Source of the DNA: Fusobacterium mortiferum ATCC 9817
Lineage (GTDB): Bacteria; Fusobacteriota; Fusobacteriia; Fusobacteriales; Fusobacteriaceae
NCBI RefSeq assembly: GCF_000158195.2
Contig: NZ_GL987988.1
Coordinates: forward strand, 70,165-134,164
Direction: 5' to 3'
Length of the DNA: 64,000 nucleotides
The notes under the pieces are model-generated. The model had not been told where the DNA came from. It saw only the letters and a list, made by a program, of their open reading frames with translations, and searched no databases. Every line of letters starts with the position of its first letter. Positions within the stretch are counted from its first letter, which is position 1. The translations under genes and the position numbers were made by a program. Of this stretch, positions 1 to 64,000 are shown piece by piece.

Positions 1-174
1 AGCGCTACCGCACAGAGGGCATTGATAAACAATGAAAGCTTTATCAATTGAACAAGCAAGAAATTTTTGAATAGTCTCTTCAATGTAAAGAAAATGATTA
101 TAGTAAAAATATTTTTTGACATGAGTTAAAAGATTTGATATATTAATATCGGAGAATATGTGTTTTAAAAGCAT
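1..174 (-). CDS. Partial IS91-like (HUH) transposase, N-terminus only
   Basis: An open leftward frame starts with ATG at 174, preceded by AAGGAGAT, and runs off the left edge after 58 codons. The protein begins MLLKHIFSDINISNLL and ends with a Cys-Pro-Leu-Cys pair after FIVYQ. This layout (about 50 residues, then the first CxxC of a zinc ribbon) resembles the zinc-binding head of IS91/IS801-type Y2 transposases. The catalytic HUH and tyrosine region lies outside the window, so whether the gene is intact cannot be judged. The family call is by recognition only. Confidence 0.65.
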   Translation of the reverse strand, partial: MLLKHIFSDINISNLLTHVKKYFYYNHFLYIEETIQKFLACSIDKAFIVYQCPLCGSA

Positions 175-227
175 GTATATCTCCTTTTGTATATTTTATT
201 TGGCGACTATATTATACAAAAAAAGAG

Positions 228-268
228 AGCTGAGTAAAGCATTTTTTTAATGCTACTCAGCTTTTTTT
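228..268. terminator. Bidirectional hairpin with AA bulge
   Basis: Arms AGCTGAGTA-AA-GCA and TGCTACTCAGCT pair around a T-rich loop, with an unpaired AA on the left arm. A T-run follows on the plus strand and another on the minus strand, so it could stop transcripts in both directions. On the minus strand it lies upstream of the transposase start and may insulate it. A homologous hairpin with compensatory changes is at 12523-12556. Confidence 0.65.
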
Positions 269-313
269 ATTATAAATAAAGAATTTCAGTTTATTAAACG
301 GTCATATAAAAAT

Positions 314-338
314 AAAATTTTCAAAAAATGAAAATTTT
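314..338. promoter_or_regulatory. Candidate operator for the alpha-glucoside operon
   Basis: A perfect inverted repeat, AAAATTTTCA / TGAAAATTTT with a 5-bp spacer, sits 67 bp before the GH4 start codon in the only intergenic region of the operon. Position and symmetry fit an operator for the RpiR-type regulator encoded at 3347-4129, but the DNA is very AT-rich and binding is inferred. Confidence 0.4.
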
Positions 339-404
339 AGACGTGTAAATTTTTTTTATGCTATTATAAAAATATAAAAAAATAAAAAATAGTAGGAGGA
401 AAAA

Positions 405-1745
405 ATGAAAAAAAATACAGTTGTAATTGTAGGAGCAGGAAGTACTCATACTCCTGGAATAATCCAAAGTTTATTACAAAAAAAAGAAGAGTTTCCATTA
501 AAAAAATTGATTCTTTTTGATATCGATGAAGAGAGAATGAATATGGTAAAATCGATTATGACTCAGTTTATAGAAGAAGCATATGAAAATTTAGAAGTAA
601 TAAGTACCTCTGATTATAAAGAAGCTTTTACTGATGTTGATTTTGTCTTTGCTCAAATAAGACAAGGTGGTCTAAAGATGAGAAGCTGTGATGAAAAAAT
701 TCCATTAAAATATGGTGTTGTAGGACAAGAAACTTGTGGGCCAGGAGGATCAATTTCTTATGGAATTAGATCAATTCCAGCTGTTATAGAAATTATAAGA
801 CAAGCAAAAAAATATTCACCTAATTGTTGGATTTTAAATTATTCAAATCCAGCTGCTGTAGTAGCAGAAGCAACAAGAAGAGAATTTGGAAATGAAAGAA
901 TTTTAAATATCTGCGATATGCCAGTTGCAATTTTATTATCATATAGTAAAATGCTAGGGCTAAAAGATTGGACAGAATTAGACCCTGAATATTTTGGACT
1001 TAATCACTTTGGTTGGTTTACAGCATTATATGATAAAACAGGAAAGGATAGATTACCAGAATTAAGAAAATTAATTTTAGAAAATGGAATGACAGCATGT
1101 AGTGATAAACATCATAAAGACAAGGATTGGCAAAAAACTTGGAAACAATATGCTGAAATAATAAAGGATTATCCTGAATATTTACCAAATAGTTATTTAC
1201 AATATTATTTATATTCATCTGATGTTGTAAAAAAAATGGACCCTAGTTATACAAGAGCTGATATGGTGATCAATGGTAGAGAGAAAGAGATGATAGAAGA
1301 ATATCAAAAATATTTAGCAAATCCATCTGAATATAAAAGCCCAATACAAGAATTTACTGTTTTTGGAGATTTTATAGTAGATGCAGCAGCTTCTATTGCT
1401 TATAACAAAGGGTATAGATATTTAGTTATTGTAGAAAATAATGGAGCAATACCTAATTTACCATCAGATGTAATGGTAGAAGTTCCTGCTTACTTAAGAA
1501 GCTGGGGACCTGAAGCAATTTCAAGAAAGCCTATTTCAACTTTTTATAAAGGTTTAATAGAAAATCAAGCTGCTTCAGAAAAATTAGCTGTAGATGCATA
1601 TTTTGAGAATTCTTATGATAAAGCTCTTCAAGCAATAGCAATAAATAAAACAATTCCATCAACAAATATTGCTAAAGCTATTTTAGATGACTTTATTGAA
1701 GCTAATGGAGAATATTGGCCAAGATTAGAAAAAAAATCTTATTAA
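405..1745 (+). CDS. 6-phospho-alpha-glucosidase, GH4 family (MalH/GlvA-like)
   Basis: Cytoplasmic hydrolase of phosphorylated alpha-glucosides such as maltose 6-phosphate; the family needs NAD and a divalent metal. The 446-aa length is normal for GH4. Visible motifs are the N-terminal nucleotide-binding VGAGSTHTPG (9-18), NYSNPA (145-150), CDMP (170-173) and GLNHFGW (198-204, with the metal-binding His). CDMP is the signature that separates the alpha-specific from the beta-specific branch of GH4. AGGAGG precedes the ATG. It is the first gene of an operon with the PTS permease 13 bp downstream. It resembles Fusobacterium mortiferum MalH but is not obviously identical, so it may be a paralogue with another disaccharide preference. 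Confidence 0.93.
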   Translation: MKKNTVVIVGAGSTHTPGIIQSLLQKKEEFPLKKLILFDIDEERMNMVKSIMTQFIEEAYENLEVISTSDYKEAFTDVDFVFAQIRQGGLKMRSCDEKIPLKYGVVGQETCGPGGSISYGIRSIPAVIEIIRQAKKYSPNCWILNYSNPAAVVAEATRREFGNERILNICDMPVAILLSYSKMLGLKDWTELDPEYFGLNHFGWFTALYDKTGKDRLPELRKLILENGMTACSDKHHKDKDWQKTWKQYAEIIKDYPEYLPNSYLQYYLYSSDVVKKMDPSYTRADMVINGREKEMIEEYQKYLANPSEYKSPIQEFTVFGDFIVDAAASIAYNKGYRYLVIVENNGAIPNLPSDVMVEVPAYLRSWGPEAISRKPISTFYKGLIENQAASEKLAVDAYFENSYDKALQAIAINKTIPSTNIAKAILDDFIEANGEYWPRLEKKSY

Positions 1746-1758
1746 TTTAGGGGGAAAA

Positions 1759-3333
1759 ATGGATAAAAATAGATTATTTAGTGAATTTCAAAAATTGGGA
1801 AAAGTATTAATGGCTCCTGTTTTAATATTACCAATAGCAGGAATTTTAGTTGGAATTGGAAGTGGTTTTACAAATCCAAAAATATTAGAATTATTTCCTT
1901 TTTTAAAAAATTTAACTATATTTTTTAATATTTTAAAAGATGCAGGAAATGTGGTAAATAATAATATTCCAGTAATATTTGCAATTTGTATAGCTTATGG
2001 TTTTGTAAAAAGTGAAAAGGCAACAGCAGCTCTTAGTGGTTTTTTAGGATATATGACAATGAATACAATATTAGGAAATTTCCTTATTTATACAGGAAAT
2101 TTAGATCCTAAAAATTTATTAATAGGTCAAAAACAAATATTAGGAGTATTAACTTTAGATACAGGTGTTTTTGGTGGAATTTTAGTTGGATTCTTAATAG
2201 CACATATCCATAATAAATTCTATAAAATACAGTTACCAGCAATATTATCTATCTTTAATGGAACTAGATCAATACCAGCACTTTCAATTATTTTTTCAAG
2301 TATTTTAGGAATTATTTTAGCTTTTATTTTTCCACCTATTCAACATTTGTTAATTAAATCTTCTGATATAATTAATTCAATAGGTGCTAGTGGAGCTTTT
2401 ATATATGGATTATCTGAAAGATTACTTCTTCCATTTGGATTACACCATTTTATTTATCTTCCATTCTTTTTTACTCAATTAGGAGGATATTTAAATATAG
2501 ATGGAGTTATGGTAGAAGGTGCAGTAAATATATATAATGCAATGTTAAGTTCACCAACAGCTAAATTTGATATAAATATTACAAGATTCGTAATGAATGG
2601 AAAAGTTTTATTTGCTATGTTTGGTTTACCTGGAGCTGCATTAGCTATTTATAAAACATCATTACCAAAAAATAAAAAGAAAGTAGCTGCTTTAATGACA
2701 GCAGCAGTGTTACCATGTGCTTTAATGGGAATTACAGAACCATTAGAATTTTCATTCTTATTTATAGCTCCAATGTTATTTATAATTCACTCTTTTTATG
2801 CTGGAATAGCATATATTTTAACTTATATTTTAGAAATAAATATTCCAGGGCCATCTAGTTTTGGAGGACCTTTACTTTCATTTATATTTAATGGTATACT
2901 AAACTCAGATAAAGGATCTCATTGGTATTATCTTTTAATAGTAGGACCTATATATTTTATATTATATTATTTTACTTTTAAAATATATATAGAAAAAAGA
3001 AATTTAAAAACTCCAGGAAGAGAAGAAAATTTTGAAACTGGTAATGAAGAAAATTTTGAAGAGGTTAGTGTAAATAAAAATATTTCAACCAAATTACTAA
3101 AAGAAATAATAGAAGCAGTTGGCGGAGAAGAGAATATCAAAAAGGTAGATGCTTGTTTTACAAGACTTAGATTAACTTTAGAAGATAATTCAAAAGTTAA
3201 TGACTTGAAAATTTTTGAAAAATCTTTAGGTGCTAGTGGAGCTGTTTTAGTTGAAAATGGAATTCAAATTATTTATGGAAATAGGGCAAATTTATTAAAG
3301 ATAGAGATGAGAGAATTTTTAAAACATGAATAA
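1759..3333 (+). CDS. PTS alpha-glucoside transporter, EIICB
   Basis: Membrane permease that imports and phosphorylates an alpha-glucoside, supplying the GH4 enzyme encoded just upstream. Residues 1 to about 410 are a hydrophobic EIIC domain of the glucose/maltose superfamily. A charged linker follows, then a C-terminal EIIB domain whose phosphorylated cysteine is C466 in the motif ACFTRLR. There is no EIIA domain and no EIIA gene nearby, so a glucose-type EIIA encoded elsewhere must donate phosphate. It belongs to the GlvC/MalB group. The ATG follows GGGGGAAAA after a 13-bp gap, which suggests co-transcription. Confidence 0.93.
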   Translation: MDKNRLFSEFQKLGKVLMAPVLILPIAGILVGIGSGFTNPKILELFPFLKNLTIFFNILKDAGNVVNNNIPVIFAICIAYGFVKSEKATAALSGFLGYMTMNTILGNFLIYTGNLDPKNLLIGQKQILGVLTLDTGVFGGILVGFLIAHIHNKFYKIQLPAILSIFNGTRSIPALSIIFSSILGIILAFIFPPIQHLLIKSSDIINSIGASGAFIYGLSERLLLPFGLHHFIYLPFFFTQLGGYLNIDGVMVEGAVNIYNAMLSSPTAKFDINITRFVMNGKVLFAMFGLPGAALAIYKTSLPKNKKKVAALMTAAVLPCALMGITEPLEFSFLFIAPMLFIIHSFYAGIAYILTYILEINIPGPSSFGGPLLSFIFNGILNSDKGSHWYYLLIVGPIYFILYYFTFKIYIEKRNLKTPGREENFETGNEENFEEVSVNKNISTKLLKEIIEAVGGEENIKKVDACFTRLRLTLEDNSKVNDLKIFEKSLGASGAVLVENGIQIIYGNRANLLKIEMREFLKHE

Positions 3334-3346
3334 CTAGGAGATTTAT

Positions 3347-4129
3347 ATGTATTCTTTTTTTTCAAATTTAAAAAAATGTCGAGATAATAATGAACTTTTT
3401 CCTAAAATAGAAGTAATTATAGCTAATTTTATTTTGGATAATCATAAAATTATTCCAGACCTTTCTATAAAAGAACTAGCTCAAAGATGTAATACATCAA
3501 CATCTACTATTTCTAGATTTTGTAAAAGAATTAATGGTAGTGATTTTAAAACATTAAAAGAAGAATGTAGAATATACAACAATTTTTTAGAGGAAAAAGA
3601 AATTGTAAAACCTACAAACCAAAGAACATTAAATGAATCTTATATAACTGACTTATTTAAAGCAATGAAGGAAACTAGCCAAGCCAATGATATAGAAAAA
3701 ATTAAAAACGCAATATTTTGGATTAAAGAAGCTAAAAAGATTTTTTTCTTTGGAACATCTTTTTCAAATATTCTTGCTCAAAATATAAGTGAAAAATTTA
3801 TGAGATTAGGAAAAAATACAATATGTCCTTTGACAATTTCTTCGCAAAATAATATAATTACTCAAATAAAACCAGATGATTTAGTTGTTATTATAAGCTT
3901 TTCAAATAATAATTTTCAAATTAATAGGATTAAAAGAATATTAAGAAAAAAACAAATAAAAACAATATATATATCTTCAAAACAAGATTCTAATTATAAT
4001 AATGAAATTACTTTACTAGTTTCTAGTTTAAATTATAAAGAATTTGAATCTCCAATAATTCAAGAATTTTCAATTAATTATATTATAAATTATCTTTATT
4101 TATTTTATATAGAAAGCAGCTATTTTTAA
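3347..4129 (+). CDS. RpiR/MurR-family transcriptional regulator
   Basis: A 260-aa protein with an N-terminal RpiR-type helix-turn-helix (about 1-80, core STSTISRFCKRING) and a C-terminal SIS sugar-phosphate-binding domain (about 110-260, FFFGTSFSNILAQN). It is the last gene of the GH4-EIICB operon, 13 bp after the permease, with TAGGAGAT before its ATG. By analogy with GlvR it probably senses a phosphorylated glucoside and controls the operon, perhaps through the palindrome at 314-338. No terminator is visible before the IS256 element, which starts 50 bp downstream. Confidence 0.88.
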   Translation: MYSFFSNLKKCRDNNELFPKIEVIIANFILDNHKIIPDLSIKELAQRCNTSTSTISRFCKRINGSDFKTLKEECRIYNNFLEEKEIVKPTNQRTLNESYITDLFKAMKETSQANDIEKIKNAIFWIKEAKKIFFFGTSFSNILAQNISEKFMRLGKNTICPLTISSQNNIITQIKPDDLVVIISFSNNNFQINRIKRILRKKQIKTIYISSKQDSNYNNEITLLVSSLNYKEFESPIIQEFSINYIINYLYLFYIESSYF

Positions 4130-4179
4130 AAATATTACAATTTAAATAATTTCAAATAAAAAGCTAAAGAAATAAAGAG

Positions 4180-4199
4180 AGTGTAATTAATTTTGTGTA
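4180..4199. repeat. IS256 left terminal inverted repeat
   Basis: The 20 bases beginning AGTGTAATTA match the reverse complement of 5541-5560 at 18 positions. This sets the left boundary of the element. Confidence 0.85.
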
Positions 4200-4250
4200 T
4201 TTACTCTCTTGATTATTAGAAATTAACCTAGTTAGTAGAGACTGAAGAAC

Positions 4251-5465
4251 TTAGATGTTTTTCAGTCTCTCTTCATATTCTATTGCCAATTGTCCTCTAA
4301 TTAAGTACCAGTCTCTTGCATATTCTAATTTCCATTTTTCTGTTAAATTCATTGTACATAAGTATAATATCTTCATTAACGCCATATCTGTTGGAAAGCT
4401 ATTTCTTGTTTTTGTTGCTTTTCTAAAAATTCTATTTAAATTTTCTATTACATTTGTTGTGTACATTATTCTTTTTACTTCTGGGCTAAATTTAAAAAAT
4501 GTTTTTAACTCATTCCAGTTATTCTCCCAACTTCTCAATGAGTACGGATATTTCTTTTCCCACTTTTCCTTCACTTCTTGTAAAGCTAAATAACTCGCTT
4601 CTTCATTTGGCGCTGTATAAATTGTTTTTAAATCTTTTCTAAATTCTTTTTTATCTTTGTAACTTACATAAGTTAGTGTATATCTAATTTGATGAACTAT
4701 ACATCTTTGAATATCTGTTTGAGGATAAACTGCTTGTATTGCTTCTTTAAACCCTGTTAAACCATCTACACAAGTTATTAATATATCTTTTACTCCTCTG
4801 CTTTTTAAATCATTTAATACCATTAGCCAAAACTTTGAACTTTCATTAGCTCCAATATAGATTCCCGATATATCTTTTTTTCCTTCCTGATCCACTCCTA
4901 GTACAACATAGGCTGCTTTCTTTACTGTTGATTTATCTTCTCTTACAGAAAAGTGAATAGCATCAAGAAATACAAAATAATAAATATCTTCTAAGGTTCT
5001 AGTTTTCCATTTTTCAATGCTAGGAATTAATTTATCAGTAATCTTGCTTACCATTTCAGCAGAAACATCAATTCCATAAATTTCATTGATATGTTTGCTA
5101 ATATCTCTAGTAACCATACCAAGTCCATACATAGAAATAATTTTCTCTTCTAAGTTAGAAATATCACGCGAATACTTAGGTACAATGTGAGGTTCAAACT
5201 CAGCATTTCTATCACATGGGATATCAAGTTCAATTTCTCCTAAAGAAGATTTAACTTTCTTTTTAGAATAACCATTTCTAGAATTGTCAGAAATGAAATT
5301 TTTATCATTTTTCTCATAGCCAAGTTGAGAATCTAGTTCAATTTCAAGAGATTCTTGAATGAAATCTTTTATGATATCTTTAAGAAAAGAATGGATATCA
5401 TTAGCAGATTTAAAATTTTGAGACTTAATAATTTCTCTAATAGTTTCTTTAGGTAAAATAGACAT
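4251..5465 (-). CDS. IS256-family transposase
   Basis: A 404-aa mutator-type DDE transposase. The catalytic acidic residues are D168 (FLDAIHF), D234 (TCVDGLTGF) and E341 (TNVIENLNR). The family C-x2-H motif is present as QRCIVHQ (C255, H258). Length and motif order are normal and the frame is unbroken, so the element may be active. The start ATG at 5465 follows AAGGAGGT. The gene fills the element between the terminal repeats, as usual for IS256. Confidence 0.96.
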   Translation of the reverse strand: MSILPKETIREIIKSQNFKSANDIHSFLKDIIKDFIQESLEIELDSQLGYEKNDKNFISDNSRNGYSKKKVKSSLGEIELDIPCDRNAEFEPHIVPKYSRDISNLEEKIISMYGLGMVTRDISKHINEIYGIDVSAEMVSKITDKLIPSIEKWKTRTLEDIYYFVFLDAIHFSVREDKSTVKKAAYVVLGVDQEGKKDISGIYIGANESSKFWLMVLNDLKSRGVKDILITCVDGLTGFKEAIQAVYPQTDIQRCIVHQIRYTLTYVSYKDKKEFRKDLKTIYTAPNEEASYLALQEVKEKWEKKYPYSLRSWENNWNELKTFFKFSPEVKRIMYTTNVIENLNRIFRKATKTRNSFPTDMALMKILYLCTMNLTEKWKLEYARDWYLIRGQLAIEYEERLKNI

Positions 5466-5540
5466 AAAAAACCTCCTTGATATTAATATAATTATGCGAC
5501 ATAATTAACTAATAATCAAGAGAGGTTTTAAATTTTTATT

Positions 5541-5560
5541 TACACAAAATTTTTTACACT
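5541..5560. repeat. IS256 right terminal inverted repeat
   Basis: Mirror of 4180-4199 with two mismatches, ending TTTACACT. Its last two bases (5559-5560) are also part of the thiD stop codon. Confidence 0.85.
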
Positions 5561-6365
5561 ACCAATATTTAATTCCTAATCTTTTATAAATCTCAACAAA
5601 ATGTCCCAATGGGCCTATTCCATGACCTAAGTCAAAAGAATTTTCAATAGCTTTAGTAATATATTTTTTTCCAAGCTCTACACTGATTGGAATACTTTTT
5701 TCTTTAGCTAAAAAAGTTGTGATAGCCGATGAAAGAGTACAACCTGTTCCATGAGTATTTTTATTTTCTAATCTAGGAGTAGTATAGTAATAAAAACTCT
5801 TTTCAAAGTATAAGATATCAGTACAGCTATTCTCATCACTATGTCCACCTTTTATTAATACGGCTTTTACCCCAAGTTTTGCAATTTCGATGCAAGCTTT
5901 TTTTACATCTTCTTGAGTTTTTATTTTCATATCAGATAATATTTCAGCTTCTGGAATATTTGGAGTAACAAGTGTACTGATAGAGATAAGAGATTTTAGC
6001 TCCTCTATTGCTTCAGGTTTAAGAAGATGATAACCATTTTTAGAAACCATAACAGTGTCAATTACAATATTTTTAGCAGAATACTTTAAAAGTTTTTCTC
6101 TAATAATTTTAATTATCTCTATATCTGAAACCATACCTATCTTTACTCCATCAATCTCTATATCAGAAAAAAGGGATTCTAGTTGTTCTCCAATAATTTC
6201 AGGAGTAAGTGGGAAAGATTTTTGTACTCCAAGGGAGTTTTGAGCAGTAACAGCTGTGATAACACTCATACCATGTACCCCCAAAGCTCCCATAGTTTTA
6301 ATATCTGCTTGAATTCCAGCTCCACCGCTACTATCAGAACCAGCTATAGTTAAAACATTTTTCAT
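5559..6365 (-). CDS. thiD: Hydroxymethylpyrimidine/phosphomethylpyrimidine kinase
   Basis: Phosphorylates HMP and HMP-phosphate in thiamine synthesis or salvage. A 268-aa ribokinase-fold protein with the N-terminal signature GSDSSGGAGIQADIKT and the C-terminal anion-hole motif GTGCTLSSA; full length for the family. Its ATG overlaps the stop of the upstream 103-aa gene by one base (TAATG), so translation is probably coupled. The stop codon uses the last bases of the IS256 element, so the extreme C-terminus (after LGIKYW) may have been altered by the insertion. No other thiamine gene and no TPP riboswitch-like structure is seen here, which fits salvage. PdxK-type activity is possible in this family. 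Confidence 0.94.
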   Translation of the reverse strand: MKNVLTIAGSDSSGGAGIQADIKTMGALGVHGMSVITAVTAQNSLGVQKSFPLTPEIIGEQLESLFSDIEIDGVKIGMVSDIEIIKIIREKLLKYSAKNIVIDTVMVSKNGYHLLKPEAIEELKSLISISTLVTPNIPEAEILSDMKIKTQEDVKKACIEIAKLGVKAVLIKGGHSDENSCTDILYFEKSFYYYTTPRLENKNTHGTGCTLSSAITTFLAKEKSIPISVELGKKYITKAIENSFDLGHGIGPLGHFVEIYKRLGIKYW

Positions 6366-6676
6366 TATAACTCCTCTGTAATATCTTTTGCATAGTAGTT
6401 AGGGAATTTTTCATTTAAAAATTTTTCTCCAAGCTGTTGAGTTTCTTTTAAATATCTTTTTATATTTTCATAATCTTCTGGAGATTGTAATCCAGTTTCT
6501 ACTACTTGAAAAAATTCTAAATCCTCTCTATTGATAGTTGCTCCATCAAATTCAAATTTTCCATTGTTTTTAAAAGGTAAATAGATTTTTTCTAAAACAT
6601 CTTCCTTAGTTGGAAAGTTTAAGATTTTTTTTATTTCATTTTCATTTTTAAGTTTAAAGAACACATTGTAGAACAT
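6365..6676 (-). CDS. Conserved-looking hypothetical protein, 103 aa
   Basis: An acidic soluble protein with no signal peptide or membrane segment. I do not recognise a family. The frame has a clear start (AAGGAGGAG six bases before the ATG) and overlaps the thiD start by one base, so the two form a bicistron. It has its own promoter at 6707-6735. Its role is unknown; coupling to thiD may be incidental. Confidence 0.75.
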   Translation of the reverse strand: MFYNVFFKLKNENEIKKILNFPTKEDVLEKIYLPFKNNGKFEFDGATINREDLEFFQVVETGLQSPEDYENIKRYLKETQQLGEKFLNEKFPNYYAKDITEEL

Positions 6677-6706
6677 ATTACTCCTCCTTTAGTATTGTTT
6701 AATTTG

Positions 6707-6735
6707 ATTATATTACAATTTTTTCTACATATCAA
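6707..6735 (-). promoter_or_regulatory. Promoter for the 103-aa gene and thiD
   Basis: On the minus strand, TTGATA (6735-6730) and TATAAT (6712-6707) are separated by exactly 17 bp, a near-consensus sigma-70 type promoter. It overlaps the last codons of the DUF4132 gene, so the thiD unit can be transcribed independently. Confidence 0.7.
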
Positions 6736-9700
6736 GAGTAGTTATCTCTTTAAGTATAAAATATATAAAATTTAAAAATCTTGGATTGACTTCTTCAAGA
6801 CTAATCTCATCTTTAAACATCTTACTTACTTTTATATCTTGAATATTTTGAGATTTAGTTGAAAAAGTAAAAGGAATTTCTAAGTATGTATGAGTTAACT
6901 TATCAATTAGAGTAAAATTATCTCCATAAAGAATTGAAGAATATATCTCTGCAAAGTAATTATTTATAACTGTATTTATTTTTTTTAGAGATAGAGGTAA
7001 TCCTTTATAATCATCTAAATTAGCAACTTCAATCTTAACTATACTAAACTGTTGTGGAAGAAATGGAGTGATATTTTTAGTAAATATAGTTGTTTCGATA
7101 TCTGTTTCTCCTTGGTAGAAAATTTTGATATTTTCTATTTGGTTAATAATTTTATTACTATGAATATCTATAAATTTTTCTCCATCATATTTACAATAAT
7201 ACTCTTTACTATCAGAAATTATTGTCCATAAAATATTTTTTGAAATTCCTTTGATAAAATAAGAGCTATTTATCTCTTTATTCCACTCTTCTATTGACCA
7301 AACTCTATTTCCTATCATTTGATAGAACATATATTTTTTTATTTCAGATAGTAATATTTCTTTTTTCTTTTTAAATCTTTTAATCTCTTTTTGATAGAAT
7401 TCTACTCTGTTTTCATCATCTTCAAATTTACTAGAGTACTTAGGAAGAGATCTTACCTCTTTATCATCTTGATTATACATAATAATATCAAAATTTTCAT
7501 TAAGAACTAATTTAATTTTTCTATTACCATAGTTGAAGAACTTTTCTCCATTTGCATCAAATCCCATAGAAAAATCTATATTAGGAGCAAGTATCTCACT
7601 TGTAACATCAGAGTCATCTTCTTCTCTTATTCTTCTTAGAACCTCTCCCAAATCAGTGTGGTGTATTTTAGATTTTATAAATTTTATTTCAGTATTAAGC
7701 TCTTGTTTTTTAATAGAAAAGAAGATAGATAATAGATTTTTAGCTAATTGAGTTTTTGATTTTAAAATAGCTTTTTCTAATAAATCAAGTATTTTATCAA
7801 TTCCATAGTCATCAGCGGTAAGAAGATATGTTCTTACAATAGAACTAGTATGTACTGGAGAATTATCTTGAAGCCAAGTATCAAAAAGAGTATCTAAACA
7901 CTTATTTAAATCCTCTAGGTTTACAAAATTTCTAATAGTTTTTCCAAGTTCAATATCTTCTAAATCATTGTTATACATATAAAGAGCTACATACATCTTA
8001 ATTACTCTTTCATCAATAAAAGTTTCACTATCTTTTTCTCTTATTTTAAAATAAGCTTCTGATTTTGGGTAAAGTATATCTTTTTTATAGTTATCAAAAA
8101 TAGATAAAATATAGTCTTCAAGTTGAGAGTAGGTTTTAATCTTTTTTCCTTTATTACTTTCCCAAACTTTTTTTAGAGCTTTTATATTTGCTAGAATTTT
8201 TTTATTTTTTGTTTTAGTAAGTTTTTCTACTTCATCACTACACTCTTTCTCTTTATCTTTCAGAATTTCAAAAAGAGTTTCTAATATTATCTCATCTGAG
8301 ATAGAAAGATATGGAAAAAGCTTAGTTACATCAAAACTTTTATCACTTCTATATGATAAATTTAAAATCTCCTCAAAAGTATAGTCTATAAATGTTTTCT
8401 TCTCTAGTAACTCATAAAAATACTCTTTATTTTCTTTTAAAAATTCAGTAAATTGCTCTTCAGAAGAGATATTTACAAAATCAGCAGTACCACTAATTAA
8501 GAATTTTTTACTAATTGAAGTTTTTTCTGCAATAATTTTCCAAGGATTTTTTCCATTATTTTCTAATCTTTCAAAATGAGCTATCATATTTATAAATTCA
8601 TTGATATCCCATCTATTTTCATCATAAGAGTCAGAAAGTTTAGCAATATATTCCTCTACATTAGAATAAGTCAACATATATCCTAAGGTATTGATAAGTT
8701 CTACTCCTAATTCTCTATCTTTTGTTTCTTCTAAAATATTAATAAGAGAAGCTACATTATTTTTAAAATTATCAATATATTTAGCTTTTAGCTCTTCAGA
8801 GATAATTTTATTGTCAATAAGAGTTCCTAATATAAAGGCTCCTAGTTCAATATTTTGTTTAAGCATTCTATCTAAAATTTCTAAAGATTTTTCAGAATTA
8901 TCTAAAATAAATTTTTGGATATAGAAAGTTATATTATAATCTTCACTTCCTTTATATAAGTAAACAAGTTTGTAGATAAAAGGGAGTGTAGAGTTATTTA
9001 CCTTATCAAAGTATTCCTTTGGATTTTCTAGCTCTAAAAAGTCAAGTGAATCTGAAAAAGTCAAGATTTCAAATACTCCTAAAATAGTTTTTTTATTTTT
9101 GCTCTCAATATTTAGATTAGTATAGATATTTTTTAAGAAATATATTAAATTTTCATCATCATTTATAATAGAGATATCTTTTATTGAATTAGCTAACTCA
9201 TAATTTTTAAAATCGTAGTTTAAGATATTTTCAATTCTTTCACTTGAATATATTTCACAAAGAGAATTAAGAATAAAATTTTCAAGTAAAATAATATTTT
9301 CATTATCAATAGAACACTTTAACTCTAGAATTTTACCAACAATATATCTATTTTTTTCTGTATCTTCTAAAGAAAGATAGTAGTCTACAAATTTAGGGAA
9401 TTTTTTATTGATATCTTCAATCATTGAAAATAATATCCTTTCATCTTCAAAGTTATTAAAGGTATACTCTAAATCTTTTGCTAAAAATTCATCAGAAACT
9501 CCTAAATTTTTATAAATAGTCATTCTATTATTAAAATTACAAGTTGAAAGGTCTAAAATTAATTTTTCAGGACAATAGTTATATCCCAATGTAAGTAATC
9601 TTTTAATAATAGTACTATCTTCACTTTTTTTCATAGTCTTATTTTTATTAAAAATATCTAGTTCTAAGAAAAGAAAGTAGTTATAGAATTTTATCTTATT

Positions 9701-9817
9701 TAATTCAGATTTTGAAAACTCAATATCTTGTTCTTCAAATAGATAGTTTTCCATTTTTAGTCTAAGAGTTTTATTACAACTGCTCAATAAATATTTTGAT
9801 ATTTTTTCTTTACTCAT
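6725..9817 (-). CDS. DUF4132-domain protein with helical-repeat N-terminus
   Basis: A protein of about 1030 aa. The C-terminal 250 residues fit DUF4132: FFNYGNRKIKL, then LPKYSSKFEDDENR, then an RVWSIEEWNKE helix and an ILWTII strand, in the same order as in E. coli YehI/MolR-type proteins. The long N-terminal part is rich in Leu/Ile/Lys/Glu helices and looks like a HEAT- or ARM-type solenoid. No WGR domain is visible. The longest frame starts at 9829, but that ATG has no ribosome site and itself forms part of GGAGGAG, which sits correctly before the ATG at 9817 (MSKEKISK). Biochemical function is unknown. It is transcribed alone, away from comM. Confidence 0.8.
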   Translation of the reverse strand: MSKEKISKYLLSSCNKTLRLKMENYLFEEQDIEFSKSELNKIKFYNYFLFLELDIFNKNKTMKKSEDSTIIKRLLTLGYNYCPEKLILDLSTCNFNNRMTIYKNLGVSDEFLAKDLEYTFNNFEDERILFSMIEDINKKFPKFVDYYLSLEDTEKNRYIVGKILELKCSIDNENIILLENFILNSLCEIYSSERIENILNYDFKNYELANSIKDISIINDDENLIYFLKNIYTNLNIESKNKKTILGVFEILTFSDSLDFLELENPKEYFDKVNNSTLPFIYKLVYLYKGSEDYNITFYIQKFILDNSEKSLEILDRMLKQNIELGAFILGTLIDNKIISEELKAKYIDNFKNNVASLINILEETKDRELGVELINTLGYMLTYSNVEEYIAKLSDSYDENRWDINEFINMIAHFERLENNGKNPWKIIAEKTSISKKFLISGTADFVNISSEEQFTEFLKENKEYFYELLEKKTFIDYTFEEILNLSYRSDKSFDVTKLFPYLSISDEIILETLFEILKDKEKECSDEVEKLTKTKNKKILANIKALKKVWESNKGKKIKTYSQLEDYILSIFDNYKKDILYPKSEAYFKIREKDSETFIDERVIKMYVALYMYNNDLEDIELGKTIRNFVNLEDLNKCLDTLFDTWLQDNSPVHTSSIVRTYLLTADDYGIDKILDLLEKAILKSKTQLAKNLLSIFFSIKKQELNTEIKFIKSKIHHTDLGEVLRRIREEDDSDVTSEILAPNIDFSMGFDANGEKFFNYGNRKIKLVLNENFDIIMYNQDDKEVRSLPKYSSKFEDDENRVEFYQKEIKRFKKKKEILLSEIKKYMFYQMIGNRVWSIEEWNKEINSSYFIKGISKNILWTIISDSKEYYCKYDGEKFIDIHSNKIINQIENIKIFYQGETDIETTIFTKNITPFLPQQFSIVKIEVANLDDYKGLPLSLKKINTVINNYFAEIYSSILYGDNFTLIDKLTHTYLEIPFTFSTKSQNIQDIKVSKMFKDEISLEEVNPRFLNFIYFILKEITTLDM

Positions 9818-9895
9818 AGGCTCCTCCATTTTTTTAATTCACTAATATTTTACCATATATTTCAAATATATCCTAATCTCTTATTAGAATAAATA

Positions 9896-9904
9896 TGGTA
9901 TAAT
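9896..9904 (+). promoter_or_regulatory. Extended -10 promoter for the comM-like gene
   Basis: TGG followed by TATAAT (9899-9904) is an extended -10 element 37 bp before the ATG. No convincing -35 box is present, as is common for extended -10 promoters. Confidence 0.5.
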
Positions 9905-9941
9905 TATATAAACGGATAAAATCTCTAAGGGGGTTAAGACT

Positions 9942-11444
9942 ATGAATAAGAGGGTGTTAAGTTCTAGTTATATTGGAGTGGAGTCTTTTTTAGTTGATGT
10001 AGAGGTAGATATAAGTAATGGACTTCCTAATTTTTCTATAATAGGGTTGGGGGATACAGCTATTTCAGAGAGCAAGGATAGAATAAGAACTGCTTTAAAA
10101 AATAGTGGTTTTAAATTAGAACCTAAAAAGATAATAGTAAATCTATCTCCAGCTGGAATAAAAAAAGAGGGTGCTCATTTTGATTTACCTATTGCTGTGG
10201 GAATAATGATGGCTATGGGATTTTTAAAAGATAGATATAGTATTTTAGATAACTATCTATTTTTAGGAGAACTTTCTCTTACAGGAGAGATAAAAAGAGT
10301 GAGAGGAGCTCTCAATAGTGTAATATTTGCAAAGGAAAAAGGATATAAAGGAGTAGTTCTTCCATTGGAGAATTATCAAGAGGCAATATTGATAAGAGGA
10401 GTAGATATTATACCAGTCAAAAATCTTCAAGAGGTAGGGGAGTTTATTTCTAAAAATATAGTAAAAAGTGTACAGGAAAAAATTGTTGTATCAGAAGAGA
10501 AAGAGGAGTTAGATTTTTCTGATGTAAAAGGACAGAGCATGGCAAAAAGAGCCTTGGAAATAGCAGCAGCAGGAAAGCACAATGTAATTATGATAGGAAG
10601 TCCCGGTTCAGGAAAAACTATGCTCTGCAAAAGAATTACTACAATTTTACCACCACTCAATGAGAAAGAGGTAATAGAGAGTACTAAAATATATAGTATA
10701 GCAGGAGAACTTTCAGAGAATAAGCCTATAATAGATACTCCTCCTTTTAGAGCTCCACATCATACAAGTACACCTGTAGCTATAATAGGTGGAGGGAAAA
10801 AGGTAGTTCCAGGAGAGGTAAGTCTTGCTTCAGGAGGAGTACTTTTTTTAGATGAGTTAGCAGAGTTTCCAAGAAGTGTGTTAGAGAGTTTGAGGCAACC
10901 ATTAGAAGATGGAGTAGTTTCTATTTCTAGAGCTCAATATAGGGTTGAATTTAAAACAGACTTCATTTTTATTGGAGCTAGTAACCCGTGTCCTTGTGGA
11001 TTTTTATTAGATGACAATGGAAAGTGTAACTGTACTCAAACAGAGATAAATAAATATATGAAGAAAATCTCAGGACCAATTATGGATAGAATAGATTTGC
11101 ACGTAGAGATGAGAAGACTTACTGAGGAAGAACTTATGACCTATAAGTCTGGAGAAAGCTCAAAAGAAATTAAAGAGAGAGTTTTAAAAGCTAGAAAGAT
11201 TCAGAAAAAAAGATATGGAGAGGGAATATATAATGGTACTATCTCTCAAAAACAGATTCAAAAATATTGTAAGTTATCACAGGAAAATAGAGAGTACTTT
11301 AAAAAAGTAATTCAAGTTATGGAGATTTCAGCTAGAGGTTATGATAAAATTTTAAAAGTAGCTAGGACTATAGCTGATTTAGCAGGAAGTGAAAATATAG
11401 AGAGAGAACATCTTATGGAAGCTGTTTCTTTTAGAAATAAATAG
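9942..11444 (+). CDS. comM: YifB/ComM-family AAA+ ATPase (Mg-chelatase-like)
   Basis: A 500-aa protein with the usual three parts: an N-terminal Lon-protease-like fold (about 1-170), a Mg-chelatase-type AAA+ domain with Walker A GSPGSGKT (219-226) and an LFLDELAEF Walker B region, and a C-terminal lid domain. A Cys-rich hairpin (NPCPCGF...CNC) lies in the AAA domain. ComM is a hexameric helicase that helps branch migration during natural transformation in other Gram-negatives. Its presence in the same window as a pilus-like operon is suggestive, but a link is inferred. GGGGG precedes the ATG. Confidence 0.93.
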   Translation: MNKRVLSSSYIGVESFLVDVEVDISNGLPNFSIIGLGDTAISESKDRIRTALKNSGFKLEPKKIIVNLSPAGIKKEGAHFDLPIAVGIMMAMGFLKDRYSILDNYLFLGELSLTGEIKRVRGALNSVIFAKEKGYKGVVLPLENYQEAILIRGVDIIPVKNLQEVGEFISKNIVKSVQEKIVVSEEKEELDFSDVKGQSMAKRALEIAAAGKHNVIMIGSPGSGKTMLCKRITTILPPLNEKEVIESTKIYSIAGELSENKPIIDTPPFRAPHHTSTPVAIIGGGKKVVPGEVSLASGGVLFLDELAEFPRSVLESLRQPLEDGVVSISRAQYRVEFKTDFIFIGASNPCPCGFLLDDNGKCNCTQTEINKYMKKISGPIMDRIDLHVEMRRLTEEELMTYKSGESSKEIKERVLKARKIQKKRYGEGIYNGTISQKQIQKYCKLSQENREYFKKVIQVMEISARGYDKILKVARTIADLAGSENIEREHLMEAVSFRNK

Positions 11445-11472
11445 AAATATAGAATGATTATTAGGAGAAAAT

Positions 11473-12516
11473 ATGGTTCGTTTAAAGGATATTGCAGAGA
11501 TTACTGGTTTTTCAATAACTACAGTTTCAAGAATTTTAAATAATGATAAAACATTAAGAACTAGTCAAAATACTAAAAATATAATAAAAACAGTAGCAGA
11601 AGCCACAGGATATAAAACATTAAATGAAAAGAAGAAGGAAAGATATAAGAAAAAGAATTCTTTAAGTATGGTTGTTGGAATAATAGAGATGTCTAGTACA
11701 AATGAAGTTATAAAAGACCCATATTATATTTACTTGAAAGAGTTTTTAGAAAAGGTTTGTAGAAAAAATACAATAAAATCTTTGAGTTTAACTTTTGATT
11801 TAAAAAGACAAAAATATGTAAATAATGATATTTCTAAATTGAAGGTAAATGGATTAATAGCTATAGGAAGGTTTTCAAAATTAGAAGTAAAAGCTATGGA
11901 AAAATTGAGTAAAAATATAGTTTTTTTAGATACTGCTTACCCAAATGGAGAATATTCAAGTATTGCTCCTGATTTAGAATTAGGGGTAAAAAATGGATTG
12001 GATTACCTATTTGAAAAAGGACATAGGAAGATATATTTTATTGGACCTACATATGCACCTAATTTTTTCACAAATTTAGCTTTAGAAGTGAGAAGAGAAT
12101 CTTTTATAAAATATATGAAAGAGAAAAAAATGTATTTGGATTCTCTATTATTAGAGTGTGAAAGATCTTCAGAAAGTGCAGAACAGATGTTGAGAGAATA
12201 TTTATTGAAAGGCGGTTCCTTGCCAACAGCAATTTTTACGGTAAATGAAAGTGTAGCTATTGGAGTGGTAAAAGTTTTAAGAGAGTTTGGATTAAATATT
12301 CCAAAAGATGTAAGTATTTTAAGTTATAACAATACAATTTATTCTTCTTTAGTATCTCCAGCATTATCGAGTGTAGATATAAATTGTGATTATATGGCAC
12401 AACTAGCTATAGACTTAGTAGTAAAACAAAATCAAATTAAAAATTTTTCTCCAATAAAAATATTATGTAGTTCTATAATAAGTGAAAAAAATAGTATAAA
12501 AGCACTAAAAGGTTAA
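11473..12516 (+). CDS. LacI/GalR-family transcriptional regulator
   Basis: A 347-aa repressor with an N-terminal LacI helix-turn-helix (RLKDIAEITGFSITTVSRILN broken over residues 3-23) and a periplasmic-binding-protein-like effector domain (about 65-340, including the conserved PTAIFTVNESVAIGV-type region). It is convergent with the permease/beta-galactosidase operon and 47 bp from it, so it is the likely local regulator of lactose or galactoside use. It starts 28 bp after comM with TAGGAGA before the ATG; the two may share a transcript. The effector is not known. Confidence 0.88.
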   Translation: MVRLKDIAEITGFSITTVSRILNNDKTLRTSQNTKNIIKTVAEATGYKTLNEKKKERYKKKNSLSMVVGIIEMSSTNEVIKDPYYIYLKEFLEKVCRKNTIKSLSLTFDLKRQKYVNNDISKLKVNGLIAIGRFSKLEVKAMEKLSKNIVFLDTAYPNGEYSSIAPDLELGVKNGLDYLFEKGHRKIYFIGPTYAPNFFTNLALEVRRESFIKYMKEKKMYLDSLLLECERSSESAEQMLREYLLKGGSLPTAIFTVNESVAIGVVKVLREFGLNIPKDVSILSYNNTIYSSLVSPALSSVDINCDYMAQLAIDLVVKQNQIKNFSPIKILCSSIISEKNSIKALKG

Positions 12517-12522
12517 TAAAAA

Positions 12523-12561
12523 AGTTGAGTAAAGTATTTTTCAATACTACTCAACTTTTTA
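12523..12561. terminator. Bidirectional terminator between regulator and permease
   Basis: Arms AGTTGAGTA-AA-GTA and TACTACTCAACT with flanking A- and T-runs form a hairpin usable from both convergent genes. It has the same layout as 228-262, including the unpaired AA, with two base pairs changed on both sides. Confidence 0.8.
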
Positions 12562-12563
12562 GA

Positions 12564-13928
12564 TTATTTTTTTATTAAAGATAAGTGTATTTTATCCATA
12601 TATTCTTGTGTTAAGATATATTTTCTTTTATAAACTATATAACCTAAAATTATAAAGAAAATCGGGAAAATAGAAACTAATAAACGTAAAGTAATTATTG
12701 TATCTGGTCCTTGAATTTGATTAGGAATATAACCAGTTAAATCTAAGATAAATCCTACTAATAAAGCTGAGAAAGCTGACATAAATTTAACAAGTAGTGT
12801 TTGTAAGGAAAATATTATAGATTCGCTACGTTTTTTCAATTTATATTCTCCATAATCTACTACATCAGCTAAAATTACAGTAGCTATACCTGATTGCATT
12901 CCAGCACCAAATTTAATTAGAATTCCAGCAAGAGCTGTCATAGCTATATTTTGTGGATAAAAGATACCAGTTAGAAATAGAGTAATCATTCCTAAAATTT
13001 GGATAGTACCAGCAATAACATAGATTTTTTTTCTTTCAAATAGCTTACCTATTTTAGGAAAAATAAATAATCCTAATATTTCAGCAATAGAAGCAAATCC
13101 CATAAAAACAGCAAACATTTGCTCTTTACCACATACATAAATGAAATAATAGATAGCTGTAGTATAAACTAATTGCATAGAACCATTATATGATAGTATT
13201 ATTCCAATTGCAGCAAGTAATTGATCATTATTTAAAATAATTTCCTTCATTTGCTTAAAAGTTATTTTTTCTTTATTTTCAGGGGTAGACTGATTAGCAA
13301 TCTTATCTGGTGTTTTTACATATAAAACAGTAATTCCAATAGTTATAATAAAAACAATAGAAATTAAATAAGCGAAATTTGAATATCCTTTTCCAGTGTT
13401 TCCATTTCCAAGAAAATTTATGATTTGTAATCCAAATCCTCCTATAATTAATGTATTTCCGATAGAAGCAAATATTCTAGGAAGTACAGAGATTTTTTCT
13501 CTCTCTTCTTTATCTTGAGAAAAGTTAGGAAGCATTGCCCAATAAGGAATATCCATAAGAGTATAAGTCATTCCCCAAAGTACATATGAAACAGCAACAT
13601 ATGTATAAAGAGCTGTTCCAGAAAAACCAAAATCAGTAAACATTAATGCAAGGACTACTGCATTAGATAGAGTACCAATAACTAACCAAGTACGAAATTT
13701 TCCAAATTTATTTTTTGTATTATCTACAATAACTCCACACATTAAGTCATTGATAGCATCCCAAAACCTAGCTATAAAAAATACAATTCCTATAAAACTG
13801 GCTTTTACACCTAAAACATCAGTAAAGTATACCATAGCAAATGTTGCTGTTATTCCATAAACTAAATCTTTTCCCAGTGCTCCTAAGCCAAATGAATATC
13901 TTTCTTTTAAACTTATTTTATCAGACAT
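12564..13928 (-). CDS. GPH-family sugar:cation symporter
   Basis: A 454-aa inner-membrane MFS protein with about 12 hydrophobic segments and the glycoside-pentoside-hexuronide family features near the N-terminus (SFGLGALGKDLVYG, then FFIARFWDAINDLMCG). Members such as MelB and LacS import galactosides with H+ or Na+. It has no C-terminal EIIA-like domain, unlike LacS. It lies 24 bp downstream of lacZ in the same direction, so it is the likely lactose/galactoside importer of the operon. Exact substrate and coupling ion cannot be read from sequence. Confidence 0.9.
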   Translation of the reverse strand: MSDKISLKERYSFGLGALGKDLVYGITATFAMVYFTDVLGVKASFIGIVFFIARFWDAINDLMCGVIVDNTKNKFGKFRTWLVIGTLSNAVVLALMFTDFGFSGTALYTYVAVSYVLWGMTYTLMDIPYWAMLPNFSQDKEEREKISVLPRIFASIGNTLIIGGFGLQIINFLGNGNTGKGYSNFAYLISIVFIITIGITVLYVKTPDKIANQSTPENKEKITFKQMKEIILNNDQLLAAIGIILSYNGSMQLVYTTAIYYFIYVCGKEQMFAVFMGFASIAEILGLFIFPKIGKLFERKKIYVIAGTIQILGMITLFLTGIFYPQNIAMTALAGILIKFGAGMQSGIATVILADVVDYGEYKLKKRSESIIFSLQTLLVKFMSAFSALLVGFILDLTGYIPNQIQGPDTIITLRLLVSIFPIFFIILGYIVYKRKYILTQEYMDKIHLSLIKK

Positions 13929-13952
13929 AGTTATTTCTCCTTTAAAATATAA

Positions 13953-16900
13953 TTATTTTGTAATGTAGAATGAAAATTTATAATCTTTATTACTAGGGAT
14001 ACAATATTCTTCAAGAACAGGAGCTCCCCAACTATCATCTCCACCTATTCCCATTTGTTTCATAGCTATTGTAATATATGTATAATTGTAATTACCAAGT
14101 TCATATTGGTGCTTAGCTTCCTCTAATTCTAAAAAACTATGTGGCAATACTTGGAATTCAAAGCTTTTATTCTCTTCTGCTATAAATTTAATTTTATTTG
14201 TAGCATTTTCAAAAACTTCTCCCCAAATAGTATTAGTTCTATTTCCACATTCTTGTGGTACAAGATAAGGAGTGACATTATTTTTTACAAAATCTATATA
14301 TACTCCTAATCTAGCTCCTTCATTACGATCAATATAGTTTTCATGAGGTCCTTTTCCATAATATTTAAATTGATTTAAGTTATTAGGAATTTTAAATCTC
14401 ATAGCTAGAGTTGGAAGTTCAGGAAGATTTTCAATACCTGTATATTCCAATGTAACTTTTATTCTTTCACTTTTATCTACTAAGTAACTTACTTTTATTT
14501 CTAAATTAGGGATTGTTAATACTTGGTGAATATAATCTATTTTAAAGAAATTTTCATTTGCTTCCCAATTTAATAGTTTTACATTTTGATAGATAGAAGC
14601 TCCTAACCATATAGAGCACATTTGTGGGTGAGCGTATCCTTTATCATTATCAGTAGCTGCTCTCCAAAAAACAGGTTGAGGTCTTTCTATAAGCATTTCA
14701 TTTTTTTGATAAACTAGAGATACTAATCCTTTATCTTTAGCAAAAAGAACTTCAGTATCATTGATGAAAACACCTATATTTCCATCTCCTTCAACTACTT
14801 TAAAATCATACTCTGAATGAGTTTGATTTTCTTTTTCTACTTTTATTTCTTGTCCATAAGCTACTTCAAATCCTTTTTTTGCCCATAACTGGTCTTCTTT
14901 TAAAATCATTCTTATATTTTTACTGTATACTCCAGTAATATTTTTAAACCAAGGGATTTCAATTTGTATATCTTCATTTGGATTACAAATAACTTCAAAT
15001 CTTCCCTCTTGAAGAACTTTTTCCTCTTTTTCAATAGTATAAATAAATTCATAGTTAGATAAATTTTCAAATAAATTTCTATTTTTTATTAAGCATCCTG
15101 TTTCATTAGGAGAGATTTTAACATTTTGATATAGATATTTTACTTCTAGAGCTTTTGGAGTGATGGTTCTATCAGCAAATACTATTCCATTACCACAGAA
15201 GTTGTAGTCTGTTGGTCTATCCATAAAGTCTCCACCATATAGTAGAACTTTCTTTCCATCTTTTTCTACTTCAATAGCTTGGTCGATATAGTCCCAAATA
15301 AATCCACCTTGATATTTTTCATACTTTTCTTCAAGCTCAGTATATTTCATTAATCCACCACATGAGTTTCCCATAGCATGCATATATTCGCAACTAATAT
15401 ATGGTTTATCAGGATTACTTTCTAAATAAGTAATAATATCTTTAGCTTTAGCATACATTCTACTTTCCATATCAGATATTTTATCAAATTCTCTATTCCA
15501 GAAACATCCTTCATAGTGAACTAATCTTGAATTATCTCTTTCATGGAAAAATTTAGTCATATTAAAAATATTTTCCTCCGCATAAGATTCATTTCCACAA
15601 GACCAAATAAGTATAGATGGATGATTTTTATCTCTTTCTAACATTGCTTTAGCACGAGCTAAAACACATTCTTTCCATTCTGGTTTATTTCCAGGAACAT
15701 TCCAAGAAGGCTCACATGTTCCCATTTTTTGCCATGAACCATGACTTTCTAAGTTAGTTTCATCAATTAAATATATTCCATATTTATCACATAGTTTATA
15801 CCATAAACTTTGATTAGGATAATGAGATGTTCTCACAGCATTTATATTATGTGTTTTCATAAATTTAATATCCCATAACATCTCTTCTTTTGAGATAGCT
15901 CTTCCTTTTTTATGGCTGAATTCATGACGATTAACTCCTTTAAAAACTATTCTTTTTCCGTTGAGCAACATGAGACCATTTTCAAGTTTAAATTCTCTCA
16001 ATCCTATTGTTTGTGGAATTACTTCGATAATCTCATTATTTTCATCTTCTAATATAAGAAAAACTTTATATAAATTTGGTTCTTCAGCACTCCATAATTT
16101 TATATTATTTAAAGAAAATCTTATTTCTAATTCATTTTGTAGTTGTATTTTTTCAGTTTGTAAGATTTCAATTTTTTCTTGGGAAATTACTTTTGCCCAG
16201 ATTTTTCCTTTAGGATCTTTAGAGTTAAGTGAACAAATTAATTTTAATTCTGCATCCTTATAGTTATTTTTTAGTTCTGTTTTTACAAATAAATCTTTTA
16301 TATGTAATTTTGGTGTAGCATAGATGAAAACCTCTCTAAAAATTCCAGAGAATCTCCAGAAATCTTGGTCTTCTATCCAACTAGCACTACTTCTTTTATA
16401 GACTTCAACAGCTACTTTATTTTTTCCCTCTTTTAAAAATTTTGTTATTTCAAATTCTGCAGGAGTAAATGAATCTTCACTATAACCTACAAATTCTCCA
16501 TTTATCCAAAGGAAAAAAGCTGTTTCTACTCCTTGAAAAGAGATAAATATATCTTTATTAAAGAATCTACTATCTAATTCAAATTCTTTTATATAACTTC
16601 CTACTGGATTATCTTCCATTGAGATAAAAGGAGGTCTCAATCTTTCTTTACCATCCCAAGGATATAAAGTATTAATATATTGTAACTTATCAAAATTTTG
16701 CATTTGAATATGTCCAGGAACAGTTATTGTTTTAAAATTTGAAGCTGAAAAATTTTCTTTATAAAAATCTTTCTCTCTTTCTGTTGGATTTTTTGCTAAT
16801 AAAAATTTCCATTCTCCATTTAAAGATTGTTTTAGTTCAATTTCCTCAAGTTTTTCAGCAGCCTCTAATGTTTCAAAAAACAAATGGTCTGAATGTGGTT

Positions 16901-16958
16901 CAAGTTTGTTAAATTGAAATATTTCAGGATTAACTAACCAATTAGTATTAGATTCCAT
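13953..16958 (-). CDS. lacZ: Beta-galactosidase, GH2 family
   Basis: A 1001-aa LacZ/EbgA-type enzyme hydrolysing lactose-like beta-galactosides in the cytoplasm. Domains in order are sugar-binding, immunoglobulin-like, TIM barrel and the large C-terminal Bgal_small_N domain. Catalytic residues are the acid/base E457 (WSCGNES) and nucleophile E524 (ISCEYMHAMGN). NRHEFSHKKGR (343-353) and SHYPN are also conserved. No signal peptide. AGGAGG precedes the ATG. It is first in a two-gene operon with the symporter and has a strong promoter at 17004-17032. Confidence 0.96.
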   Translation of the reverse strand: MESNTNWLVNPEIFQFNKLEPHSDHLFFETLEAAEKLEEIELKQSLNGEWKFLLAKNPTEREKDFYKENFSASNFKTITVPGHIQMQNFDKLQYINTLYPWDGKERLRPPFISMEDNPVGSYIKEFELDSRFFNKDIFISFQGVETAFFLWINGEFVGYSEDSFTPAEFEITKFLKEGKNKVAVEVYKRSSASWIEDQDFWRFSGIFREVFIYATPKLHIKDLFVKTELKNNYKDAELKLICSLNSKDPKGKIWAKVISQEKIEILQTEKIQLQNELEIRFSLNNIKLWSAEEPNLYKVFLILEDENNEIIEVIPQTIGLREFKLENGLMLLNGKRIVFKGVNRHEFSHKKGRAISKEEMLWDIKFMKTHNINAVRTSHYPNQSLWYKLCDKYGIYLIDETNLESHGSWQKMGTCEPSWNVPGNKPEWKECVLARAKAMLERDKNHPSILIWSCGNESYAEENIFNMTKFFHERDNSRLVHYEGCFWNREFDKISDMESRMYAKAKDIITYLESNPDKPYISCEYMHAMGNSCGGLMKYTELEEKYEKYQGGFIWDYIDQAIEVEKDGKKVLLYGGDFMDRPTDYNFCGNGIVFADRTITPKALEVKYLYQNVKISPNETGCLIKNRNLFENLSNYEFIYTIEKEEKVLQEGRFEVICNPNEDIQIEIPWFKNITGVYSKNIRMILKEDQLWAKKGFEVAYGQEIKVEKENQTHSEYDFKVVEGDGNIGVFINDTEVLFAKDKGLVSLVYQKNEMLIERPQPVFWRAATDNDKGYAHPQMCSIWLGASIYQNVKLLNWEANENFFKIDYIHQVLTIPNLEIKVSYLVDKSERIKVTLEYTGIENLPELPTLAMRFKIPNNLNQFKYYGKGPHENYIDRNEGARLGVYIDFVKNNVTPYLVPQECGNRTNTIWGEVFENATNKIKFIAEENKSFEFQVLPHSFLELEEAKHQYELGNYNYTYITIAMKQMGIGGDDSWGAPVLEEYCIPSNKDYKFSFYITK

Positions 16959-17003
16959 CGTTTAACCTCCTACTTTTTGTATTTATTAAGAAATATTAAT
17001 TTA

Positions 17004-17032
17004 TTTATAAAACATAAAAAAATAAAAGTCAA
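17004..17032 (-). promoter_or_regulatory. lacZ promoter
   Basis: On the minus strand, TTGACT (17032-17027) and TATAAA (17009-17004) are 17 bp apart, 46 bp from the lacZ ATG. The candidate operator at 17048-17060 lies just upstream of the -35 box. Confidence 0.7.
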
Positions 17033-17047
17033 ACATTATTTTAAAAA

Positions 17048-17060
17048 TTTTACCAAGTAA
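17048..17060. promoter_or_regulatory. Candidate regulator site, copy 1
   Basis: TTTTACCAAGTAA contains the short palindrome TTAC-CAA-GTAA. A near copy is at 17158-17170, 110 bp away. It flanks the lacZ promoter and may bind the LacI-type regulator, although it lacks the central CG typical of that family. Confidence 0.3.
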
Positions 17061-17157
17061 GAAAAATAAAAAAATTTATAAAAACCTTATTTTAATAGTA
17101 TTGAGAGAATAATATCAAAATAAAAATTATAAAAAAAATAAGAAAAAAGTTAATTTT

Positions 17158-17170
17158 TTTTACCAAATAA
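17158..17170. promoter_or_regulatory. Candidate regulator site, copy 2
   Basis: TTTTACCAAATAA differs from copy 1 by one base. It sits immediately upstream of the hydG -35 region, so occupancy could affect hydG as well as lacZ. Confidence 0.3.
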
Positions 17171-17176
17171 AAAAAT

Positions 17177-17206
17177 ATGACTTTTGTATATAGATTATGA
17201 TATAAT
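17177..17206 (+). promoter_or_regulatory. hydG promoter
   Basis: A weak -35 (ATGACT, 17177-17182) and a consensus TATAAT (17201-17206) with 18-bp spacing, 43 bp before the chosen start codon. Confidence 0.55.
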
Positions 17207-17249
17207 AAGAATTATTTACTTTAAAAGTCAATTTTAGTTGGAGGAGAAT

Positions 17250-18653
17250 ATGAGAGAGGAAAAATATGATATTAGTTTTTTATCTGAAGACAGAATTAAC
17301 AATATATTAGAATCTGCCAAGGAAAAAGCTAAAAATAAAGATGAAGTAGAAAGAATAATTAAAAAAGCCAGTTTAGCTGAGGGAATAACTCCAGAGGAAG
17401 CAGCTATTCTTTTAAATATAGAAGATAAAGAGTTATTAGATAAGATGTTTAAAGTAGCTAAACAAGTAAAAGAAAAAATTTATGGAAAAAGAATAGTAAT
17501 GTTTGCTCCACTTTATGTAAGTAACTATTGTGTAAATAATTGTGTCTATTGTGGATATCAACATTGTAATGAAGATTTAAACAGAAAAAAATTAACTAGA
17601 GAAGAATTAGTAAATGAGGTAAAAGCTCTTGAAAAATTAGGACATAAGAGAATAGTTTTAGAGGCTGGAGAGGATCCAATCAATTGTTCTTTAGACTATA
17701 TTTTACAATGTATTAAGGATATATACTCTATAAAATTTGAGAATGGAAATATAAGAAGAATAAACATCAATATAGCAGCTACAACTGTTGAAAATTATAA
17801 AAAATTAAAAGAAGCTGAGATAGGAACTTATACTCTTTTCCAAGAGTCTTTCCACAAACCTACTTATGAAAAATTACATTTAGCTGGACCTAAAAAAGAT
17901 TATTATTATCATACAACAGCTATGTTTAGAGCTAGAGAAGCTGGAATAGATGATGTTGGTATAGGAGTACTATATGGATTATATGAACATAAATATGAAA
18001 CAGTAGCTATGATACTTTACGCTAATGAGTTAGAAAGAGTTACAGGTGTAGGACCTCATACAATATCAGTGCCAAGATTAAGAGAGGCTAGTAATGTGAC
18101 TTTAGCTCAATATCCACATCTAGTAAATGATGAAGAGTTTAAAAGATTAGTAGCTGTATTAAGACTTGCTGTACCATATACAGGAATGATTTTATCTACA
18201 AGAGAGGAAGCAGGATTTAGAGATAAAGTTATTGAATTGGGAATATCTCAAGTAAGTACAGGTTCTTGTACAGGTGTAGGTGGATACTCTGAGGCAAATG
18301 AAAATACTGCTCAATTTGAAGTGGGAGACCATCGTTCTCCAATGGAGATGTTAGCAAGTTTAATAAATAGTGGATATATTCCAAGCTATTGTACAGCTTG
18401 TTATCGTTCAGGAAGAACTGGAGATAGATTTATGGAGATAGCTAAGAGTGGAAAAATAAATGTAATGTGTGAGGCTAATGCCCTTATGACATTAAAAGAG
18501 TTTTTACTAGATTATGCTGATGAAAATTTAAGAGAGTTAGGAAGTAAGGCTATACTAGAAGCCCTTGAAAAAATGCCTGATGAGAATTTTAAAAATAAAA
18601 TAAAAGGATTCTTAAAAGATATAGAAAATGGAGCGAGAGATATTTCGGTATAA
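17250..18653 (+). CDS. hydG: [FeFe]-hydrogenase maturase HydG (radical SAM tyrosine lyase)
   Basis: Cleaves tyrosine to give the CO and CN ligands of the hydrogenase H-cluster. The radical-SAM cluster motif is C94-x3-C98-x2-C101 (CVNNCVYC), and the C-terminal CTACYRSGR...VMC gives the second-cluster CX2CX22C motif that separates HydG from ThiH. The frame stays open to a TTG at 17238, but that TTG overlaps GGAGGAG, which is correctly spaced for the ATG at 17250; this gives 467 aa, normal for HydG. It is monocistronic between a promoter and a terminator; hydE, hydF and the hydrogenase must be elsewhere. Confidence 0.95.
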   Translation: MREEKYDISFLSEDRINNILESAKEKAKNKDEVERIIKKASLAEGITPEEAAILLNIEDKELLDKMFKVAKQVKEKIYGKRIVMFAPLYVSNYCVNNCVYCGYQHCNEDLNRKKLTREELVNEVKALEKLGHKRIVLEAGEDPINCSLDYILQCIKDIYSIKFENGNIRRININIAATTVENYKKLKEAEIGTYTLFQESFHKPTYEKLHLAGPKKDYYYHTTAMFRAREAGIDDVGIGVLYGLYEHKYETVAMILYANELERVTGVGPHTISVPRLREASNVTLAQYPHLVNDEEFKRLVAVLRLAVPYTGMILSTREEAGFRDKVIELGISQVSTGSCTGVGGYSEANENTAQFEVGDHRSPMEMLASLINSGYIPSYCTACYRSGRTGDRFMEIAKSGKINVMCEANALMTLKEFLLDYADENLRELGSKAILEALEKMPDENFKNKIKGFLKDIENGARDISV

Positions 18654-18660
18654 TTAAAAT

Positions 18661-18698
18661 AAAGGGGATATTGCATATAAATTGCAATACCCCTTTTT
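18661..18698. terminator. Terminator between hydG and the convergent secreted-protein gene
   Basis: AAAGGGG-A-TATTGCA pairs with TGCAATACCCCTTT, with one bulged A, followed by a T-run. The A-run on the other side makes it usable from both convergent genes. Confidence 0.85.
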
Positions 18699-18702
18699 CA
18701 AA

Positions 18703-19080
18703 TTAACTATTTCTATTTACTGCTCTTTCTTTCATCATAATAGTTCTGTTTTCAGCTCTGATAGCTCCAATCTCTTTATTTAATTGTTCTACTTTATTCC
18801 AATCAGGAGTATCCTTTAACATTTCTCTTCTTAGAGCTATTCTTTTTTCAGCAATATCTAATTGATTAGCTTCAAATTTTTTATCTTGTACTTGATATCT
18901 TCCTTTACCATCAAAGTTACAACATCTAGAGTGGAATCTTTCTCCATCTCTCATATGATGAAAATAAGTTGCTGAAGTTTGATTTCTTCTCATAGGCTGA
19001 GTGTTATCAAAGTTATTTGCCAATACAGTTGTTCCTGCTAATATTGTTATTATACCAGTTAAAATTATTAATTTTTTCAT
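18703..19080 (-). CDS. Small exported protein, Spy/CpxP-like architecture
   Basis: A 125-aa protein with a typical signal peptide (KKLIILTGIITILAGTTVLA, cleavage near 21). The mature part has a polar N-terminal stretch with two adjacent cysteines (RCCNF) and a charged helical C-terminal half (ANQLDIAEKRIALRREML onward) resembling the heptad-type helices of Spy/CpxP/ZraP periplasmic chaperones. I see no LTxxQ motif, so the family call is weak. AGGAGGT precedes the ATG. It is transcribed alone and may be a periplasmic stress or metal protein. Confidence 0.7.
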   Translation of the reverse strand: MKKLIILTGIITILAGTTVLANNFDNTQPMRRNQTSATYFHHMRDGERFHSRCCNFDGKGRYQVQDKKFEANQLDIAEKRIALRREMLKDTPDWNKVEQLNKEIGAIRAENRTIMMKERAVNRNS

Positions 19081-19172
19081 AAGTTATACCTCCTAAAAAT
19101 TATCTGTTTCTTTTATAGTTTAAGTATAACTTTGATTTATGACCTCAGTATGTCAAAGTGAAAAATTTTAAA

Positions 19173-19646
19173 TTATTTTTCTAATAAAACAACACAGTAA
19201 GATTTTACTCCAGATTCATCTCCAGTAAATCCAAGTTTTTCTTCAGTAGTAGCTTTTACACTTACCTGCTCTATATCTATTTCTAATATTTCAGCTACTC
19301 TTTTTCTCATTGCTTCAATATATGGTTTTACTTTTGGCTTTTGTAAAACTATTATTGAATCCAAATTAATAACTCTATATCCTCTTTCAGCTATCAATTC
19401 TTTTACCCTAGTTAACAGAATTGTACTATCTATATTTTCGTATTTCATATCAGTATCAGGAAAATGTTGTCCGATATCCCCTAGAGCTAAAGCTCCAAGC
19501 ATAGCATCCATAATGGCATGGATTAAAACATCTCCATCAGAGTGTCCGAGAACACCTTTAGTATGAGGTATCTCCACACCTCCTAATATTAATGTTCTTC
19601 CTTCTACAAGCTTATGTACATCATATCCATTTCCTATTCTAAGCAT
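19173..19646 (-). CDS. ispF: 2-C-methyl-D-erythritol 2,4-cyclodiphosphate synthase
   Basis: Fifth step of the MEP isoprenoid pathway. The 157-aa protein starts MLRIGNGYDVHKL; the metal-binding DxH (GYDVH) and HSDGDVLIHAIMDA are intact, as is the C-terminal ATTEEKLGFTG motif. The frame extends 7 codons further up, but the ATG at 19646 gives the normal family start and has GGGAGTG at proper distance. It overlaps the end of rfaE1 by 8 bp, so the two are translationally coupled. Confidence 0.95.
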   Translation of the reverse strand: MLRIGNGYDVHKLVEGRTLILGGVEIPHTKGVLGHSDGDVLIHAIMDAMLGALALGDIGQHFPDTDMKYENIDSTILLTRVKELIAERGYRVINLDSIIVLQKPKVKPYIEAMRKRVAEILEIDIEQVSVKATTEEKLGFTGDESGVKSYCVVLLEK

Positions 19647-20637
19647 TATGACACTCCCATCTCTCATAAATTTGGTTATAGAACTCTAAGATTTCCTCTT
19701 TAGTTACAGTTGATGTTCCCATCTTACCTACTACTACTCCAGCAGCTGTATTAGCTATCTTAGCAGATTCGTGCCAATCTACCCCAGCAGCACTAGCAAG
19801 AGTAAATACAGATATTACTGTATCTCCAGCCCCTGTTACATCATATACTTCTTTAGCAAAGGTAGGAATATTTATAACCTTATCTAGGAATAAACTCATT
19901 CCCTCTTCGCTTCTAGTAAGTAGAAGGTTATCTAGTTGTAATTTTTCTTTTAACTCTTTTCCTAAAGATTCAAAGTCTGTAACTTTACTTTTACCTAAAC
20001 ACTCCATAGCCTCTTTTCTATTTGGTGTCATAGATGTAGCTCCTATATAGTTCATTGCATTTTTAGGTTTAGGGTCAACAGTAACTATTTTATTTTTTTC
20101 TCTACAAATTTTTACAATCTCCTTAGCTACTCTTGGAGTAAGTACTCCCTTATCATAGTCAGAAAGGATAATTGCATCTAGTGAATCAATTTTAGAATTG
20201 AAATTTTCTAATAGTAAATCTTCTAATTCTTTAGAAATAGGCTCAGCTTTTTCCCAATCTATTCTAAGTAGTTGTTGGTTTCCAGCTAATATTCTTCTTT
20301 TTACAATAGTAGGTATATCTTTAGTTCTAATAATTCCTGTACTATCTATTCCTTTTTCATTGAAAGTTCTAAGTAATCTATCTCCATTGTCATCAGCACC
20401 AATTACACCAAAACATATAGTTTGGGCACCAAGAACAGAAAGGTTATTGACAACGTTAGCAGCTCCTCCTAATACAAATCTTTCCTCTTTTACATTTACA
20501 ACAGGAACAGGAGCCTCTGGAGATATTCTATCAACTACACCAATAATATAGTCATCTAACATTAAGTCTCCAACCACTCCTATCTTTATATTTTTAAAAC
20601 TTTCTAATATTTTTGGTAAATCTAATCTGTTTTTCAT
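19639..20637 (-). CDS. rfaE1: D-glycero-beta-D-manno-heptose-7-phosphate kinase
   Basis: A 332-aa PfkB/ribokinase-family protein corresponding to the kinase half of HldE, acting in ADP-heptose synthesis for the LPS inner core. Motifs are LDDYIIGVVDRISPEAPVPV near the N-terminus, FVLGGAANVVNNL, and the C-terminal anion hole GAGDTVIS. The adenylyltransferase half (RfaE2) is absent and must be a separate gene. It starts 15 bp after the secretin gene, so it may be the tail of the pilus transcript. It implies a heptose-containing LPS, as expected for Fusobacteria. Confidence 0.93.
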   Translation of the reverse strand: MKNRLDLPKILESFKNIKIGVVGDLMLDDYIIGVVDRISPEAPVPVVNVKEERFVLGGAANVVNNLSVLGAQTICFGVIGADDNGDRLLRTFNEKGIDSTGIIRTKDIPTIVKRRILAGNQQLLRIDWEKAEPISKELEDLLLENFNSKIDSLDAIILSDYDKGVLTPRVAKEIVKICREKNKIVTVDPKPKNAMNYIGATSMTPNRKEAMECLGKSKVTDFESLGKELKEKLQLDNLLLTRSEEGMSLFLDKVINIPTFAKEVYDVTGAGDTVISVFTLASAAGVDWHESAKIANTAAGVVVGKMGTSTVTKEEILEFYNQIYERWECHNA

Positions 20638-20652
20638 ACTATTCCTCTTTTC

Positions 20653-22308
20653 TTAATAAATTTTTCTATTTATTATTTCCTTTGCCCTTTGATGTATTTC
20701 ATCTCTTTCAAAGGAATCATTTTCATTATTTACAATATTGACTTTCATCTTTACATAGATATCACTAATTTCATGGCTAATATTCTGATTTTTAAAGAAA
20801 AAATTAATCATAGGTAGAGTTCCAAAATAAGGAATTTTACTATCTAAATTATGTACAGTAGCTTTTTTTAATCCACCTATAAATATAGTTTCTCCATTTT
20901 TAATCTTAATTGTAGTTTCAATACTTCTTCCAACTTTTGAACCACCTTCAGAGTTATATGTACCACTTTCCTCTGATTCATCTTTATTGACTTTTAATTT
21001 GAAATTACTAATCTCTATTAAAACTTTTAAAATTACCCAACCATCTTTTCTAATGGTAGGAGTTGCTTTTAAAATTATTCCAGCCTCTCTAAATATTGGA
21101 GTAGTAATAACTTTATTAGTATCTTCATCTTCTTCTCTTTGCTCTCCTACTATTACCTCTTCAGCAACTTTAAAACTTCCCTCTTCCCCATCTAAAACAA
21201 GTATAGATGGTCTAGAACTTACTACTAAATCTTGAGTAGATTCCAAAAGATTGATTCCAAGATTGAGAATATCATTTCCACTATTAAATTGTTTAGAGAT
21301 TGCAATAGATGAAGAGTAGATACTTCCAATTCCAGAAATACTACTATTTCCAAGTAATGACATACTCCAACTATTGTTTCCTTCTGTGTTGCCACTGTTA
21401 TCATATATCCAATTAAAACCTAAAGTTTCAAAGAGATTGTCAGTAACATCTAAAATTTGAGCATCTATTCTAATCTGCTCTACATCTTTATCTAATTCCT
21501 GTATGAGAGATTTAGAGCTATTGATAATATTCTCTTTTCCAGAAAGGACAAGTATATTTTTCTTAGGGAGTGAAGAGATTTTTAAAGAGTTTCCAAAAGT
21601 TTCAGAAAGTAATTTTTTTATATCTTCACAACTGTTATTATATAGATAGATATTTTCTGTAACTATCTCCTCTCCATTGATTATATTTCTATTAGAAGTT
21701 TGCTTTGAAATATTTTTACTAGAGTTAAAACTGTTTTCTCTTTTCATAGAGATATTTAAAAAGATATTTTTTTCACTTAAATCAATTATATCAGTTATTG
21801 TAGAATATCCTTCCTTTTCAAATTGTACAATATATACAGCAGGGTCAATATCTTCTAAGATAAAATTTCCATCATAACTAGATAGTGTAGGTTGAGAAAA
21901 ACTATTAATAAGGGTAATCTTAACTCCTTCTAAACCTTTTCCAGAACCTTCAGATTGAATTCTTCCAGAGAAAATATAATTATTATTTTCACCTCTTTTA
22001 GATAAAATAAATATATCTCCACTTTTAGAAAGCTTTAAGTTATATAGTTTAATAAAAGTATTAAGAATATCTTCTAATAATATATCAGAGGGAAAATACA
22101 TATCAACTGAGATATTTTTTATATCATCACTGGGGATAATAGCTATATTATTTTCTTGGCTAATAATATTTAGAGTCTCTCCTAAGGTAATATCTTGTAA
22201 GTTGAGCTCATATGTAATTTTAGTTTTTAGATTTGGATGATTAAATTGTCCATAACTATTATAACAAATAAAGAAAATTATTAAAAGTATAAGATTTCTT
22301 TTTCTCAT
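20653..22308 (-). CDS. gspD: Secretin (GspD/PilQ-like) with inserted regulatory-like domain
   Basis: Outer-membrane channel of the pilus/secretion system, 551 aa. It has a signal peptide (about 1-20) and an STN/N0-like domain (about 30-105). A beta-sandwich segment (about 112-190; GKGLEGVKITL...YDGNFILEDI...YIVQFEKEGY) resembles carboxypeptidase regulatory-like domains. An N1-type ring domain follows (about 215-275), then the C-terminal secretin domain (about 340-530; VSSRPSILVLDGEEGSFKVAEEV and NGETIFIGGLKK). No lipobox, so pilotin use is unclear. AGGAGAGG precedes the ATG. It is last of the pilus genes, 10 bp after the PilO-like gene. Confidence 0.9.
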   Translation of the reverse strand: MRKRNLILLIIFFICYNSYGQFNHPNLKTKITYELNLQDITLGETLNIISQENNIAIIPSDDIKNISVDMYFPSDILLEDILNTFIKLYNLKLSKSGDIFILSKRGENNNYIFSGRIQSEGSGKGLEGVKITLINSFSQPTLSSYDGNFILEDIDPAVYIVQFEKEGYSTITDIIDLSEKNIFLNISMKRENSFNSSKNISKQTSNRNIINGEEIVTENIYLYNNSCEDIKKLLSETFGNSLKISSLPKKNILVLSGKENIINSSKSLIQELDKDVEQIRIDAQILDVTDNLFETLGFNWIYDNSGNTEGNNSWSMSLLGNSSISGIGSIYSSSIAISKQFNSGNDILNLGINLLESTQDLVVSSRPSILVLDGEEGSFKVAEEVIVGEQREEDEDTNKVITTPIFREAGIILKATPTIRKDGWVILKVLIEISNFKLKVNKDESEESGTYNSEGGSKVGRSIETTIKIKNGETIFIGGLKKATVHNLDSKIPYFGTLPMINFFFKNQNISHEISDIYVKMKVNIVNNENDSFERDEIHQRAKEIINRKIY

Positions 22309-22318
22309 AAAACCTCTC

Positions 22319-23104
22319 CTAATTTTTTATCTGTTGTAAAAAAGGATAATTATTTTCTAGTATAATCCTATACTTAGAATTATCAAATACTATTTCCTCT
22401 CCCACATAGAAAATATTTTTACTATTATTTTTATAATTTACTATTATATATATTCTATTATTAAAATTGAGATATTTTATTTTAGTAATTTTTTGATTAT
22501 TCAATTTAGATATAGGAAAAAATTTTTCTTCTTTTATATCTTTGTTAGTGATATTTAGAACATTGGAAGATATTTTTGTAGTAAGTCTACCTTGTGGAAG
22601 TGTAGATATCTGTGTAATACTATCTGTAAAACTAATTTTTTTATCACTATTTTCTAATTCTTCTATAAATAAGAAAATATCTGAAATATCTCCGCTTATA
22701 ATATAGGGGATATATATTTTATCTGTTTCGCTTATTTTCTCTACTCTTCCTATGGTTTCAATGGTTAGATTATAGAAGTTAGATTTTTCACTAATAAATT
22801 TTTCAAAACTACTTACGTTTTTAAAACTTTTCTTTTTTGTTTTTTCTTCAAGATTAGAGTAATATTTTTCTGTTTCCTCTAATTCTTCTAAAAGTTTTTT
22901 ATATCTTTGATTATTAGCTTGATTTTGCTTCATTTCCTTTCTAGTTTTAATTTCCAAAGAGCTTACTCTTTCTCTTTTTTGTAAATAGTTTTGAAAGGGA
23001 GATAAGACAAGAGAATATATAATAAAACTGAAAATAATAAGAGATATTAAAAGAAGAATTTGGCTTTTATATTCTTGACAATCAATTTTCTTCAGTAATT
23101 TCAT
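22319..23104 (-). CDS. PilO-like assembly protein with PilP-like C-terminus
   Basis: A 261-aa bitopic inner-membrane protein: short cytoplasmic N-terminus, one membrane segment (about 15-36), a long coiled coil (about 40-95), then a ferredoxin-like region (about 100-180) as in PilO/GspM. The last 60 residues (KIKYLNFNNRIYIIVNY...YVGEEIVFDN) look like the small beta domain of PilP/GspC, so it may be a PilO-PilP fusion. The call rests on architecture and position between the PilM/N-like and secretin genes; sequence identity to named families is low. It overlaps the upstream gene by 23 bp. Confidence 0.7.
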   Translation of the reverse strand: MKLLKKIDCQEYKSQILLLISLIIFSFIIYSLVLSPFQNYLQKRERVSSLEIKTRKEMKQNQANNQRYKKLLEELEETEKYYSNLEEKTKKKSFKNVSSFEKFISEKSNFYNLTIETIGRVEKISETDKIYIPYIISGDISDIFLFIEELENSDKKISFTDSITQISTLPQGRLTTKISSNVLNITNKDIKEEKFFPISKLNNQKITKIKYLNFNNRIYIIVNYKNNSKNIFYVGEEIVFDNSKYRIILENNYPFLQQIKN

Positions 23105-24260
23105 CTTCCACCTCTATATCTATATGAAATTCATATCTGTTATTATTTAGTTTTATAAAATCATGATTAAAATTTTTAAAAAATCTATAATTTAATAACC
23201 TATTTTGAAATTTATAAATATCTTCTTCAAAATCTGTTATTCCTTGAAGAGTAAACATTCCATCTCCATATTCAATAGATGTAATCTCTAAATTTTCATT
23301 ATTGTATATAGTTTTTATCAGTTGTGAAAGTTTCATCTTATTAAAATCTTTTATTCTATTTTTTTCTTTTAATTTTTTTATCTCCTCTTCTATTTTTAAA
23401 ATTTCCTCTCTTATTTGTAAATTTTTTTCATGATAAGTGGAGTAACTATTTTCTAAAATATTTAATCTTTCTTGTTCTTTTTCAATTAAAAAATATATAG
23501 AAAAAAATATAATAGTTGAAATTATTATAGTGAGAGAGATAAAAAAAATGGAAATTTTTATGTTTTTCTTATAATTTCTTTCTTTAATATAATCTGTTGG
23601 AAGAAAATTGAAATCTTTTCTAAACTCTAAAGGATAATTTTTCCACTCTCTAATTTTTAAAAAGGAAAGATACTCAATGATATCATTTTGGTTAGGATAG
23701 ACAAAGCTCTCTCCTTTTAAATTTTCTTCTAAGTAAGTAGAGTTATTAACTATTTCTTCTTTTTCAAAATCTACTTCTAGAAAATTAATTAATTTATTTT
23801 CTAAAAAATAGTAGAGTCTATACTTGTCATTTTCTACTTCTATATAAGTTTTTTCAAGATTATCTTTATTAAAAAGTTCTATTAAAAAAAGAGGATATAT
23901 ACCTAAAAGATCTGTTTTCTTATCTTTAAGGTTGTCTAGTAAAGTATATATTTTATCTTTTTCAATTAGAATGAGGAGAGTTTTTTCCTTCTCTTCATCT
24001 TCTTCTAAAATTATCTCCTTATCTAAAAAATAAAAACTATCATATTCATCAAAGATATTTTCAAGTTTCTCTGTTATTTCAAACTCTCTTTCTCTTTCAT
24101 CAATATCTTTAGATAGAGTAAGAGGAATAAGATGAAAAAAATTACTCTCAAGTAACAGGATACCGTTTTTATAATTTTCAATCTCTTCAAGAGTGAAGAA
24201 GTTAAGTTTTTCTTTTTTTAAAAATTTATTTAACCACACTATTTTCAAAATTGACCACAA
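23082..24260 (-). CDS. PilM/PilN-like (GspL-like) assembly protein
   Basis: A protein of about 390 aa with an acidic soluble N-terminal half (about 1-220), one membrane segment (about 232-256), a coiled coil (about 258-300) and a PilN-type C-terminal domain (about 310-385). This is the GspL or fused PilM-PilN layout. The N-terminal half lacks the nucleotide-binding motifs of the actin-like fold that I can recognise, so that part may be degenerate. The start is uncertain: the frame opens with TTG at 24260 only one base after GGAG, and a GTG at 24239 is an alternative. It overlaps the upstream gene by about 35 bp. Confidence 0.7.
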   Translation of the reverse strand: MWSILKIVWLNKFLKKEKLNFFTLEEIENYKNGILLLESNFFHLIPLTLSKDIDEREREFEITEKLENIFDEYDSFYFLDKEIILEEDEEKEKTLLILIEKDKIYTLLDNLKDKKTDLLGIYPLFLIELFNKDNLEKTYIEVENDKYRLYYFLENKLINFLEVDFEKEEIVNNSTYLEENLKGESFVYPNQNDIIEYLSFLKIREWKNYPLEFRKDFNFLPTDYIKERNYKKNIKISIFFISLTIIISTIIFFSIYFLIEKEQERLNILENSYSTYHEKNLQIREEILKIEEEIKKLKEKNRIKDFNKMKLSQLIKTIYNNENLEITSIEYGDGMFTLQGITDFEEDIYKFQNRLLNYRFFKNFNHDFIKLNNNRYEFHIDIEVEDEITEEN

Positions 24261-24843
24261 ACTCCTTTAATTTTTCACTATTGGGGGTAAGAGGATTTTT
24301 ATTTCCTTTTTCATATTCTATGTCTACTTTAGCTAATAATGAAACTTGATTATTAGCTTTAGGATTTGTAAGAGTTTTTTTTATTTCAATAGTAACTATA
24401 TTATTAGTATATGGATAAGAATAAAGATTAACTAAAATAATCTCTTTAAAATTTTTATTGTCTCCATCACCATATTTATAACAAGTTTTTCCATTAAATC
24501 TTATTCTATAAAGTAGATATCTATTAAAGCTATAGCTATTTTTACTATTTCCAAGCCAAACTCTATTAAAATTTTCTTCAAATCCAATATATTCAGCACC
24601 ACTTTGATAATTACCAGAAGAGATCTCTTTATCTATTCTTTTTAATTCGTCATAAGCAAGAGTTTGTAAATTATGTACTTTTGAATCTATGGAAATAGTA
24701 GAAAAATAGGAATTTAATCTATCACCTTTTCTATAAATAATTCTATATCCCAATAAAAAATTTCCCAATATAAAGACAATAAGAATAAGAGTACCAATTA
24801 ATATGAAAGCTCTATTTTTCAATCTCTTTTTTAAAGTTTGCAT
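24226..24843 (-). CDS. Minor-pilin-region protein, PilX/GspK-like position
   Basis: A 205-aa protein with a short basic N-terminus and one hydrophobic helix (about 13-34, ILIGTLILIVFILGNFLLGY), then a soluble domain. It lacks the usual G|FxxxE prepilin cleavage motif, so it may be a non-cleaved or divergent PilX-like component. It sits between two pilin-like genes and the assembly genes. It overlaps the preceding pilin gene by 32 bp. Function is inferred from position only. Confidence 0.65.
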   Translation of the reverse strand: MQTLKKRLKNRAFILIGTLILIVFILGNFLLGYRIIYRKGDRLNSYFSTISIDSKVHNLQTLAYDELKRIDKEISSGNYQSGAEYIGFEENFNRVWLGNSKNSYSFNRYLLYRIRFNGKTCYKYGDGDNKNFKEIILVNLYSYPYTNNIVTIEIKKTLTNPKANNQVSLLAKVDIEYEKGNKNPLTPNSEKLKEFVVNFENSVVK

Positions 24844-25411
24844 ACCCTTTTAAACTCCTAGCTTTTAAAAAATCACTATCTAAAATTTCCATCTCTATAA
24901 TAATTCCGTTTTCTATTTTTTCAAAATATCCATATATATTTTCAAGAATAGTATTTTTATTTTCAACATAGACTTCATTATTGATTTTTTTACACTCAAT
25001 CACTTGTAATTCTCCATAGTAAAATCTAAAAATAATAAAGGAATAAAAAATATTTTTTCCATCACTTACAGGATATTCTAAAAAAAGTGTATTTCCTTTT
25101 GAGGTTTTATTTTTAAAAAAATTTTCAGTTAGTCCAAGATAGATTTCCTTATCATATTGTAAAACTATAGCTCCATTTTCTACATACTCTTTTCCAATAT
25201 AATTCCCCTTGATTATATTGCTATCTTTTATACTTTTTTCTATTAATGATATAATCTTAGCTGAGTCTTTTTCAAAAAGGCTTTGCTTAGTAATAGAATT
25301 ATTAAGAGTATTAGAAACTTTTAATAGTGGAAAAATAAGTAGAGAAAAGATAGAAAAAAGTCCTAAAGTTACTATTAATTCTAAAAGAGAAAATCCAGAA
25401 TTTTTTCTCAT
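24812..25411 (-). CDS. Prepilin-like protein (GspJ/PilW-like)
   Basis: A 199-aa protein with a classical type IV prepilin leader: MRKNSG|FSLLELIVTLGLFSI, with cleavage after Gly6 and Glu at mature position 5, then a hydrophobic helix to about 28. The large C-terminal domain suits a minor pseudopilin of the GspJ or PilW kind. GGTGAT precedes the ATG. It would be processed by the peptidase encoded at 25841-26272. Confidence 0.85.
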   Translation of the reverse strand: MRKNSGFSLLELIVTLGLFSIFSLLIFPLLKVSNTLNNSITKQSLFEKDSAKIISLIEKSIKDSNIIKGNYIGKEYVENGAIVLQYDKEIYLGLTENFFKNKTSKGNTLFLEYPVSDGKNIFYSFIIFRFYYGELQVIECKKINNEVYVENKNTILENIYGYFEKIENGIIIEMEILDSDFLKARSLKGYANFKKEIEK

Positions 25412-25415
25412 ATAA

Positions 25416-25838
25416 TCACCAATTACTAACTAAATTTCTACTTTCAAAACTTTTATTACTGTCTATATACATAAAATAAACCTCTAAATAATCATATTTT
25501 TTATCTTCGAATTGATAATATGTTTTAGAGATTTCTAATTTTAAATTAGAGTTTTTATTAATTGGATATGGTATAAAAAATTTTTCTGTAAAGCTATCTT
25601 TTCCAAAATTTTCAAAATTATACTCTCTTTTTCCTAAATGAGTTTTTAAAGTTTCATAATCTTGAGCTATCAATTGTTTTTCAATGGCTTTAAAATTATA
25701 GTAACTTCTTTCTAAATTTAAGTATCTTCTATTACTAGCAAATGAAAATTGAATATATTTAACTAGAGGAAAAAGAGTTATGAAAAAAAGAGCTAAAGAT
25801 ATAATCAGTTCTATAAGAGTAAGTGCTTTATTTTTCAT
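25416..25838 (-). CDS. Prepilin-like protein (GspI/PilV-like)
   Basis: About 140 aa beginning MKNKALTLIELIISLALFF. The leader is short and the cleavage residue before the hydrophobic helix is Ala rather than Gly (KA|LTLIE); Glu5 is present. The longer frame starts at 25853, but TGAGGT is better placed for the ATG at 25838, which lies next to the stop of the peptidase gene. It is likely a minor pseudopilin. Confidence 0.8.
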   Translation of the reverse strand: MKNKALTLIELIISLALFFITLFPLVKYIQFSFASNRRYLNLERSYYNFKAIEKQLIAQDYETLKTHLGKREYNFENFGKDSFTEKFFIPYPINKNSNLKLEISKTYYQFEDKKYDYLEVYFMYIDSNKSFESRNLVSNW

Positions 25839-25840
25839 AA

Positions 25841-26272
25841 TTACCTCAGCCATAAAAAAAGAAATCCAATTATCAAAAATGGAGAAAATGGAATCTCTTT
25901 TCTTTTTGTTTTTCTTATTAATAGTATAATTCCTATAAAAGAAGCTGAAATAAATGATATAAGATAGAATAGGTATATATCAAAAAAGTTACTATAACCT
26001 AAGATATATCCTAATGTCATTAATAATTTTATATCTCCAAATCCAAAAACCTCTTTATTTAATATGTCTGAGAGATAACCATAGAGAAAAAGTAGTGGAA
26101 GAGTATAGATACCCATACCAATAATACTATTTTCTATAATTTCATAATCGAATTTTTTTAAATATATAGCAATGATAAGTAGTAGAAGATTTAAAAAATT
26201 AGGAATATACAGTTTTTTTATATCTATCCACATAATAATAGAAAGTATAATTATAATTAATATTCTATCCAT
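25841..26272 (-). CDS. Prepilin peptidase, A24 family, minimal form
   Basis: A 143-aa integral-membrane aspartic protease with about five hydrophobic segments. The two catalytic aspartates are D17 (WIDIKKLYIPN) and D80 in the GxGD motif (GFGDIKLL). The N-terminal cysteine-containing methyltransferase half found in PilD is absent, so this resembles the short archaeal or TadV/CpaA-like form. It should cut the leaders of the pilin-like proteins around it. It overlaps the upstream major pilin gene by 16 bp. Confidence 0.88.
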   Translation of the reverse strand: MDRILIIIILSIIMWIDIKKLYIPNFLNLLLLIIAIYLKKFDYEIIENSIIGMGIYTLPLLFLYGYLSDILNKEVFGFGDIKLLMTLGYILGYSNFFDIYLFYLISFISASFIGIILLIRKTKRKEIPFSPFLIIGFLFLWLR

Positions 26273-26751
26273 TTGTTTCCCTTTGTATTATACTCTTTTC
26301 CTTCACTAGGTTTAAACCAAATATATACACCATCACTACCAGTAGATTTATTTATATCTGGATTTTTAAAAGTAAGAGAGATAGTACCACCATAAGTAAT
26401 ATTTTCATCTGCTTCATCAATATCAACTTTTTTAGCTCTGCTTCCACCTATTTCCAACTCTCCATCTTCTATCTCTTTAAAAGTTTTTTCATCTAAATAA
26501 GGTTCTAATTTTTTAAGAGCAGTAGTAATATTTTCACTCTCTTCAGAAGTTGGAGTTTCAGAAAGAGGTTTACTATTTTCAATAAAATATAATTCACTTG
26601 CTGTTCGTAATGTTCCTAAAGTAGCAATAGCTTTAGTATCTCTTCCTAAAGCCATCTGTCTACGAAGTTTTGGGACACCAATACCTGCCATAATTCCAAT
26701 AAGAGCAATAGCAACTGTAACCTCAATTAAACTAAAACCTTTGTTTTTCAT
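26257..26751 (-). CDS. Major pilin/pseudopilin (GspG-like)
   Basis: A 164-aa prepilin with the canonical leader MKNKG|FSLIEVTVAIALIG, Glu at mature position 5 and a hydrophobic helix to about residue 29. The C-terminal domain contains a GSDGVYIWFKPSEG segment like the calcium-binding tail region of GspG pseudopilins. It has the best Shine-Dalgarno of the cluster (AAGGAGGATA), consistent with the most abundant subunit. It follows the platform-protein gene by 12 bp. Confidence 0.88.
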   Translation of the reverse strand: MKNKGFSLIEVTVAIALIGIMAGIGVPKLRRQMALGRDTKAIATLGTLRTASELYFIENSKPLSETPTSEESENITTALKKLEPYLDEKTFKEIEDGELEIGGSRAKKVDIDEADENITYGGTISLTFKNPDINKSTGSDGVYIWFKPSEGKEYNTKGNKWIEY

Positions 26752-26763
26752 AAAATATCCTCC

Positions 26764-27930
26764 TTAAATTATGAGATCTGTAATGTTAAATATAGGTAGA
26801 TAGATAGCTAAAACTATGATACCTATAATTATTCCTAAGATTAGAAGTAAAAATGGCTGTAAAAGTGTTGTAAGTTTAAAGAGATAGGATTCTAAATCTT
26901 TTTGTAGAATAAAAGATATAGAGGAAAAAGCTTCACTTAATCTTCCTGTCTTTTCTCCAATAGAGATAGTTTTTATTTCAGTAGAAGAAAAAAGATTAGT
27001 AGACAAGAAAGCTTCTTCAATAGTATTTCCTATTTTTATTTTAAGCTGAATTTTTTGTAACTCTTTTTGTAAAAAAATATATGGAGTTGCTTTTTTTAAA
27101 GTTTCTAAAATATCAATAATATTTATTCCAGCTTTATTCATTATAGAAAAATTTTGACAAAGAGATATAATTAAATTTTTCTTTACTATTTTTCCATAAA
27201 AAGGTAGAGTGAATATAAAACTTTGATATTTTTCCAAAGGTAATTTTTTTAATATTTTTATAAAAAATAAGATAAGTATGCTAAGGATAAGTAGAATATA
27301 GAATATGTTTTGACTTAAAAATATAATAATTTTTGTAAGTAAAGGTAAAGTTGTATTTGTATCTTGAAATAAGGAAATAAAATTAGGAAACACAAATGTA
27401 AGCATAAATATAAGTAAAAAAATAGTAAATACAAAAACTATAGCAGGATAAAAAAGAGCTTCCTTAATATTTTTTTTAATTTTTTCTTTAAGAGATATAA
27501 TTTCACAAATTTTATCAAGATTTTCCACAAGCTCTCCAGACTCTTCTCCTGCTAAAAGTAAATTTAAATATGTATCCCCAAATATAGTATTATAGTCATA
27601 AAAAGCAGAATAGATACTATTTCCATTTAATATTTTATCTCGTATATTTTTTATAACTTTAGAAAACTGTATATCTTTTTCTTGAGTACTAAGGATATCT
27701 AAAACCAAGGATATTGTAAGCCCACTATCTAAAAGAGTTTTTAAATTTTGTGTAAATATTAGGATATTTTCTTGAGTAATTTTATATTTAGGTGTAATTA
27801 TCTTATAAGATATAAGAGTCAATCTATTTTTATTGAGATATCTATGAAACTCTTTTGCAGAATTAAATTCTAAAGTAGATGAAACTTTTTTTCTATCTAT
27901 ATTATATGCTTTAAAAAAGTAAGTTTTCAT
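26764..27930 (-). CDS. gspF: Inner-membrane platform protein (GspF/PilC)
   Basis: A 388-aa protein with two repeats of the T2SSF domain (about 55-180 and 255-380) and about three to four membrane segments; GEESGELVENLDKI and GEKTGRLSEAFSSI are the paired signature turns. It connects the assembly ATPase to the growing pilus. The frame can begin with GTG at 27939, but the ATG at 27930 lies 2 bp after the ATPase stop and gives the usual start (MKTYFFKAYN). Translation is probably coupled to the ATPase. Confidence 0.92.
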   Translation of the reverse strand: MKTYFFKAYNIDRKKVSSTLEFNSAKEFHRYLNKNRLTLISYKIITPKYKITQENILIFTQNLKTLLDSGLTISLVLDILSTQEKDIQFSKVIKNIRDKILNGNSIYSAFYDYNTIFGDTYLNLLLAGEESGELVENLDKICEIISLKEKIKKNIKEALFYPAIVFVFTIFLLIFMLTFVFPNFISLFQDTNTTLPLLTKIIIFLSQNIFYILLILSILILFFIKILKKLPLEKYQSFIFTLPFYGKIVKKNLIISLCQNFSIMNKAGINIIDILETLKKATPYIFLQKELQKIQLKIKIGNTIEEAFLSTNLFSSTEIKTISIGEKTGRLSEAFSSISFILQKDLESYLFKLTTLLQPFLLLILGIIIGIIVLAIYLPIFNITDLII

Positions 27931-27932
27931 AA

Positions 27933-29201
27933 TTAACACTGCCGTATAATCTCATCTAATGAGGTTATTTTATTTAGAGCTTTTTCAATTCCATCTTCAA
28001 TTAGAGTTTTTACATTTTTACTTTTTATTAGATTTTGTAACTCTTGAATAGATACTCCTTTTTCGATATAAGCTTTTATATCTTCATCTATTATAAGTAA
28101 TTCAAATATAGCTATTCTCCCTTTATAACCAGTATAATTACAATATTCACAACCAGTATTAGTATAAAAAGTTTTTCCTTTAAAAGAGTTTAAATCTATT
28201 TGTAAAAGAGATAATTTTCCAAGAGAGTTATTATCAATAGTTAAACAGTGAGGACACAGTCTCCTTACTAAACGTTGAGCAATTATTCCAATAACAGAAG
28301 CAGAAATCATATATCTTTCAATTCCAATATTGAGTAATCTAAAAATTCCACTGAGAGAGTCATATGTATGTAAGGTAGATAGTACTAAATGTCCAGTGAG
28401 AGCTGATTTTACTCCAATTTCTGCTGTTTCATAATCACGAATTTCTCCTATCATTAAGATATCGGGGTCTTGTCTAAGATAAGCTTTTAAAATTGTAGAA
28501 AAATCTCTTCCTATCTCTTGATTGTATTGTACTTGATTTATTCCTTCTATTTCATACTCTACTGGGTCTTCAACAGTTGAAATATTTACTACTCCATTAT
28601 TTAATTTTTTTAGAATGGAATAGATAAGACTACTTTTACCTGAACCAGTGGGACCACAAGCTAAAATTATTCCATTCTTTTTATTGATAAGATTAGAGAT
28701 TTTATTATAATATTCTAAACTAAGTCCAATATTTTCTAAATTAAAATTATAACTTTCACTATCTAAAATTCTAATTACTCCCTTTTCACCTGTAATAAGT
28801 GGGACAATAGATACGCGGAAATCAATAGTTTTTTCATCTATTTTCATTCTAAATTTTCCATCTTGAGGAAGTTTTTTCTCAGTGATATTAAGATTTGAAA
28901 TAATTTTTAATCTAGATATAATAGAGGAATGAAGAGAAATATCAAAACCCATCTCTTCATAAAGTAATCCATCTATTCGATAACGAATTCTAGTTCTGTT
29001 TTTTAGAGGTTCTATATGTATGTCACTAGCTCTTTTCTCAACACCTAATAGTATAATAGCACTGAGACCTTTTACAACAATTGGATTATTAGTTTCAAGG
29101 GAGGAATCAATTTTTAATTCAGTAGTATTTTTAGATTTCTTAGTATTAGAATTTAACTCTTTAAATATCTCTCTAATTTTTTCTGAATTATTCTTTATCA
29201 T
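27933..29201 (-). CDS. gspE: Assembly ATPase (GspE/PilB)
   Basis: A 422-aa secretion ATPase that powers pilus or pseudopilus extension. Walker A is GPTGSGKS (183-190), the Asp box includes TVEDPVEYE, Walker B is ILMIGEIRD (248-256), and LSTLHT is the His box. A zinc-type four-cysteine motif is present (C316, C319, C351, C354). The N-terminal N1E domain is very short compared with classical GspE (about 500 aa). It has no retraction-ATPase (PilT) partner in the window. AGGTGA precedes the ATG. Confidence 0.95.
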   Translation of the reverse strand: MIKNNSEKIREIFKELNSNTKKSKNTTELKIDSSLETNNPIVVKGLSAIILLGVEKRASDIHIEPLKNRTRIRYRIDGLLYEEMGFDISLHSSIISRLKIISNLNITEKKLPQDGKFRMKIDEKTIDFRVSIVPLITGEKGVIRILDSESYNFNLENIGLSLEYYNKISNLINKKNGIILACGPTGSGKSSLIYSILKKLNNGVVNISTVEDPVEYEIEGINQVQYNQEIGRDFSTILKAYLRQDPDILMIGEIRDYETAEIGVKSALTGHLVLSTLHTYDSLSGIFRLLNIGIERYMISASVIGIIAQRLVRRLCPHCLTIDNNSLGKLSLLQIDLNSFKGKTFYTNTGCEYCNYTGYKGRIAIFELLIIDEDIKAYIEKGVSIQELQNLIKSKNVKTLIEDGIEKALNKITSLDEIIRQC

Positions 29202-29377
29202 AATTTTTCACCTACAATAAAAAAATTATTGGGATTTTCTTGAGAAGAAAGAATAAAATATGTAATATAGTTATTTCCTTTAATTATAATATTTACTTTT
29301 ACTATCTCTTGTGTAGTATTTTCTCCAAATAAAAAGCTAGTTATAAAATAGAAAAGTAAAATAATGATAAGCTTCAT
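29198..29377 (-). CDS. Small exported protein in the pilus operon
   Basis: A 59-aa protein with an N-terminal signal-like hydrophobic segment (MKLIIILLFYFITSFLFGE) and a short beta-rich tail (KVNIIIKG...FFIVGEKL). The longer frame begins at 29395, but GGAGGAG lies five bases before the ATG at 29377. It overlaps the ATPase start by 4 bp. I do not recognise a family; the tail slightly resembles a PilP-like beta strand set. It is likely a real operon member because of coupling and the strong ribosome site. Confidence 0.7.
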   Translation of the reverse strand: MKLIIILLFYFITSFLFGENTTQEIVKVNIIIKGNNYITYFILSSQENPNNFFIVGEKL

Positions 29378-29379
29378 AC

Positions 29380-29931
29380 TTACTCCTCCTTCCATTTAGG
29401 ATTTGTAGTAGTCCATTTGTTGTGAAAATTTAAGATGGTATTATATTTAGGGGTTGTATCATTAATATTTCTGTATACATTAATTTGCATATACTTTATT
29501 AAGTCGAATCCATAAAAAGATATCCTGTATTGTGCAATATCATTATAATCAAAAATATAAATACTAAAAGAGGGTGTGATATTTCCATGAGAAGTAATTT
29601 TAGCATTAAATTTTTCTTGGGTTTGTTTATCAAAAATAGTAATATATTTTAAATTTTGGGGTAGATGGATAATCTCTTTATCAATAACAGACATTTGAGA
29701 AATTGTAATATTTTTTTTAAGATAGTCTAATTTCACTTCATAATTTGTTCTACTATTATGGGCTTTGATACCATATGTTGTAAAAACTTCATAAATTTCT
29801 GTTTTAGCTCTTATCAACTCCTCTCTTTCAATTAATTTTTTAAAGTAGATAAAACCAAAACTTAATAATAGCAGAATAAGACTTATTTGAAGTAATATAT
29901 TTATAAAACAAAAACCTTTTCTGTTTTTCAT
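29380..29931 (-). CDS. Atypical prepilin-like protein without Glu5
   Basis: A 183-aa protein beginning MKNRKG|FCFINILLQISLILLLLSF: the basic leader, Gly cleavage site, Phe+1 and hydrophobic helix fit a type IV prepilin, but mature position 5 is Asn, not Glu. It is the first gene of the leftward pilus operon, directly after the promoter at 29951-29978. The soluble domain (about 45-183) is unfamiliar. It may be a tip or initiating minor pilin like GspK/PilX types that lack Glu5. Confidence 0.75.
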   Translation of the reverse strand: MKNRKGFCFINILLQISLILLLLSFGFIYFKKLIEREELIRAKTEIYEVFTTYGIKAHNSRTNYEVKLDYLKKNITISQMSVIDKEIIHLPQNLKYITIFDKQTQEKFNAKITSHGNITPSFSIYIFDYNDIAQYRISFYGFDLIKYMQINVYRNINDTTPKYNTILNFHNKWTTTNPKWKEE

Positions 29932-29950
29932 CTAATCCAATCTTGGTAAG

Positions 29951-29978
29951 AGTATACCATATTTTTTTTAATAATCAA
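29951..29978 (-). promoter_or_regulatory. Promoter of the pilus/secretion operon
   Basis: On the minus strand, TTGATT (29978-29973) and TATACT (29956-29951) are 16 bp apart, and the -10 is extended by TGG. It lies 20 bp before the first pilin-like start codon and is the only good promoter seen for the cluster. Confidence 0.65.
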
Positions 29979-30092
29979 GGGGGAATAAAAAATATTTTTT
30001 GTATTTTAATAACAAAACTTAAAAAGGATAGAAAAAAAATATAAAATACAGTATAATATTGTAAGATAGTAATGAAAATATTGGAGGAAATT

Positions 30093-30533
30093 ATGGTTTT
30101 AGCAGGGAATAAAAAAGCCTATTTTGATTATTTTATAGAAGATAAATTTGAAGCAGGAATAGAGTTAGTTGGAAGCGAAGTAAAATCAGCTAAAGCTGGA
30201 AAAGTAAGTATAAAAGAATCTTTTATTAGAATTATAAATGGAGAAGTATTTATAATGGGAATGTCTATTGTTCCTTGGAGTTTTGGGAGTGTATACAATC
30301 CAGAGGAGAGAAGAGTTAGAAAATTATTATTACATAAAAAAGAGATTAGAAAACTTCATGAGAAAGTTACTCAAAAGGGGTATACAATAGTTCCATTAGA
30401 TATACATCTTTCAAAGGGATATGTTAAAGTATCTATTGCTCTAGCTAGAGGTAAGAAGACTTATGATAAAAGAGAAAGTATTGCTAAAAGAGATGCACAA
30501 AGAGATATTCAAAGAATGACAAAAATTAGATAG
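30093..30533 (+). CDS. smpB: SsrA-binding protein SmpB
   Basis: Binds tmRNA and delivers it to stalled ribosomes in trans-translation. The 146-aa protein has the OB-fold core (KKAYFDYFIEDKFEAGIELVG, split over 8-28), the GSEVKS turn, and the basic C-terminal tail (GKKTYDKRESIAKRDAQRD). The longer frame starts at 30072, but TTGGAGG is placed for the ATG at 30093, matching the family start. It lies directly upstream of the tmRNA gene, a common and functional pairing. Confidence 0.96.
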   Translation: MVLAGNKKAYFDYFIEDKFEAGIELVGSEVKSAKAGKVSIKESFIRIINGEVFIMGMSIVPWSFGSVYNPEERRVRKLLLHKKEIRKLHEKVTQKGYTIVPLDIHLSKGYVKVSIALARGKKTYDKRESIAKRDAQRDIQRMTKIR

Positions 30534-30550
30534 AAATTTTTTTTAAAATA

Positions 30551-30559
30551 TGTTATACT
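30551..30559 (+). promoter_or_regulatory. tmRNA promoter
   Basis: TGT followed by TATACT (30554-30559) forms an extended -10 box about 20 bp before the mature tmRNA 5' end. The upstream region is T-rich without a clear -35. Confidence 0.5.
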
Positions 30560-30579
30560 ATTATGTACAATTAAATAAT

Positions 30580-30930
30580 GGGGATGCAAAGGTTTCGACG
30601 GGGTTATGAGGTTATAGGTAGCATGCCAGGATGACCGCTGTGAGAGGTCAACACATCGTTTAGATGGAAACAGAAATTACGCTTTAGCTGCTTAATTAGT
30701 CAGCTCACCTCTGGTTTCTCTCTTCTGTAGGAGAATCCAACCGAGGTGTTACCAATATACAGATTACCTTTAGTGATTTCTCTAAGCTCAAAGGGACATT
30801 TTAGAGAATAGCTTCAGTTAGCCCTGTCTGCGGGAGTGATTGTTGCGAAATAAAATAGTAGACTAAGCATTGTAGAAGCCTATGGCGCTGGTAGTTTCGG
30901 ACACGGGTTCGATTCCCGTCATCTCCACCA
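30580..30930 (+). ncRNA. ssrA: Transfer-messenger RNA (tmRNA)
   Basis: A 351-nt RNA that rescues stalled ribosomes. The 5' end GGGGATGCAAAGGTTTCGACG and the 3' end GGTTCGATTCCCGTCATCTCCACCA-type T-arm/acceptor are both recognisable; GGGGATG pairs with CATCTCC to form the acceptor stem, and CCA is encoded. The tag frame ends in Asn-Tyr-Ala-Leu-Ala-Ala-stop (stop at 30693-30695), probably GNRNYALAA with GGA at 30666 as the resume codon. Pseudoknot-like G/C-rich segments follow the tag. A terminator begins 11 nt after the CCA. Confidence 0.97.
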
Positions 30931-30940
30931 GAATGTTTTT

Positions 30941-30976
30941 AAGACTAGAAGTATAAAAACTTTTAGTCTTTTTTTT
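30941..30976 (+). terminator. tmRNA terminator
   Basis: AAGACTAGAAG pairs with CTTTTAGTCTT (one mismatch) and is followed by a T-run, just after the tmRNA 3' end. Confidence 0.85.
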
Positions 30977-31073
30977 CAGAAAAATTTCATATAATAATTA
31001 TAGAAAAGATTTACAAAGTTTTTAATATATGATAAAATTTATGGTAATAAAAAATTTTAGGAGGAGTTTTTTA

Positions 31074-32171
31074 ATGATTGGAATAGGAATAGTAGGACTT
31101 CCAAATGTAGGTAAATCAACACTTTTTAATGCTATAACAAAAGCTGGAGCAGCAGAAGCAGCAAACTATCCATTTTGTACAATAGAACCAAATGTAGGGA
31201 TGGTAACTGTACCAGATTCAAGGTTAGATGAATTATCAAAGATAATCAATCCACAAAGGGTAGTTCAAGCAACAGTGGAGTTTGTGGATATAGCTGGGCT
31301 TGTAAAGGGAGCAGCAAAAGGAGAGGGACTTGGAAATAAGTTCTTATCAAATATTAGAACAACAGCAGCTATTTGTCAAGTTGTAAGATGCTTTGAAGAT
31401 GATAATGTAATCCATGTAAGTGGCTCAGTAGATCCTATAAGAGATATAGAAGTAATTAATACAGAGTTAATTTTTGCTGATATGGAAACTGTAGATAAAG
31501 CTATAGAGAAACATAAAAAATTAGCTATGAACAAAAATAAAGAGTCTATGGCTCTTATGCCAGTTTTAGAAAAGTGTAAGACTCACTTAGAAAATTTTCA
31601 GCTTTTAAAAACATTGTCAATGAATGACGAAGAATTAGAACTAGTTAGAACTTATCAACTATTAACTTTAAAACCTATGATATTTGCAGCTAATGTATCT
31701 GAAGATGATTTAGCAACAGGTAATGAATATGTAGAAAAAGTTAGAGAATATGCAAAAGAGTTAGGGTCAGAAGTTGTAATAGTATCTGCTAAAGTTGAGG
31801 CAGAATTACAAGAGATGGATGATGAAGAGAGTAAAAAAGAGTATCTAGAAGCTTTAGGGGTAGAGGAAGCTGGGCTTAATAGACTTATTAGAGCAGGATA
31901 TAAGTTATTAGGACTTCAAACATATTTTACTGCTGGTGTAAAAGAGGTAAGAGCTTGGACAATAAAAATAGGAGATACAGCACCAAAAGCAGCGGGGGAG
32001 ATACATACAGATTTTGAAAAAGGCTTTATTAGAGCAAAAGTGGTATCTTTTGATGACTTTATAAAATATTCTGGATGGAAAGGAGCACAAGAAGCTGGTG
32101 TTCTTAGACTAGAAGGAAAAGAGTATATAGTACAAGATGGAGATTTAATGGAATTTTTATTTAATGTATAG
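31074..32171 (+). CDS. ychF: Redox/stress GTPase-like ATPase YchF (OLA1)
   Basis: A 365-aa translation-associated P-loop ATPase. G1 is GLPNVGKST near residue 8, G3 is DIAGLVKGA, and the C-terminal TGS domain is present ([15 protein letters not shown]... [13 protein letters not shown]). The frame extends 15 codons upstream to 31029, but AGGAGGAG is correctly spaced for the ATG at 31074, giving the universal start [13 protein letters not shown]. No operon partner upstream; it follows the tmRNA terminator. Confidence 0.96.
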
Positions 32172-32259
32172 AATAAAAAATCCTTTGTTAAGAAAAATTA
32201 CTTGACAATATTTAAAAAAGTTAGTAAAATATCTAGGTGTACGATTGGAGGAAATTGTT

Positions 32260-32742
32260 TTGAAATTAGAGATTAAAGATTTTCCAAACCAGATTTTAAA
32301 GTTTGATTTCTATATAGAAAATATAGAAGATATTGAACTTATAGAAAAAGTACATGTTGTTGGAACAGCTGTAAATAACAATGGAAAAGTTGAAATAAGT
32401 GGACATTACTCAACAATACTAAGAGTACAATGTGTAAGATGTTTAAAAGAGTTTAATTTAAAACTAGAAAATGATTTTATGGGAACATTCTTAGATGAAA
32501 ATCAATATATACAGTATTTAAAGAGCTTAAGTACTGAGTGTGAAATTGATAAAAATGAAATTTATGACCCAATAGAAAATGGAATAATAGATTTAGAAAG
32601 CTTAGTAAGAGAGTATATATTATTAGATATGCCACCATATCCACAATGTGAACCTAGTTGTGAAGATGATTCAGAAATAGAGAAACATAGTAATGATGGG
32701 ATAGATCCACGATGGCAACAATTATTACAGATAAAAAATTAA
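32260..32742 (+). CDS. yceD: YceD/DUF177 family protein
   Basis: About 160 aa, homologous to the 23S rRNA accumulation protein YceD, with the conserved RVQCVRCLKEF Cys pair and the C-terminal CEPSCEDD...IDPRWQQLL motif. Gene order yceD-rpmF-plsX is the usual bacterial arrangement. The start is a judgement: the frame begins with TTG at 32245, which is part of the ribosome site GGAGG, so TTG at 32260 (MKLEIKDF) is more likely. It lies 36 bp before rpmF. Confidence 0.9.
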   Translation: MKLEIKDFPNQILKFDFYIENIEDIELIEKVHVVGTAVNNNGKVEISGHYSTILRVQCVRCLKEFNLKLENDFMGTFLDENQYIQYLKSLSTECEIDKNEIYDPIENGIIDLESLVREYILLDMPPYPQCEPSCEDDSEIEKHSNDGIDPRWQQLLQIKN

Positions 32743-32778
32743 TTTTTAAATAAGATTGTAAGTAGGAGGGAAACTAAG

Positions 32779-32961
32779 ATGGCAGTACCTAAGAAGAAAA
32801 CATCTAAAGCTAAGAAAAACATGAGAAGATCTCATCATGCTTTAACTGGAACTGGATTAACAACTTGTGAAAAATGTGGAGCTCCAAGAAGACCACACAG
32901 AGTATGTCTTTCATGTGGAGATTACAATGGTAAACAAGTTCTAGCAGGACAAGCTGAGTAA
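32779..32961 (+). CDS. rpmF: 50S ribosomal protein L32
   Basis: A 60-aa basic protein with the family start [19 protein letters not shown] and a zinc ribbon formed by CEKCG and CLSCG. Normal length. GTAGGAGGG precedes the ATG. A terminator follows, so it is the end of the yceD-rpmF unit before the fatty-acid genes. Confidence 0.98.
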
Positions 32962-32981
32962 TTAGATTGTTTAATTAGATA

Positions 32982-33015
32982 AAAAAAGACAAGATAAGCT
33001 CTTGTCTTTTTTTAT
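32982..33015 (+). terminator. rpmF terminator
   Basis: AAAAAGACAAGA and TCTTGTCTTTTT form a perfect stem with a 5-nt loop, followed by Ts. Confidence 0.9.
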
Positions 33016-33098
33016 TATAAATTATATTAAAAATATTTTTAAAATTTTAAATTATGATGTATAATATATAGGGAGAATTTTTTTATAGGAGGACAGTA

Positions 33099-34118
33099 AT
33101 GAAAATAGCGTTGGATGCTATGGGTGGAGATAAGGCACCTTTTGAAACGATAAAAGGGGCTATGAAGGCATTAGAAGAAATAGAGTCTTTACACCTTGTA
33201 CTTGTTGGAAAAAAAGAGATAATAGAAGAAGAGTTAAAAAAATACAAATATGATAGTACAAAAATAGAGATAGTTGATGCTAGAGAAGTAATAGAAATGA
33301 CAGATGACCCTGTTACAGCTGTAAAGAGTAAAAAAGATTCATCTATGAATAGAACTTTGGAACTAGTAAAAGAAGGAGTAGTAGATGCTTCTGTATCAGC
33401 AGGAAATACTGGAGCTTTAATTACAGCGAGTCAACTTAAATTAAAAAGAATAAAAGGAGTACTTAGACCAGCTATTGCAACAATGTTTCCTAATAAAAAA
33501 GGTAAGATGTTAATGCTAGATGTAGGAGCTACCGCTGATTGTAAACCAGAGTTTTTAAATCAATATGCTATAATGGGCTCAAAATATTTGGAAATATTAT
33601 TAGGAATGAAAAATCCTACAGTAGGCTTACTTAATATAGGAACTGAAGAAGGAAAAGGGAATGAAGTTACAAGAGAAGCATATAATCTTTTAAGAGAGAA
33701 TAAAAGCATAAATTTTGCTGGAAATGTAGAGAGTACAGAAGTAATGAATGGAAAAATAGATGTAGTAGTTACTGATGGATTTACAGGAAATATGGTTCTA
33801 AAAACAGCTGAAGGAATAGCGAAGTTTGTAGTTTCATCTTTAAAAGAAGAGATAAATAAATCTTTTATATATAAATTAGGAGCATTATTATTAAAGCCAG
33901 CTATGAAACATATAATGAAAAGAATGGATTCCTCAGAATATGGAGGAGCAATGTTCTTAGGATTAAATGGACTTTCTATAAAAGCACATGGAAATTCAGA
34001 TTCAAATGGTATAAAAAATGCTATTAAAGTAGCTAATAAATTTGCTGAAATGAAATTTGTAGAAGAGTTGAAAAATGTTATAGATATGGAAAATAGTGAA
34101 AATAAAACCTTAGATTAG
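33099..34118 (+). CDS. plsX: Phosphate acyltransferase PlsX
   Basis: Makes acyl-phosphate from acyl-ACP for phospholipid synthesis. A 339-aa protein starting MKIALDAMGGDKAP, with DDPVTAVKSKKDSSM, SAGNTGALI and the DGFTGNMVLKTAEG region. TAGGAGGA precedes the ATG. It begins a long rightward run of lipid genes and is 8 bp from fabH. A TATAAT at 33060-33065 upstream is a plausible -10. Confidence 0.96.
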   Translation: MKIALDAMGGDKAPFETIKGAMKALEEIESLHLVLVGKKEIIEEELKKYKYDSTKIEIVDAREVIEMTDDPVTAVKSKKDSSMNRTLELVKEGVVDASVSAGNTGALITASQLKLKRIKGVLRPAIATMFPNKKGKMLMLDVGATADCKPEFLNQYAIMGSKYLEILLGMKNPTVGLLNIGTEEGKGNEVTREAYNLLRENKSINFAGNVESTEVMNGKIDVVVTDGFTGNMVLKTAEGIAKFVVSSLKEEINKSFIYKLGALLLKPAMKHIMKRMDSSEYGGAMFLGLNGLSIKAHGNSDSNGIKNAIKVANKFAEMKFVEELKNVIDMENSENKTLD

Positions 34119-34126
34119 GAGGAAAA

Positions 34127-35119
34127 ATGGAATTTAAAAGTGTAGGTATCAAAGGATTAGGGTATTATGTACCAGAAAAGGTAATGACTAACTTTGATTT
34201 CGAAAAAATAATAGATACAAGTGATGAGTGGATAAGAACAAGAACAGGAATAGAAGAAAGAAGATTTGCTGCTCCTGAACAAGCTACTTCAGATTTATGT
34301 GTAGAAGCAGCTAAAAAAGCAATAGCAGCTTCAGGAATAGCAAAAGAGGATATAGATATGATATTAGTGGCTACTTGCAGTCCAGACTACCTAGTTCAAG
34401 CTACAGCTTGTCTTGTTCAAAATAAATTAGAGATAAAAAATGTGCCAGCTTGTGATTTAAATGCTGCATGTAGTGGATTTATATATGGACTTACAGTTGC
34501 TGGAGGATTAATAAGAGGTGGAATTTATAAAAATATTCTTGTAATAGGGGCAGAAACTCTTTCAAGAATAATTGATATGCAAGATAGAAATACTTGTATA
34601 TTATTTGGAGATGGAGCAGCAGCAGCAGTAGTAGGAGAGGTAGAAGAAGGATTTGGAATGTTATCTACTTATCTAGGAGCTGAGGGAGAAGATGAGGATA
34701 TTTTAAGAACACCAGCTGGAGGAACTAAAAAGCCAAATACTGCAGAAACAATAGTAAATAGAGAAAATTTTGTAAAAATGAAAGGGCAAGATGTATTTAA
34801 ATTTGCTGTTCATGCTTTACCAAGTGCAACAAATAAAGCTTTGAAAATAGCTAATGTAAAATCAGAAGATTTACATATGATATTTCCGCATCAAGCAAAT
34901 GTAAGAATTATTGAATCAGCAGCTAAAAGAATTCATGTACCTCTAGAAAAGTTCTATATGAATTTACAAAGATTTGGAAATACTTCTTCAGCTTCAGTAG
35001 GATTGGCTTTAGGTGAGGCATTAGAAAAAGGAATGGTAAAAAAAGGTGATATGATTGCACTTACAGGATTTGGTGCAGGACTTACTTATGGTTCAATAAT
35101 AATGAAGTGGGCATACTAA
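34127..35119 (+). CDS. fabH: Beta-ketoacyl-ACP synthase III
   Basis: Starts fatty-acid chains by condensing acetyl-CoA with malonyl-ACP. A 330-aa thiolase-fold enzyme with the catalytic Cys in NAACSGFIYGL, His in FPHQANVRI and Asn in RFGNTSSAS. TAGGAGGAAAA precedes the ATG 8 bp after plsX. Normal length and gene order. Confidence 0.97.
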   Translation: MEFKSVGIKGLGYYVPEKVMTNFDFEKIIDTSDEWIRTRTGIEERRFAAPEQATSDLCVEAAKKAIAASGIAKEDIDMILVATCSPDYLVQATACLVQNKLEIKNVPACDLNAACSGFIYGLTVAGGLIRGGIYKNILVIGAETLSRIIDMQDRNTCILFGDGAAAAVVGEVEEGFGMLSTYLGAEGEDEDILRTPAGGTKKPNTAETIVNRENFVKMKGQDVFKFAVHALPSATNKALKIANVKSEDLHMIFPHQANVRIIESAAKRIHVPLEKFYMNLQRFGNTSSASVGLALGEALEKGMVKKGDMIALTGFGAGLTYGSIIMKWAY

Positions 35120-35125
35120 TAAATA

Positions 35126-35154
35126 TTGACATATTTAAATAGCTATGATATATT
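35126..35154 (+). promoter_or_regulatory. Internal promoter before fabD
   Basis: A consensus TTGACA (35126-35131), a 17-bp spacer and TATATT (35149-35154) extended by TGA. It lies in the 66-bp gap between fabH and the chosen fabD start, allowing separate control of fabD and later genes. Confidence 0.75.
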
Positions 35155-35185
35155 AAAATACAGGTGTTTTATTAAGGAGGAGAAT

Positions 35186-36097
35186 ATGTCTAAAATAGCT
35201 TTCGTATTTCCAGGACAAGGAACACAATATGTTGGAATGGGAAAAGAATTATATGAAAATAATGAATTAGCTAGACAAGAGTTTGACAACCTATTTTCAA
35301 AGTTAGATTTTGATTTAAAAACAGTTATGTTTGAGGGACCAGAAGAGGTATTAAAAGAAACAAAAAATACTCAACCAGCAATTGTATCAATGAGTTTAAT
35401 ATTAAAAAAATTATTAGAAGCTAAAGGAGTAAAAGCTGACTATGTAGCTGGGCACTCTGTAGGAGAGTATGCTGCTTTTGGAGCTGCAGGGTATCTTTTA
35501 ATAGAGGATACAGTAAAACTTACTTCTGCTAGAGGAAAGTTTATGAATGAAGTAGCTGAAAAAGTAAATGGTGGAATGGCAGCTATAATCGGATTAGATT
35601 CAGATAAGATAATTGAAGAGTTAAAAAAGGTAGATGGAGTAGTAGAGGCTGTAAACTTCAATGAACCTAAGCAAACAGTAATAGCAGGAGAAAAAGATGC
35701 TATAGCAAAAGCTTGTGAAGTTTTAAAAGAAGCAGGAGCAAGAAGGGCTATGCCATTAGCAGTATCAGGTCCTTTCCATTCATCTCTTATGAAGGAAGCA
35801 GGAGAAAAATTAAAAGAGGAAGCTGAGAAGTATAATTTTACTATGACTGATATAAAGTTAGTAGCAAATACTACAGCTAATATCTTAACTTCTGTAGATG
35901 AGGTAAAAGATGAAATATATAGACAAAGTTTTGGACCTGTAAAATGGGTAGATACTATAAAAAAATTAAAATCTGAAGGGGTAACAACTATTTATGAAAT
36001 AGGACCTGGAAAGGTTTTAGCAGGACTTATTAAAAAGATTGACAAAGAAATTGAGGTAAAAAATATAGAAAAACTTGAAGATTTGTCAAATATATAG
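35186..36097 (+). CDS. fabD: Malonyl-CoA:ACP transacylase
   Basis: Loads malonate onto ACP. A 303-aa protein starting MSKIAFVFPGQGTQ with the nucleophile motif GHSVGEYAA and the catalytic His in AVSGPFHSS. The frame is open 20 codons further upstream, but that stretch contains the promoter and no ribosome site; AAGGAGGAG sits before the ATG at 35186. Normal length. Confidence 0.97.
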   Translation: MSKIAFVFPGQGTQYVGMGKELYENNELARQEFDNLFSKLDFDLKTVMFEGPEEVLKETKNTQPAIVSMSLILKKLLEAKGVKADYVAGHSVGEYAAFGAAGYLLIEDTVKLTSARGKFMNEVAEKVNGGMAAIIGLDSDKIIEELKKVDGVVEAVNFNEPKQTVIAGEKDAIAKACEVLKEAGARRAMPLAVSGPFHSSLMKEAGEKLKEEAEKYNFTMTDIKLVANTTANILTSVDEVKDEIYRQSFGPVKWVDTIKKLKSEGVTTIYEIGPGKVLAGLIKKIDKEIEVKNIEKLEDLSNI

Positions 36098-36110
36098 TAA
36101 AATCTATTAT
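36083..36110 (+). promoter_or_regulatory. Promoter before acpP
   Basis: TTGTCA (36083-36088) and TATTAT (36105-36110), 16 bp apart, at the very end of fabD and 50 bp before acpP. It fits the need for high acyl-carrier-protein expression. Confidence 0.6.
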
Positions 36111-36159
36111 ATATAACGTTTTTTAAAATAGATAAAGAAAAAATTAAGGAGGAAGAAAA

Positions 36160-36381
36160 ATGTTAGATAAAATAAGAGAGATAGTAGTTGAGCAATTAGG
36201 AGTAGACGCTGAACAAGTAGTACCTGAGGCAAACTTTGTAGAGGATTTAGGAGCAGACTCATTAGATACAGTTGAGTTAATAATGGCTTTCGAAGAAGAG
36301 TTTGATGTAGAAATCCCTGATACAGATGCTGAAAAAATAAAAACAGTTCAAGACGTTATTGATTATATCGAATCTAAATAA
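36160..36381 (+). CDS. acpP: Acyl carrier protein
   Basis: A 73-aa acidic carrier of fatty-acyl intermediates. The phosphopantetheine attachment Ser is S34 in [17 protein letters not shown] precedes the ATG. It lies between fabD and fabF with its own upstream promoter and a GC-rich hairpin downstream, so its level may be set separately from its neighbours. Confidence 0.98.
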
Positions 36382-36400
36382 TTAATTAAATAAAAGAAAG

Positions 36401-36420
36401 CGGGGTATGAAAGTACCCCG
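36401..36420 (+). other. GC-rich hairpin between acpP and fabF
   Basis: CGGGGTA and TACCCCG form a perfect 7-bp stem with loop TGAAAG, but no T-run follows (TCACTTATA). It is therefore more likely an mRNA 3'-end stabiliser or partial attenuator for acpP than a full terminator. Confidence 0.6.
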
Positions 36421-36456
36421 TCACTTATATATAGTAAATAAAATTGAGGTGGTATT

Positions 36457-37695
36457 GTGAACAGAGTAGTAGTTACAGGAATAGGACTTATAACTGCACT
36501 AGGTACAGGAATTGAAAAAAGCTGGAAAAGAATAGTAGCTGGGGAAACAGGAGTAGGAAGAATAGAATCATATGATGCTACTGATATGCCAGTACAAATA
36601 GCAGCAGAAGTAAAAGATTTTGATCCAATTGAATTTGGAATTGAAAAAAAAGAAGTAAAAAAATTAGCTAGAAATACTCAATTTGCTATTGCAGCTACAA
36701 AAATGGCATTAGAAGATTCGAAATTAGTAATTGATGAAACTAACGCTGAAGAAGTGGGAGTAATAGTTTCTTCTGGTATAGGGGGAATTGAGATATTTGA
36801 AGCTCAACATCAAACAATGCTAGAAAAGGGAGTAAAAAGAATATCTCCATTTACTATTCCAGCTATGATAGCAAATATGGCTTCTGGAAATATAGGAATA
36901 TATTTTGGGGCAAAAGGACCAAATAAATCAATAGTTACAGCTTGTGCATCAGGAACTCACTCAGTGGGAGATGCTTTTGAAATGATAAAAAATGGAAGAG
37001 CAATAGCTATGATAGCAGGAGGAACAGAAGCTTCTATAACTCCATTTGCTATGAATGCTTTTGCTAATATGAAAGCATTATCTACAAGAAATGATGAGCC
37101 AACAAAAGCTTCAAGACCATTTAGCGCTGATAGAGATGGATTTGTAATGGGAGAAGGAGCAGGAGTATTAATTCTTGAAGAGTTAGAACATGCAAAAGCT
37201 AGAGGCGCAAAAATATATGCTGAAATAGTAGGATATGGAGAGACTTGTGATGCTTATCATATAACAGCTCCAGCAGATGGTGGAGAAGGAGCAGCAAGAG
37301 CATTTAAAATGGCTCTTAAAGAAGGAAATATATCTCTTGATGAAGTAACATATATCAATGCTCATGGAACATCAACACCGGCAAATGATAGAAATGAAAC
37401 AGCAGCAATAAAATCTGTATTTGGAGATTGTGCTAAGAATTTAATGGTATCATCAACTAAGGGAGCAACAGGACACGGATTAGGAGCAGCAGGAGGAATA
37501 GAAGCTGTACTTATAGCTAAAGCTATATCTGAAGGAGTAGTCCCACCTACAATAAACTATGATAACCCAGATGCTGATTGTGATTTAAACTATGTACCAA
37601 ATGTAGCAGTAGAGAAAGAGATAAATGTAGCTATGTCAAGTTCATTAGGATTTGGTGGACATAATGCTGTAATAGCTATGAGAAAATATAAATAA
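36457..37695 (+). CDS. fabF: Beta-ketoacyl-ACP synthase II
   Basis: Elongating condensing enzyme, 412 aa. The catalytic Cys is in VTACASGTHS, with the two His residues in NAHGTSTPAND and KGATGHGLGAAGG, and the C-terminal SSSLGFGGHNAV glycine loop. The GTG start (36457) follows GAGGTGG. Normal length, next to acpP as in many bacteria. Confidence 0.97.
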   Translation: MNRVVVTGIGLITALGTGIEKSWKRIVAGETGVGRIESYDATDMPVQIAAEVKDFDPIEFGIEKKEVKKLARNTQFAIAATKMALEDSKLVIDETNAEEVGVIVSSGIGGIEIFEAQHQTMLEKGVKRISPFTIPAMIANMASGNIGIYFGAKGPNKSIVTACASGTHSVGDAFEMIKNGRAIAMIAGGTEASITPFAMNAFANMKALSTRNDEPTKASRPFSADRDGFVMGEGAGVLILEELEHAKARGAKIYAEIVGYGETCDAYHITAPADGGEGAARAFKMALKEGNISLDEVTYINAHGTSTPANDRNETAAIKSVFGDCAKNLMVSSTKGATGHGLGAAGGIEAVLIAKAISEGVVPPTINYDNPDADCDLNYVPNVAVEKEINVAMSSSLGFGGHNAVIAMRKYK

Positions 37696-37710
37696 TTTTA
37701 GGAGGAAATA

Positions 37711-38433
37711 ATGAAAAGAAATTACTTAGATTTTGAAAAAAATCTTGGGTATTCTTTCAAAAATAAAGAACTTCTAAAAAATTCACTTATTCATCGTTCA
37801 TTTGGAAATGAGCATAGAAGATATAAAAAAATAAGTAACGAAAGACTAGAGCTGCTAGGTGATGCAGTTCTAGATCTTGTTGTTACAGAATATTTATATA
37901 AAAGTTATGCTAATTCTACAGAAGGTGATTTAGCAAAGGTTAAATCTATGGTAGTAAGTGAGCCAGTTTTAGCTGGAATTTCTAAAAAGTTAGAAGTAGG
38001 AAAGTATCTTTTACTTAGTAGAGGAGAGGAGTTAACTGGAGGAAGAGAGAGAAGTTCTATTTTAGGAGATGCCTTTGAAGCTATTTTAGGAGCCATATAC
38101 ATGGACTCTAATTTTGAAACAGCAAAAGAGTTTGTTTTAACACACATAAAAGATTCTATTGACCATGTAGATAGCAATGAAGAGATTTTAGATTTTAAAA
38201 CTATTCTTCAAGAATATAGTCAAAAAAATTATAGAGTTATTCCAGAATATTCAGTTATCAATGAGATAGGACCAGATCATCAGAAAATATTTGAGATAGA
38301 AGTAAAGATAGATAATGGTATAGATGAAGAAAAATCAGATAGAGGTACAGGAAAAAATAAAAAAACAGCAGAGCAGGCAGCAGCAAAATCTCTATGTAAG
38401 AAATTAGGGGTAAAAATTCATGAAGCACTATAA
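37711..38433 (+). CDS. rnc: Ribonuclease III
   Basis: Cleaves double-stranded RNA in rRNA and mRNA processing. A 240-aa protein with signature NERLELLGDAVLDL, the second acidic site GDAFEAILGAIYMD, and a C-terminal dsRNA-binding domain (about 160-235). TAGGAGGAA precedes the ATG 15 bp after fabF. Its end overlaps the next radical-SAM gene by 14 bp. Confidence 0.97.
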   Translation: MKRNYLDFEKNLGYSFKNKELLKNSLIHRSFGNEHRRYKKISNERLELLGDAVLDLVVTEYLYKSYANSTEGDLAKVKSMVVSEPVLAGISKKLEVGKYLLLSRGEELTGGRERSSILGDAFEAILGAIYMDSNFETAKEFVLTHIKDSIDHVDSNEEILDFKTILQEYSQKNYRVIPEYSVINEIGPDHQKIFEIEVKIDNGIDEEKSDRGTGKNKKTAEQAAAKSLCKKLGVKIHEAL

Positions 38434-39445
38434 TATACCTGTATTTATAAGCCATTTTGGATGTCCAAATTCATGTGTTTTTTGTAATCAAAAAAAAATA
38501 AATGGTAGAGAAACTGATGTAACAATGGAGGACTTAAAAAATATCATAGAAATGTACTTAGAAACTCTTCCAAAGAATTCCAAGAAAGAAGTGGCTTTCT
38601 TTGGTGGAACTTTTACAGGGATTTCTATGAAATTACAAGAGGAATATCTAAAAACTGCATATGAATATATAAAAAGAGGAGATATATCAGGAATTAGATT
38701 ATCAACAAGACCTGACTGTATAAATGATGAGATAGTAGCTCAATTAAAAAAATATGGAGTAACTTCTGTTGAGTTAGGAGTTCAATCATTAGACGAAGAA
38801 GTTTTATTAGCAACAGAGAGATATTATCCAGTAAGTGTAGTAGCTGAAGCTTGTAAAACTATAAAAAAATATGGTATAGAACTAGGGATACAACTTATGA
38901 TAGGATTGCCTAAATCTACAGATGAGAGTGACTATGAAACAGCAGTAAAAGCTCTAGATATGGAACCTGATATGGTAAGAATCTATCCTACTTTAGTAAT
39001 AAAAAATACTAAAATGGAGAATATGTTTTTAAAAGGGGAGTATACTCCTCTTACAATAGAAGAGGCAATAGCTAGAACTAGAAAAATATATGCATTATTA
39101 GAAAGTAATGGTATAAATATAATAAGAGTAGGGTTACAGCCAAGTGAGGATTTAAGAGAGGATGGAGTAGTTTTAGGTGGACCATTTCATCCAGCTTTTA
39201 GAGAGTTAGTAGAAACAGAAATCTATTATAGTTTTTTCAAAAAAATTATAGATAGAGAGAAAAAATTAGAAATATTAGCTAATGAAAAAAATATTTCTAA
39301 GCTTGTAGGAATAAAAAAAGTAAATAAAATAAGATTAAAAGAGTTTTTTGAGATAAAAATAGATAACTCAATAGATAGAGATAGTGTAGTTGTAAATGGT
39401 AAAGAGTATTCTAGGTTAGATGTACTAAAGGGAGAGTTGGAATAG
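38420..39445 (+). CDS. Elp3-like radical SAM protein
   Basis: A 341-aa protein with the radical-SAM cluster motif CPNSCVFC near residue 13, GGTFTG, an EVAFFGG strand, and a C-terminal Radical_SAM_C/Elp3-type region (VRIYPTLVIKNTKMENMF). No acetyltransferase domain, so it is not full Elp3. Genes of this family often follow rnc in Firmicutes and Fusobacteria. Substrate unknown; tRNA or rRNA modification is possible. Its start lies inside the end of rnc (14-bp overlap), suggesting translational coupling. Confidence 0.85.
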   Translation: MKHYNIPVFISHFGCPNSCVFCNQKKINGRETDVTMEDLKNIIEMYLETLPKNSKKEVAFFGGTFTGISMKLQEEYLKTAYEYIKRGDISGIRLSTRPDCINDEIVAQLKKYGVTSVELGVQSLDEEVLLATERYYPVSVVAEACKTIKKYGIELGIQLMIGLPKSTDESDYETAVKALDMEPDMVRIYPTLVIKNTKMENMFLKGEYTPLTIEEAIARTRKIYALLESNGINIIRVGLQPSEDLREDGVVLGGPFHPAFRELVETEIYYSFFKKIIDREKKLEILANEKNISKLVGIKKVNKIRLKEFFEIKIDNSIDRDSVVVNGKEYSRLDVLKGELE

Positions 39446-39446
39446 A

Positions 39447-40913
39447 ATGAATCAGATAGTAATCAACATAGATGAATTTCAATCAAGAGCAGCTATTATA
39501 GAAGATGAAAAAGTTGTAGAAGTCCTTATAGAGAGAGAGGAAGAAAGAAGAATAAATGCTAATATTTATAAAGGAAAGGTAGCAAATGTTTTACCAGGAA
39601 TGGAATCAGCTTTTGTAAATATAGGATTAGAAAAGAATGCATTTTTATATGTAAATGATTTAAGAGAATTTGAAGAGAAATATTTAGATGGAATATGTAA
39701 TAGTGAGAGACCTATTGAAGATATACTAACAGTAGGAGATGAGGTAGTAGTACAAGTACTTAGTGAACCAAGAGGAACTAAAGGAGCAAGAGTTACTACT
39801 CACTATACTATTCCAGGAAAATATCTAGTATTAATGCCTAATAATAATCATATAGCTATTTCTAAGAAGATAAAAGAGGAAGAGGAAAGAAATAGATTAG
39901 AAGAGATAGTGAGAGATTTAAAACCTGAAAATATGGGAGTAATCATTAGAACTGCTGCTCAAGGAAAGAGTATTTTTCATTTTGAAAGAGAGATGGAATA
40001 TCTTGTAAAAAAATGGGAAGATATAGAGAAAAAAACAAGTACAGCCAAAATAGGAGAAGTATTATATAAAGATAATGGAATAGTAGCTACTGTACTTAGA
40101 GATATATTTTCTAATGAGATTGATGAATTGGTTATAGATAACGAAGAGGTATATTGGGAAGTAATTGATTATATTAATGCTTTTAGTGAAAAGACTTTAA
40201 AAACAAAAATAAAGCTGTATAATGATGATGAAATTGGAATTTTTGAAAGATATGGGATAGAAAAAGAGATAGAAAATGCTTTAAAAGAAGAAGTAAGATT
40301 AGAGTGTGGTGGATATTTAGTTATCCAAAAAACAGAAGCATTAATAAGTATAGATGTGAATACAGGAAAGAATACTGGAAGCTATAACTTAGAACAAACA
40401 GTTTTAAACACTAATTTAGAAGCAGCAAGAGAGATACCTAGACAACTTAGATTGAGAAATTTAGGTGGAATTATAATAATAGATTTTATTGATATGAGAT
40501 TAGAAGAGGATAAATTAAAAGTTTTAGAAGCCTTAGAACAAAATCTTTCTAAGGATAGAATAAAAAATAATATAGTTCATTTTACAGATTTAGGACTTAT
40601 AGAGATGACAAGAAAAAGAACAGGAAAACCTCTTTATAATTACTTTCAAGAGAGATGCCCTATGTGTGAAGGAACTGGAAAAATAAAATCCAAAGATTCT
40701 GTTATCCATGAGATGATGACAGAAATAAAAGAGTGTGCTAAAGATGAGGACATAAATATCATAAAAGTGATTTTGTCTAAAAAATTGAAAATAGCTTTTA
40801 AAGAGTTATATTTTGATTTTGTAGAAGATTTTGTAAAAAATAGAAAGAAAAAAATTATTTTGGAAGAGAATAGTCAAAATGATTATAGTTATGAAATTAT
40901 TTTGATGAAGTAA
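39447..40913 (+). CDS. rng: Ribonuclease G (Rne/Rng family)
   Basis: A 488-aa endoribonuclease of the RNase E/G family for rRNA and mRNA processing. It has an N-terminal S1 domain (YKGKVANVLPGMESAFVNIG), catalytic acidic residues in ISIDVNTGKNTG and IIIIDFIDM, and the zinc-link CPMCEGTG. No long C-terminal degradosome scaffold, so RNase G type. It begins one base after the stop of the upstream gene. Confidence 0.94.
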   Translation: MNQIVINIDEFQSRAAIIEDEKVVEVLIEREEERRINANIYKGKVANVLPGMESAFVNIGLEKNAFLYVNDLREFEEKYLDGICNSERPIEDILTVGDEVVVQVLSEPRGTKGARVTTHYTIPGKYLVLMPNNNHIAISKKIKEEEERNRLEEIVRDLKPENMGVIIRTAAQGKSIFHFEREMEYLVKKWEDIEKKTSTAKIGEVLYKDNGIVATVLRDIFSNEIDELVIDNEEVYWEVIDYINAFSEKTLKTKIKLYNDDEIGIFERYGIEKEIENALKEEVRLECGGYLVIQKTEALISIDVNTGKNTGSYNLEQTVLNTNLEAAREIPRQLRLRNLGGIIIIDFIDMRLEEDKLKVLEALEQNLSKDRIKNNIVHFTDLGLIEMTRKRTGKPLYNYFQERCPMCEGTGKIKSKDSVIHEMMTEIKECAKDEDINIIKVILSKKLKIAFKELYFDFVEDFVKNRKKKIILEENSQNDYSYEIILMK

Positions 40914-40923
40914 AGGTGGATAT

Positions 40924-41418
40924 ATGAGAATAGGAGTATATGCAGGAAGTTTTGACCCGATAACTAAGGGACATTTTGATGTAATAAAAAAATCTTTAAA
41001 GATTACTGATAAGTTAATAGTAGCGGTAATGAATAATGCTAATAAAAAATGTTGGTTTTCTTTAGAGGAAAGAAAAAATTTAATAGAGATGTTAGTATCA
41101 GAGTTTGGAGATAAAGTTGAAGTAAAAAGTTTTGATGGACTTTTAATAGATTTTATGAAAGAAAATGGTGCTGATATAATAATTAGAGGATTAAGAGCTG
41201 TTTCAGACTTTGAATATGAGTTAGGGTATGCTTTTGTAAACCATGATTTGTCTTATGGAGAGATAGAAACTATATTTATACCAGCAGCTAGAGAGTATAT
41301 GTATTTAAGTTCAAGCTCTGTAAGAGAAGCAGCAACAGTAGGAGCTAGATTAGATATATTTGTAGATGAAAAGATTATAGATATAATTAAGAAGAAGGCT
41401 GAAAGTCTAAAAGGATAG
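40924..41418 (+). CDS. coaD: Phosphopantetheine adenylyltransferase
   Basis: Fourth step of coenzyme A synthesis. A 164-aa nucleotidyltransferase starting MRIGVYAGSFDPITKGHFDVI, with the T/HxGH-type motif TKGH and the C-terminal YMYLSSSSVRE. AAGGTGG precedes the ATG; it is 10 bp after rng. Normal length. Confidence 0.97.
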   Translation: MRIGVYAGSFDPITKGHFDVIKKSLKITDKLIVAVMNNANKKCWFSLEERKNLIEMLVSEFGDKVEVKSFDGLLIDFMKENGADIIIRGLRAVSDFEYELGYAFVNHDLSYGEIETIFIPAAREYMYLSSSSVREAATVGARLDIFVDEKIIDIIKKKAESLKG

Positions 41419-41425
41419 GTTATAG

Positions 41426-42814
41426 ATGGCAAAAACTAAAAGTTTTTATATATGTAGTGAGTGTGGATATAAAGCTACTAAGTGGGCAGGAAAATGTCCA
41501 CAATGCGGTAGTTGGGGAAGTTTTGAAGAGGAAATAGAAGTGACATCTTCAGTAGGGGCTTTAGTAATTTCATCTGCTATTTCTATTAAAGAAACTTCAG
41601 AGAAAGTTTTTTCCTTTGATGAAATATTAACAGAAAAAAATGATAGATATAGAACTAGAATAGGAGAGTTTGATAGAATTTTAGGTGGAGGATTACTTTG
41701 TGGAGAAGTAATCTTAATAACTGGAAATCCTGGAATAGGAAAATCAACACTATTACTACAAGTAGCAAATGAATATACTACATATGGAGAAGTAATCTAT
41801 ATATCAGGGGAAGAATCTCCTGCTCAAGTAAAAAATAGAGGAGAGAGATTAAATATAAAAAGTAAAAATCTATTCTTAATGTCAGAAACAGATATTTCAA
41901 GAATTTATGAGTATCTAGTTAGTAAAAAACCTAAAGTTGTTATTGTAGATTCTATACAAACATTGTATAATTCTGTTGTAGATTCTATTCCTGGAACTCC
42001 AACGCAGATTCGTGAATGTACTTTAAAAATCATAGAGTTAGCTAAAAAATATGGGATATCTTTTTTTATAGTAGGTCATATAACTAAAGATGGAAAGGTA
42101 GCCGGTCCAAAACTTTTGGAGCATATGGTAGATGCTGTATTTAATTTTGAAGGAGAAGAGGGACTTTTTTATCGTATTTTAAGAAGTACTAAAAATAGAT
42201 TTGGTTCAACAAATGAAATAGCAGTATTTAGTATGGAAGAAGATGGAATGAAGGAGATAAAAAACTCTTCAGAATATTTTTTAAGTGAAAGAGAAGAGAA
42301 AAATATAGGGAGTATGGTTGTACCTGTATTAGAAGGAACAAAAGTTTTTTTATTAGAGGTACAAACTTTACTTACAGAGGTAACAATAGGTATACCAAAA
42401 AGAATAGTACAGGGATTTGATAGAAATAGAATCCAGATACTTACAGCTATTGCAGAGAAAAAAATGCATATAAATTTATCTATGAAAGATTTATTTGTAA
42501 ATATTCCAGGAGGGCTTAACATAGAAGACCCAGCTGCAGATTTAGCTGTACTTATTTCGTTGTTATCTATCTATAAGGGAGTAGAAATTAGTCAAAAAAT
42601 AGCAGCTATAGGAGAATTAGGTTTAAGAGGAGAGATTAGAAAAGTCTTCTTTATAGACAAAAGGCTTAGAGAGTTAGAAAAGCTTGGTTTTAAAGGAGTA
42701 TATATTCCAGAGGCCAATAGAAAAGAAATAGAAAAAAATAAGTATAATTTAAAACTGATATATTTAAAAAACTTGGAAGAACTTTTAGAAAGGATGAATA
42801 AAGATGGACAGTAA
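41426..42814 (+). CDS. radA: DNA repair protein RadA
   Basis: RecA-like ATPase/helicase in recombination. A 462-aa protein with an N-terminal zinc finger (CSECGYKATKWAGKCPQCGSW), Walker A GNPGIGKST, the RadA KNRFGSTNEIAVF motif and a C-terminal Lon-protease-like domain. It overlaps disA by 11 bp, the conserved radA-disA pairing in which RadA modulates DisA in Bacillus. Confidence 0.96.
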   Translation: MAKTKSFYICSECGYKATKWAGKCPQCGSWGSFEEEIEVTSSVGALVISSAISIKETSEKVFSFDEILTEKNDRYRTRIGEFDRILGGGLLCGEVILITGNPGIGKSTLLLQVANEYTTYGEVIYISGEESPAQVKNRGERLNIKSKNLFLMSETDISRIYEYLVSKKPKVVIVDSIQTLYNSVVDSIPGTPTQIRECTLKIIELAKKYGISFFIVGHITKDGKVAGPKLLEHMVDAVFNFEGEEGLFYRILRSTKNRFGSTNEIAVFSMEEDGMKEIKNSSEYFLSEREEKNIGSMVVPVLEGTKVFLLEVQTLLTEVTIGIPKRIVQGFDRNRIQILTAIAEKKMHINLSMKDLFVNIPGGLNIEDPAADLAVLISLLSIYKGVEISQKIAAIGELGLRGEIRKVFFIDKRLRELEKLGFKGVYIPEANRKEIEKNKYNLKLIYLKNLEELLERMNKDGQ

Positions 42815-43856
42815 AAAATTAGAGGAGATGCTGTCATTTGTAATACCAGGAACAGCTTTAAGAGAAGGATTAAACAATATACTTGAAGCTGGACTAGGAG
42901 CTTTGATAGTGGTTGGGTTTGATGAAAATGTAAAAAAAATAACAGATGGTGGATTTTATTTAGATTGTGATTTTACTCCAGAGAGAGTATATGAACTAGC
43001 TAAAATGGATGGAGCAATAATATTAGATGCAGAATGTAAAAAAATAATGTATGCAAATGTACATTTACAACCAGATAGGAAGTATAGATCAACAGAGAGT
43101 GGAACAAGACATAGAACTGCTCAAAGAGCTGGCCAACAAACAGGAAAACTTGTCATAGCAGTGTCTGAAAGAAGAAATGTGATAACTCTTTATAGAGATG
43201 ATATAAGATATAGGTTAAAAGATGGCTCATCAATTGAAAATGAAGCTTCGCAAGCTATAAAAACTATGGAAAGATATAAATCTGTTTTGGATAGAGCGTT
43301 AGCAAATTTAACTAGTCTTGAGTTAGATAATATAGCAACTCTTTATGATGTAGCAACAGCTCTTCAAAGATTTGAAATGCTTAGAAGAATTGGTGATGAA
43401 GTAAATAGTTGTGTAGTTGAGTTAGGAGTAGAAGGAAGACTTTTAAATTTACAATTTCAAGATTTAAATCAAGATATAGAAGAAGATGAATATGACTTAA
43501 TAAGAGATTATATGGAAGAAGATAGAGATTATAAAGATGTAAAAGAAAAGATGAAAGCTTTAGACGATGAAGAGTTATTAGAAGTAGAGAATTTCTCTCA
43601 TGCTCTTGGTTATGGAAAGAGTTATAGTCTTTTAGATAATGAAGTTAGCCCTAAAGGATATAGACTTTTAGGAAGAATTAGTAAATTGACTAAAAAAGAT
43701 ATTGAAAAACTTATAAATAAATATAATAGTATATCTAAGCTTCAAGATGTCCCTGATGAAGAGTTATCAGATATGAAGATAAGCAAAGTAAAAATAAAAG
43801 CACTTAAAAGTGGTTTAAAAAGATTGAAATTAACTGTTGAATTAGAAAAAGTTTAG
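42804..43856 (+). CDS. disA: DNA integrity scanning diadenylate cyclase DisA
   Basis: Makes c-di-AMP and scans DNA. A 350-aa protein with the DAC catalytic motifs DGA (69-71) and RHR (102-104, GTRHRTA), a linker helix domain, and a C-terminal HhH DNA-binding domain (YRLLGRISKLTKKDIEKLI). Both catalytic motifs are intact. Coupled to radA by overlap. It implies c-di-AMP signalling in this organism. Confidence 0.96.
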   Translation: MDSKKLEEMLSFVIPGTALREGLNNILEAGLGALIVVGFDENVKKITDGGFYLDCDFTPERVYELAKMDGAIILDAECKKIMYANVHLQPDRKYRSTESGTRHRTAQRAGQQTGKLVIAVSERRNVITLYRDDIRYRLKDGSSIENEASQAIKTMERYKSVLDRALANLTSLELDNIATLYDVATALQRFEMLRRIGDEVNSCVVELGVEGRLLNLQFQDLNQDIEEDEYDLIRDYMEEDRDYKDVKEKMKALDDEELLEVENFSHALGYGKSYSLLDNEVSPKGYRLLGRISKLTKKDIEKLINKYNSISKLQDVPDEELSDMKISKVKIKALKSGLKRLKLTVELEKV

Positions 43857-43870
43857 ATAGTATGCAGATT

Positions 43871-43906
43871 AAGAGGAATGAAATTTATAAAAATTCCTCT
43901 TTTTTA
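43871..43906 (+). terminator. disA terminator
   Basis: AAGAGGAAT and ATTCCTCTT flank an A/T loop and are followed by TTTT. It closes the long rightward block from plsX. Confidence 0.88.
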
Positions 43907-44106
43907 TTTTTATAATTTTATAACTTATATCAAATAATAAATGTTAAAATAAATACCTAAAAATATTATTTTTAAATCAAATTCATAACAATATGAAAAA
44001 AAATCATATACTATTGAGAAAAAATATGATAGAATTAAGTTAGTTGGATAATATAAAAATATATAATATATAGAGTTTTTTGAGATAATAAAAGGAGAGT
44101 GTAGAT

Positions 44107-45438
44107 ATGTCAACATTTGAAAAAGAGTATCAAGAAAAATTAGTATCAGCAGAAAAAGCAGCAGAGATAGTAAAATCTGGGGATTTTGTAGATTATGGTT
44201 GGTGTGTAACTACTACAGTAGCTTTTGATAAAGCTTTAGCTAAAAGAATGCCAGAATTAACAGATATTAACTTAAGAGGTGGAATTCTTTTATGGGAACC
44301 AGAAGTTTTTAAAATAGAAAATCCAGAAAAACATTTTACTTGGAATTCATGGCATTCAAGTGGATTAGAAAGGAAATTAATATCAAAAGGTTTAGGTTTC
44401 TATATGCCTTTAAGATATTCAGAAATGCCAAGATATTATAGAGATGGTGGGGCAAAAGTAGATGTGGCGGTTATGCAAGTTACTCCAATGGATGAAGCAG
44501 GGTACTTCAACTTCAGTGTAAGCCCTTCTCATATGATGGCAGTTTGTGAAGTAGCTAAAAAAGTTATAGTAGAGGTAAATAAAAATCTTCCAGTATGTCA
44601 AGGAGGATTTGAGCATGCTATCCATATTTCAAAAGTGGATATGATAATCGAAGGAGATAATCCAATGCCAGCTATTTTACCAGCACCTACTCCATCAGAA
44701 GTAGATATGAAAGTAGCTGAGCTAATAGTAGAAGAATTAAAAGATGGATGTTGTATTCAATTAGGAATAGGAGCAATGCCAACTGCTGTTGGATCTTTAA
44801 TAGCTAAATCTAATTTAAAAGATTTAAGTGTACATTCAGAAATGTATGTTGACTCATTTGTAGAAATGGCTAAAGCTGGAAAAGTAACAGGAGCTCATAA
44901 AAACTCTAATAGATTTAGACAAGTATTTACATTTGCTGCTGGTGGAAAAGAGATGTATGAGTATTTAAATAATAACCCAGAGATAATGGCAGCACCAGTA
45001 GATTATGTAAATGATATTAGAACTATCTCTTCAATAGATAACTTTATATCTATTAATAATGCTGTTGATATAGACTTATTTGGACAAGTAAATACTGAAA
45101 GTGCTGGTCCTAAACATATAAGTGGAGCTGGAGGACAGCTTGACTTCGTACTAGGAGGTTATCTATCTAAAGGAGGAAAAAGCTTTATCTGCTTATCATC
45201 TACATTCAAAACAAAAGATGGTCAATTAAAATCAAGAATAAGACCTACATTACAAGAAGGATCTATAGTAACTGATACAAGAGCTAATGTACAATATGTT
45301 GTAACAGAATATGGAAAAGTTAATTTAAAAGGAAAGAGTGCTTTTGAAAGAGCTAAATTATTAATAAGTATAGCTCATCCAGATTTTAGAGAAAAGTTAA
45401 AAGAAGAAGCTAGAAAATTAGGAATTTGGAAAGATTAA
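44107..45438 (+). CDS. Acyl-CoA:acetate CoA-transferase (butyryl/4-hydroxybutyryl type)
   Basis: A 443-aa family-I CoA-transferase, likely moving CoA from butyryl-CoA to acetate or a related acid at the end of butyrate fermentation. Features are [24 protein letters not shown], and the glycine-rich [43 protein letters not shown] is typical of the But/Cat2 group (split motif). No signal peptide. AAGGAGAG precedes the ATG. It is monocistronic. Exact acyl specificity cannot be read from sequence. Confidence 0.88.
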
Positions 45439-45439
45439 A

Positions 45440-45475
45440 AAATATGGAGGACTGTTAAGTCAGTCCTCCATATTT
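45440..45475. terminator. Terminator between CoA-transferase and deo operon
   Basis: A perfect 15-bp stem (AAATATGGAGGACTG / complement, loop TTAAGT). The T-run is on the minus-strand side, so it serves mainly the leftward nucleoside operon, but the stem is strong in both directions. Confidence 0.88.
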
Positions 45476-45482
45476 AATTAAA

Positions 45483-46151
45483 TTAATACATATTTTCAGA
45501 GTTTTCCCCTTTGATGATTTTTACTATTCTACTTGTACCTAGTCTATCAGCACCTAATTCCATAAACTTAGCAGCATCATCTAATGAAGAAATTCCACCA
45601 GCAGCTTTTATTTTTACATCTTTTCCTACATATTTTTTCATTAAAGCTATGTCATTAAATGTAGCTCCACCAGTTGAAAATCCAGTAGAAGTTTTAATAT
45701 ATTCTGCTCCTGATTTAGTAACTATTTCACACATTTTTATTTTCTCTTCTTCAGTTAAAAGACAAGTTTCAATAATCACTTTTAATATTTTACCATTACA
45801 AGCTTTATGAATATCTTTAATCTCTTCTAAGATTGCATCAAAATTTTCATTTTTTACATCAGTAATATTGATAACCATGTCTATTTCATCAGCACCATTT
45901 TTAATAGCATCTTCAGTTTCAAAAATTTTTACAGCAGTTGTAGAATAACCATTAGGGAAACCAATTACTGTACAAATAGGTAGCTTATCTCCTACATATT
46001 CTTTAGCTTTTTTTACATAAGAAGCTGGAATACAAGCAGAAGCAACATTATATTTTATTCCATCATCAAGAATTTGTTTTATATCTTCCCAAGTAGCATT
46101 TTGAGTTAAAAGTGTGTGGTCAACAGCACTTAATATTTTATTTCTATCCAT
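45483..46151 (-). CDS. deoC: Deoxyribose-phosphate aldolase
   Basis: Splits deoxyribose 5-phosphate to acetaldehyde and glyceraldehyde 3-phosphate. About 222 aa; the Schiff-base Lys is in [13 protein letters not shown] and the second Lys in VKIKAAGGI. Two ATGs lie close together (46157 and 46151); AGAGG is two bases from the first and eight from the second, so 46151 (MDRNKIL) is preferred. Last gene of the nucleoside operon. Confidence 0.96.
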
Positions 46152-46165
46152 ATACATATCCTCTC

Positions 46166-47356
46166 TTAATTTATTTTATCTAAAATAGAGTATCCAATAG
46201 TATCTTGAGGCATTGTTAGTCCAAAGTTATCAACTATTGTTGCTCCTATTACAGCAAAGGTATCAAATTCTCCTAAATTTCCATTTTCTTTAAAAGATGG
46301 AGAATAAGCTATAAAAGGCACTTGTTCTCTAGTGTGATCAGTTCCAGTATAAGTAGGATCATTTCCATGATCAGCTGTCAATATTAATAGATCATCTTCT
46401 CTCAACTTAGAAAGAAGTACTCCTAAATTTTTATCAAATTTTTCTATCTCCTCAGCATAACCTTGCGGATTTCTTCTGTGTCCCCATAAAGCATCAAAAT
46501 CTACTAAATTTACAAAACAAAGACCTATAAAATCTTTATTGGCTATTTCAATAGTTTGTTCCATTCCATGAACAGAACTTTTTGATTTATGAGACTCAGT
46601 AACTCCCTCTCCATCAAATATATCATTAATTTTTCCAACAGAAATTACATCTAGTCCAGCATTTTTTAAAACATTAAGAGCAGTATCTCCATAAGGTTTT
46701 AAAGCATAATCATGTCTATTACTTGTTCTTTTGAATTCTCCTTTTTTTTCACCTATATATGGTCTAGCTATTATTCTCCCGACTTTCCATTCATCTTTCA
46801 TAGTAAGTTCTCTAGCTATTTCACAATATTTATAAAGATTATCTAATCCCATATATTTTTCATGTCCACAGATTTGTAAAACTGAGTCAGCACTGGTATA
46901 AACTATCATGTCTCCTGTAGCTATCTCATGTTCTCCATATTCATCAAGTATTTCTGTACCACTAGCAGATTTATTTCCAACTACTTTACGTCCACATTTA
47001 GCTTCAAGTTCATCTATTAATTCTTTTGGAAAACCTGTATCAGTAAAAGTTTGGAAAGGTTTTTGTATATTTAGTCCCATCATCTCCCAATGTCCAGTCA
47101 TAGTATCTTTTCCAACACTAGTTTCATTAAGAGCAGCAAAATATCCTAATGGTTTTTCTACTGTATTTACATTTTTAATAGGATGTAGATTAGCTAATCC
47201 TAATTTTTGCAGATTTGGAATATTAAGAGAAGAAACAGATTTAGCAATATTACCAAGTGTATCTACTCCTATATCTCCAAATTTTTCAGAATCTTTCATA
47301 GCTCCAATTCCTAATGAATCTAATACTATTGTAAAAATTCTTTTGTATTTTTTCAT
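46166..47356 (-). CDS. deoB: Phosphopentomutase
   Basis: Interconverts (deoxy)ribose 1- and 5-phosphates. A 396-aa alkaline-phosphatase-fold metalloenzyme beginning [18 protein letters not shown], with the catalytic Thr in KDTMTGHWE and metal-site motif [19 protein letters not shown] (split 19-mer region near 330). The frame continues to TTG at 47377, but AAAGGAG sits before the ATG at 47356. It is 14 bp after deoD and 14 bp before deoC. Confidence 0.96.
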
Positions 47357-47369
47357 ATTAATCTCCTTT

Positions 47370-48080
47370 TTAGTCAATAAAAGTTTCTAGAGCTATTTCC
47401 ATCATCTTAGTGAAAGCAGTTTGTCTTTCTTCAGGAGTTGTAACTTTATGAGAAGTGAAAGAATCAGATATAGTTAAGAGACAAGCTGCTTTTTTACCTA
47501 AAACTTTAGCATTATGGAATAGAGCAAAGCTCTCCATCTCTACACATGTACAACCATGTTTTGCAAAATGCTCTTTATAGCTATCTACATTTGGCTCTGT
47601 ATAGAATACATCACTTGAATGAATTTTTTCAACATGTAAAGGAATACCTAATTTTTTAGCAGTTGCTATAATTTTTTCATTTAATTCTTTATCTGGGTAT
47701 GTAGTATCACTTTCATATCCATTTTGAGTATGAGCAAAAGTTGATTGACTCCAAGCTGATTCAGCTAAGACAACATCGTATACATCTAACTTATCAACAT
47801 ATGCTCCAGCTGAACCAACACGTACAATATTTTCTACTCCATATACTTTAAATAACTCATAAGAGTATATTCCTATTGATGGCATTCCCATTCCAGAAGC
47901 CATAACAGTAATTTCCTTTCCTTTATATGTTCCAGTATAGGCAAGCATATTTCTAACAGAGTTAACTTGTTTTATATTTTTTAAAAATGTTTCAGCTATA
48001 AATTTTGCTCTTAAAGGATCTCCAGGCATTAAAACATTTTTTGCAATTTCTCCGATTTTAGCATTATTATGTGGTGTCAT
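47370..48080 (-). CDS. deoD: Purine nucleoside phosphorylase DeoD
   Basis: Phosphorolysis of purine nucleosides. A 236-aa hexameric-type PNP (NP-I family) starting [22 protein letters not shown], with EMESFALF (ribose-binding Glu) and the catalytic Asp in TISDSF. TAGGAGGAT precedes the ATG. Middle gene of the operon; its product ribose 1-phosphate feeds deoB. Confidence 0.97.
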
Positions 48081-48097
48081 ATTAATATATCCTCCTA

Positions 48098-48514
48098 TTA
48101 TTTTAAATCATCACTTGTAAAAGAAAAAGGTAAAAGTTCAACAATATTTGTGATCATAGCTTGAGAATTTGTATTAGCAATAATTATAGGGGTATCCTTT
48201 TTTAAAAGCTCAACCATAACTTGTCTACATGCTCCGCAAGGACTTCCTAAAGTGTTCCCTCTAGTTACTAGAGCCATAGATTCAATGTCATCTTGTCTAT
48301 ACCCTAAAGAATATACATGAAATAGAGCACTTCTTTCAGCACAATTAGTAAGCCCATAAGAAGCGTTTTCTATATTAGCTCCAACATGATATTTTCCATC
48401 TTTAGTTTTTACACAAGCTCCAACATGGTATTTTGAATAAGGTGCATAAGCTTTTTCCATTACCTCAAAAGCTCTATCTAGAATATCTTTATATTGTTCA
48501 AATATTTTTTGCAT
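48098..48514 (-). CDS. cdd: Cytidine deaminase
   Basis: Converts cytidine to uridine. A 138-aa zinc enzyme; the ligands and proton shuttle are in TNCAERSALF (Cys-x-Glu) and SPCGACRQV. GGAGGT precedes the ATG. It feeds uridine to the phosphorylase encoded at 49806-50588. Confidence 0.97.
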   Translation of the reverse strand: MQKIFEQYKDILDRAFEVMEKAYAPYSKYHVGACVKTKDGKYHVGANIENASYGLTNCAERSALFHVYSLGYRQDDIESMALVTRGNTLGSPCGACRQVMVELLKKDTPIIIANTNSQAMITNIVELLPFSFTSDDLK

Positions 48515-48536
48515 AAATACCTCCTTCTAGTAATAA

Positions 48537-48559
48537 TTGAGGTTGAAAATCAACCTCAA
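48537..48559 (-). other. Intercistronic hairpin between nupC and cdd
   Basis: TTGAGGTTG and CAACCTCAA form a perfect 9-bp stem. No T-run follows in the direction of transcription, so it may be a processing or stabilising hairpin that changes expression along the operon rather than a terminator. Confidence 0.55.
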
Positions 48560-48576
48560 TATATTATAACATAAAT

Positions 48577-49779
48577 TTATATAATTGTGATAAATCCAAC
48601 AATCATAGCACTTAAAATACTTACAGCAAAACCACCTATCATAGCTTTGAAAGCAAGTCTAGCAAGTACAGGTCTTTTGTCAGGACAAAGTATAGATATT
48701 CCAGAAATACAAATTCCCATACTAGAAACATTAGCAAACCCAGCCATAGCAATACTTAACATAAGTCCTGTTCTATAATCTAAAGAAGCAAGGTGTTGAC
48801 CTAAATTTTGAAAAGCAACAAATTCATTTAAAACTAATTTAAATCCAAGTAATTCTCCAGCATACAAGATATTTTCACCTTCTAATCCCATAAAGAAACC
48901 AAATGGAGAGAATATATATGCGAAAATTTTCTCAAGGCTTAATCCAGCAACTCCTAATATACCATTTACAAGAGAAACAATAGAGATAAATGCTACAAGA
49001 GAAGCAGCAATGGCAATAACAGCTTGGATACCGTTTACAGCTCCTTCTGTAACAGCTGATATAATATTTTCATGATGTTCTTTTCTATCCATACTTACAT
49101 TTTCAATTACTTTAGCATGCTCTGTTTCAGGTAAAAGAATTTTTGAGATAGCAATACTTCCAAAAGGAACAAGAGCTGAAGCTGTAAGTAGATACTCCAT
49201 AGGAATACCTAAAGCAGTATATCCTCCAATTATTGTAGCAGACATACTTCCCATTCCAGAAACTAAAACTACCATTATTTCACTTTGAGTCATATTTCCT
49301 AAGTATTTACTAACAAGAATAGGACTTTCAGTTTGTCCTAAAAACATATTAGCAACAGCAACAAAGCTTTCAACTTGAGTAGTTCCTAAGATTTTCCCTA
49401 CTACTTTACCAATAACTTTAACAATAGCTCCTAATATTCCAAGATAGAAAAGAGCAGCTACTAGAGCTGATAGGAATATTATGTTTCCAAGAGCACCTAT
49501 TATAAATATGAAACCAGTAGCTTGACTAGGGTCTGCTAAACTACCAAATACAAATGATAATCCATTAAATCCATAACTAAGAATTTTTGTAACTACATCA
49601 GAAAGCTTAGATACTACAATTCTTCCAAAAGGAAACTTTACTAGAAGAAAAGCTAGAATAAATTGAACAATTAAAGCTTTTACAACAATAGAAATTTTTA
49701 CTTCCTTTTTGTGTGAAGATATAAGATACAATAGACCTAATAGTAAAACTATACCAATTAAAATTATTATCCCTTTCAT
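48577..49779 (-). CDS. nupC: Concentrative nucleoside transporter NupC
   Basis: A 400-aa CNT-family symporter with multiple membrane segments. It has the family signatures GQTESPILV and the substrate-site region NEFVAFQNLG, plus FANVSSMGI. Two adjacent ATGs occur; GGAGGA is better spaced for the second (49779). It imports nucleosides for the enzymes encoded around it. Confidence 0.95.
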   Translation of the reverse strand: MKGIIILIGIVLLLGLLYLISSHKKEVKISIVVKALIVQFILAFLLVKFPFGRIVVSKLSDVVTKILSYGFNGLSFVFGSLADPSQATGFIFIIGALGNIIFLSALVAALFYLGILGAIVKVIGKVVGKILGTTQVESFVAVANMFLGQTESPILVSKYLGNMTQSEIMVVLVSGMGSMSATIIGGYTALGIPMEYLLTASALVPFGSIAISKILLPETEHAKVIENVSMDRKEHHENIISAVTEGAVNGIQAVIAIAASLVAFISIVSLVNGILGVAGLSLEKIFAYIFSPFGFFMGLEGENILYAGELLGFKLVLNEFVAFQNLGQHLASLDYRTGLMLSIAMAGFANVSSMGICISGISILCPDKRPVLARLAFKAMIGGFAVSILSAMIVGFITII

Positions 49780-49805
49780 CATTCCTCCGATTTATTTAAT
49801 TAAAA

Positions 49806-50588
49806 TTATAAAAGACCAGATTCTTTATCTTGTTTAATTAAGTTACGAATAGCTTGAACTGTAACTTCAATAGCAGCCTCTGTATCATGAACAACGGGGT
49901 TTTCTAGTCCTAATTTTTCTCTTTCTTGGTTAGCAACAACTAAAAAAGATGAACCTACACGAACTCTTAAATAATCTCCAACAACAAATAAAGCAGCAGA
50001 TTCCATTTCAGAAGCTTTACATCCTAGACGCACCCAAGCATTCCATTTGTTCACTAGTTCATAATCTACGGGTTTTGTTTCAGGCTCATGTTGTCCATAA
50101 AAAGCATCCTTACATTGAACAATTCCAACATGATATTTTTTATTTAAATCTTTAGCAGCTTGAACAAGTGCATTAGTAATTTCGAGATTAGCAACAGCAG
50201 GAAATTCTATAGGTGCATATTCTTTACTAGTTCCTTCCATACGAATGGCTCCAGTAGCAATGACTAAATCGCCTCCCATTATATCTGTTTGCATACCACC
50301 GCAAGTTCCAACTCTTAAGAAAGTATCAGCTCCAACTCTTACTAACTCTTCAAGAGCTATAGAAGCAGATGGACCTCCAATTCCAGTAGAAGTAACACTT
50401 ACTTTAACACCGTCTAAATAACCAGTATATGTAACATATTCTCTACTATCTGCAATAAGTTTAGCATCATCAAAATGTCTTGCTATTTTCTCACAACGTT
50501 TAGGATCCCCAGGTAAAATTACATATTTACCTACATCTCCCTTTCTTAATCCAATATGATATTGTAATCCTTCTTCAGCATATTTCAT
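49806..50588 (-). CDS. udp: Uridine phosphorylase
   Basis: Phosphorolysis of uridine and related pyrimidine nucleosides. A 260-aa NP-I enzyme with [19 protein letters not shown], the EMESAALF motif and [12 protein letters not shown]. The frame starts at 50594 with TTG, but AGGAGG is placed for the ATG at 50588 ([11 protein letters not shown]). First gene of the nucleoside operon, with a strong promoter upstream. Confidence 0.93.
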
Positions 50589-50647
50589 AAACAAAACCTC
50601 CTAAACAAATTCTATGATGTCTATCAAGTTGTATATTTTATAAATAA

Positions 50648-50676
50648 AATATATCATATCTACTAAAAAGTGTCAA
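50648..50676 (-). promoter_or_regulatory. Promoter of the nucleoside operon
   Basis: On the minus strand, TTGACA (50676-50671), a 17-bp spacer and TATATT (50653-50648) extended by TGA. About 60 bp before the udp start. No obvious operator palindrome was identified. Confidence 0.8.
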
Positions 50677-50865
50677 TTATTAAATTAATTTTTTAGTATA
50701 ATGAGATGTCTATTAAACGTGAGATATATATCAAAATATGAAAAAAAGGTAATTATGATTAAATTAATATAAATATTTATTTTTTGATAAAAGTGTGATA
50801 AAATAGAAGTGAAATTCATAGTAAAAATAAAATATTAGTCATAAAGTAATATTAGGAGGAGTTTT

Positions 50866-51609
50866 ATGAAAAATAAATTAGCTATATTAGGAGCTTTAGT
50901 TGTCTTAGCTCAAGGAGCATTAGCTGGGAATATAGGGATAGGATATGGTGTCACTACACCAATATATCATAATGATAAGAATGACTATGTTTTACCAATA
51001 GTAGATTTAGAGTATGAAAAGTTTTTTCTAAAAGGTGGAAGTACTTATGGATTATCATTGGGATATAAAGTTATCGAAGAAGATAACTATGTGCTATCTC
51101 TTTATGGAATGCCATTTGGTGGATATGAAGTAAAAAATAGTGATATGAAATCAGGGTATAAAGGAATTGATGATAGAGATACTCATCTTATGGGAGGAGT
51201 AGAATTAGCTTATTACCCAGGATTTTATGAGCTAGAAACAAAAGTGGCTGCTGAGTATGGAGAAGAGGGAGGACATTTTAATTTTAGTATCAGTAGACCT
51301 TATCAAGTTACATCTAATTTAACATTAGTTCCTGCAATAAATTATGTATATTATGATTCTAACTTTGTAGATTATTATTTTGGAATTGATTCTAATGAGG
51401 TCAATGGTGATAAAATAACAAAAACATATAGTGGAGAAGCAGCATATAGAATAGGGATAGGAATTTTAGGAAATTATAGAATAAATGATGCAGTTTCTTT
51501 AATGGGATTTACAGGAGTTACAAAGTTATCTAAGGAGATTTCTAATTCTCCAATAGTTGATAATGATGTAATTTATATTTTTGGTACAGGAGTAATTTAT
51601 ACATTCTAA
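50866..51609 (+). CDS. MipA/OmpV-family outer-membrane protein
   Basis: A 247-aa protein with a signal peptide (KNKLAILGALVVLAQGALA, cleavage after about 20) and alternating amphipathic strands ending in a C-terminal aromatic (VIYTF), as expected of a beta-barrel. The YYFGIDSNEV segment matches the MipA/OmpV YFGVS-type motif. AGGAGG precedes the ATG. It is monocistronic, with a terminator after it. The function of this family in Fusobacteria is not established. Confidence 0.88.
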   Translation: MKNKLAILGALVVLAQGALAGNIGIGYGVTTPIYHNDKNDYVLPIVDLEYEKFFLKGGSTYGLSLGYKVIEEDNYVLSLYGMPFGGYEVKNSDMKSGYKGIDDRDTHLMGGVELAYYPGFYELETKVAAEYGEEGGHFNFSISRPYQVTSNLTLVPAINYVYYDSNFVDYYFGIDSNEVNGDKITKTYSGEAAYRIGIGILGNYRINDAVSLMGFTGVTKLSKEISNSPIVDNDVIYIFGTGVIYTF

Positions 51610-51636
51610 AATATAATATAAACGATAATTACTTAG

Positions 51637-51672
51637 AGATAGCTTTAATTAAAAATTTTAGCTATCTTTTTT
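51637..51672 (+). terminator. Terminator after the MipA-like gene
   Basis: AGATAGCT and AGCTATCT pair around an A/T-rich loop and are followed by TTTTTT. Confidence 0.85.
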
Positions 51673-51760
51673 AATAACACAAGCTAAAAAAAATCTTTAT
51701 ATAATAAAAAATTATGATATAATATATTAGGGACTCTTTAAGTAGGGAGGTTGAAATTAA

Positions 51761-52336
51761 TTGGACAAAAATATTTTAAAAGCAGAAATTTTTAATCAAC
51801 TTGAGATGGAAGATTTATTAAAAAAAGAAGAGAGTGTAAGAATGACTCTTCTAATGAATCCTAATGATATAGATATGTTGAGTGAATTAGCTATTTTATT
51901 ATATCATAAAGGAGATTATTCAAGTGCAATAAAGATATATAAAAAAGTTGTAGATTACAAAGAAGATAAAGCAGAAAGTTTCGCCTTTTTAGGTCATCTT
52001 TATTATGAAAATGAAGAGTATTTAAAAGCTATTAGATATTTTGAAAAAGCTTTGGATATTAATCCAGATGTAGCATTTGTACATTTTTTATTAGGAAATG
52101 CTTATTCAAGAGCTGGGAAAATAATGGAAGCAATTACAAGTTATGATTTTGCAATATTTTTAGATTTAGATATCTACAAAGCTCATATAGATTTTGCTGA
52201 AAAATATGAAAAAATGGGGTTGTTAGATAGAGCTTTAAAAGAGTATGTAATTGCTTATGAGATAGACCCACGTGAAAAAAATATAGGGGAGAAGATAAAA
52301 AAATTAAAAGAAAAGCTTGAAGTAAAAGTTGTTTAG
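51761..52336 (+). CDS. TPR-repeat protein
   Basis: A 191-aa cytoplasmic protein with about four tetratricopeptide repeats (about 40-180; YHKGDYSSAIKIYKKVVDY, then YYENEEYLKAIRYFEKALDI, then AYSRAGKIMEAITSYDFAI). No signal peptide. It starts with TTG, ten bases after AGGGAGG. An extended TATAAT lies at 51718-51723. It is 30 bp before a membrane-anchored J-domain gene and probably co-transcribed, which suggests a protein-folding or assembly role; partners are unknown. Confidence 0.85.
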   Translation: MDKNILKAEIFNQLEMEDLLKKEESVRMTLLMNPNDIDMLSELAILLYHKGDYSSAIKIYKKVVDYKEDKAESFAFLGHLYYENEEYLKAIRYFEKALDINPDVAFVHFLLGNAYSRAGKIMEAITSYDFAIFLDLDIYKAHIDFAEKYEKMGLLDRALKEYVIAYEIDPREKNIGEKIKKLKEKLEVKVV

Positions 52337-52366
52337 TTACTTCAAAATTAATATTAAGGAGAACAA

Positions 52367-52918
52367 ATGATTTATAGTGTTTCAATGACATTGATATTAG
52401 TATTGTTTTTGGTTATAGGAATTACTTTTGGATTTAATAGAGCAGTTGGAATGCTTCCTGTGCTATTTATAATATTTTTATTAGTGGCATTTTTTGGATG
52501 GTTTATTTTTAATTTTTTTTGGCTGATTCTTTTGATAATTTTCATTAATTATTTAAGAAATAGGAATCAACCTAAAAGGACAAGAAGAACTTATTATTAT
52601 AGATATAATGGAACTAATACAAAAGATTTTGAAGATTTTTTCCGTCAAGCAGGAGGAAATTATGGTGGACAGCAACAGGGAGGATACTACAATAATAATC
52701 CTTTTGGCTATGCAGAGGATAAAAGTAAATATTATGAGATTCTTGGTGTAAATAAAAATGCTAGTAAAGATGATATAAAGAAAGCTTATAGAGACTTAGT
52801 AAAGCAGCATCATCCAGATAAATTTACTAATGCAAATGATTCTGAAAAAGAATACCATGAAAATAAATTAAAAGAGATAAATGAAGCATATGAAAAACTT
52901 TCAAAAGATTTTACTTAA
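52367..52918 (+). CDS. Membrane-anchored J-domain protein
   Basis: A 183-aa protein with two hydrophobic segments (about 6-28 and 31-62), a basic and glycine-rich linker, and a C-terminal J domain (about 120-183) containing the HPD triad (149-151). The J domain should stimulate DnaK ATPase at the inner membrane, similar in concept to DjlA but without its middle domain. AAGGAGA precedes the ATG. It forms a pair with the TPR gene upstream. Confidence 0.9.
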
Positions 52919-52920
52919 TC

Positions 52921-52949
52921 TTGAAATACTTTAATAAGTATGATATAAT
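52921..52949 (+). promoter_or_regulatory. glmU promoter
   Basis: TTGAAA (52921-52926), 17-bp spacer, TATAAT (52944-52949), extended by TGA; 58 bp before the glmU ATG. Confidence 0.8.
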
Positions 52950-53007
52950 TTAACACGTATGAGATGTTTTTTGTAAATGTACAGTATAACTTAAAGGAGT
53001 GTAGTTT

Positions 53008-54357
53008 ATGAAACTAAAAACATTGATTCTGGCAGCAGGAAAAGGTACTAGAATGAAGTCAGAAATGCCAAAGGTCATCCATAAAGTAAATGGAATACCA
53101 ATGATATCTAAAATAATAGATGTTTTATCTGGATTAAGTCCAGAGGAAAATATATTGATTTTAGGACATAAGAAAGATGAAGTTTTAAAAGTAGTTGGAG
53201 AAAATTGTGATTATGTTTTACAAACTGAACAATTAGGAACAGGACATGCTGTGATTCAAGCTAAAGAAAAACTTCAAAATTATGATGGGGATGTAATGAT
53301 ACTATGTGGAGATACTCCATTACTTAAAGAGAGTACATTAAAATCTCTATATCAGTATCATAAAGAAAGTGGTGCTGTAACTACAATACTTACTTCTATT
53401 TATGAAAATCCATTTGGGTATGGAAGAATAGTAAAAGAAGATGGGTTTGTAAAAGCTATTGTTGAAGAAAAAGAAGCTAGTGAAGAAATTAAAAAGATAA
53501 AGGAAGTAAATGCAGGAGTATACTGTTTTAACTCAAAAGAACTTTTTAAGGCCTTAGATAAAATAAATAATAATAATGAAAAAGGAGAATACTATCTTAC
53601 TGATGTAATAGGTATTCAAGTTTTAGAAAATAAAAAAGTTCAAAGTTTTGTACTAGAAGATAACATGGAAATTTTAGGTGTTAACTCTAAAGTAGAACTT
53701 GCTCAAGCAGGAAAAGTTTTAAGAGATAGAAAAAATAGAGAACTTATGGAAGAGGGAGTTATTCTTATAGATCCAGAAAATACATATGTAGAAGATAATG
53801 TAAAAATAGGAAAAGACACAATACTTTATCCAGGAGTGTTTTTACAAGGTAAAACTACAATTGGAGAAAGATGCGAAATCATAGGAAATACTAGAATTAT
53901 AGATAGCACATTAGGGAATGATATTAGAGTAGAAAGTTCAGTAATAGAAGAGAGTATTTTAGAAGATAAAGTTACTATGGGACCATTTGCTCATTTAAGA
54001 CCTAAAGCTCATCTAAAAGAAAAAGTACATATTGGAAATTTCGTAGAAGTAAAAAAATCTACCCTTGAAAAGGGAGTAAAAGCAGGGCATCTTACATATT
54101 TGGGAGATGCACAAGTTGGAGAGAACACAAATATTGGTGCTGGAACAATTACTTGTAACTATGATGGTGTAAACAAATTTAAAACTGTAATAGGTAAAGA
54201 GGTATTTATAGGAAGTGATACTATGCTTGTAGCTCCAGTAAATATAGGAGAAAAAGCTCTTGTAGGTGCTGGGTCTGTAATTACAAAAGATGTTCCTAAT
54301 AACTCATTAGCTGTATCAAGAAGTAAACAAATTATTAAAACCGACTGGAGGAAATAA
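53008..54357 (+). CDS. glmU: Bifunctional GlcNAc-1-P uridyltransferase / GlcN-1-P acetyltransferase
   Basis: Makes UDP-GlcNAc for peptidoglycan and LPS. A 449-aa protein: N-terminal pyrophosphorylase ([15 protein letters not shown]) and C-terminal left-handed beta-helix with hexapeptide repeats ([28 protein letters not shown]). Normal length. AAGGAG precedes the ATG; prs follows after 3 bp, a common gene pair. Confidence 0.97.
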
Positions 54358-54360
54358 AAA

Positions 54361-55332
54361 ATGATTAATTCAGAAAATGTAAAAATTTTCGCAGGAACTT
54401 CAAACAGAGACTTAGCTAAAAAGATAGCTGAGAAATATGGGCTGCCTTTAGGAAAAGCAGACGTAGTAAGATTTAAAGATGGAGAGGTATTCGTTAAAAT
54501 TGACGAAACAGTAAGAGGAAGAGATGTATTTGTAGTACAATCAACTTCTGAACCTGTAAATGAAAACTTAATGGAATTGTTAATTTTCGTAGATGCATTA
54601 AAAAGAGCATCAGCTAAAAGTATCAATGTAATTATTCCTTACTATGGATATGCTAGACAAGATAGAAAATCTAACCCAAGAGAACCAATTACATCTAAAT
54701 TAGTAGCTAATCTGCTTACAAAATCAGGTGCTACTAGAATAATTGCTATGGATTTACATGCTGATCAAATTCAAGGATTCTTTGATATCCCAGTTGACCA
54801 CATGCAAGCATTACCATTAATGGTAAGATACTTTATGAAAAAAGGATTATATGGAGATGATGTAGTAGTAGTTTCTCCAGATATCGGTGGAGTAAAGAGA
54901 GCTAGAAAATTAGCTGAATGGCTAGACTGTAAAATAGCTATTATTGATAAAAGAAGACCAAAACCAAATATGTCAGAAGTAATGAACTTAATTGGAGAAG
55001 TTCAAGGAAAGACTGCTATATTTATAGACGACATGATAGATACAGCTGGAACTATTACAAATGGTGCTGCTGCTATTATAGAAAGAGGAGCTAAGGAGGC
55101 TTATGCATGTTGTACACACGCTGTATTCTCTGATCCAGCAATCGAAAGACTTGCTGCTTCTCCTTTAAAAGAGGTTATTATAACTGATTCAATAGCATTA
55201 CCTGAAAGAAAAAAATTAGATAAGATAACTGTATTATCAGTAGATGAAATATTTGCTGAAGCAATTAGAAGAATTGTAAATAATCAATCAGTATCTGAGT
55301 TATTTGAGAAAAAATTAATAATGGAAAACTAA
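54361..55332 (+). CDS. prs: Ribose-phosphate pyrophosphokinase
   Basis: Makes PRPP for nucleotide synthesis. A 323-aa class I enzyme with the PPi/ribose loops: [18 protein letters not shown] (split), [11 protein letters not shown] and DDMIDTAGT. Ends ...LIMEN. Co-transcribed with glmU (3-bp gap, GGAGG overlapping the end of glmU). Confidence 0.97.
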
Positions 55333-55342
55333 TTAAATTAGA

Positions 55343-55371
55343 AAAAAGCTAGTATTTTACTAGCTTTTTTT
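55343..55371 (+). terminator. prs terminator
   Basis: AAAAAGCTAGT and ACTAGCTTTTTT, 5-nt loop, followed by Ts. Confidence 0.92.
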
Positions 55372-55419
55372 AATTAGATATGATAAAATTATTAAGAGTC
55401 TAAAAATAAGGTGTATAGT

Positions 55420-56049
55420 ATGAAAAAAATATATAATTTACAAAATATTGATTTTTTAGAGATAGAAAAGTCACTAAAAGCTGGAGAATTGATAATATAT
55501 CCAACTGATACTGTATATGGTATAGGTGGAGTAATTTCATCTGAAGAGACAATAAAAAATATATATAAGGCAAAAGAGAGAAGTTTTAAGTCACCTCTTA
55601 TAGTATTAGTAAGTGATGTAAAAAAGATTGAAGAAGTAGCTTATGTAGAAGAAAAAAATAGAGAAGCTATTGAAAAGTTAATAGCAAAGTTTTGGCCTGG
55701 AGGGCTTACAATTATTTTAAAAAAGAAAGAATGGATTCCAAATATTATGACAGCTGATGGAGATACTGTAGGAGTAAGAATGCCAGCTTTGAATATCGCA
55801 CAAAAAATAATAAAAGCTGCAGGTGGGTTACTTCCTACAACAAGTGCTAATATTTCTGGAGAAAAGACACCTAGAGCTTATGATGAGTTATCAGATACTT
55901 TTAAAGAGAGAGTAGATATTATTGTAGATGGAGGAAAATCTCCATTAGGAACAGAATCTACCATAATAGATATGACTGATAAGCCAAAAATATTGAGATT
56001 AGGAGCAATTTCAATTGAAGATATAGAAAAAGTAATTGGAAAAATATAG
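55420..56049 (+). CDS. tsaC: L-threonylcarbamoyladenylate synthase (Sua5/YrdC/YciO family)
   Basis: First step of the t6A modification of tRNA. A 209-aa protein with the YrdC fold (IYPTDTVYGIGG, KAKERSFKSPLIVLV, KFWPGGLTIIL, TTSANISGEKTP). There is no Sua5 C-terminal domain. The frame begins with GTG at 55411, which is part of AAGGTG; the ATG at 55420 is the likely start. It is 10 bp before the next gene. Confidence 0.93.
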   Translation: MKKIYNLQNIDFLEIEKSLKAGELIIYPTDTVYGIGGVISSEETIKNIYKAKERSFKSPLIVLVSDVKKIEEVAYVEEKNREAIEKLIAKFWPGGLTIILKKKEWIPNIMTADGDTVGVRMPALNIAQKIIKAAGGLLPTTSANISGEKTPRAYDELSDTFKERVDIIVDGGKSPLGTESTIIDMTDKPKILRLGAISIEDIEKVIGKI

Positions 56050-56059
56050 GGAGGAAGTT

Positions 56060-56497
56060 ATGAAAACACAAAGAGTAAATCCAAATGGGATGAATCCGAT
56101 GCAGATGAATAATATGTCTAGCATGATGGGTATGATGAACAATATTCAAAGAATAGGGAAAGGAAAAAGAAAAATAACAGTCAATTTAGATAAAAATAAT
56201 AAAAAATTCCTATCTAAATTTATAGAAGAAGTAAAGAAGCAGTTTTCTTCTTCAGCTATGGGAGCTCAAGTAAGTGGATTAGGAGAGTTTTTTGATTATA
56301 TAAAATCTGTAGCTGATGCTAAAGAGCAAATGGAATTAAAATTAAGTTTTGAAGAGTATGAGTTTTTAAAAAGAATGATAGTGGATTCTATAAGAGGAAT
56401 GGAAGGAATGACTTTCAAGTGGTATCAATTTGTTAAAAAAGGTATGCTGAAAGTTATGATAAAACAATATAGAGAGCTACTTACAAAATTTAAATAA
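56060..56497 (+). CDS. Hypothetical protein with Met-rich N-terminus
   Basis: A 145-aa basic protein. The first 26 residues contain nine Met in an Asn/Pro/Gly-rich, probably disordered, stretch; a basic patch (GKGKRKITVN) follows and then a helical domain (about 45-145) with FEEYEFLKRMIVDSIRGM. No signal or membrane segment. The longer frame starts at 56036, but GGGAGGAA is placed for the ATG at 56060. Family not recognised. It is the last gene before a strong terminator. Confidence 0.75.
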   Translation: MKTQRVNPNGMNPMQMNNMSSMMGMMNNIQRIGKGKRKITVNLDKNNKKFLSKFIEEVKKQFSSSAMGAQVSGLGEFFDYIKSVADAKEQMELKLSFEEYEFLKRMIVDSIRGMEGMTFKWYQFVKKGMLKVMIKQYRELLTKFK

Positions 56498-56502
56498 GAT
56501 GA

Positions 56503-56539
56503 AAAAAACATTTTTCTAAATTTAGAAAAATGTTTTTTT
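56503..56539. terminator. Bidirectional terminator
   Basis: An 18-bp perfect palindrome (AAAAAACATTTTTCTAAA and its complement) with flanking A and T runs. It separates the rightward gene at 56060 from the leftward RpiR gene. Confidence 0.92.
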
Positions 56540-56575
56540 ATTGCCTGAAAATATTGATTTTATAAGAAAAATTTA

Positions 56576-57205
56576 TTATATTTTAGATAATAACTTTTCA
56601 AAAGAGTTGATTACTTCGGCAAAAAATATTCCTTTTTCAATTTCAAAAGAAAAGGTTGAAAGTTTTGCAATAGAAGAGTTATTCTTACCTACAAAACTTA
56701 TTATAGGAATATTATTGGAATTAGCTTCTTTTATCATATCTAGTAATGAATCTGTTTCTCCAGATTCAGAAACTACAATAAGAACAGTATCATTTGTCAG
56801 ATTTTTATTTAAAAGTTGGAGATGGGTATTGGCTATTGAACGTCTACCTATAAGAGTTATTCTCTCATTCATATATGAGGTAATATTATTAGCAATTCCA
56901 ACAGATAAAAACATAATCAAGGAATCAGGATTGGAAGTTAAAATTTTTATAGGAAGAGTTAGGTTATCATCTATATCAACTTCAGTTTTAGAATTTTTTA
57001 TATAAAAAATTAAATCTGTAAAACTATTGAAACCAATTTTTTTTATACAGTTATAAATTACAGATGTAGAAGTATAATTGATTTTAGCTACCTCTCGAAT
57101 AGAAATTTTTTCTTGCTTTAAAATTTTTTCTTGGATAGAGGTTAAGATATCTTTTTCTAAACTGTTAAGTCTATGTTTTTTAACTATATAATCTATATCT
57201 AACAA
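56576..57205 (-). CDS. RpiR/MurR-family regulator
   Basis: A 209-aa regulator: N-terminal HTH (about 15-70, ISIREVAKINYTSTSVIYNCI) and a shortened SIS domain (about 95-205; LIGRRSIANTHLQLL, VVSESGETDSLLDMIKEA). It starts with TTG at 57205 behind GGTGA. It is divergent from the RarA-C/EIIC pair across 54 bp that must contain both promoters, so it probably regulates them in response to a sugar phosphate. A rightward frame of 154 codons on the other strand is only its shadow. Confidence 0.88.
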   Translation of the reverse strand: MLDIDYIVKKHRLNSLEKDILTSIQEKILKQEKISIREVAKINYTSTSVIYNCIKKIGFNSFTDLIFYIKNSKTEVDIDDNLTLPIKILTSNPDSLIMFLSVGIANNITSYMNERITLIGRRSIANTHLQLLNKNLTNDTVLIVVSESGETDSLLDMIKEANSNNIPIISFVGKNNSSIAKLSTFSFEIEKGIFFAEVINSFEKLLSKI

Positions 57206-57259
57206 AGTACATCACCAATTATATTATACAATAAAAATTATAAAAAAAGGAGATATAAA

Positions 57260-57874
57260 ATGGAAAAAAAATTTATTGTTGACCCTTGGGCAAGAACAAC
57301 AACAAGAAATGGATTAGCTGGAGATGAGGTAATATCAGCTTTACAAAAATCAATCAGAAGAGGAAATGTAGAAGCAGCTTGTGAATTTGCTTATGAGATG
57401 TATATCACTTCTCCTCAAATGGAAGAAAAACTTTGGAGAAGACTTACAGCTATCTCTGTAGAAGATATAGGAATGGGAGACCCTATGGCTGCTGTACTTA
57501 TCAATAATTTAAGACAGATGAGAAAAGAGTATGCTTATGCTGATGGAGATAGACCAATATTTTTTATCCATGCTATAAGATACTTATGTCAATGTGAAAA
57601 AGATAGGTCAAGTGATTTATTAAAAAATATAGTAATAAAAAGTTTTGCAATGGGATATGTTCCAGAAATTCCTGATTATGCATTGGATAAACATACAGTA
57701 AGAGGAGCAGAGATGGGAAGAGATTCATTCCATTTCTTAAATGAAGCTAGTAAAGTTACTCCTCAAAAGAAAGTAGACAATGATTATAAAGAGAGATATA
57801 ACAAGATATTAGAAAAATATAATCCAAATGATGTAGTTCCATCAGCTTTTAAATTTAATCCATGGCAAGAGTAA
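57260..57874 (+). CDS. Stand-alone RarA/MgsA C-terminal-domain protein
   Basis: A 204-aa soluble protein that matches the C-terminal part of MgsA/RarA replication-recombination ATPases: SALQKSIRRGN (26-36), SVEDIGMGDP (66-75), then DKHTVRGAEMGRDSFHF (143-159). The AAA+ ATPase half is completely absent, and no AAA gene is nearby. AAGGAGAT precedes the ATG, so it is a complete gene and not a fragment. It is followed 11 bp later by a PTS EIIC gene and faces an RpiR regulator. A role in sugar uptake or metabolism, not DNA repair, is suggested by context but unproven. Confidence 0.82.
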   Translation: MEKKFIVDPWARTTTRNGLAGDEVISALQKSIRRGNVEAACEFAYEMYITSPQMEEKLWRRLTAISVEDIGMGDPMAAVLINNLRQMRKEYAYADGDRPIFFIHAIRYLCQCEKDRSSDLLKNIVIKSFAMGYVPEIPDYALDKHTVRGAEMGRDSFHFLNEASKVTPQKKVDNDYKERYNKILEKYNPNDVVPSAFKFNPWQE

Positions 57875-57885
57875 AAGGGGGAGAG

Positions 57886-59175
57886 ATGGAAAGTAAATTT
57901 TTAGAAAAATTAGAAAAAGTATTATTGCCAATAGGTAGTAAATTAGGAAATCAAAAACATCTTCAAGCTATCTCTGTAGGAATGATGATGACACTTGCAC
58001 TAATAGTTGTAGGTTCATTATTCTTAATTGTAGCTAATCCACCTATAAATCTAGAATTAGTAGATCCAAATACAAGTAATATATTTTTACAATTTATGAT
58101 AGGTTGGAAAAAATTTGCTATGGCAAATTATGATATAATTACAAAACCATTTAATTTTACTATGGGAGTAGTAGGGCTAATGACAGCTTTTACTATTGCC
58201 TATTCATTAGCTAACGAGTATAAGTTAAATAATCTTACATCTGGACTTATCTCAATGGCAACTTTTTTAATGGTAGCAGCTCCAATAGAAGAGGGAAAAA
58301 TAGTTATGCAATATTTAGGAGCAGATGGACTTTTTATTGCTATTATCATCTCTCTTATAAGTGTTGAGATTTCAATGTTAGTAGAAAGACTTGGATGGAA
58401 ATTTAAAAGTGAACATATACCACCAGCAGTGTTATCATTTATGAATGCCTTAATTCCGTTACTTTTAAATATCCTTATAATCTATGGTTTAAGTGTAATT
58501 ATTTTTGTAAAAACAGGAAAAACTATTCCAGAACTTATAATGGCACTACTAACTCCAGCTTTAAATATTGGAAATAATATTTGGGGATATTTAGCAATAC
58601 TTATTTTTGGAAATATCCTTTGGCTATTTGGAATAAATGGAACATCAGTAATATTCCCAATAGTATTTGCTATAGGAATAGCTAACACAGGTATTAATGC
58701 TGAGCTTGTAAGACAGGGAAAAGAACCAGAAATGTTAATGAATTTACAAATGTTTAGAGTAGCTATATTAGGGGGAGCTGGGAATACTTTAGGATTGATT
58801 CTTCTTATGTTGAGAAGTAAGTCAGAACAATTAAAAACTTTAGGAAAACTAGCTTTTGTTCCTGGAATTTGTGGAATAAATGAACCAGTTATATTTGGAA
58901 CTCCAATAATATTTAATCCAATATTGGGGATACCATTTTTAATAACTCCTATTGTTACTGTTTCAATGGCCTATATAGCACAAAAGATAGGATTAATTTC
59001 AATGGGATATATTGTTGACCCATCTTTTGCACCATTTTTTATACAGGGATACCTATCATCATTGGATTTTAGAAATCTAATTTTTTATTTCTTATTAGTA
59101 GTAATAAGTTTAATAATATATTTTCCATTTTTTAAAGTGTATGAGAAAAATTTGATAGCTCAAGAGCAAGAATAA
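57886..59175 (+). CDS. PTS EIIC, lactose/cellobiose family, orphan
   Basis: A 429-aa membrane protein with about 10 hydrophobic segments; LFGINGTS and CGINEPVIFGTPIIFNPILG (split) are the characteristic EIIC substrate-site motifs of the CelB/LacE group. No EIIA or EIIB domain is fused and none is encoded nearby. The frame extends to 57862 inside the upstream gene, but GGGGGAGAG precedes the ATG at 57886. Substrate unknown. It is followed by the palindromic element. Confidence 0.92.
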   Translation: MESKFLEKLEKVLLPIGSKLGNQKHLQAISVGMMMTLALIVVGSLFLIVANPPINLELVDPNTSNIFLQFMIGWKKFAMANYDIITKPFNFTMGVVGLMTAFTIAYSLANEYKLNNLTSGLISMATFLMVAAPIEEGKIVMQYLGADGLFIAIIISLISVEISMLVERLGWKFKSEHIPPAVLSFMNALIPLLLNILIIYGLSVIIFVKTGKTIPELIMALLTPALNIGNNIWGYLAILIFGNILWLFGINGTSVIFPIVFAIGIANTGINAELVRQGKEPEMLMNLQMFRVAILGGAGNTLGLILLMLRSKSEQLKTLGKLAFVPGICGINEPVIFGTPIIFNPILGIPFLITPIVTVSMAYIAQKIGLISMGYIVDPSFAPFFIQGYLSSLDFRNLIFYFLLVVISLIIYFPFFKVYEKNLIAQEQE

Positions 59176-59178
59176 AAC

Positions 59179-59398
59179 GTAACTACTCAGCTATTAAATT
59201 AATCAGAGAAAACTCTAAGAATTGTGTAATTTATGAAGAGAAGTTAGATTAACTTAGCGAATCAAACGCTAAAAAACACAACTGTTTGAACGAAGTGAGT
59301 TTTGTGTTTTTAGTGAGATAAGCTTTAGTTAATCAACTTCTTGGAATATGGAACAATTCTTAGTTTTCTTTTAAAATAAAAAGTAGCTGAGTAGGTAC
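59179..59398. mobile_element. MITE-like 220-bp nested palindrome
   Basis: Terminal inverted repeats GTAACTACTCAGCTA (59179-59193) and its complement with one mismatch (59384-59398). Inside are further paired blocks: 59208-59225 with 59353-59368, about 59241-59258 with about 59320-59337, and a centre CTAAAAAACACAA / TTGTGTTTTTAG. It has no coding frame. AATAAAA lies on both sides (59171-59177 and 59399-59405) and could be a target duplication, although AT-rich sequence makes this weak. It could alternatively be a structured RNA or long terminator. Confidence 0.6.
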
Positions 59399-59418
59399 AA
59401 TAAAATATAGATAAATAA

Positions 59419-59444
59419 ATAGAGGGAGATTAAACTCCCTCTAT
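59419..59444. terminator. Hairpin terminator upstream of the FMN-binding gene end
   Basis: ATAGAGGGAG and CTCCCTCTAT form a perfect 10-bp stem with loop ATTAAA, between the palindromic element and the end of the leftward FMN-binding gene. T-runs are modest on both sides. Confidence 0.7.
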
Positions 59445-59454
59445 TGTATTATAT

Positions 59455-59757
59455 TTATTTTTTTAAAGCGTCAGCAATAGCTTCTTTAAATCCTTCAGAA
59501 GTATAAGTTGCTCCAGCTACACTGTCAACTTCTACAGATTGTTTAGCAATAATTTCAGCTGTAAGTTTTTCAATAGCTGGTTCAGCTATTCTTTTAGTTT
59601 CAGCCATTTTAATAACTTTAATAGCTGTAATTTTATCTCCTTCAGTTTCAACTGAAACAGTGATATCATCTTTATATCCTAATCCTGTTCCCTCTTTAGT
59701 AGCTGCCATAGTAGTAATAGAAAGGATAGCAACTAATCCTAATAATAATTTTTTCAT
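59455..59757 (-). CDS. Exported FMN-binding domain protein
   Basis: A 100-aa protein: signal peptide (KKLLLGLVAILSITTMAA, cleavage near 19) followed by one FMN-binding domain (PF04205 type). The covalent flavin-attachment region is DSVAGATYTS with the Thr acceptor. GLGYKDDITVSVETEGDKI is the usual domain start. The frame begins with TTG at 59769 but GGAGG places the start at the ATG at 59757. It is encoded downstream of the TSCPD-type exported protein (32-bp gap), so the pair may work together at the cell surface or periplasm. Confidence 0.9.
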   Translation of the reverse strand: MKKLLLGLVAILSITTMAATKEGTGLGYKDDITVSVETEGDKITAIKVIKMAETKRIAEPAIEKLTAEIIAKQSVEVDSVAGATYTSEGFKEAIADALKK

Positions 59758-59789
59758 AATTTCCTCCAAACTTTAATAATATTTATATC

Positions 59790-60242
59790 TTATGAGAAAG
59801 AAGCTTGGCAAAGTCCACATCCACTACAAACATGTCCAGCAAAAGCTACTTTTTGTTTAGCTGCTTTTTGAGCCTTTCTAATCTCTACCATAGGACCTTC
59901 TTCCTCTTCAGTAACATGTTTTTTTAACATTTCAACAAGGTTATCCATGCAAGAAGTATATCCTGCAAGAGGAGCATCAGAACAATAGTTATCATCTAAT
60001 AATTCAATAACTTTAGTAACCTCCATTCCAGGTAATAGTTTTCCAATAGCAGCAAGGTTACCAGGACAACCTTTTACAGCGGAAAAAGATTCTATTTTTC
60101 CATCTTTAACAGAAACTGTCATCTCAGTTGAGCAAACTCCATATGTTTTTTCAGAGAAAGTAACATCTTTATTGACAACTTTTGATGCAAGAGTATTTTG
60201 AGCTAATAAAACTCCAGCAAGGATAACAACAGCTTTTTTTAT
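59790..60242 (-). CDS. Exported TSCPD-domain protein with non-canonical AUA start
   Basis: The obvious ATG at 60122 is internal: the open frame upstream encodes KKAVVILAGVLLAQNTLA (a signal peptide) and then VTFSEKTYGVCSTE, the normal N-terminus of a TSCPD/TIGR03905 domain. From the preceding stop to 60122 there is no ATG, GTG or TTG in frame. The codon in the start position (60242) is ATA, nine bases after AGGAG. The protein would be 150 aa, with domain cysteines C37, C59, C87 and C98 and an extra C-terminal CSGCGLC (C139, C142, C145). Either ATA is used, or the start has mutated. Confidence 0.7.
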   Translation of the reverse strand: MKKAVVILAGVLLAQNTLASKVVNKDVTFSEKTYGVCSTEMTVSVKDGKIESFSAVKGCPGNLAAIGKLLPGMEVTKVIELLDDNYCSDAPLAGYTSCMDNLVEMLKKHVTEEEEGPMVEIRKAQKAAKQKVAFAGHVCSGCGLCQASFS

Positions 60243-60363
60243 AAATCCACTCTCCTAAAATTAATTTTAATGTATTATTAATAACAACATACAACTTATT
60301 ATGTACATGTTTTTTCGGAAAATCAATATATTTATCAAAAGAATATTATTATTTTAATAAATG

Positions 60364-60392
60364 TTGAAAAAATTTAGAATATAGGGTAAAAT
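60364..60392 (+). promoter_or_regulatory. obgE promoter
   Basis: TTGAAA (60364-60369), 17-bp spacer, TAAAAT (60387-60392); 35 bp before the obgE ATG. Confidence 0.65.
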
Positions 60393-60427
60393 ATATTGAT
60401 AATATTAAATTAATAGGAGAGTAATGA

Positions 60428-61714
60428 ATGTTTATAGATGAGGTTATAATAACTGTTAAGGCAGGAAATGGTGGAGATGGTTCAGCTGCTTTCAGAAGAG
60501 AGAAGTTTGTACAATTTGGTGGTCCAGATGGTGGAGATGGTGGGAAAGGTGGAGATGTAATTTTCGTAGCTGACCCTAATATCAATACACTTATAGATTT
60601 TAAATTTAAAAAATTATTTAAGGCTCAAAATGGAGAGAATGGACAAAAGAAACAGATGTATGGAAAAACAGGGGAAAATTTGATTATTAAAGTACCTGTT
60701 GGAACACAAGTAAGAGATGTTGAAACTGGAAAGCTTTTATTAGACTTGAATGTAGCTGGAGAGGAGAGAGTTTTACTTAGAGGAGGAAAAGGAGGACTTG
60801 GAAATGTTCACTTTAAATCATCTATTAGAAAAACTCCAAAAATAGCTGGTAAAGGTAGAGAGGGAACAGAATTAAAAGTAAAGCTTGAATTAAAACTTAT
60901 AGCTGATGTTGCTCTTGTAGGATATCCATCAGTTGGAAAATCAAGTTTTATAAATAGAGTTTCAGCAGCAAATTCTAAAGTTGGAAGTTATCACTTTACA
61001 ACTCTTGAGCCAAAACTTGGAGTAGTAAGATTAGAAGAGGGAAAATCATTTGTAATAGCAGATATTCCAGGACTTATTGAAGGAGCTCACGAAGGAGTAG
61101 GATTAGGAGATAAATTCTTAAGACACATAGAGAGATGTAAAATGATATATCATTTAGTTGATGTAGCAGAGATAGAAGGAAGAGATGCTATTGAAGACTA
61201 TGAAAAGATAAATACTGAACTTAGAAAATTTAGTGAAAAACTAGCAAATAAAAAACAAATAGTTCTAGCAAATAAGATGGATTTATTATGGGATATGGAA
61301 AAATATGATAAATTTAAAGCTTATGTAGAAGCTCAAGGAAATGAAGTTTATCCTGTATCAGTGATACTAAATGAAGGAATTAAAGAAGTATTATATAGAA
61401 GCTGGAATATGTTAGAAGAAATAGAAAGAGAGCCATTAGAAGAGGAAACAAATGTAGATGAGGTTCTAAGAGAGATAAAAGGAGATAAAGAGGATTTCAT
61501 TATTACTCAAGATGAAGATGGAACATATGTAATAGAGGGAAGAGTATTAGATGGAGTACTTGCTAAATATGTGATAACTATGGATGATGAATCAATAGTA
61601 AACTTCTTACATATGATGAGATCTTTAGGAATGGAAGAGGCTATGAGAAATGCTGGTATCCAAGATGGAGATAGTGTAAGAATAGCTGATGTAGAGTTTG
61701 AATATGTAGAGTAA
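60428..61714 (+). CDS. obgE: GTPase Obg/CgtA
   Basis: Ribosome-assembly and stress GTPase, 428 aa. It has the glycine-rich Obg fold (GGPDGGDGGKGGDVIFV), GTPase G1 GYPSVGKSS and G3 DIPGLIEGA, NKMD (G4), and a C-terminal OCT domain (about 345-425). AGGAGAG precedes the ATG. Normal length. Confidence 0.97.
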   Translation: MFIDEVIITVKAGNGGDGSAAFRREKFVQFGGPDGGDGGKGGDVIFVADPNINTLIDFKFKKLFKAQNGENGQKKQMYGKTGENLIIKVPVGTQVRDVETGKLLLDLNVAGEERVLLRGGKGGLGNVHFKSSIRKTPKIAGKGREGTELKVKLELKLIADVALVGYPSVGKSSFINRVSAANSKVGSYHFTTLEPKLGVVRLEEGKSFVIADIPGLIEGAHEGVGLGDKFLRHIERCKMIYHLVDVAEIEGRDAIEDYEKINTELRKFSEKLANKKQIVLANKMDLLWDMEKYDKFKAYVEAQGNEVYPVSVILNEGIKEVLYRSWNMLEEIEREPLEEETNVDEVLREIKGDKEDFIITQDEDGTYVIEGRVLDGVLAKYVITMDDESIVNFLHMMRSLGMEEAMRNAGIQDGDSVRIADVEFEYVE

Positions 61715-61738
61715 TAAAGTATAAATAATAGTAGGTTT

Positions 61739-61806
61739 AAAAGAGGGAAATTATTATCTTAACTTCTAAATTTGTAGGTTATTGTAATAAATTTTCCCTC
61801 TTTTTT
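61739..61806 (+). terminator. Large hairpin between obgE and miaA
   Basis: AAAAGAGGGAAA and TTTCCCTCTTTT form a perfect 12-bp stem with a long loop containing weaker pairing (ATTATTA with TAATAA), followed by T. It ends 14 bp before miaA, so it could attenuate miaA as well as end obgE. Confidence 0.8.
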
Positions 61807-61820
61807 ACTAAGGAGGATAA

Positions 61821-62732
61821 ATGAAAAAAGGAATAGTAATAGCTGGACCCACTGGAGTAGGAAAAACAGCACTTTCTATAAAATTAGCTAAGTTATTAGA
61901 TGCTGATATAATATCTGCTGACTCAGCTCAAGTATATAGAGGAATGGATATAGGAACAGCTAAGATTACATTTGAGGAAATGGAAGGAGTTCCTCATTAT
62001 ATGTTAGATATATTAGAGCCTATAAAAAAATATAGTGTTGGAGATTTCCAAAAAGATGTAGATAGAATACTGAAAGAAGAAGAGAAAAAAGATAGATTTG
62101 TTATTCTAACTGGAGGGACAGGGCTTTATATTAATTCTATCACTGAAGGGTTATCTGACTTACCAGCTTCAGATACAAAGATGAGAGAAGAATTTATGCA
62201 AAAAAGTTCTGAAGAACTCTATGAAGAGTTGAAAAAAGTAGACCCAGAAGGAGCAGAGGAGATACACCCAAATAATAAAAAAAGAGTAGAGAGAGCTTTA
62301 GAAGTTTACAAGCTTACAGGAGAAAAATTTTCTATTCTTTCTAAAAAAAATATAAAAAATAATAGTTATGATTTCTTAAAAATTGCTCTGGAGAGAGGGA
62401 GAGAAAATCTCTATGAGAGAATAAATATGAGAGTAGATATTATGATAGAACAAGGGTTAGAAGAGGAAGTAAGAGAGCTCTATAATAAATATGGAGAGAT
62501 TTTGAGAAAGATAAATATAATAGGATACTCAGAATTTATAGATTATTTTAAAGGAGAGATAACTTATGAAGAGGCAGTAGATAAGATAAAACAAAACTCT
62601 AGAAGATATGCCAAAAGACAGTTTACTTGGTTTAAAAATGACCACACATATATCTGGTATAACCTTGATGAATTATCTGAAAATGAGATAATAGAGGATG
62701 TAGTGAAAAAATTAAATATAGAAATTGAGTAA
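61821..62732 (+). CDS. miaA: tRNA dimethylallyltransferase
   Basis: Adds isopentenyl to A37 of UNN-reading tRNAs. A 303-aa P-loop protein: GPTGVGKTAL (9-18), DSAQVYRGMDIGTAK, and the C-terminal YAKRQFTWFKND. AAGGAGG precedes the ATG. Normal length. Confidence 0.97.
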   Translation: MKKGIVIAGPTGVGKTALSIKLAKLLDADIISADSAQVYRGMDIGTAKITFEEMEGVPHYMLDILEPIKKYSVGDFQKDVDRILKEEEKKDRFVILTGGTGLYINSITEGLSDLPASDTKMREEFMQKSSEELYEELKKVDPEGAEEIHPNNKKRVERALEVYKLTGEKFSILSKKNIKNNSYDFLKIALERGRENLYERINMRVDIMIEQGLEEEVRELYNKYGEILRKINIIGYSEFIDYFKGEITYEEAVDKIKQNSRRYAKRQFTWFKNDHTYIWYNLDELSENEIIEDVVKKLNIEIE

Positions 62733-62740
62733 TTAAATTC

Positions 62741-62769
62741 TTGATAAAAATATATGGATATGGTATTAT
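62741..62769 (+). promoter_or_regulatory. Promoter of the lipoprotein / anti-sigma genes
   Basis: TTGATA (62741-62746), 17-bp spacer, TATTAT (62764-62769) extended by TGG; about 30 bp before the lipoprotein start. Confidence 0.7.
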
Positions 62770-62799
62770 TTATAGTGATAAGGAATGGTGTATATTATA

Positions 62800-63186
62800 A
62801 TGAAAAAAATTTTTATTTTGATGATTCTTGGGATTTTTTTAACAAGTTGTTCTAATATTGGAAAAAGAGAGGAAATTACTTTAAAGGAAAAAGAAAATCT
62901 AATAGTTTTAATAGAGGATATAAAAAATAATCTTCAAAAAGGAGAGACTGAACTTTTAGAAAAAACTCTTATTCCCAGTATAAGAAATAATTTTGTAAAA
63001 GATGAGATACAAAATATAAATTTTTCAAAGGTTAATATATTTAATTCAAAACCCAAGTTTTTAGGTGAAAGAGCTACAAATATAGTTGGATTTAATATAC
63101 ATAGTTCAACAATATATTATGAGGTAGAATATCAATTAAAAAATGAGGAGTGGAAAATAGTAAAGTTTAAAGAGAGAAGGAGATAA
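62800..63186 (+). CDS. Small lipoprotein
   Basis: A 128-aa protein with a lipoprotein signal (KKIFILMILGIFLTSC; lipobox LTSC, Cys about 17) and a polar mature part with a C-terminal beta domain (TIYYEVEYQLKNEEWKIVKF), similar in shape to NTF2-like lipoproteins. The frame begins at 62785, but the lipoprotein leader starts at the ATG at 62800. It is 2 bp before the anti-sigma gene and co-transcribed. Function unknown. Confidence 0.8.
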   Translation: MKKIFILMILGIFLTSCSNIGKREEITLKEKENLIVLIEDIKNNLQKGETELLEKTLIPSIRNNFVKDEIQNINFSKVNIFNSKPKFLGERATNIVGFNIHSSTIYYEVEYQLKNEEWKIVKFKERRR

Positions 63187-63188
63187 TA

Positions 63189-63584
63189 ATGAAGCCAAAT
63201 GAGGTAAAAATTACTGTACCTTCTTCTTTAGAAAATTTATCTTTAATAAGAGCCATGGTAAAAATATACTTAGAGTTACATCAAGTAAGTCAAAGGGATG
63301 TATTTCAACTTTTATCAGTGGTAGATGAACTTTCAACAAATGTAGTTGAACATGGTTATGAATATAAACCTGGAGATATCATTTTAGAAATTCAGAAATC
63401 GAATGATATTATTCGACTAGTAGTAGAGGATAATGGAGTTGGATTTGATGAAGAGAAATTGAGTAAAGAAGAGGGTGGAATGGGTCTTTTTATAGCAAGA
63501 GCCATTGCGGATGATTTTAAAATTGAAAAAAAACTAAATGGAACACTATTTAGAGTAGAGAAAAAAGTTAAGGAGGCAGAGTAA
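63189..63584 (+). CDS. Anti-sigma factor / Ser-Thr kinase (RsbW/SpoIIAB-like)
   Basis: A 131-aa HATPase_c_2 protein with N box VVDELSTNVVEHGY, G1 DNGVGF and G2 GGMGLFIARA. Such kinases bind a sigma factor and phosphorylate a STAS-domain antagonist, which is the next gene. No sigma-factor gene lies nearby in the window, so the target is unknown. AGGAGATAATA precedes the ATG. Confidence 0.9.
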   Translation: MKPNEVKITVPSSLENLSLIRAMVKIYLELHQVSQRDVFQLLSVVDELSTNVVEHGYEYKPGDIILEIQKSNDIIRLVVEDNGVGFDEEKLSKEEGGMGLFIARAIADDFKIEKKLNGTLFRVEKKVKEAE

Positions 63585-63587
63585 GAA

Positions 63588-63935
63588 ATGGTAAACAATT
63601 TCGAAATACTTGAAAAAAACTTAGGGGAGATTAAAGAATTAAAAGTTGTAGGGGAATTAGATGCATTAGTAGCACCAAAATTAAAAGAAAGAATTACAAA
63701 ATTAGTAGAGGGAGATTCTACAAAATTTATAATTGACTTTGAAGAAGTTACTCACATTAATAGCTTAGCTATGGGAATTTTAAGAGGAAAATTGAAAGTA
63801 GTAAAAGAAATGGGTGGAGATATAAAATTAATAAAATTAAATGAACATATTAAAACTATTTTTGAAATGATAGGATTAGATGAAATATTCGAAATATATG
63901 AAACAGAAGATGAGGCAGTAGCTAATTTTAAATAA
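63588..63935 (+). CDS. STAS-domain anti-anti-sigma factor (RsbV/SpoIIAA-like)
   Basis: A 115-aa STAS protein with the phospho-acceptor motif THINSLAMGIL (Ser59 the likely site). It follows the kinase after 3 bp with AAGGAGG before the ATG. Together they form a partner-switch module whose output is not visible here. Confidence 0.9.
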   Translation: MVNNFEILEKNLGEIKELKVVGELDALVAPKLKERITKLVEGDSTKFIIDFEEVTHINSLAMGILRGKLKVVKEMGGDIKLIKLNEHIKTIFEMIGLDEIFEIYETEDEAVANFK

Positions 63936-63955
63936 AATGTAGAAAGGAAATAATT

Positions 63956-64000
63956 ATGAGCACAGTATTAGGTATAGGTTTGATAATAATCGGACTGGGA
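63956..64000 (+). CDS. Start of a further gene, cut by the window end
   Basis: ATG at 63956 follows GAAAGGAAA and opens a frame of 15 codons beginning MSTVLGIGLIIIGLG, a hydrophobic segment suggesting a membrane or exported protein. It is 20 bp after the STAS gene and in the same direction, so it may belong to the same operon. No family can be assigned from so short a piece. Confidence 0.6.
   Translation, partial: MSTVLGIGLIIIGLG

Follow-up and report, generated by a model that had tools for sequence, protein, structure and literature searches.

Why should a domain that is otherwise known only from the end of a replication ATPase be encoded beside a sugar permease? The question is raised by a short gene of Fusobacterium mortiferum ATCC 9817 that lies in a sugar-uptake cassette. 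We examined this gene and its surroundings in a window of 64,000 nucleotides, the whole stretch of DNA analysed here, and followed its relatives through bacterial and phage genomes. The name RarC is used here for the stand-alone MgsA_C (RarA C-terminal domain) protein.

A complete gene for an MgsA_C domain alone

The rarC gene (Table 1) is complete, and its ATG start follows an AAAGGAG ribosome-binding site. The sole Pfam match of the product is MgsA_C, whose score of 34.8 bits compares with a cut-off of 27, and its clear PDB matches are all C-terminal fragments of RarA/MgsA (2r9g at 1.6e-10). The preliminary description had proposed a gene for the C-terminal domain of RarA/MgsA proteins alone, and both the profile search and the structure prediction that it called for bear this out. 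No AAA+ half split off from the gene was found nearby, since the sole GPTGVGKT-type Walker A motif in the window, at 61845, falls in a miaA-type gene. A normal full-length RarA is encoded on a different contig of the same genome (L002, contig C8, a 414-aa frame). An AF2 model of RarC (pLDDT 88.7) has its best PDB match in 2r9g_P (Z 11.7, rmsd 2.4 over 99 residues) and also matches 3pvs_A (Z 11.3, rmsd 1.9 over 93 residues). RarC is thus predicted to take the helical, collar-type fold of the RarA C-terminal domain. Among the fold matches of the model no known enzyme was found.

The downstream EIIC matches TIGR00410 over its full length, above the cut-off of 236, and aligns with ChbC (3qnq; phmmer 1.4e-53). 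Although the list of open reading frames starts it at 57862, the ATG preceded by a ribosome-binding site is at 57886; with this start, the gap of 11 bp after rarC that had been described holds. The upstream regulator was said to face rarC. An RpiR/SIS gene does adjoin rarC, but the two genes are divergent, back to back. The SIS match of this regulator exceeds its cut-off, whereas the HTH_6 match (PF01418, 23 bits) remains below the 28.3 required.

Other genes of the window may be recorded here. Downstream of EIIC, a gene for a secreted protein with an FMN-binding domain (59455-60122, minus strand) adjoins a gene for a TSCPD-domain protein whose end may be ferredoxin-like. The rarC cassette is also, possibly by coincidence, about 6.7 kb away from a complete nucleoside-catabolism operon (45483-50594, minus strand), which encodes a uridine phosphorylase-like protein, a NupC-type transporter, cytidine deaminase, DeoD, DeoB and DeoC. 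A further segment (405-4129, plus strand) carries a GH4 gene with a CDMP motif, a glucose-type EIICB and an RpiR gene and resembles an alpha-glucoside PTS locus; its GH4 is 48% identical to that of a C. difficile-type RarC operon.

Table 1. Features of the rarC-EIIC cassette (positions in the window)
Feature	Position	Strand	Details
RpiR/SIS-type regulator	56576..57205	-	209 aa; PF01380 SIS 37.9 bits
Divergent promoter region common to rpiR and rarC	57206..57259	.	54 bp; AAAGGAG before rarC
rarC, stand-alone MgsA_C protein	57260..57874	+	204 aa; PF12002 34.8 bits
RarC signature codons D143-K-H-T...G149...R154...H158-F159	57686..57736	+	alignment of stand-alone clade
EIIC, lactose/cellobiose PTS family	57886..59175	+	429 aa; TIGR00410 285.7 bits, PF02378 145.9 bits
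Asn codon at ChbC His250 position (FGINGTS)	58636..58638	+	alignment to 3qnq
Glu codon at ChbC Glu334 position (GINEPVIFG)	58882..58884	+	alignment to 3qnq

RarC separates from RarA

A tree of 88 domains, from which the badly trimmed Chloroflexi RarA rows (L070-L074) were excluded, splits RarA from all stand-alone MgsA_C proteins with an SH-aLRT value of 100. Bacterial RarC proteins form one clade (SH-aLRT 99) among phage proteins, backbone support being moderate. Residue patterns follow the same division. D143, H145, T146, G149 and R154 do not vary among the stand-alone sequences, 42 of them bacterial and 30 from phages, while T146, G149, R154, H158 and F159 occur in 0-19% of 16 RarA sequences. 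A wider set (T15, R34, E46, W59, R116, D119, T146, G149, R154 and H158) is present in bacterial and phage stand-alone proteins and nearly absent from RarA; K30, R33, R61, E68, D69 and K114 are common to both groups. Altogether, some 20 residues, many of them charged, are nearly invariant in the bacterial and phage stand-alone proteins, including T15, Q29, K30, R33, R34, E46, R61, E68, D69, K114, R116, D119, D139, D143, H145, T146 and R154. The signature of the stand-alone clade (T15, E46, R116, D119, D143-x-H145-T146, G149, R154) is complete in the window protein. The DKHT and GR residues had been noted as conserved and as suggesting a retained function; conserved they are, but they are not retained from RarA, being features of the stand-alone clade, phages included. 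RarC, with a clade and invariant residues of its own, is a distinct family and no leftover of RarA.

RarC is linked to one EIIC subfamily

With the window RarC as query against 84,980 species genomes, 72 loci were obtained. In 60-odd of these a stand-alone RarC, 70-97% identical, lies beside an EIIC, and the pair ranges over Fusobacteriota, Clostridia, Bacilli, Erysipelotrichia and Coriobacteriia. When RarC genes were dereplicated at 92%, lactose/cellobiose (lac/cel) PTS genes shared the operon in 55 of 72 cases; the neighbourhood is strongly conserved in other genomes. The idea, put forward at the outset, of a role outside replication rescue fits. Gene order varies (RpiR|RarC-EIIC; EIIA-EIIB-EIIC-RarC under LicR; RarC-EIIB-EIIC-EIIA-GH4; LicR-EIIB-EIIA-RarC-DeoD; EIIA-EIIB-EIIC-GH4-RarC). 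A divergent RpiR gene is found in 28 of 34 comparable loci. The EIIC had been called an orphan, and indeed neither EIIA nor EIIB is encoded anywhere in the window at E<=0.01; the term does not extend to the whole of the window's own clade (EIIC-N), in which both occur within 5 kb in 7 of 34 loci and the remaining 27 lack the two nearby. Median identity in EIIC-N operons is 75% for RarC versus 56% for EIIC. The distribution of RarC is patchy: it is carried by 10 of 98 Fusobacteriota genomes and, within the Faecalibacillus order, by 37 of 196.

The EIIC proteins of the RarC-linked subfamily share a substitution. All 115 ORFs have Asn at the position of ChbC His250, whereas 26 other EIICs of the set have His, among them EIICs from RarC operons with GH4; the equivalent of Glu334 is retained in every EIIC of the set. 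In ChbC, His250 and Glu334 are said to line the C6 hydroxyl of the sugar. A reverse search of 296 genomes with the EIIC alone as query found 17 Asn-type genes, 16 of them with RarC adjacent. In the exception, an IS605-type transposase ORF adjoins the EIIC and no trace of RarC is present. The His-type EIIC that the search also met (L204) has no adjacent RarC. The pairing of RarC with this subfamily thus looks obligate, or nearly so.

Several loci depart from the usual arrangement. In a distant Fusobacteriota genome a RarC-like copy is broken by in-frame stops (L108, G097:C62:8504-8988). On plasmid 3 of E. faecium DO (L075, 7995-13297) an IS110 transposase gene splits rarC and eiiC, and an IS256 transposase gene comes next. 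In L147 (7561-8782) and L148 (6856-8077) two RarC genes stand in tandem, their products sharing about 60% and 68% identity with the window protein, in operons of the LicR-GH4-EIIB-EIIA type that continue with DeoD and DeoB. The E. faecium BepA permease was considered as a studied case of the same locus and set aside, as bepA is described as a fruA-type EIIC in the portions of the BepA literature available, where no mention of a RarA-like partner was found. Anti-phage defence was also dropped as an assignment, there being no PADLOC match. A search of the literature for MgsA_C, PF12002 or RarA together with PTS, most subscription journals lying outside its range, found nothing relevant.

Divergent RarC members adjoin nucleoside genes

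Whereas RarC is linked to lac/cel PTS operons generally, its divergent members are linked to nucleoside catabolism and transport. A divergent rarC lies beside a BMP-type ABC transporter and a purine nucleoside phosphorylase in L099, beside a BMP transporter and an ADP-ribosylglycohydrolase in L159, and beside an ADP-ribosylglycohydrolase in L097. Elsewhere the neighbours are a ribokinase-deaminase-nucleoside hydrolase operon (L068), a nucleotide pyrophosphatase/phosphodiesterase (L163) or a guanine deaminase (L171), and in four loci (L147, L149, L151 and L166) RarC occurs with DeoD/DeoB inside PTS operons. GH4 with CDMP, DeoD, IunH, RbsK, guanine deaminase, BMP transporter and ADP-ribosylglycohydrolase genes adjoin RarC in separate lineages. 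The CDMP motif, which marks alpha-specific phosphoglucosidases, is present in seven of the eight GH4 enzymes of RarC operons. Nucleoside-type genes, chosen as queries after the loci had been seen, were detected in 23 of 275 bins within 3 kb of RarC versus 5 of 201 bins at 3-6 kb (Fisher p 0.009). Only 2 of 41 EIIC-N operons, the window's own clade, carry a nucleoside gene, so that the link to nucleosides depends on the remaining RarC branches.

Phage relatives of RarC

Viral contigs contributed 76 ORFs of 185-262 aa that are stand-alone MgsA_C proteins, 34% identical to RarC in a profile alignment and matching phrog_16866 and phrog_33349. The AF2 model of one of them (pLDDT 89.8) has the fold of the RarA tail (3ctd_B, Z 16.8, rmsd 1.1 over 105 residues). 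This large family (L213-L289) is unannotated, its genes often lying between those for a TAGT glycosyltransferase and terminase, and phrog_33349 is labelled ATPase yet lacks an ATPase domain. A stand-alone MgsA_C gene on plasmid pCC829_1 of Bradyrhizobium barranii (L076, 9989-10543) groups with the phage branch; its region also holds integrase, DNA polymerase III beta and a TIR-domain gene.

A TAGT glycosyltransferase exceeds the Pfam cut-off in 29 of 49 dereplicated phage MgsA_C contigs, often just upstream of the MgsA_C gene. In the reverse direction, 28 of 40 TAGT loci had an MgsA_C gene on the same strand, a count biased by the use of query TAGTs from MgsA_C loci. The TAGT scan used six closer sequences as query, an alignment of 12 being too diverse; a terminase control scan gave four loci only and was left out of the comparison. 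C-terminal Q..[LMI]F sequences, like sliding-clamp-binding peptides, occur in 19 of the 49 phage proteins, where shuffling gives a mean of 0.5, and in none of 74 bacterial RarC proteins. Matches to Tet_JBP (TET dioxygenase) numbered 0 in 49 phage contigs, the control being equally silent. Among 5388 RefSeq phages, 111 have any of three DNA glycosyltransferase types, and many phages have TAGT without alpha- or beta-glucosyltransferase, their modification being unknown (PMC13216743).

Discussion

The best-supported reading of these data, which we put forward tentatively, is that RarC acts as a cytosolic enzyme or ligand-binding protein for the sugar- or nucleoside-type compound handled by the linked transporter, and not in replication rescue. 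RarC would have arisen from a RarA C-terminal domain resembling a clamp-loader collar, shed the link to the ATPase and gained its own invariant polar residues. In the window, the RpiR protein would sense a sugar phosphate and open the rarC-eiiC operon; EIIC would import a glycoside, using EIIA and EIIB encoded nearby or elsewhere, and RarC would act on the incoming sugar- or nucleoside-type compound or bind it. It may fill the same role in other lineages, where its neighbours are ABC transporters for nucleosides, phosphoglycosidases and phosphorylases or hydrolases of nucleosides. The invariant residues could instead serve oligomerisation or partner binding.

The main rival makes RarC a partner of the permease without enzymatic activity, an oligomeric adaptor that would bind EIIC or EIIB and replace or adjust the phosphorylation step in an EIIC devoid of the His. 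The C-terminal domain of RarA is an established oligomerisation module, RarC and a single EIIC subfamily accompany each other in nearly every case, at a distance of 11 bp in the window, and most EIIC-N loci lack nearby EIIA and EIIB. Yet some RarC genes accompany His-type EIICs or ABC transporters, or have no transporter beside them, and the conservation of RarC far exceeds that of EIIC, as would not be expected if it merely followed the surface of a partner; on balance we consider an adaptor of this kind rather unlikely. Much less probable is that RarC regulates full-length RarA, or acts as its dominant partner, through mixed oligomers linking sugar status to fork rescue. While the domain is common to RarA, rarC directly follows rarA in L161 and the phage relatives have a clamp-like motif, this adjacency occurs once in 72 operons, the main partners of RarC are transport and catabolic genes, a long branch divides RarC from RarA and its bacterial members are devoid of the clamp motif. 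(A second apparent case of rarA linkage, L035, turned out to be dnaX.) Hitchhiking of a functionless domain fragment is hardly credible: patchy occurrence and the occasional broken copy (G097) would suit it, but it is already contradicted by the conservation pattern of RarC, with high identity maintained across phyla, about 20 invariant residues held in common with phages, and repeated re-association in different gene orders.

A further reading, the most novel one, would bring bacteria and phages together. On the strength of gene neighbourhoods it is possible, albeit improbable, that RarC and the phage proteins form one enzyme family, derived from a clamp-loader-collar domain and acting on sugar-decorated bases. 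The phage members would work with TAGT in DNA hypermodification, tethered to the sliding clamp; the untethered bacterial ones would process glycosylated nucleosides that a dedicated PTS permease brings in, beside a 6-phospho-alpha-glycosidase and nucleoside phosphorylases. If the nucleoside link is true, it would point to a PTS for nucleoside-type glycosides and would supply a part that is still missing from the glycosylation of phage DNA bases.

Whatever its activity, a domain known as a tail emerges as an independent, highly conserved family in several bacterial phyla, common in phages and apparently overlooked, as records label its members hypothetical protein or ATPase. Its bacterial members go with an EIIC subfamily that lacks a residue thought central to sugar phosphorylation, and the family may help to show what the conserved tail of RarA does.

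Comparison with known systems

RarC resembles the C-terminal domain of RarA/MgsA/WRNIP1 (PF12002; 2r9g, 3pvs) in fold and profile, and the two share S26, K30, R33, A40, R61, E68, D69, G71, K114 and P138; RarC differs in having no AAA+ half, in its separate clade and in its own invariants. It agrees in clade and signature with phrog_16866 (of unknown function) and phrog_33349, and the profile-profile comparison gives a probability of 100% (3.5e-48). However, genes for TAGT glycosyltransferases, ParB-like nucleases and terminase lie close to those of the phage proteins, which often carry the Q..[LMI]F motif at their end, and neither holds for bacterial RarC. As to the permease, the RarC-linked subfamily is like other lac/cel EIICs (TIGR00410; ChbC 3qnq) in its full-length match and catalytic-site Glu, and unlike ChbC in having Asn for His250 and, usually, no EIIA or EIIB alongside. 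Finally, many RarC operons share LicR, EIIA, EIIB, EIIC and GH4 with the PTS and phosphoglycosidase operons controlled by RpiR or LicR; to these they add RarC and, in several cases, a purine nucleoside phosphorylase and a phosphopentomutase.
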